Source: a virus. Taken from it: a stretch of DNA of 21,352 bases. Below, in pieces: positions 1 through 21,352 of this stretch (the first letter of the stretch is position 1; each line of letters starts with the position of its first letter). The position numbers and the translations under genes were made by a program. The notes below the pieces were generated by a model. That model saw only the letters and a program-made list of their open reading frames with translations. It did not search any database and was not told the origin of the DNA. The stretch lies in the IMG/VR virus record IMGVR_UViG_3300017775_000012, positions 1-21,352 of that record. One strand, 5' to 3'.

Positions 1-196
1 TAACTAACAAACACATACCCTACCTTATAGACACTACTAACTAGTAGAGTAAGTGTCAATAATTTTTTTTATTTAATTTGATAGATTATGATATTGGATC
101 GATGAACTTACTAATATAATATAGATGAAATGATATAATACACACACATGCGCCGCGGAATTTTTTTTTCGCTAAGCAATTACCACACAATTAAGC

Positions 197-227
197 CGCT
201 AACGTGTTAATTCCTTTCTAGTTAGCG
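197..227 (+). repeat. Inverted repeat (hairpin)
   Basis: CGCTAAC at 197-203 pairs perfectly with GTTAGCG at 221-227, leaving a 17-base loop. It sits just upstream of the terminator at 234-278, so together they could be the two hairpins of a short structured RNA. That reading is inference. Confidence 0.5.
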
Positions 228-233
228 CACATG

Positions 234-278
234 GCCACAGCAATAAATGTTACATAGCTACTTTGCTGTGGCTTTTTT
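234..278 (+). terminator. Intrinsic (rho-independent) terminator
   Basis: GCCACAGCAA (234-243) pairs perfectly over 10 bp with TTGCTGTGGC (263-272). The loop is 19 bases and six T follow at 273-278. No protein gene is visible before it, so it either ends a transcript entering from outside the window or a small RNA encoded in the first 230 bases. Confidence 0.8.
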
Positions 279-438
279 ATATTTATACCACCGCTTGGAT
301 TGCGGTACCAACCAGCCTACCCGCCATGCACACATAATTTTTTCTTATATAACTGTCGCTATACCTGCAGTTACACGATTCGCATATATGCAAGTAACAC
401 TTTACCAAAATGAGTTAGTGGTTTATATAATAAACCTG

Positions 439-467
439 TTGCTTTTTTGATAAAGTGTTAGTATATT
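439..467 (+). promoter_or_regulatory. Promoter, recurrent TTGCCC/TATATT class (copy 1)
   Basis: TTGCTT (439-444) and TATATT (462-467) are separated by 17 bases. The upstream AAACCTG context is shared with the copies at 4477 and 6274. It would start transcription near 474 into a stretch without a convincing gene, which suggests a non-coding RNA or a long leader for the SET-domain gene at 829. Confidence 0.55.
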
Positions 468-658
468 ACTAACGTCGAATACTATGGTTTGCTACGGGCG
501 CGCGGCGTGTAAGCTAAATAGAGAAAAAACTTTTGTTATCATTATGCGTGTATATAGGTATACCGCGCCACCCACCATTCAGAGCATCCCCAGCGTACTA
601 ACCGATAACAGCGACAATACATATATACCGCATAAAGGTACCAAAGTGACGAAGTCGA

Positions 659-671
659 CGCGCGAAGCGCG
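659..671 (+). repeat. GC-rich hairpin with GAA loop
   Basis: CGCGC (659-663) pairs with GCGCG (667-671) around a GAA loop. It lies in the GC-richer part of the leader. No T-run follows, so it is not a terminator. Confidence 0.4.
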
Positions 672-801
672 GTATTAGCAGCAATGCGCAGCAACGCGGC
701 AGCTAGCATCTTCATTTGGTTTTTCGGTTTGGTTAAAGGTATCGTTTAACGGGCTGAGGGAGTATATATAATAATGTCATTTTTTTACTATATAAAACTA
801 C

Positions 802-835
802 CATACATTAAAAAAAATTATAAAAAAAATGTATG
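802..835 (+). promoter_or_regulatory. A-rich inverted repeat over the first SET-gene start
   Basis: CATACATT (802-809) is perfectly complementary to AATGTATG (828-835), with an 18-base A/T-only loop. The right arm covers the ATG at 829, the first possible start of the SET-domain gene. It may be an operator or an mRNA hairpin that masks this start, or it may argue that translation begins at 868. Confidence 0.4.
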
Positions 836-1287
836 TTATAAGGTACGTATACATACTTATTATAACAATGGTTATATCTAAAGAACAGCTAATCTCAAAT
901 TTAAAGAATAATATCTATTGCATTATAGATAAGTCTGATATCCATGGAGTAGGTGTATTCGCTATACGTACTATACCTGCTAATACTAATCCGTTTATAT
1001 TAGCTGATGGTAATGCTAAAGTATATAATACAATAGGTATAGTAGATGATGATTTAAAGGGTGTGCCTAAGTCTGTAGTTAAGTTATTAGATAAATACCT
1101 TATACCTGATGATTACTATCCTGTTATATCTAATGGTCTTAATGATATGGATATATCATTTTATATAAATCATTCAGATACGCCTAATGTAAAAACTGCA
1201 TATACAAGGGGTAATGATTTGCTGGAATTTAATACTATCAGAAAAATCAAAAAAGGTGAAGAATTATTATATGATTATAATTCATAA
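829..1287 (+). CDS. SET-domain protein (putative lysine methyltransferase)
   Basis: The protein carries the signature pieces of the SET fold in order: a GVGVFA segment after SDIH near the N terminus, then NHSDTPNV, then GEELLYDYNS at the C terminus. SET domains transfer a methyl group from S-adenosylmethionine to lysine, and the NHxxxPN and EELxxDY motifs build the cofactor site and catalytic tyrosine. At 152 aa (139 from the inner start) it is essentially a bare SET domain, with no pre- or post-SET cysteine clusters visible. Neither ATG 829 nor ATG 868 has a clear ribosome binding site. ATG 868 (MVISKEQL) removes a hydrophobic lead-in unlikely to belong to the domain and is probably the true start. 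The target is unknown; host proteins or phage ribosome/chromatin-associated proteins are possible. Confidence 0.8.
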   Translation: MYVIRYVYILIITMVISKEQLISNLKNNIYCIIDKSDIHGVGVFAIRTIPANTNPFILADGNAKVYNTIGIVDDDLKGVPKSVVKLLDKYLIPDDYYPVISNGLNDMDISFYINHSDTPNVKTAYTRGNDLLEFNTIRKIKKGEELLYDYNS

Positions 1288-1304
1288 TAATATTTATATA
1301 CATA

Positions 1305-1382
1305 ATGGAAGAGTTAATTCCCATTGTATTAATGATCGCACTTTTATACATTGTAGCGTATATTCAAAAGCAGGATAAATGA
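1305..1382 (+). CDS. 25-aa single-pass membrane peptide
   Basis: This short frame encodes a protein starting MEELIPIVLMIALLYIVAYI and ending QKQDK. That is an acidic tip, one hydrophobic helix (residues 5-20) and a positively charged tail, consistent with a membrane peptide. No strong ribosome binding site is visible. Its stop overlaps the start of the next gene as ATGA (1379-1382), which suggests translational coupling. The pairing with a second small membrane protein recalls lysis or holin-accessory genes, but I do not recognise the family. The evidence is the overlap and the helix only. Confidence 0.5.
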   Translation: MEELIPIVLMIALLYIVAYIQKQDK

Positions 1383-1630
1383 ACGGACAAGATAAACAAA
1401 ATTTAAATGTAATACTCGAACGAATGGATCAAGCGGATAAAGACCGCGACCAGATGCATACAGATATTAAATTTATTAAAGAAAACCTATTTAATCCACA
1501 TACAGGCTTATGGACTGAAACTAAACAGAATACACAATTTAGAGAGAATACAACTAAATGGCGTGGAGTTATCGGCGCCGGTTTTGTCGGTCTTATGTTT
1601 AAACAACTATACGACTTCTTTATTAGCTAA
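1379..1630 (+). CDS. Small protein with C-terminal membrane helix
   Basis: This is an 83-aa protein. Residues 1-40 are charged and predicted helical (RMDQADKDRDQMHTDIKFIK). A Trp-containing middle segment is followed by a hydrophobic helix near the C terminus (GVIGAGFVGLMF), so it looks like a tail-anchored protein with a cytoplasmic coiled-coil head. The layout resembles XhlA-type phage membrane proteins, but sequence similarity cannot be judged by eye. It is coupled to the preceding 25-aa membrane peptide by an ATGA overlap. A role in lysis or membrane association is possible but unproven. Confidence 0.65.
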   Translation: MNGQDKQNLNVILERMDQADKDRDQMHTDIKFIKENLFNPHTGLWTETKQNTQFRENTTKWRGVIGAGFVGLMFKQLYDFFIS

Positions 1631-1671
1631 TCACATATCCATATATATTGTAAAAAAAAATAAAAAAAACC

Positions 1672-1701
1672 GTGCCCTCAATTGCGTTTTTTTGGTATAT
1701 T
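1672..1701 (+). promoter_or_regulatory. Promoter, recurrent TTGCCC/TATATT class (copy 2)
   Basis: GTGCCC (1672-1677) and TATATT (1696-1701) are 18 bases apart and preceded by a long A-rich tract (1652-1669). Transcription would begin near 1708, just ahead of a GGGAG ribosome binding site and the ATG at 1727. This placement is the main reason for choosing 1727 as that gene's start. Confidence 0.65.
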
Positions 1702-1726
1702 AAAGTGCATTAAAAAGGGAGTTATG

Positions 1727-2122
1727 ATGAATTTTAAATATTCAGAAAATGAAAAACAAAAGTATCTTAAATCAATGGATAGGCTTACAGGGAATATTGC
1801 TGATAAGTATAATACATTCAATTCTAAAGATGATGATATAAGTAAACAGTTCAGGGAAAGATTCAAAGATTCCTTAGCAATTAAACCTGGTTTAAAATTC
1901 GATAAAATAGTAATGGGTACTTCTGTTTGGGGTTTTGTAGCTAAGAAGAATTTCCGCCATAAAGGTATAGATGTTAAAGTTGGTGATGTAATGAAAGCTG
2001 CTACCTTTAGACAAGCGGCTAGACATCCACGTGGTAGCATATTCGATAAGAATACAGATTGGTTTAGTTGGTCTGGTCCTGAATATATGTTCACTAAGAA
2101 AGCGAGATTGGAATCTAAGTAA
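1727..2122 (+). CDS. Hypothetical protein, 131 aa
   Basis: The family is not recognised. The protein has a charged helical N-terminal half (MNFKYSENEKQKYLKSMDRL) and a more globular C-terminal half rich in Trp, Phe and basic residues (VWGFVAKKNFRHKGIDVKVG, then DWFSWSGPEYMF). The frame is open from 1682, but that stretch overlaps the promoter's -10 element. GGGAG at 1717-1721 fits ATG 1727 (5-base spacer) better than ATG 1724 (2-base spacer). It is the first gene after promoter copy 2 and probably heads the run through the tRNAs and thioredoxin. It overlaps the next start by one base (TAATG). Confidence 0.7.
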   Translation: MNFKYSENEKQKYLKSMDRLTGNIADKYNTFNSKDDDISKQFRERFKDSLAIKPGLKFDKIVMGTSVWGFVAKKNFRHKGIDVKVGDVMKAATFRQAARHPRGSIFDKNTDWFSWSGPEYMFTKKARLESK

Positions 2123-2259
2123 TGAGAGATATAACTATTCATTGGCGTAAGGATGGTAAACGAGTTATGTCAATTGATTATGGGCATAAAATTGAAGAGC
2201 ATGTAATTGGATCCGTAAGTATTAAAAAAGATAAGAATGGTAAAGTGGATTGTAAATAA
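2122..2259 (+). CDS. Hypothetical protein, 45 aa
   Basis: ATG overlaps the previous stop (TAATG at 2120-2124), which suggests coupled translation. The 45 residues start MRDITIHWRKDGKRVMSIDY, look beta-rich and basic, and end KDKNGKVDCK. There are no membrane segments and no recognisable motif. It overlaps the next gene by 23 bases. Support rests on continuous coding sense, its position in the operon and neighbour-like codon use. Confidence 0.55.
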   Translation: MRDITIHWRKDGKRVMSIDYGHKIEEHVIGSVSIKKDKNGKVDCK

Positions 2260-2428
2260 ATGGTACAGGCATGAGCCTGAATGTGTATGTGGATATAATA
2301 TGAAACCTGTTAAGACACTCAATAGATATGAATCTATAGATGGGAAATGGGAATGCATCTTTACTAAATCATGTGGGTGGGGAGCATGGCAAACTACTAA
2401 TGGTACATTACATTGGTATAAATTATAA
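2237..2428 (+). CDS. Small Cys/Trp-rich protein, possible zinc ribbon
   Basis: This 63-aa protein has four cysteines arranged as CVCG near residue 16 and then CIFTKSC near residue 40, with several Trp residues and a conserved-looking GWGAWQTTNG segment. The pairs CxC and CxxxxxC could hold a zinc ion, although spacing differs from a classical CxxC ribbon. The only in-frame ATG is at 2237, inside the preceding gene. No strong ribosome binding site is visible, so the N terminus is uncertain. It ends immediately before tRNA-Gly. Confidence 0.55.
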   Translation: MVKWIVNKWYRHEPECVCGYNMKPVKTLNRYESIDGKWECIFTKSCGWGAWQTTNGTLHWYKL

Positions 2429-2432
2429 TTAT

Positions 2433-2503
2433 GCGGGTGTTGTATAATGGTATTACCTCAGCCTTCCAAGCTGATGATGTCGGTTCGATTCCGTCCACCC
2501 GCT
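2433..2503 (+). tRNA. tRNA-Gly (anticodon UCC)
   Basis: The acceptor stem GCGGGTG (2433-2439) pairs perfectly with CACCCGC (2496-2502), followed by discriminator T2503, as usual for tRNA-Gly. The anticodon stem TCAGC/GCTGA encloses the loop CTTCCAA with anticodon TCC at 2465-2467. The T arm has loop TTCGATT with one T-T mismatch (2480/2494) in its stem. CCA is not encoded. It reads GGA and, by wobble, GGG codons. Confidence 0.92.
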
Positions 2504-2507
2504 CAAT

Positions 2508-2587
2508 GAGTGCGTAGCCCGATTTGGAAAGGGGGCGGACTGTAAATCCGTTTAACCATCAAGTAGGTTCGAATCCTACCGCACTCA
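2508..2587 (+). tRNA. tRNA-Tyr (anticodon GUA)
   Basis: The acceptor stem GAGTGCG (2508-2514) pairs with CGCACTC (2580-2586), discriminator A2587. The anticodon loop CTGTAAA has GTA at 2542-2544. The T arm GTAGG-TTCGAAT-CCTAC is perfect. The region between anticodon and T stems is about 11 bases, short for a bacterial tRNA-Tyr, whose variable arm is normally long. CCA is not encoded. Only four bases separate it from tRNA-Gly. Confidence 0.92.
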
Positions 2588-2603
2588 CTAGAAGGAGAAT
2601 AAT

Positions 2604-2861
2604 ATGAAGACAATGAAATACTTTAGTGCTGTATGGTGTGGCCCATGTAAAGCATTTAAACCCATTATGCAAGAAATAGCCAATGACGGTTATCAAGTTG
2701 CATTCATGGATATAGATGTACATAAGGATTTAGCAGAAGAATATAATGTCCGATCAGTGCCAACTCTAGTTATAGAAGATATGGTTAATAATGAGTTGGT
2801 AGAAGTAGATAGAATAGTTGGGACATCTAGTAAAGAAACAGTACTATCAATGTTATCTTAA
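2604..2861 (+). CDS. Thioredoxin-like protein
   Basis: The 85-aa protein contains the catalytic WCGPC motif (residues 11-15) after a short first strand, and the cis-proline segment SVPT (residues 51-54), both diagnostic of thioredoxins. It is shorter than bacterial thioredoxin (about 105-110 aa) because the N-terminal strand and helix are missing, as in many phage and archaeal glutaredoxin-sized thioredoxins. It would reduce disulfides in the cytoplasm. Phage thioredoxins or glutaredoxins commonly supply electrons to a phage ribonucleotide reductase, though no reductase gene lies in this window. A good AAGGAG sits ahead of ATG 2604, only 16 bases after tRNA-Tyr. Confidence 0.92.
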   Translation: MKTMKYFSAVWCGPCKAFKPIMQEIANDGYQVAFMDIDVHKDLAEEYNVRSVPTLVIEDMVNNELVEVDRIVGTSSKETVLSMLS

Positions 2862-2881
2862 AATAAAAGAGGTTATAAGAT

Positions 2882-3085
2882 ATGGGATTTAATTTAGAAC
2901 TATCATCAGCTATTGATGAAGCATATTCAGTATATTATAAAGATGAAAATAAAAAGCCATCTAATGAAGATATACGAGATTACGTAGTTGATTGGATGTG
3001 TGAGAGATTTGATATGACTGAAGAATCAGCTGATAAATATTTCTGGAAATATTATAAACATTTAATAAGTAATAGGATAGATTAA
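2882..3085 (+). CDS. Hypothetical acidic protein, 67 aa
   Basis: The protein is not recognised. It is acidic, rich in aromatic residues and looks mostly helical (residues 5-20, 28-45 and 47-62). It has no cysteine pair, membrane helix or known motif. A ribosome binding site (AGAGG) lies ahead of ATG 2882, and one base separates its stop from the phosphatase gene, so the two are co-transcribed. Confidence 0.7.
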   Translation: MGFNLELSSAIDEAYSVYYKDENKKPSNEDIRDYVVDWMCERFDMTEESADKYFWKYYKHLISNRID

Positions 3086-3086
3086 A

Positions 3087-3548
3087 ATGAAAAAATCGGT
3101 TATTATATTTGATTTAGATGGCACGCTTGCTTTAATAGATAAGCGTAGAAAGTTAGCCACTAAAGAAAATGATAAGTTGGATTGGGAAGTATTCCACCAT
3201 CCAGATAATATTAAATTAGATGAACCTAATTGGCCCGTTATTGAAATAGCTAGGTTATTTAAGAAAGCTGGATATTACATCTTCATCTTTTCAGGTAGAT
3301 CTGATATAACAGAAGATGAAACTAAACATTGGTTACAACTATATCAGGTTCCTTATGATAGACTTATCATGAGACCTCATAAGACATTAAACTTTGTTCC
3401 TGATGAAAAGCTTAAGAAGAAGTTTATTGACGATGCACCTTTCAGTTTGGATCAGGTATACTGTGTATTTGATGATAGGCAAAAGGTTGTTGATATGTGG
3501 AGAAGTTTAGGTCTTACAGTATTTCAAGTAGCAGAGGGAAATTTCTAG
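3087..3548 (+). CDS. HAD-family 3'-phosphatase, PseT C-terminal domain type
   Basis: The haloacid dehalogenase motifs are all visible: FDLDGT with nucleophile D9 and acid D11, SGR (69-71) as motif II, lysines around 110-112 as motif III, and FDDR (128-131) as motif IV. The C-terminal stretch DDRQKVVDMWRSLG with FQVAEGNF closely matches the end of T4 polynucleotide kinase/phosphatase (PseT), whose phosphatase half removes 3'-phosphates from nucleic acid ends. At 153 aa it has only that half: no kinase P-loop precedes it. In T4 the enzyme repairs tRNA cut by the host PrrC nuclease. Here it lies shortly after two tRNA genes, which is suggestive. The gene order does not show a ligase partner in this window. 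Confidence 0.88.
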   Translation: MKKSVIIFDLDGTLALIDKRRKLATKENDKLDWEVFHHPDNIKLDEPNWPVIEIARLFKKAGYYIFIFSGRSDITEDETKHWLQLYQVPYDRLIMRPHKTLNFVPDEKLKKKFIDDAPFSLDQVYCVFDDRQKVVDMWRSLGLTVFQVAEGNF

Positions 3549-3550
3549 AA

Positions 3551-3859
3551 ATGCGCGCACATTGGCAGATGATAACTAACGAACATACATACGACGTTGG
3601 ACAAGTAAAGGTAGAAACTAATGGTTCTCATTCACATAGATTAAGAATACTTAAAATGACTATGGAGAATTGGAATAAAAATAAAGGTATGAACTATAGT
3701 GAAGGAGATGATATAACTCAGATGTATAACTCTAATTTAAATAAAGTTAAAATATTGTTTGAAAGGTTAGAAACCAATGTTGTAGAAAATCTTAGTAAGG
3801 ACCAGATGATAGAAATGAACAAACTGTTTAAAAGATATGGTGGTAAAAGAGATGGGTAA
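3551..3859 (+). CDS. Hypothetical protein, 102 aa
   Basis: The family is not recognised. The N-terminal third has Trp and His residues (MRAHWQMITNEHTYDVGQVK, then a Ser/His-rich turn), and the rest looks helical and charged. The frame is open from 3497 inside the phosphatase gene, but AGAGGGAA (3533-3540) lies about ten bases ahead of ATG 3551, which starts directly after the phosphatase stop. I therefore use 3551. It overlaps the next gene by eight bases. Confidence 0.7.
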   Translation: MRAHWQMITNEHTYDVGQVKVETNGSHSHRLRILKMTMENWNKNKGMNYSEGDDITQMYNSNLNKVKILFERLETNVVENLSKDQMIEMNKLFKRYGGKRDG

Positions 3860-3995
3860 CAAGAAAGATAATAAGAAAGATAATAAGCAAGTAAATAAAA
3901 AAGATACTGGAGCTGGTAAAGGTGATAAACTAAGAAGAGGAATAGCTCAAAATGAGTGGGAAAACCGGTGGGAAAAAATATTCAAAAAGGATTGA
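3852..3995 (+). CDS. Lys-rich small protein, 47 aa
   Basis: This is a very basic protein. An N-terminal KKDN repeat (residues 4-11) and further Lys residues look disordered. A Trp-rich amphipathic C-terminal helix (NEWENRWEKIFKKD) follows. The protein may bind nucleic acid or RNA polymerase by charge, but that is a guess. GGTAAAAGAG ahead of ATG 3852 is a weak ribosome binding site, and the gene overlaps the previous stop by eight bases. Confidence 0.55.
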   Translation: MGNKKDNKKDNKQVNKKDTGAGKGDKLRRGIAQNEWENRWEKIFKKD

Positions 3996-3996
3996 A

Positions 3997-4053
3997 ATGT
4001 TATCTGAATGGGCTATATATATAATATTTATTATTGTAAGTTACACTAATTAA
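3997..4053 (+). CDS. Possible 18-aa membrane peptide
   Basis: A frame of 18 codons (MLSEWAIYIIFIIVSYTN) begins one base after the preceding stop, with AAAAAGGA as a possible ribosome binding site. It encodes a single hydrophobic helix. It fits the gap before the MscS-like membrane protein, but so short a frame could be chance. Confidence 0.25.
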   Translation: MLSEWAIYIIFIIVSYTN

Positions 4054-4061
4054 GGTCACGC

Positions 4062-4457
4062 ATGGAACTAGCTTTACATAACATTAATAACGTTCGGAGA
4101 AATCAGATGATAGATGAATCATCCATACAAGTTCTAATTGGGAAATATGGTTGGTTATTTATAGCAGGTATTATTACACTGCTATTTCAAAATACTATAC
4201 GTGAGGCTGTGGATGGCTTAATGGTCTTTTTAGGCAATGACTATAATGAAGACGATGTTGTTGAAGTGGACGGCGCGCCTGGAAGAATAGTCAGAGTGGG
4301 TTTATGGAAAACAGTATTCTTTATTTATCATGTACGTGATGGCGCTGTGGTAGGCGGGTCTAAATTAGTTGTTGCTAATTCAAAACTCAAAGATTTAAAA
4401 ATAGAAAAACCTCTAGCTAACTTAGATCTATCTAAATACACCCCATCAAAAAAATGA
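4062..4457 (+). CDS. Minimal MscS-like mechanosensitive channel protein
   Basis: The protein has one strong membrane helix (WLFIAGIITLLF, about residues 31-42). An amphipathic segment comes next, then a domain matching the beta domain of MscS channels: GNDYNEDDVVEVDGAPGRIV, then GLWKT, then VVANSKLKDL in the place of the usual VPNSKL. In MscS this helix lines the pore and the beta domain forms the cytoplasmic vestibule. The other two MscS helices and the C-terminal alpha/beta domain are absent (131 aa against about 286). Two starts are possible: ATG 4062 after TAAGG, or ATG 4107 after GGAGA with a 6-base spacer. The gene ends just before promoter copy 3. A pore acting in osmotic protection or lysis is inference. 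Confidence 0.72.
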   Translation: MELALHNINNVRRNQMIDESSIQVLIGKYGWLFIAGIITLLFQNTIREAVDGLMVFLGNDYNEDDVVEVDGAPGRIVRVGLWKTVFFIYHVRDGAVVGGSKLVVANSKLKDLKIEKPLANLDLSKYTPSKK

Positions 4458-4476
4458 AAATAAATAAAAAAACCTG

Positions 4477-4506
4477 TTGCCCCCAATTGGGTTTTAGCTG
4501 TATATT
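4477..4506 (+). promoter_or_regulatory. Promoter, recurrent TTGCCC/TATATT class (copy 3)
   Basis: TTGCCC (4477-4482) and TATATT (4501-4506) are 18 bases apart, behind an A-rich tract. Just downstream, AATAAGGAGCTAAAATG (4516-4532) includes the ribosome binding site and start of the AAA+ gene. The whole cassette is closely repeated ahead of the VWA gene. CCCAATTGGG followed by TTTT between the boxes could also act as a weak terminator for the gene upstream. Confidence 0.72.
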
Positions 4507-4529
4507 TAAGTAATAAATAAGGAGCTAAA

Positions 4530-5708
4530 ATGAAGGTTTTAAATAAAAAAATGATTGACACTGTTGTTGTTGTTGAGAAGTTAGGTTCTCGCTATATGGC
4601 AACAGATTCTGATAATAAAGATTACACGTCTTATATTTACCCACCAGCAAGAAGTAAAGCATATAAAAATAATAATGCTTTGATGGTTGTTGAAACCAGT
4701 TCTGGTAAGCTTTATTGGAAAGCGGTTGATATGGATGTTTATAAAGATACACTTAATGTACTTAAACGTGATGAGTCCATTGAAGTACCTGAAGGTCATA
4801 ATGACGCAGTTGATTTTATTCACGATTCTTATAAACTTAAACCTAAGGGTTTAGTTATGAATGAACTTAAATGGAAGTATCTTGTAAGATCTGCAGTTCG
4901 TGGTAAGAATATAATGATGACTGGTTCTGCTGGTTCGGGTAAAACTATGGCTGCTAAGTCATTAGTTAATGCTCTAGAGCGCCCTGATTTTTATTTTAAT
5001 TTAGGTGCGACTCAAGATCCACGTTCTACTTTAATCGGTAATACTCATTTTAATAAAGATGATGGAACTTATTTTTCTGAGTCTTTGTTTGTTAAAGCTA
5101 TCAAAACACCAGATGCGATTATCTTACTTGATGAGTTAACTCGCGCACATCCCGATGCTTGGAATATCTTAATGACAGTTCTTGATCCAGGTCAACGTTA
5201 TCTTAGATTAGATGAAGCTGATGGGTCGGAAACGATTAATGTAGCCCCTGGTGTTACTTTTATAGCTACCGCTAATATAGGTAATGAGTATACAGCTACT
5301 AGAGTTTTAGATAAAGCTCTATTAGATAGATTCACTGTTATTGAAATGGATCTTCTTGATGAAAAGGAAGAACACGGTTTACTTAGCTATATGTTCCCTC
5401 ATGTTGATGTTGATGAACTTTCGAAAATTGCTAAGATTGCAAATCTAACGCGGCTTGAATCTAATAATGAAAACCCACGGATTGATAATGGAATCAGTAC
5501 AAGAACTTCTGTTGAAATTGCTGGATTACTTTATGATGGTTTTGCTCTAATAGAAGCGGCTGACATTACAATATATCCACAGTATGATGCTACAGGCGGT
5601 ACAGATTCTGAAAGAACTTTTGTTAAACAAATTGTACAAAAGTTTATTGATGATGGATCTGATGATGAGTTATTTACTGAAGAAGAGATGGAAGAAACTG
5701 CCGCATAA
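4530..5708 (+). CDS. MoxR/CobS-like AAA+ ATPase
   Basis: This is a 392-aa ATPase. Walker A is GSAGSGKT (132-139), Walker B is IILLDE (197-202), sensor 1 lies in FIATAN, and a likely arginine finger is in LLDRF. The hydrophobic lead-in to Walker A (GKNIMMTG) and the DELTRAHPDAWN helix match the MoxR/CobS branch of AAA+ proteins. These remodel partner proteins and usually work with a VWA-domain protein. The first 110 residues form a separate N-terminal domain, and the C terminus is strongly acidic (DDELFTEEEMEETAA). Such ATPases are often annotated as CobS in marine T4-like phages, although cobalt chelation has not been established there. Its likely partner is the VWA protein at 6327, which has the same promoter and leader. 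AAGGAG gives ATG 4530. Confidence 0.9.
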   Translation: MKVLNKKMIDTVVVVEKLGSRYMATDSDNKDYTSYIYPPARSKAYKNNNALMVVETSSGKLYWKAVDMDVYKDTLNVLKRDESIEVPEGHNDAVDFIHDSYKLKPKGLVMNELKWKYLVRSAVRGKNIMMTGSAGSGKTMAAKSLVNALERPDFYFNLGATQDPRSTLIGNTHFNKDDGTYFSESLFVKAIKTPDAIILLDELTRAHPDAWNILMTVLDPGQRYLRLDEADGSETINVAPGVTFIATANIGNEYTATRVLDKALLDRFTVIEMDLLDEKEEHGLLSYMFPHVDVDELSKIAKIANLTRLESNNENPRIDNGISTRTSVEIAGLLYDGFALIEAADITIYPQYDATGGTDSERTFVKQIVQKFIDDGSDDELFTEEEMEETAA

Positions 5709-5721
5709 TTTTTAGCTCCAT

Positions 5722-5757
5722 ATGGGCGCATTGTATTAATTTCCTTTGCGCCCATTT
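5722..5757 (+). terminator. Putative intrinsic terminator after the AAA+ gene
   Basis: ATGGGCGCA (5722-5730) pairs perfectly with TGCGCCCAT (5747-5755) over a 16-base loop. Only three T follow before an A, so termination may be partial, letting some transcription reach the two membrane genes downstream. Confidence 0.6.
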
Positions 5758-5781
5758 ATATTCAGGTTCATAATTATTATT

Positions 5782-5913
5782 ATGAATAAGAATTTAACGA
5801 ATGAGGAAATGATTGAATACATTGTTGTAGGTATACTTATAGGTATAGCTATTGGTTTTATTTTGAAAGTTATTTTGGATACATATATTTTAGTTGATAC
5901 TTTACCTTATTAA
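5782..5913 (+). CDS. 43-aa single-pass membrane protein
   Basis: A short polar start (MNKNLTNEEMIEY) leads into a long hydrophobic helix (IVVGILIGIAIGFILKVIL), then a short tail. The Gly-rich IGxxIG pattern is suited to helix packing. TAATG overlap with the next gene (5911-5915) suggests coupling. No ribosome binding site is obvious. The family is not recognised. It may be an accessory subunit of the neighbouring four-helix protein. Confidence 0.6.
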   Translation: MNKNLTNEEMIEYIVVGILIGIAIGFILKVILDTYILVDTLPY

Positions 5914-6260
5914 TGAATAAACTTATACTTTTAATGGTTACTATAGTAATAGGTAACATAGTTGCATTCTTTCAATTGCAAAGTCATTATATATGGCCCC
6001 ACCTAAAATGGTTAAAGTCATTACCATTTATATTAACACTTAGTGTACCATGTGCACTCTTATTTTTTACATCTACTAAACTATCATATGAATATTTTGG
6101 TGCGTATTGGAATATTCGTTTGATCGGCTTCGGGGTCGGTACAATTGTCTTTGGTGCTTTAACATGGTTATTATTACATGAATTACCAACGTTAAAAAAT
6201 GTGGTATCAATACTATTAGCGTTAGCTATTATTTTACTACAGGTAACAAATATAAAATAA
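5913..6260 (+). CDS. Four-helix membrane protein (SMR/DMT-like fold)
   Basis: The 115 residues form four hydrophobic segments: about 1-20, 36-53, 70-88 and 96-113. Polar signatures lie between them (QLQSHYIWPHLKWLKS, then TKLSYEYFGAYWNIRLIGFG). The four-helix size matches small multidrug-resistance or half-EamA transporters. The family looks like one that I associate with marine phages and Bacteroidetes, where it is annotated only as membrane protein. No substrate can be named. It lies between the AAA+ and VWA genes and is coupled to the 43-aa membrane protein. Confidence 0.78.
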   Translation: MNKLILLMVTIVIGNIVAFFQLQSHYIWPHLKWLKSLPFILTLSVPCALLFFTSTKLSYEYFGAYWNIRLIGFGVGTIVFGALTWLLLHELPTLKNVVSILLALAIILLQVTNIK

Positions 6261-6273
6261 ATGAAAAAACCTG

Positions 6274-6303
6274 TTGCCCCCAATGGGGTTTTGTTTGTAT
6301 TAT
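6274..6303 (+). promoter_or_regulatory. Promoter, recurrent TTGCCC/TATATT class (copy 4)
   Basis: TTGCCC (6274-6279) and TATTAT (6298-6303) are 18 bases apart. Upstream, AAAAAACCTG repeats the context of copy 3, and AATAAGGAGCTAAAATG (6313-6329) is identical to the leader at 4516-4532. A CCCC-AAT-GGGG hairpin followed by TTTT sits between the boxes and may also terminate the membrane-gene transcript. Confidence 0.72.
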
Positions 6304-6326
6304 TAGTTAATGAATAAGGAGCTAAA

Positions 6327-8306
6327 ATGTTAAAGTTAAATCAATATTCAGATTTTTGGATTAATAATACATCTTCTGCTGTTGACGATTTACTTGGCTT
6401 AAATGAAGAAATTAAAAAAGGTAGAGACCTAGTTGCTTTAACTAGTTACCGTCGCGCTATAGCTAACTTTGTTAGCATTATAACTAATGAGAATATCCCT
6501 GTTAGATTTAAAGATGGTCAATCATTTACTGATGGCAAATCTGTAACTGTTGGTGCAAATTTAAATGATAAAAATTTTGATGTTGCTGTTGGATTAGCGT
6601 TACATGAAGGATCTCACATCAAATTATCTGATTTCGGATTTTTAGGAATGATGACTGATTATATCGAAAAACCTATATACAAATTAGCTGATGAAAAGGG
6701 TTTTAGTAGCTGGGAAGCTGAACTTCATATTAAATCATTATTAAATTATATTGAAGATAGAAGAATTGATTATTATGTATTTAGTACATCACCTGGTTAT
6801 AAAGGATATTACCACTCGATGTATGATAAATATTTTAATAATAAAGTTATTGATAAAGCTTTACAGTCTAGTGAATACACCGATGAGGTTTGGAAATCTT
6901 ATGAGTTTAGACTTATAAATCTTCATAATAAAAATCGTAATTTAAATGCACTAAACGGACTTAAAGAAATTTGGAATCTTATTGATTTAAAAAATATATC
7001 AAGACTTAGTAATACAACTCAAGTATTTAATGTTGCTATTGAAGTTTATAAAGTTATATTAAATAACTTAGGTGATGCGGTAGAAGAAGTTGATAAAGAC
7101 ACTGGCGAGATTAATACTAGACCAGCCGGAACTAATGAAAATGCAGATGATAATGGTACTACTGTTGACACTGGTGATGCTAAAATGAAACCTGCTGGTG
7201 ATGAAATAAAACCTGGTAATGGTTCTGATCTGGAAGAATTGTCACCTAGACAAAAATCTTTATTAGAAAAAGCTGTACAGAAGCAAGAAGATTTTATAAA
7301 AGGTAATATTAAAAAAGCTAAGCTTAGTAAAAAAGATTCTAAAACAATGAATACTTTAGAAACAGCCGGTGCTAGATATGAAGAAATTAATTTAGAAAAT
7401 AAATGGGGTTATAAATCATCTGTAAAAACATTAGTGATAAGGGAATTAACTAAAGACTTGATAGATTCAGATGAGTTTAGAGTAGCCAACGATTGGAATG
7501 AAAAATCTTATGATAGAAGTTATAATGGTTATGACTATGTTGAAGAAGGTATTAGATTGGGCACAATGCTTGGTCGTAAGTTAAAAATTCGTGGCGAAGA
7601 AAAAACAATTAAATATAATCGTAAAAGTACTGGTAAGATCGATCGTCGCATTATTGCCGAACTCGGTTTTAATAACGAAAATGTTTTTAGTCAAGTATTT
7701 GTAGAAAGATATAATAAAGCAGATGTACATATATCAATTGATGCCTCAGGATCTATGAATGGCTACTGTTGGAATAAGGCTATGACTGCTGCAATTGCAA
7801 TAATTAAAGCTGCTGAAATGGCCGGTAATATACACGTTGTTGTAACTATAAGATCAACACACGATAATGCTAAAACTCCACTGATTATGGTAGTATATGA
7901 TTCTAAAAAAGATAAGCTCACTAAAGTAAAATCTTTATTTAAATATTTAAGCCCAGCGGGTACGACTCCTGAAGGTTTAACATTCGAAGCTATATCAAAA
8001 GAGTTAATACCTGGTGGACGTGATAATGATTCTTATTTCATTAATTTTTCAGATGGAATGCCAATGTTTTATAATGATGAAATAAATTATAATGGTGATA
8101 CTGCTATTAATCATACTAGAAAAAGTATTGAGAATATACGTAGAGATGGAATTAAAGTATTAAGTTACTTTATTGGTGAGTCCTACACACGCACACATCA
8201 TGCTGATGATTTCAAAAAAATGTATGGTGTTGTTGCTAGGTTTATTAATCCTACTAATATGATGGAAGTGGCTAGAACAATGAATAATAAATTTTTGGAA
8301 AGGTAG
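6327..8306 (+). CDS. HEXXH plus VWA-domain protein, CobT-like partner of the AAA+ ATPase
   Basis: The 659-aa protein has an HEGSH motif (93-97) in ALHEGSHIKLSDF, which fits the zinc-binding HEXXH of zincin-like proteases. A charged low-complexity linker follows (about 250-310). A C-terminal von Willebrand A domain carries the metal-ion site DASGS (472-476), a likely MIDAS threonine in AGTTPEG (T546) and an FSDGMP segment. VWA proteins of this kind pair with MoxR/CobS AAA+ ATPases, as in CobS/CobT. The same promoter, identical leader and location strongly support pairing with the ATPase at 4530. Cyanophage homologues are sometimes called peptidases. Whether the HEXXH site is active cannot be told from sequence: a third zinc ligand is not obvious. 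Confidence 0.85.
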   Translation: MLKLNQYSDFWINNTSSAVDDLLGLNEEIKKGRDLVALTSYRRAIANFVSIITNENIPVRFKDGQSFTDGKSVTVGANLNDKNFDVAVGLALHEGSHIKLSDFGFLGMMTDYIEKPIYKLADEKGFSSWEAELHIKSLLNYIEDRRIDYYVFSTSPGYKGYYHSMYDKYFNNKVIDKALQSSEYTDEVWKSYEFRLINLHNKNRNLNALNGLKEIWNLIDLKNISRLSNTTQVFNVAIEVYKVILNNLGDAVEEVDKDTGEINTRPAGTNENADDNGTTVDTGDAKMKPAGDEIKPGNGSDLEELSPRQKSLLEKAVQKQEDFIKGNIKKAKLSKKDSKTMNTLETAGARYEEINLENKWGYKSSVKTLVIRELTKDLIDSDEFRVANDWNEKSYDRSYNGYDYVEEGIRLGTMLGRKLKIRGEEKTIKYNRKSTGKIDRRIIAELGFNNENVFSQVFVERYNKADVHISIDASGSMNGYCWNKAMTAAIAIIKAAEMAGNIHVVVTIRSTHDNAKTPLIMVVYDSKKDKLTKVKSLFKYLSPAGTTPEGLTFEAISKELIPGGRDNDSYFINFSDGMPMFYNDEINYNGDTAINHTRKSIENIRRDGIKVLSYFIGESYTRTHHADDFKKMYGVVARFINPTNMMEVARTMNNKFLER

Positions 8307-8464
8307 TATCTGAGCGAAGCGAAGTTATTTTATTATAATAATAATAAACAATACAATAAATAATATTATTATATTATAATATAATTAGGGTTGTTATAAC
8401 CCAAACACGCAAAAAAAATTAATGGTTTTGGTAAAAAGGATTATATATATTATTGAAGGTTATT
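8307..8464. other. AT-rich intergenic region with small hairpin
   Basis: About 60 bases (8325-8386) are almost pure A/T. A perfect 5-bp hairpin follows, GGGTT (8388-8392) with AACCC (8398-8402). No T-run follows directly, so it is a poor terminator. Nothing coding is visible. The easily melted tract could serve as a promoter or DNA-unwinding region. Confidence 0.4.
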
Positions 8465-8503
8465 GATATCGCTCAAAGGAGGATATCACGTTTGACTAAA
8501 TAG
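8465..8503 (+). promoter_or_regulatory. Strong ribosome binding site and 3-codon frame ahead of hsp20
   Basis: Two GATATC boxes (8465-8470 and 8482-8487) can pair and enclose AAAGGAGG (8475-8482), the best Shine-Dalgarno sequence in the window. It is followed nine bases later by TTG ACT AAA TAG. The real hsp20 start downstream reads ATG ACT AAA, so the start region looks duplicated. It may be a leader minicistron or a remnant. Confidence 0.35.
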
Positions 8504-8526
8504 TAAACATAATAAGGAGAAATAAA

Positions 8527-9003
8527 ATGACTAAAGTTGCATTCAACACAAACCTACCAACGTTCCTTTCTAGGGACGAATTTTTAACACCTTTCGATAA
8601 AGTATTTGATAAGTTCTTTGAACAATCATTTCCAGATGTTGTAAAAACAGTTGGAGTTAAACCTTTTGAAGGATCTGCATATCCAAAGGTAAATGTATAT
8701 GAGTATGATGATAAGATTGGTATCATTGCTGAAATTCCTGGACTAGATAAAGATCAACTATATATAGAAGTTGAGGATGGTGTATTAACTATATCAGGTG
8801 ACAAACACGGTTTTGATGATACTAATAGTGCCAAAGTTATTAGAAGAGAATTAAAACATTCTTCATTCAAGCGTTCTTTCGAACTCGGCGATTCGCTAGA
8901 TGGCGATAGTGTAAAGGCTACGTTTAAAGATGGTGTGCTTTCCATAAACATACCTAAGCTAGAGCCGGCGCAGCCTAAAAAGAAGTTCATTAAGATTAGC
9001 TAG
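8527..9003 (+). CDS. hsp20: Small heat-shock protein, Hsp20/alpha-crystallin family
   Basis: This 158-aa chaperone has an alpha-crystallin domain from about residue 55 to 145. The KVNVYEYDDKIGIIAEIPGL start strand and the EVEDGVLTISGDK hairpin lead to the diagnostic ATFKDGVLSINIPK strand. A short N-terminal region contains LPTFLSRDEFLTPFDKVFD, and a short Lys-rich tail follows. Hsp20 proteins hold unfolding proteins in large oligomers without ATP. They are common in marine T4-like phages, where a role in virion assembly or scaffold folding has been suggested. AAGGAG precedes ATG 8527. No TTGCCC-type promoter is nearby. Its TAG stop overlaps the GTG start of the next gene. Confidence 0.95.
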   Translation: MTKVAFNTNLPTFLSRDEFLTPFDKVFDKFFEQSFPDVVKTVGVKPFEGSAYPKVNVYEYDDKIGIIAEIPGLDKDQLYIEVEDGVLTISGDKHGFDDTNSAKVIRRELKHSSFKRSFELGDSLDGDSVKATFKDGVLSINIPKLEPAQPKKKFIKIS

Positions 9004-9179
9004 TGCGTATAGTCGAAGCGCAGGGGGCATTATATTGTGTTAAAAAAACGTATCCCACAGATACAGAAATAGGTTATGAAGAATTAAAACGGCAATGGAA
9101 AGCCGATATAATTTTAAGACAAAACGATATTTTGTACCTCTGCGAATCGATTATAGAAGCTGAATGGGAAGATAAATAA
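9003..9179 (+). CDS. Hypothetical 58-aa protein with GTG start
   Basis: An open frame starts with GTG sharing its first base with the hsp20 stop (TAGTG). The same junction joins the genes at 9681. It reads through 58 codons to TAA at 9177-9179. The product is acidic and mixed helical (RIVEAQGALYCVKKTYPTD at the start, then EIGYEELKRQWKADI and ending EAEWEDK). No motif is recognised. AAGAAG inside the end of hsp20 may be the ribosome binding site. The exact fit between hsp20 and the promoter at 9201 supports it. Confidence 0.6.
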   Translation: MRIVEAQGALYCVKKTYPTDTEIGYEELKRQWKADIILRQNDILYLCESIIEAEWEDK

Positions 9180-9200
9180 AAAAATAAATGAAAATAACTG

Positions 9201-9230
9201 TTGCCCCGTATAGAAAAACTTTAGTATATT
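9201..9230 (+). promoter_or_regulatory. Promoter, recurrent TTGCCC/TATATT class (copy 5)
   Basis: TTGCCC (9201-9206) and TATATT (9225-9230) are 18 bases apart, behind AAAATAAATGAAAATAACTG. Unlike copies 3 and 4 there is no inverted repeat between the boxes, which shows that the conserved parts are the two boxes and not a hairpin. The -10 box ends only 13 bases before ATG 9244. Confidence 0.7.
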
Positions 9231-9243
9231 ATACTTATATTAT

Positions 9244-9681
9244 ATGGCTAAAAAAATAAAAAAGAGTTATCACAGTTATCATAAAGATGGTAAAAGATAT
9301 ATGTCATGCATGAATGGGTGTGGTACATATGATAGGGTTGTTGAAGAAACAGTATCTATTAAATGTTGGAAATGTATATTTAATATAATAGGATTTCCTA
9401 AAGAACCCAAATCAACTTACAAACCAACAGGCCGTCCAGCGGGATGGCATTGGATGGTAGAGTTTGTAGATAAAGATGGTAATGTGTTTTATAAGGGTAA
9501 AGAACAACCTAAACTGAAGGGCACGCTACCACCTACTAAGGTGAAACCCAAAAAGAAAATAAAACGTAGAACTAAAGAACAGCTTTTGATTGAAAGAGAA
9601 AAGAAGAAAAAGGTAGCTCTCAAGAAAGCAATCCAGCAACAAAAAGATTTTATTAACCATAAGTTCAAAGCGGAAGCATAG
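9244..9681 (+). CDS. Cys/Lys-rich hypothetical protein, 145 aa
   Basis: The N terminus is basic, and the cysteines CMNGCG (about 22-27) and CWKC (about 41-44) form two pairs able to bind zinc. An aromatic patch with GRPAGWHWMVEFVDKDGNV follows. The C-terminal 55 residues are extremely Lys-rich and helical. The layout suggests a nucleic-acid-binding protein with a zinc ribbon, but the family is not recognised. The likely transcript from promoter copy 5 leaves only about seven bases before ATG 9244, with no ribosome binding site, so translation may be leaderless. Its stop TAG overlaps the GTG of peptide deformylase. Confidence 0.75.
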   Translation: MAKKIKKSYHSYHKDGKRYMSCMNGCGTYDRVVEETVSIKCWKCIFNIIGFPKEPKSTYKPTGRPAGWHWMVEFVDKDGNVFYKGKEQPKLKGTLPPTKVKPKKKIKRRTKEQLLIEREKKKKVALKKAIQQQKDFINHKFKAEA

Positions 9682-10274
9682 TGATTTTAATCAATGATAA
9701 ATTTAAAGAATTTAGTACAACTAAATGTGATGATATAGATTTAGAAGCTGGTGAAAAACTAGCGGCTGAGTTGTTTAAACATTTAAACAAATCTAAGAGT
9801 GGTGTTGGGTTAGCCGCACCTCAAATAGGTGAATTAAAACGGGTATGTGTTATTAACGTTAAGTATCCAATGTATTTGATTAACCCACGAATTGTGAAAT
9901 CAGAAGGTGAAATTGTTTTTTATGAGGGATGCTTATCTTATCCAAATCAAGCAATCAGAACAAAACGATTTACAAACATTACAGTCGAAGCTGATAACTT
10001 CGAAGGAAACTCAATGGACTTTACAGTTGGGAATGATCTAGATACTCTAGAGTGCGTAGCAGTACAGCATGAGATAGATCACTTAAATGGTGTGCTAATG
10101 TTTGATAGACAGGTGGAATTAAAACCAGTAGTAGCTAAGAAGAAGATTGGTAGAAACGAATTGGTTACTATAACAAATAACAATGATAATTCAACTAAGA
10201 TTCTTAAATATAAAAAAGCAATGCCTTTGCTTAATACAGGTGAATGGGTATTCACTAATATGGAGACTACATGA
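9681..10274 (+). CDS. def: Peptide deformylase
   Basis: All three signature motifs are intact: GVGLAAPQIG (41-50), EGCLSYP (82-88) and QHEIDHLNG (129-137). Cys84 and His130 and His134 bind the metal and Glu131 is catalytic. The enzyme removes the formyl group from the N-terminal methionine of new proteins. Phage-encoded forms are known from marine cyanophages. At 197 aa it has about 45 residues beyond the usual end of short phage enzymes, a Lys- and Asn-rich tail starting near VVAKKKIGRN. The start is GTG 9681, sharing a base with the previous stop (TAGTG). It overlaps the next gene by ATGA. Confidence 0.96.
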   Translation: MILINDKFKEFSTTKCDDIDLEAGEKLAAELFKHLNKSKSGVGLAAPQIGELKRVCVINVKYPMYLINPRIVKSEGEIVFYEGCLSYPNQAIRTKRFTNITVEADNFEGNSMDFTVGNDLDTLECVAVQHEIDHLNGVLMFDRQVELKPVVAKKKIGRNELVTITNNNDNSTKILKYKKAMPLLNTGEWVFTNMETT

Positions 10275-10501
10275 ATAATAGCATTAAGCAAGTTAATAAA
10301 GACATCAAGGAATATGTTGGTACAGAAGAGTTCGATGCTAGAGTTGAACGTCTAGTAGCTGAAGGTGTGTTAGAGATTGTAGGTTGTGAAGATGATGGGA
10401 CACCTATCGTAAAGTGTACTGAGTTTGGTATGGCTCAAGCGTTAGCTAGTATGTCGGAAATGTTAGATGAAGACTTTGGTCTAACCCAGGATCCAAATTA
10501 A
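10271..10501 (+). CDS. Hypothetical acidic protein, winged-helix-like, 76 aa
   Basis: The protein is coupled to peptide deformylase through an ATGA overlap. It is acidic and looks helical, with a central stretch RLVAEGVLEIVGCEDDG followed by TPIVKCTEFGMAQA. That pattern recalls the wing and last helix of small winged-helix proteins, though I cannot confirm the fold. The frame stays open for 21 more codons after TAA 10499-10501, and those codons have a similar pattern (FKITNAGIKEL). The gene may therefore once have been longer, or the stop may be read through. Confidence 0.65.
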   Translation: MNNSIKQVNKDIKEYVGTEEFDARVERLVAEGVLEIVGCEDDGTPIVKCTEFGMAQALASMSEMLDEDFGLTQDPN

Positions 10502-10567
10502 TTTAAAATAACAAATGCTGGAATAAAAGAACTAGTGGAACCACAATTATTTAATATTTATAATTAG
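10502..10567 (+). other. In-frame extension after the stop of the preceding gene
   Basis: Directly after the TAA at 10499 the same frame runs 21 codons to TAG 10565-10567 with protein-like content starting FKITNAGIKEL. It has no start codon of its own. It may be a decayed C-terminal part of the 76-aa gene or a readthrough domain. Confidence 0.35.
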
Positions 10568-10579
10568 AAGGTACAAGAT

Positions 10580-10930
10580 ATGAATGATATAAAAACAGAG
10601 AACCGAATATCTAAGTTAGAAGAACAACTTGATTCTATTAATTTTAAATTACATGATAATAGAAGATTGTTAATAAAGATTGTAAGTCAATCAGAGGACT
10701 TATTAGATGCTTTCGAATGTATGCATAATCTTATTGATAATTTTATATTACCAGATGGTTTAGATGGTTTCGAAAAACACGCAGAAAATCTTCCCAACCC
10801 ATTATATATAAAGGAATATAGAAGTATGGCTGAGGTTATACATGAAAAAATAATGGAATTTAAACAATTCGAAAAGGAATTGGAAAGATATAAAGATGAA
10901 CTCATACCAGGATCCATGGGCGAAGCATGA
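10580..10930 (+). CDS. Coiled-coil hypothetical protein, 116 aa
   Basis: Two charged helical regions with heptad-like spacing are visible, at about residues 5-45 (ENRISKLEEQLDSINFKL) and 80-110 (EVIHEKIMEFKQFEKELERY). A less regular middle contains the Pro/Gly stretch LPDGLDG. No known motif is visible. AGAAGG lies ahead of ATG 10580. It overlaps the next gene by 35 bases. A structural or adaptor role is plausible but unsupported. Confidence 0.7.
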   Translation: MNDIKTENRISKLEEQLDSINFKLHDNRRLLIKIVSQSEDLLDAFECMHNLIDNFILPDGLDGFEKHAENLPNPLYIKEYRSMAEVIHEKIMEFKQFEKELERYKDELIPGSMGEA

Positions 10931-11087
10931 TGCTAAATTTTACATACCATCAGAAACACACAAATATTTAATAAGTTTATTAGAAGATTCAATTGAGACA
11001 GGGGATTACGTTCTAGTAGAACGTGCAATAAGTATTTTAGAAGAATTAGAAGATGATGAAAGTTATAATCAATCCGAAGAATATTAA
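10896..11087 (+). CDS. Hypothetical acidic protein, 63 aa
   Basis: The small acidic protein starts MNSYQDPWAKHDAKFYIPSE, followed by two helices (THKYLISLLEDSI and VLVERAISILEELEDD). The only in-frame ATG is at 10896, 35 bases inside the preceding gene. The family is not recognised. Its stop lies just nine bases before the 5' end of the tmRNA, so the tmRNA is probably cut from a transcript shared with this gene. Confidence 0.6.
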   Translation: MNSYQDPWAKHDAKFYIPSETHKYLISLLEDSIETGDYVLVERAISILEELEDDESYNQSEEY

Positions 11088-11096
11088 TAATAATAT

Positions 11097-11519
11097 GGGC
11101 CTGACTGGAAATCGACAGGTGTATATTGATAATAAAGTGCAGCAGAGATTGAGTATGTCTCGTAACAAAAGACTCAACAAACAAGCTGGCGAGGATATTA
11201 ACCTTGCAGGGTTGGTAATAGATTGGCATTTAGCTGATACTGATCAGGTTGCTGAATTATTCAGCGCACCTAGTCTGGAGCACCAACCAATTTACGCTTA
11301 CGCGTAGGTTACTGAGTTGTCTAACACTCGGTCATAAAATAAGTTAGACGAACCCTCTTTAGTTAGGATGGAAGTTAGAGATTAAAGAAACTACCAGTTG
11401 GTTACTCTGAGTAAAGTAACAAGTAGGTTGTAGGTGACTACTAGCAGGAACCTAACTAAGCTGTGAATGACTTGTTATTAAGTACAGACTGGACTAGGGT
11501 TCGAATCCCTACAGGTCCA
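11097..11519 (+). ncRNA. ssrA: tmRNA with unusually long tag frame
   Basis: The 5' end GGGCCTGACTGGAAATCGAC matches the tRNA-like start of tmRNA. GGGCCTG (11097-11103) pairs with CAGGTCC (11512-11518, one G-U pair), then A11519. The T arm TAGGG-TTCGAAT-CCCTA (11495-11511) is perfect. Pseudoknot 1 is clear: GAGA (11145-11148) with TCTC (11158-11161), and TTGAGT (11149-11154) with ACTCAA (11172-11177). A second pseudoknot pairs 11311-11317 with 11326-11332 and GTCTAAC (11319-11325) with GTTAGAC (11343-11349). The tag most likely resumes at GCT 11185, the 89th base, close to the E. coli position. It reads AGEDINLAG and on to QPIYAYA, stopping at TAG 11305-11307: 40 codons. tmRNA rescues stalled ribosomes and tags the product for proteolysis. 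CCA is not encoded. Confidence 0.92.
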
Positions 11520-11537
11520 CTAAGAACTCTTATAAAG

Positions 11538-11571
11538 GTTATTTGTTATGTGGTTACACGTTAACAATAAC
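11538..11571 (+). repeat. Long imperfect hairpin after the tmRNA
   Basis: GTTATTTGTTATGTG (from 11538) pairs with CACGTTAACAATAAC (to 11571) around a short loop, with small bulges. No T-run follows, so it is more likely a processing or stability element between the tmRNA and the membrane-protein genes than a terminator. Confidence 0.45.
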
Positions 11572-11587
11572 TAACTGGAGAAACGAA

Positions 11588-11815
11588 ATGAATATCAAGA
11601 ATATAGTAGCAATTGTAAATGACGGGGTAGCAGGGCTGACAACAGTTTTGTCAAGCGTTGTTGTGCTTGGGATATTTTCTTCCATTATATTTGGAAGTGG
11701 ATTCCTTGGCGTTGATGTAATTGCTAACCTAATGACAATAATAAAGCAATTTATTGAAGGTGGTTTTGTTGGATTACTCGCTTTACTAATTGTACTAGGG
11801 CTATGGAATAAGTGA
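11588..11815 (+). CDS. Small membrane protein (holin-like candidate), 75 aa
   Basis: This is a very hydrophobic protein with two membrane helices: about residues 19-37 (TVLSSVVVLGIFSSIIFGSG) and 53-72 (GGFVGLLALLIVLGLW). The linker contains LGVDVIANLMTIIK. The frame is open from 11543, but GGAG (11577-11580) is seven bases ahead of ATG 11588, which is taken as the start. It is followed after 13 bases by a second small membrane protein, and the pair ends at a strong hairpin. Two small membrane proteins in tandem fit a holin/antiholin arrangement, but no endolysin gene lies nearby and the family is not recognised. Confidence 0.7.
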   Translation: MNIKNIVAIVNDGVAGLTTVLSSVVVLGIFSSIIFGSGFLGVDVIANLMTIIKQFIEGGFVGLLALLIVLGLWNK

Positions 11816-11828
11816 TAAGGAGAAGAGG

Positions 11829-12005
11829 ATGATATCCAGAAAACTACTGTGTGCCGGTGTATGCTTTTTAGCAGCCACTGCGTTCGTGTTAGCAGGTAAA
11901 GCAGAGTTTACCGCATGGGCCGATTTTGTTAAATGGGTCTTCGGTATTTATGCAGCTGGTAACGTTGGCGAACATGGTGCTAACGCGGTACTAACTCAGA
12001 AGTAA
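11829..12005 (+). CDS. Small membrane protein (holin-like candidate), 58 aa
   Basis: A basic N terminus (MISRKLL) leads into a hydrophobic helix (residues 6-22, CAGVCFLAATAFVLAG). A Trp-containing second helix follows (ADFVKWVFGIYAAGNVGEHG). The first helix could be a signal peptide, but there is little protein after it. The WxFGIYAAGNVGEHGANA ending resembles small phage holins that I have seen with this type of C terminus, which is a family impression and not a proof. AAGGAGAAGAGG precedes ATG 11829. The gene follows another small membrane protein and ends at a strong hairpin. Confidence 0.68.
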   Translation: MISRKLLCAGVCFLAATAFVLAGKAEFTAWADFVKWVFGIYAAGNVGEHGANAVLTQK

Positions 12006-12011
12006 AACGAC

Positions 12012-12050
12012 AGATGTTGCGGTGGTATTCTACCGCAACATCTATTTTAA
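12012..12050 (+). terminator. Strong hairpin, probable terminator
   Basis: AGATGTTGCGGT (12012-12023) pairs perfectly over 12 bp with ACCGCAACATCT (12032-12043) around an 8-base loop. The tail ATTTTAAAA is only weakly T-rich. It ends the tmRNA/membrane-protein unit. Confidence 0.75.
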
Positions 12051-12068
12051 AAATTAATTGGAGGTTAT

Positions 12069-12824
12069 ATGAAATACAATCCCGAGTATATATTGTCACG
12101 TTGGGAAAAACTAATGGAATATGTTGAGACATATTTTGAAGGGTCACAAAAAGAAAATATATTAAAACTATATAAACATTTTGAAGAGCGGATGATAGAC
12201 GCGCCCGCTTCAAGTAGACCACACCACCATAATTGTTTTGTTGGCGGGTACTTAGATCACACTGTTAGAGTGGTAGATACCGCATTGAATATGAAAGAAC
12301 AATTTATTACTTTGGAAGTAGATGTTACAGCATCAGATTCTGATATTGTATTAGCAGCAATGTTTCATGATTTAGGAAAGGTTGGGGATTTAGATAATCC
12401 ATATTATATCACACAGACTGATGAGTGGAGAAGAAACAAATTAAAGGAATGGTATACATTTAATAATAAGTTAGAACCTATGAGTGTAACTGATAGGGCT
12501 CTATGGTTGTTACAACATTTTGAGGTTAAGGTAAGCCCTGAGGTATGGAAAGCAATTAAACTTAGTGATGGAATGTTTGATGATGGTAATACTAAACTTT
12601 TTAGGTCCCCCGATGTTAATAGAAATGTATTACATTATATAGTTCACTTTGCAGATTGGTTAAGTACGATAGCTGAAAAACAACTTTACCAACAATCTCT
12701 TGAGGTTGATGAAGATGTTAAATCAAAATTCAATGATTCGTTTAAACAGGCACCTGAACAGAAAAAGAAAGCAGAAAAAAATCTTAGTGAATTGAATAAG
12801 AAATTTGAGGAGTTATTTAAATAA
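12069..12824 (+). CDS. HD-domain phosphohydrolase
   Basis: The 251-aa protein has the metal ligands of an HD domain: HHHN (52-55) with GGYLDHT (H64), the eponymous FHDLGK (H100, D101), QHFEVK, and a late HFADWLS. HD proteins hydrolyse phosphate esters such as nucleotides, cyclic nucleotides or RNA ends. The HHNxxGGxLxHT plus HDLGK arrangement resembles the HD domains of YhaM-like 3' exonucleases and phage HD proteins, but no OB domain is present. The C-terminal 40 residues form a Lys/Glu-rich coiled coil. GGAGG gives ATG 12069. It overlaps the next start by one base (TAATG) and lies two genes before the late sigma factor. Confidence 0.85.
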   Translation: MKYNPEYILSRWEKLMEYVETYFEGSQKENILKLYKHFEERMIDAPASSRPHHHNCFVGGYLDHTVRVVDTALNMKEQFITLEVDVTASDSDIVLAAMFHDLGKVGDLDNPYYITQTDEWRRNKLKEWYTFNNKLEPMSVTDRALWLLQHFEVKVSPEVWKAIKLSDGMFDDGNTKLFRSPDVNRNVLHYIVHFADWLSTIAEKQLYQQSLEVDEDVKSKFNDSFKQAPEQKKKAEKNLSELNKKFEELFK

Positions 12825-13123
12825 TGTTATTGGAAATACTTTTAGGGGTATCAATAATATCCCTTGCCTTTAGTTGGTATTTGTTAGTATTATCACTAAG
12901 ACGTATTAATGCGTATGAAAATTTTATTGATGAATTCCAACAAATTATAACGTATGCAACGGAGCAAATGAAAAGAGTTGATGCTGATGGACATTATAAA
13001 GCAGATGATGAAACTGGATTCTTTTTTGAACAACTTAAAGATTTACAAACCCTATTAAACAACATATTTGAAGAGGAGGAAATTAGTGGGACGCAAAAAG
13101 ACACCAATAAAGAAAAAGAATAA
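12824..13123 (+). CDS. Membrane-anchored hypothetical protein, 99 aa
   Basis: One N-terminal membrane helix (residues 2-24, LLEILLGVSIISLAFSWYLL) is followed by a soluble helical region (RRINAYENFIDEFQQII and on) and an acidic, Lys-rich tail. Similar short membrane-anchored proteins sit next to gene 55 in some T4-like phages, but no function is known to me. Its ATG overlaps the HD gene stop. Its last 38 bases overlap the sigma-factor gene, and the sigma gene's ribosome binding site lies inside this frame, so the two are probably coupled. Confidence 0.72.
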   Translation: MLLEILLGVSIISLAFSWYLLVLSLRRINAYENFIDEFQQIITYATEQMKRVDADGHYKADDETGFFFEQLKDLQTLLNNIFEEEEISGTQKDTNKEKE

Positions 13124-13862
13124 GAGAGTATATTTCGGAGCGGATGTACAGGACGCTATAGTTAGATATAATGAATCAACAGATTCCATATTAAGAAATA
13201 AAATATATAGAGATGAGATTGCATATGCATTTGATAAGTTATGTGAGAACATAATCAATACGTTTAAGTTTTCTTATTTTGATTCGCAATTTGAAGATGT
13301 TAAGCAAGAAGTTATTTCCTTTCTTGTTATGAATATGCATAAGTATGATCATACTAAAGGATATAAAGCGTTTAGTTATTTTTCAGTTGTTGCTAAGAAT
13401 TATTTAATTTTAATTAATAATGGAAATTATAAACGAATGAAGCTTCATAGTGATATGGGCGCGACTAGAACTATTAAAGAGTTATCAAAAAAATCATCTG
13501 CTAATGAATCTGGAACTTATGTTGGTGACTTTATGGATGAAATTGTATCTTACTTTGATGGTAAAATACCTTTAATTTTTAAAAAGAAACGTGATATTGA
13601 TATTGCATATTCCATTCTGGAGTTATTAGAGAGACGTGATGATTTGGATAACTTTAATAAGAAAAGTTTATATCTATTAATAAGAGAAATGACTGGGGTT
13701 AATACTACATATATAACTAAAGTAGTTAATGAAATGAAAAAACATTATAAACAGATAAGTAACGTTTTTAGTGAAAAAGGAACTGCATCTCATCTATCTA
13801 ATAATCTAAATATGAAAAAATCGTTTTTAGATGTGTGGACAGAAGTGAGACGAGATAACTAG
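13086..13862 (+). CDS. 55: gp55-like late-transcription sigma factor
   Basis: The 258-aa protein has a very basic N terminus, then a sigma region-2-like block with FEDVKQEVISFLVMNMHKYD and GYKAFSYFSVVAKNYLI, which matches the gp55 family of T4-like phages. gp55 binds host RNA polymerase and recognises only a -10-like TATAAATA late promoter, together with the sliding clamp. The C-terminal part (about 190-258) contains a helical TYITKVVNEMKKHY segment. The frame is open from TTG 13068, but AGGAGG at 13074-13079 lies six bases ahead of GTG 13086, the more likely start. It is longer than T4 gp55 (185 aa). A strong terminator follows. It should drive the structural genes downstream. Confidence 0.85.
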   Translation: MGRKKTPIKKKNKRVYFGADVQDAIVRYNESTDSILRNKIYRDEIAYAFDKLCENIINTFKFSYFDSQFEDVKQEVISFLVMNMHKYDHTKGYKAFSYFSVVAKNYLILINNGNYKRMKLHSDMGATRTIKELSKKSSANESGTYVGDFMDEIVSYFDGKIPLIFKKKRDIDIAYSILELLERRDDLDNFNKKSLYLLIREMTGVNTTYITKVVNEMKKHYKQISNVFSEKGTASHLSNNLNMKKSFLDVWTEVRRDN

Positions 13863-13895
13863 AGTTAATTCTTTAATAATCTAATCATCTCAAAT

Positions 13896-13923
13896 AAAAA
13901 GGCGAATTATATCGCCTTTTTTT
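13896..13923 (+). terminator. Strong intrinsic terminator
   Basis: GGCGA (13901-13905) pairs with TCGCC (13912-13916), extended by AAAAA before and TTTTT after. Seven T follow the stem (13917-13923). It closes the sigma-factor unit and separates it from the structural block. Confidence 0.88.
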
Positions 13924-13997
13924 ATTTTCTTAAAGTTTAATGTAATTCATATTTATATATGAGTAAATGTATTTTAACTAAATAATTGGGGAAAATA

Positions 13998-14387
13998 ATG
14001 AGTAACGATTTAGAAATTTTTGACGGTAAAACGTTTCAAGATTTAACAAAGGATATATACGATAATTCAAAGAATAAAAAGTTACAATTAGATTTATTAA
14101 TTCAAGAGATACATGGGTTTATAACATCTATAGATGACGCTATATTGATAGGACCTATTGTTAAGGAAGTATATGAAGCGGCTATTAAGAACGATGAACA
14201 TTTAGTTAAGTTAGCTAGTGTATTACAGCGATTGATGTCAAGATCAGTAGCGGGTGCTAATGAGGATAGTTTCCTGTTAACTGATAGTGAGAAAGAAGAC
14301 TTAATTAGTACATTGCAAGAAACTGCAAATGAAATACAAGAACATAGTGATAAGATAAATAAAATAAAAACACCGGCGAGTAGTTAA
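13998..14387 (+). CDS. Hypothetical helical protein at the head of the baseplate block
   Basis: The 129-aa acidic protein looks almost wholly helical (KTFQDLTKDIYDNSKNKKLQ near the start, STLQETANEIQEHSDKINKI near the end). The family is not recognised. GGGGA at 13988-13992 supports ATG 13998; the in-frame TTG at 13986 overlaps this site. One base separates its stop from the gp5-like hub gene, so it is probably a baseplate or tail-assembly protein. A CTAAATA at 13978-13984 resembles a weak T4-type late -10 element, but the same heptamer occurs elsewhere by chance. Confidence 0.7.
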   Translation: MSNDLEIFDGKTFQDLTKDIYDNSKNKKLQLDLLIQEIHGFITSIDDAILIGPIVKEVYEAAIKNDEHLVKLASVLQRLMSRSVAGANEDSFLLTDSEKEDLISTLQETANEIQEHSDKINKIKTPASS

Positions 14388-14388
14388 T

Positions 14389-15669
14389 ATGGGTTCAACA
14401 TTTGTTTCATATGAAAATGTAAATGCCCCTACGGGATTGTTTGGTTCAAACGGACCGAGTCAAGTATGGTTACAGTTTGTTCCCGGTATTGTTAAATCAG
14501 TAGTGACAAGTATTGGTGAAGATGGTTCTGGAGCACAGGATAATGATCCAAGAAAAGTAAATAGCATACTTGCATTTCCACATTACGGAAATGAATTGAT
14601 AAACACAGCTGAACTTGATGAGGGGAATAGATACTATCCCTTGTTGAGGGGAATGGTTGATGTGCCAACAGAAGGAGATCAAGTGTTATTATGTACCTTT
14701 GGCGGCATACAATATTATATGGGACCCGTTAATACGCAAAATAAACCGTCCTGGAATATGGATCACATTAATCTAAAGCGTTCAGAACCTAGAACAGATT
14801 ATGAAGTGAAGGCTAATAATAGGGATCTTAATGGCCTATCTAAAAATTTTAATGAAAAGAATCCCAAACCAAGATTACAAAAAACATATAAAGATCCATT
14901 AGATAACCCCAATGTTGATAAACCAGTGCGTAAGCAAATACACGGTGATTTAGTATTTGAAGGTAGGCATGGTAATAGCATGCGTGTGGGGAGTAGAGAT
15001 AATGACCCATATATTTTTATGTCAAATGGTAATGTAGGTTCACCATACGAAAGCATCTTAGATAGTTGCTTAATGTCAATGACTACTAGAGGAACTATTA
15101 ATCAGCATTTACGGGATAGTATAACTAACCCACCAGCATTGTTTGTATTAGCATCTGATACAGTAGAAGAATCTAAACATTTGATGATTGGCGCTGTTGG
15201 AATAAGTAACCCGGGTTCTACAGCATCAGAGATAGTATATGGATATAACAAATCACAAATATTTCAAAGCTCAGATAGGATAGTCATTAATGCTAAAACT
15301 GATAGTATATTACTATCATCATTTCAGCATGTACATATAGGTGCTGGGAGATCAATGACTATTTCAACTAATCAAGACACAATCTTTGACTCAACAAATA
15401 TTTATTTGGGACAACAGGCTAAGAAAAATGCAGATAACAATGATGGTCAGGGATTAGTGATCGGAGAAAATTTACGTACATTATTAGAACAGTTAGTTGA
15501 TATGTTGATTGGAATGAATGGTCATTGCTCTGGCGCTCCAATACCGTTAGGTTATAATGGTGGAGTACCCGGAACATTGACAGCTGAACTAACTAAAATA
15601 AAATCTGCATTAATAAAAGGTAAAGCAAATTTTATAAGTACAAAACATTTTATTGAAGAAAACACATAA
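14389..15669 (+). CDS. 5: gp5-like baseplate hub (central spike base) protein
   Basis: The 426-aa protein opens with an OB-fold type region (about residues 22-115): QVWLQFVPGIVKSVVTSIGE, then the strand run to RGMVDVPTEGDQVLLCTFGG and YYMGPVNTQNKP. This is the pattern of T4 gp5 and VgrG spike proteins. The middle (180-330) is beta-rich (GDLVFEGRHGNSMRVGSRDN, then HVHIGAGRSMTISTNQDT). No lysozyme domain is inserted, unlike T4 gp5 (575 aa), so cell-wall cutting would need another protein. The C terminus has a helical LRTLLEQLVDML segment and a Gly-rich loop, as in marine T4-like gp5 proteins. It is located immediately before other baseplate genes. Confidence 0.8.
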   Translation: MGSTFVSYENVNAPTGLFGSNGPSQVWLQFVPGIVKSVVTSIGEDGSGAQDNDPRKVNSILAFPHYGNELINTAELDEGNRYYPLLRGMVDVPTEGDQVLLCTFGGIQYYMGPVNTQNKPSWNMDHINLKRSEPRTDYEVKANNRDLNGLSKNFNEKNPKPRLQKTYKDPLDNPNVDKPVRKQIHGDLVFEGRHGNSMRVGSRDNDPYIFMSNGNVGSPYESILDSCLMSMTTRGTINQHLRDSITNPPALFVLASDTVEESKHLMIGAVGISNPGSTASEIVYGYNKSQIFQSSDRIVINAKTDSILLSSFQHVHIGAGRSMTISTNQDTIFDSTNIYLGQQAKKNADNNDGQGLVIGENLRTLLEQLVDMLIGMNGHCSGAPIPLGYNGGVPGTLTAELTKIKSALIKGKANFISTKHFIEENT

Positions 15670-15687
15670 TAGTTATAGGAGAGACTA

Positions 15688-16143
15688 ATGAAAAAGTCAG
15701 AATTAAGAATGATGATAAGAGAAGTTGTAAGAGAAGAAGTTAAAATGGAACTTCGACGATTTCTTAAAGAAGCAAAGTTATCATCTAAGAAAAAACCAAT
15801 TAAACAAACAGTAGTGGCTACAAGGAAACCAGTTTCTAAAGCAACTGCAAAATCGTACTCAAGCAATCCTGTATTGAATGAAGTATTAACAGAGACAGCA
15901 CAGAATGCTGAATATGAAACGATGGGTGGTGAACCATATACAACAGATAATATGAATTCAGTTTTACAAAATTCATATTCTGATATAATGAATGGTGGTG
16001 GATCAAACATAGCAGATGCAACAGTTGCGTCTATGGGAGCGAATCCTAATGCAGTACCTGATCATGTTAAAGATGCTTTGACAAAGGATTATAGTAGTTT
16101 TATGAAAACGGTTAAAAAGGCAGACAGTAATAGAAGACCATAA
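15688..16143 (+). CDS. Hypothetical structural-block protein, 151 aa
   Basis: The N terminus MKKSELRMMIREVVREEVKM is a basic amphipathic helix of the KSELRxxIREEV type common at the start of structural and prohead proteins in marine T4-like phages. A Lys/Thr-rich linker (about 34-60) and an Asn/Ser/Gly-rich remainder with little predicted order follow. The function is unknown. It may be an assembly or tail-associated protein, given its place between hub and wedge genes. AGGAG precedes ATG 15688. Its stop overlaps the next start (TAATG). Confidence 0.7.
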   Translation: MKKSELRMMIREVVREEVKMELRRFLKEAKLSSKKKPIKQTVVATRKPVSKATAKSYSSNPVLNEVLTETAQNAEYETMGGEPYTTDNMNSVLQNSYSDIMNGGGSNIADATVASMGANPNAVPDHVKDALTKDYSSFMKTVKKADSNRRP

Positions 16144-16604
16144 TGGGATTAAAGTCAGATATTAAAGATGCATTACTCAAAGCTACTGGAGCTGATAAGG
16201 TCGACAATGCTAATATAACTAGTGTTGATAACTTAGCAAAGGACTTATCTACAGCGATAATAGAATTTTTAAAAAAACAAACATGGACTATAACTGAATT
16301 AACATCTGTGTTAGAAGTTGAACGGTTAGAAACTAGTACAAACCTAACAGCTGATATTTTACCATCGGTAACTTATATAACACCTGCTGGCGCACCTGCA
16401 CCATTAACAACCAGACTAAAGGGCGTCAGGATTCCAAAACTTAAGTTAAGTAATAGTGGTGGTCAAGGCGGACAGTTAATAACTATAGGGAAAGCTTATG
16501 TGGGTAAGAAAGCTGCGAAGGTTAAAGGTGGCGGCAAGCATGCTGTTAAGTGGAATAACTTTACAAAGGTACAGTTAGATCCAAATAAGATAAAGGGAAA
16601 ATAA
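16143..16604 (+). CDS. Hypothetical structural-block protein, 153 aa
   Basis: The N-terminal half is helical (MGLKSDIKDALLKATGADKV, then NLAKDLSTAIIEFLKKQ). A beta-rich Gly/Lys-rich half follows, with GGQGGQLITIGKAYVGKKAA and KVKGGGKHAVKWNNFTKVQL. The basic C-terminal half could contact DNA or acidic surfaces. The family is not recognised. Its position directly before gene 25 and TAATG coupling to the gene before it support a baseplate-related role. Confidence 0.7.
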   Translation: MGLKSDIKDALLKATGADKVDNANITSVDNLAKDLSTAIIEFLKKQTWTITELTSVLEVERLETSTNLTADILPSVTYITPAGAPAPLTTRLKGVRIPKLKLSNSGGQGGQLITIGKAYVGKKAAKVKGGGKHAVKWNNFTKVQLDPNKIKGK

Positions 16605-16607
16605 AAA

Positions 16608-17051
16608 ATGGCAGTTCGTGATGTAACAAAAAAGCCTTTCATTGTAGATAGAGATAATGATAGGTTTGTTGGGATTGAATACCCATTCCGCCGTTCAGAC
16701 GGCAATGAGGGGTGGTTTGCATCAACTAGTACTACAATAGAAGCAGTAAAAACAAATATTAAAATGTTGTTGAGTACTAATAAAGGCGAGCGGATTTTTC
16801 AACCCCACTTGGGATTAAATCTACGAAAATTTTTATTTGAACCAATTACAAATGATACTCAAATTGCAGTTGAGAATGAAATAGTTGACGCATTTCAAAT
16901 GTGGTTACCGTTTGTTGAATTGCAAGATATACAAATAACACTAGGAGGTAATGATCCACTTGGTAAAAATACAATAGGTATTTTTGTTATATTTAATATA
17001 ATACGTGATCCAACCACATTAGAATCAGTACAGGTTGAGATAGGAGAATAA
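16608..17051 (+). CDS. 25: Baseplate wedge protein gp25
   Basis: The 147-aa protein matches the gp25/GPW family. The Trp-containing GWFASTSTTIEAVKTNIKML segment (about 36-55) leads into the conserved LLSTNKGERIFQPHLGLNLRKF stretch, written here as two overlapping parts, and a C-terminal beta region (IGIFVIFNIIRD). gp25 forms part of the wedge core and nucleates sheath assembly in contractile tails. T4 gp25 is 132 aa, so length fits. The order gp25 then gp6 is that of T4-like baseplate clusters. GGGAAA upstream is a weak ribosome binding site. Confidence 0.93.
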   Translation: MAVRDVTKKPFIVDRDNDRFVGIEYPFRRSDGNEGWFASTSTTIEAVKTNIKMLLSTNKGERIFQPHLGLNLRKFLFEPITNDTQIAVENEIVDAFQMWLPFVELQDIQITLGGNDPLGKNTIGIFVIFNIIRDPTTLESVQVEIGE

Positions 17052-17053
17052 TA

Positions 17054-19279
17054 ATGGCTTACAGTAGCAAAGAATTTAAAGAAAGTAATATTAATTATAT
17101 TAATAAAGACTTTCAAAGCATCAAGGGTAATTTAATAGAGTATGCTAAATCATACTTTCCCACCACCTATAAGGATTTCAACGAGACATCACCAGGCATG
17201 ATGTTATTAGAAATGTCTGCATATGTGGGTGATGTTTTATCTTTTTATATAGACCAACAATATCGTGAAATGATGTTACCATTAGCAGAAGAAAGAACAA
17301 ACGTTGTTAACATTGCACGGATGATGGGATATAAAGTAAAACCAATCATACCAGCGTTTGCTGAATTAGTTGTTAAACAAGTAGTTGGAACTAATGGAAA
17401 TTCGACAGTTCCTGGACCTGATTATGATAGTGCAGTTGCGATAGCAGAAGGTCTTCAAGCAGTATCATCAACTAATACAGATTTAATTTTTGAAACATTG
17501 GATGCAGTTGATTTTACTACTAGTGGGTCAGTAACAGCAGTACCCGAAATAACATCATATGATGCGGATGGCCTTGCTACAGAATTTACATTAACTAGAA
17601 GAGTAAAAGCTATATCCGGACAAACTAAACAAAAAACTTTTAGTGTTGGAACACCCACTAAATTTTTGGAATTAAAAATACCCGATAATGATGTTATAGA
17701 AATTATTAAAGTTGAAGATGCAAATGGTAATGAGTGGCATGAGGTAGAATATCTAGCACAGGATATGGTACCTCTGGAAAAACATTATTCTTCAATGGGT
17801 AGGTCATCAGCTTATACGACTATAGAAGATCCTTCAGCAGAAACATTAGAATTACCAGTACCTTATACATTAGAGTTTATACGAACAAGTAAAAGATTTA
17901 CAGTTGAAGTAAACGATGACAACACTACATCTTTAATATTTGGAAATGGAATAATGAGAAGTGGGCAAATTCAAGAATCTTCTTTTTTACAATCTGAACA
18001 AGTGGGCATTACTGTACCAGGCACTCCAGATAAATTAATTACTGGGATTGATCCTTTACTAGGAGATGAGTATTCAACCTTAGGTGAGACACCTGCTCAT
18101 ACAAGTATGGTTGTTGCTTATAGGGCTGGTGGGGGAATGCAAGCCAATGCAGCTACGGGAAATATAACTACACTTAATGCACCAACTTATTTAAAAGGTT
18201 CTGGTGCTACATTAACTGTAACTAATGAGATGCCAGCTAGGGGCGGATCAAATGCTGAATCTATTGAAGAGATAAGACAGCGAGCTAGAGCATTTTTTAC
18301 AACACAAAATAGATGTGTAACAAAAAATGATTATGAAGCTCGTGTTATGAATATGGCATCCAGGTTTGGTAATATAGCAAAGGTTTATGTTGATAGAGTT
18401 AATCTAGCTACACTAGAAGGGGAACCAGTTGATGTAAATGTATCAGAATATTTTGATCTTGATGGTGACGGTTCGGTTGACCATTCAGATTATCAGACTC
18501 TTGTTAAGGCGATTGAAAGTACTGTAAGTGAGGTGCTAGCGCTCCCATACAATAGAAATTTACTAAGTAAATATAAATCACCTGAGCTACAAACAATATT
18601 AAATCAATTAGAACCGTTTTTTGGATCTGATTCTACACCATCAGTTGCTGTACATGCAGATGGAACCATTGCTACAACAGCGGTAGTAGCTGCAGCATTA
18701 GGAACTATTGATGTATGGACACTTTCATATAATAATAATAAGAACTTAGTTACAACACCAGCAGATCCTATAGGAGTTAATATTAAAAATTATTTAAGTC
18801 AGTTTAGATTATTAACAGATGAAGTTAATATTAAATCAGGGTATGTCATTAATTTTGGAGTTTTATTTGATGTATATACACATAAGCACGCTAATAAACA
18901 AGATGTAAAATTTAAGTGCATTCAAAAGATAACTGATTATTTTAATATAGATAAAGCACAATTTAGACAACCCATACAAGTTAACCAGTTGGAATATGAA
19001 TTGATGTCTGTTGATGGAGTGAGATCGGTAAATTATGTTTGTCTTACTCAAGGTAATGATTGGAAAGGATCGAACGAAGTTATTTTTTCTCCTCAACTGT
19101 GGAATTATAAATGGGATGAAGTTACAGATGATTGGACAACAAGTGGTGGCACAACCGGCTACGGACATTTATATGACTTTGCTTCTTCAGAAGTAAATGG
19201 AATAGTAAGACCACCAATAACACCATCAGTATTTGAATTAAAAAATCCTAAACAGAATGTGATGGGGAGGGTACACTAA
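17054..19279 (+). CDS. 6: Baseplate wedge protein gp6 with dockerin-like insert
   Basis: The 741-aa protein is a gp6/baseplate J-like wedge subunit. It starts with NYINKDFQSIKGNLIEYAKS and DFNETSPGMMLLEMSAYVGD (about residues 35-60), features of gp6 and J proteins, then a large beta-rich middle. The ARGGSNAESIEEIRQRARAF block (near 395-415) is the conserved J-like core. gp6 forms the ring that joins wedges in the baseplate. T4 gp6 is 660 aa. The extra length includes a DLDGDGSVDHSD loop (468-479) that fits an EF-hand/dockerin calcium loop. AGGAG precedes ATG 17054, three bases after gp25. The stop overlaps the next start (TAATG). Confidence 0.92.
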   Translation: MAYSSKEFKESNINYINKDFQSIKGNLIEYAKSYFPTTYKDFNETSPGMMLLEMSAYVGDVLSFYIDQQYREMMLPLAEERTNVVNIARMMGYKVKPIIPAFAELVVKQVVGTNGNSTVPGPDYDSAVAIAEGLQAVSSTNTDLIFETLDAVDFTTSGSVTAVPEITSYDADGLATEFTLTRRVKAISGQTKQKTFSVGTPTKFLELKIPDNDVIEIIKVEDANGNEWHEVEYLAQDMVPLEKHYSSMGRSSAYTTIEDPSAETLELPVPYTLEFIRTSKRFTVEVNDDNTTSLIFGNGIMRSGQIQESSFLQSEQVGITVPGTPDKLITGIDPLLGDEYSTLGETPAHTSMVVAYRAGGGMQANAATGNITTLNAPTYLKGSGATLTVTNEMPARGGSNAESIEEIRQRARAFFTTQNRCVTKNDYEARVMNMASRFGNIAKVYVDRVNLATLEGEPVDVNVSEYFDLDGDGSVDHSDYQTLVKAIESTVSEVLALPYNRNLLSKYKSPELQTILNQLEPFFGSDSTPSVAVHADGTIATTAVVAAALGTIDVWTLSYNNNKNLVTTPADPIGVNIKNYLSQFRLLTDEVNIKSGYVINFGVLFDVYTHKHANKQDVKFKCIQKITDYFNIDKAQFRQPIQVNQLEYELMSVDGVRSVNYVCLTQGNDWKGSNEVIFSPQLWNYKWDEVTDDWTTSGGTTGYGHLYDFASSEVNGIVRPPITPSVFELKNPKQNVMGRVH

Positions 19280-20400
19280 TGCATTATTTTATATACGCAA
19301 CAAAAGATACTTGGATAAGTAGCGGATCAAACCACATAGATACTGCTTATACAGATGCTAACTTTGGTAAAGATGAAATACTTGAACTTAAAAAAGAATT
19401 TTGGAATCAATCATTTGATTATCCAACTCGAATTTTAGTTTCATTTGCAGGAACAGAACTTAATGATGTATCAATGTCTATATCAGATGGGACTATATCC
19501 GATCCAAAATTTTATTTAAGGTTATATGAAGCTGAAGGCGTACAGGAATTATCACAAGATTATAAGATCGTAGCCTATCCGTTATCTCAATCGTGGGCAG
19601 AAGGAGTCGGTAAGCTTGATGATAAACCAAAAGTAACAAATGGAGCTAGTTGGGTAAACAGAAATTATTATCCGGGAGCATCTGCTGTCACGTGGTCAAA
19701 CGCTACAGGAACATCAAGTTATGGTGGTAGGTATATAACATCTAGTGGTTGGATAGCATCTCAATCTTTTTCAAATGAGTCACCCGACATTAATATGAAT
19801 GTAACTGATATAGTTAATAAGTGGTTAAATAAATCAGTTGATAATCACGGAATGCTTTTACGATTTAGTGCTAGTCAAGAAACTAATACTGAGACTCACG
19901 GTAAACTTAAATTCTTTTCTTCTAATACAAATACTATATATACCCCCAAGTTGGAAGTTCGATGGGATGATCATAAACCATGTACTGGTTCTAATACCGG
20001 TAGTTTATTACAAATGACAATGAGTGGCGAACCTGATTATATATTGTATATGAGGGGCCTTAGAGAAAGCTATAGAGAGAATGAAAAGGTTAAATTTAGA
20101 GTTATGCCACGAAAGAGATACGTTCAAAAAACATTTTCTACATCTCTCCAAACACTAACTGGTTCATACATTCCAGAAGGTAGCGGTTCATATTCAATAC
20201 TTGATTCAGCAACCAATGAAACAATAGTTCCGTTTAGTGCACACTCTTCAATGAGTTGTGATTCAACTAGTAATTATTTTGAACAATGGTTAAATACATT
20301 TCAACCTAATCGCGCATATAGGATTTTATATAGAATAAAATTTAACGATAATCAAGAAATAATCTATGATGATGACTTTGAATTTAAAGTACAAGTCTAG
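19279..20400 (+). CDS. DNRLRE-like virion structural protein
   Basis: The 373-aa protein begins with the pattern of DNRLRE/galactose-binding-like domains: YATKDTWISSG, then TDANFGKDEILELKKE, then RILVSFAG. A Trp-marked body follows (SQSWAEGVGKLDD, GASWVNRNYYPG) and DINMNVTDIVNKWLNK. The KLKFFSSNTNTIYTPKLEVR ending (about 220-240) closes this first domain. A second beta-rich domain makes up the last 130 residues. Similar proteins follow gp6 in marine T4-like phages and are usually baseplate or fibre components, perhaps binding sugars. GGAGGG precedes ATG 19279. The next gene follows ten bases after the stop. Confidence 0.78.
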   Translation: MHYFIYATKDTWISSGSNHIDTAYTDANFGKDEILELKKEFWNQSFDYPTRILVSFAGTELNDVSMSISDGTISDPKFYLRLYEAEGVQELSQDYKIVAYPLSQSWAEGVGKLDDKPKVTNGASWVNRNYYPGASAVTWSNATGTSSYGGRYITSSGWIASQSFSNESPDINMNVTDIVNKWLNKSVDNHGMLLRFSASQETNTETHGKLKFFSSNTNTIYTPKLEVRWDDHKPCTGSNTGSLLQMTMSGEPDYILYMRGLRESYRENEKVKFRVMPRKRYVQKTFSTSLQTLTGSYIPEGSGSYSILDSATNETIVPFSAHSSMSCDSTSNYFEQWLNTFQPNRAYRILYRIKFNDNQEIIYDDDFEFKVQV

Positions 20401-20410
20401 GAGATTGTAA

Positions 20411-21352
20411 ATGGCCGATGTCACATATGGTTGCATAGATCCTGCAGCAAAAAACTATGATTCTAATAATGTTGGATGTGATCCCCTTTTCTTCGATCCT
20501 ATATCAGGGATAGAACCATATCTCGAAAACGAAAGATATTGTTGCAGGTATCTGGATGTTTATGGTTGCATGGACCCTGATGCAAAAAACTATATCTCAA
20601 ACGCAACTATGGATGATGGAAGTTGTGAATATGAAGATCCACCAGTTGATGTATATGGTTGCACGGACCCTGATGCAAAAAACTATAACCCCAACGCAAC
20701 TATAGATGATGGAACTTGTGAATACGATGCCCCATCATCTGATGTCTATGGTTGCATGGATCCTATGGCAAAGAACTATGATAGATTTGCAACTATAGAT
20801 AATGGAAGTTGCGAATTTGAGGATTGGTTACCCGACCCTGATGTATATGGTTGTACGGATCCTGATGCAAAAAACTATAACCCAAACGCAACTATGGATG
20901 ATGGAGAGTGTGAATATGATGTTTATGGTTGCATGGATCCTGAAGCAACAAACTATATCCCCAACGCAACGTTTCAGACTCCGTTCACTTGTGAATATGA
21001 GGAGGAGCCACCATTTGGTGTTCGTGGTTGTACGGATCCTGATGCAAAAAACTATAACTCAAACGCAGTTATAGATGATGGAAGTTGTGGATATGATGAT
21101 ACTCCTGTATTTGGTTGTACGGACGAAGAAGCAATTAATTATGTGGCTTCAGCAACTGACGATGATGGATCGTGTCAGTATGCAAGCGACGATGAAGAAG
21201 AAGATGAAGATGATGATGAAGTATTTGGGTGCACTGATATCGACGCATCTAATTATAACCCCGACGCTACATTAGATGATGGCAGTTGTGAATATGATAC
21301 ATATGGGTGCACTGATATCGACGCATCTAATTATAACCCCGACGCTACATTA
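20411..21352 (+). CDS. Cys-rich repeat protein (GCTDPDAxNYNPxAT type), 3' partial
   Basis: The frame is open to the end of the window (314 codons), so the C terminus is missing. It starts MADVTYGCIDPAAKNYD and contains ten repeats of about 24-35 aa, the consensus being YGCTDPDAKNYNP then ATxDDGSCEY. Each complete unit has two cysteines (GC and SC) and acidic DDGSC loops like those of thrombospondin type 3 or EF-hand calcium sites. Acidic linkers vary, including a run of Glu/Asp before repeat nine. Such repeats are common in secreted proteins of marine bacteria and their phages. The place after gp6 and the DNRLRE protein suggests a tail fibre or host-contact protein. AGGAG precedes ATG 20411. 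Confidence 0.85.
   Translation, partial: MADVTYGCIDPAAKNYDSNNVGCDPLFFDPISGIEPYLENERYCCRYLDVYGCMDPDAKNYISNATMDDGSCEYEDPPVDVYGCTDPDAKNYNPNATIDDGTCEYDAPSSDVYGCMDPMAKNYDRFATIDNGSCEFEDWLPDPDVYGCTDPDAKNYNPNATMDDGECEYDVYGCMDPEATNYIPNATFQTPFTCEYEEEPPFGVRGCTDPDAKNYNSNAVIDDGSCGYDDTPVFGCTDEEAINYVASATDDDGSCQYASDDEEEDEDDDEVFGCTDIDASNYNPDATLDDGSCEYDTYGCTDIDASNYNPDATL
21227..21352 (+). repeat. Exact 48-base direct repeat within the Cys-rich gene
   Basis: Bases 21227-21274 and 21305-21352 are identical over 48 positions and offset by 78 bases (26 codons). They encode repeats nine and ten. The second copy reaches the window end, so the identity may run further and more copies may follow. Earlier repeats have diverged, so this is the youngest duplication. 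Confidence 0.95.

Follow-up and report, generated by a model that had tools for sequence, protein, structure and literature searches.

A one-piece tmRNA gene in a virus record

The stretch of DNA that we analysed, called the window here, is a virus record of 21,352 bases which carries a one-piece tmRNA gene on its forward strand [Table 1]. The match to the bacterial tmRNA model RF00023 covers 11097-11522 (+) with 78.3 bits against a cut-off of 47 (E 3.6e-29), and ARAGORN also calls a tmRNA, at 11097-11520, with a tag of 23 residues starting from GAT at 11236. A preliminary description, made from the sequence alone, had proposed a phage tmRNA at 11097-11519 with a full acceptor stem, a T arm and two pseudoknots; both programs agree on the gene, and consensus folding of 67 non-redundant relatives bore out its parts, with covariation in the acceptor stem, T arm, pseudoknot 1 (PK1), helix 5 and pseudoknot 2 (PK2). 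The acceptor stem of the window has the G3-U70 wobble, which is the alanine identity pair, together with A73, and CCA is absent from the gene sequence. G-U was found at pair 3-70 in all 67 relatives, and the remaining acceptor pairs covary (GGGGCTG/CAGCTCC, GGGCCCG/CGGGTCC, GGGGGTG/CACCTCC, and others).

In stem 2 of PK1, each of the five core pairs is kept in 67/67 relatives with covariation, and 865 of 871 cells are paired in PK2 across the same set. PK1 and PK2 are clear and the candidate PK3 and PK4 stems are partly supported across relatives; the number of pseudoknots varies among tmRNAs. The stop codon of the tag frame falls in helix 5, and the frame closes with a hydrophobic degron-like end. 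At the resume codon, a small hairpin with five or more stem pairs can form in 66/67 relatives, as against 33% of shuffles, and it occurs in compensatory forms (GGCGA/TCGCT, GGTGA/TCACT, GACGAAT/ATTCGTT, and GCGAGG/CCTTGC). This hairpin resembles helix m of E. coli tmRNA, which is a prediction from energy calculations only (PMC1168896).

Table 1. Features of the tmRNA locus in the window
Feature	Position	Strand	Evidence
Small acidic protein gene, possible co-transcribed partner	10896..11087	+	Ends 9 nt before the tmRNA
One-piece tmRNA gene, mature, without CCA	11097..11519	+	RF00023, ARAGORN, covarying acceptor stem in relatives
Acceptor stem, 5' strand GGGCCTG, including G3 of G3-U70	11097..11103	+	7/7 pairs with 11512-11518
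Pseudoknot 1 (PK1), GAGA/TCTC and TTGAGT/ACTCAA	11145..11177	+	Covariation, 67 non-redundant relatives
Resume codon GGC (Gly)	11188..11190	+	A at -4 and T at -1 in 74/74; upstream in-frame stops in relatives L125 and L025
Tag frame, 39 codons, GEDINLAGLVIDWHLADTDQVAELFSAPSLEHQPIYAYA, stop TAG 11305-11307	11188..11304	+	Open in 74/74 relatives
Small hairpin at the resume codon, GCGAGG/CCTTGC	11189..11207	+	Relatives, compensatory forms
Tag module GLVIDWHLA, conserved	11209..11235	+	Core pN/pS in a motif-independent sample
Degron-like C-terminal end YAYA, within helix 5	11293..11304	+	C-terminal conservation, 74 relatives
Pseudoknot 2 (PK2)	11312..11349	+	Covariation, 401/402 and 464/469 paired cells
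Acceptor stem, 3' strand CAGGTCC, and discriminator A	11512..11519	+	Sequence; A73 in 74/74 unique relatives

Distribution of the long-tag family

Relatives were first gathered through an HD-protein neighbour and a PK1 pattern, which gave nine further tmRNA sequences, all above the RF00023 cut-off. A degenerate pattern of the tag motif matched at least 119 stretches over viral contigs; among the matches listed, each sits in a long tag and none in an ordinary protein, and a few leave the contig mid-tag. Searching one genome per species of 84,980 bacterial and archaeal species with the motif pattern (GG at its start) gave 14 matches, 13 of them in unrelated contexts, and the sole true copy lies on a 7.5 kb contig of the marine MAG TMED198, which is taxonomically unclassified. 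The family set comprises 74 unique full-length genes of about 400-450 nt, with 67 non-redundant sequences for folding. The tag gave no convincing match among 50,697 phage records; at the DNA level, direct similarity within the phage collection was limited to short pieces, mostly in the T-arm region, and no match was obtained with an exact 3'-end pattern over viral contigs or with the PK1 pattern over bacterial genomes.

ARAGORN, a standard gene finder, finds 41 of the 74 members and misses 33, and the tags that it reports are 11-25 residues long and in 40 of the 41 cases a suffix of the long tag. We infer that these misses and short calls are the reason why the class, which occurs on over a hundred viral contigs, was overlooked. 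The family appears to be widespread in viral metagenomes and unreported, and the comparisons give good support to the long-tag tmRNA being a new variant of tmRNA, in phages. In bacterial relatives of TMED198, the tags have 9-10 residues (one is likely a miscall) and begin between bases 94 and 99 of the gene, near the start at base 92 in the window.

The resume codon and the tag frame

The preliminary description had translation resume at GCT 11185, base 89 of the gene. Its reading frame is correct; the codon is not, because A at -4 and T at -1 are invariant in 74/74 unique members at GGC 11188, base 92. PK1 is nearly identical in the first aligned relatives, in which the codon 12-13 nt past its GACTC is GGC, GAC or GAT (GGC in the window), and the resume codon follows the PK1 core by 11-14 nt among the 74 unique relatives. 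In the short-tag relative L025, PK1 is unchanged, TGA stands in frame two codons ahead of GGC, and the tag, which is of ordinary length, reads GNTANFAYA; an in-frame stop closely upstream of the resume codon is also present in L125. The L025 tmRNA (479-824) is possibly a form without the inserted module. In E. coli, the resume codon lies 11 nt from PK1 and A86, at -4, is required, while the distance itself is not critical (PMC2481249).

From the resume codon onward, the frames share the motif and the end: GEDINLAGLVIDWHLADTDQVAELFSAPSLEHQPIYAYA in the window, DESNSLDGLVIDWHLAEYDYSPMVPVVNDEPTYAYAA in L018 and GDNSLEGLDIDWHLAEYDYPAAPISRKADVQPTYAFA in L022. Since the tmRNA supplies its own alanine, the same 40-residue peptide results under either start, so that the 40 residues first proposed stand as 39 codons plus the charged alanine, AGEDINLAGLVIDWHLADTDQVAELFSAPSLEHQPIYAYA, and not as 40 codons. 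The frame that ends at TAG 11305 is open in 74/74 relatives at 34-42 codons (median 36.5), and the two alternative frames stop early in nearly all of them. Both the choice of frame and the roughly 40-residue tag ending in YAYA were sound. Comparing the tag frame across the 74 members gave the same long frame, with one layout: the motif LxGLxIDWHLA, common to all (DL replaces GL in two), then a variable linker, and then a degron-like end, usually YAYA or AYAA, which is kept in nearly all members (YAYA, AYAA, YAAA and similar).

Tags in the current database are most often 10 aa long (PMC11915505), and the mRNA-like region ranged from 48 to 126 nt in a 2005 alignment, with the maximum in a diatom plastid (PMC1168896). 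The 39-codon tag is thus very long, yet not outside all published lengths, and the range of 8-35 with which it had been compared was slightly too narrow.

Selection on the tag as protein

Searching with the motif could have biased the sample towards long tags, and a second search, anchored on the PK2 pattern and blind to the tag, was made to check this ascertainment bias. It gave a long tag in every locus with sufficient upstream sequence. The suspected bias was not upheld, as PK1- and PK2-anchored searches again gave long tags. The motif varies in the blind set (VDWHLA, IDWHMA, IDWHLT, IDWHLF, and IDWQFA), with W and D invariant. The pN/pS of the six-residue core was 0.04 in frame, as against 0.60 and 1.37 in the other frames, and that of the C-terminal end was 0.48, as against 1.82 and 2.30; across estimates, the C-terminal value was 0.32-0.48. 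The linker is near neutral (0.94). The first six tag codons, with a pN/pS of 1.12, are shaped by RNA more than by protein, and the tag-coding region is partly under RNA constraint too, through the resume hairpin and helix 5.

The frame-specific core pN/pS shows that the stretch which precedes the 23 residues called by ARAGORN is translated and selected as protein. Judged from these substitution patterns, translation of the entire long tag is almost certain, and protein-level selection on the tag module is well supported.

A proposed two-part tag and its possible handlers

We propose that the RNA acts in trans-translation in the ordinary way and that its tag combines two parts, a ClpX-type degron at the end and a docking motif inside, and we put the probability of this reading at about 0.6. 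The phage gene would yield a working one-piece tmRNA, alanine-charged by the host synthetase via G3-U70, which together with host SmpB would enter ribosomes stalled on broken mRNAs, where translation would resume at GGC 11188. The stalled chain would gain A plus 39 residues and be released at TAG 11305. The last residues, QPIYAYA (usually QPTYAYAA in relatives), would act as a ClpX-type C-terminal degron, and the inserted N-terminal module, LxGLxIDWHLA, would serve to dock an adaptor, chaperone or protease, with a variable, selectively loose linker between the two. During infection, ribosomes would be freed and the debris sent to a handler which the short host tag engages less or not at all. 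The tmRNA identity and the resume site are well supported by comparison; the docking role of the module and its partner are suggested by the conservation pattern, at the probability already given, and activity in cells, use of host SmpB and recognition of the end by ClpX are predictions. Host SmpB is presumed because a search of 14 phage contigs with long-tag tmRNAs gave no phage SmpB.

GLxIDWHLA is absent from known tags, and the phage tag is about four times the usual length. Tags are usually regarded as short degrons; here a second protein motif is retained under strong selection, which implies a receptor in infected cells. Probably the motif directs rescued proteins to one specific handler during infection. 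The preliminary description suggested that extra targeting information might reside in a long tag, and the conservation of GLxIDWHLA in relatives lends this more weight. Conceivably, though with the odds somewhat against it, IDWHLA is a phage-specific address to a new adaptor, protease or compartment, diverting products from the host disposal route and possibly involving the small acidic protein encoded directly upstream of the tmRNA. If true, this address would be a phage-rewired ribosome quality control pathway.

We looked for a partner in the phages themselves. No SmpB, SspB or Lon (Lon_C) domains were found in the 14 phage contigs, all of which are possibly fragments. ClpP-like proteins occur in two of the 14 (L216 and L217); these ClpP-family proteins could be prohead proteases. 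The motif was absent from other proteins in about 1.6 Mb of phage DNA, and so the presumed docking site has no second user there. Comparison of the tag with Pfam and with solved structures (PDB) gave chance-level matches only (e.g., a chitinase GLDIDW stretch), and AlphaFold returned a low-confidence unstructured peptide (mean pLDDT 61).

Alternative readings of the same data concern either the extent of the tag or the use of its module. Translation might resume later, at GAT 11236, to give 23 residues, with the preceding stretch serving as an RNA spacer. ARAGORN's output favours this, as does the tolerance of E. coli for the distance between PK1 and the resume codon (PMC2481249), but the start called by ARAGORN shifts among members (tags of 11-25 aa, with 33/74 missed), the upstream site has A(-4) and T(-1) without exception, and the supposed spacer is conserved as protein. 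We give this reading hardly any credence: upstream resume signals and protein-level conservation rule out the 23-residue tag, and with it falls the shorter, later-starting tag raised in the preliminary description, as the upstream segment is conserved as amino acids and the resume signals precede it. The long tag, unlike a start at 11236, would give peptides containing GEDINLAGLVIDWHLA or AGEDINLAGLVIDWHLA. It is just as improbable that the IDWHLA stretch is kept for RNA structure (a possible hairpin TTGGC/GCTGA or GCCAA) and not for the peptide. RNAalifold does propose a small hairpin with consistent pairs, and even the third positions of the GGG TTG codons hardly vary; however, the great majority of blind-set substitutions are synonymous, and this in the tag frame only (0.04 versus 0.60 and 1.37), and this frame-specific pN/pS rules out conservation of the motif by RNA alone.

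If the module is read as peptide, it could still be a non-degradative address that sequesters, protects or relocates tagged proteins, or acts as a decoy for a protease or defence protein of the host. The motif, conserved as protein, does not resemble known degrons, and a lytic phage might profit from blocked host proteolysis; yet the C-terminal end is degron-like in nearly all members and has a pN/pS of 0.32-0.48, and we consider such an address unlikely. A role during synthesis, by control of pausing or release in the exit tunnel or by a tag length that clears the stalled chain from it, is more doubtful again. The invariant W and D of the blind set and a length of 34-42 codons, about as much chain as the ribosome exit tunnel accommodates, are consistent with it, but conservative hydrophobic swaps are tolerated (I to V; L to M or F), and tag length differs by up to eight codons, whereas known arrest peptides have fixed spacing.

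Likeness to known systems

With the bacterial one-piece tmRNA (RF00023, ssrA), the phage family shares the tRNA-like domain with G3-U70, PK1, PK2, helix 5 around the stop, and a resume codon about 11 nt past PK1 with A at -4. It differs in the tag, which has 34-42 codons and a conserved module inside, where the bacterial tag has about 10 residues, and in the lower RF00023 score of 78 bits in the window, as against 137-197 in the bacterial set of TMED198 relatives. The Mesoplasma florum ssrA tag (mf-ssrA), which has 27 residues and ends in NYAFA, is also longer than usual, with a similar tail. In M. florum, Lon (mf-Lon) reads its own distinctive ssrA tag, a precedent for matching between tag and protease (PMC8138137); that host, however, has no ClpXP and its tag lacks the shared motif, and the phages here gave no sign of Lon in 14 contigs. 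The E. coli ssrA tag is likewise two-part, with an adaptor site N-terminal of the ClpX-recognised end, to which SspB binds (PMC8138137), but both sites lie within 11 residues, whereas the phage module is roughly 20 residues upstream and the 14 contigs held no SspB. The diatom plastid tmRNA of Odontella sinensis, with an mRNA-like region of 126 nt (PMC1168896), is equally long and is likened to the phage tag by length alone.

Phage tmRNAs described in the available portions of two papers include those of mycobacteriophages such as Bxz1 and Wildcat, that of Bacillus phage G, and the two-piece tmRNA of phage Melnitz, and these portions report no long tag with a conserved motif (PMC4131195, PMC9004378). 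Other phage tmRNAs found by ARAGORN have tags of 13-15 residues, as against 34-42 codons. We noted permuted (two-piece) phage tmRNAs in L029, L035, L040, L041, L044, L046, L049 and others, with tags of 13-15 residues (e.g., ANDNYYTEELRLAA and ANDNFAPQGYALAA).

Phages, host and neighbouring genes

A 164.8 kb relative encodes T4-type portal, capsid and baseplate proteins. Among annotated phages, Flavobacterium phage immuto, Microcystis phage Mel-JY01 and an uncultured phage of 484 kb come closest by capsid and baseplate, with 49-53% capsid identity. Flavobacterium phage immuto has phosphohydrolase and baseplate genes in a similar order and no tmRNA within the stretch examined. A Bacteroidota host is our guess from these nearest phages, and we call the phages marine because the MAG TMED198 is marine and because of the kind of metagenomes from which the family members come, which we take to be marine. 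The 164.8 kb relative also encodes a DruA-like protein (PF14236, 97.6 bits; L190 11039-12232) shortly 3' of its tmRNA.

The small acidic protein of the window matches its family HMM with E 9e-7. In 39 loci, a gene of this family occurs no more than 1.5 kb 5' of the tmRNA, in most cases with a gap of 3-7 nt between the two, and the family members (the window; L072, L167, L156 and others) have about 45-60 aa with the pattern L..LEEA.E..DW..V.E.I..L. They are probably helical and gave no significant PHROG or Pfam match. We regard the small acidic protein as a candidate partner of the tag.

Elsewhere, the window encodes an AAA+ ATPase of MoxR/CobS type (4530-5708) followed by a large VWA-type-partner-like protein (6327-8306), likely a chaperone pair, as well as HSP20 (8527-9003), a peptide deformylase (9681-10274) and a thioredoxin-like WCGPC protein (2604-2861). 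A tail-region protein made of repeats of the type YGCTDPDAKNYNPNATIDDGTCEY occupies 20411-21352, and a manA RNA motif (RF01745, 71.3 bits) is present in a related phage contig (L014 8657-8852).
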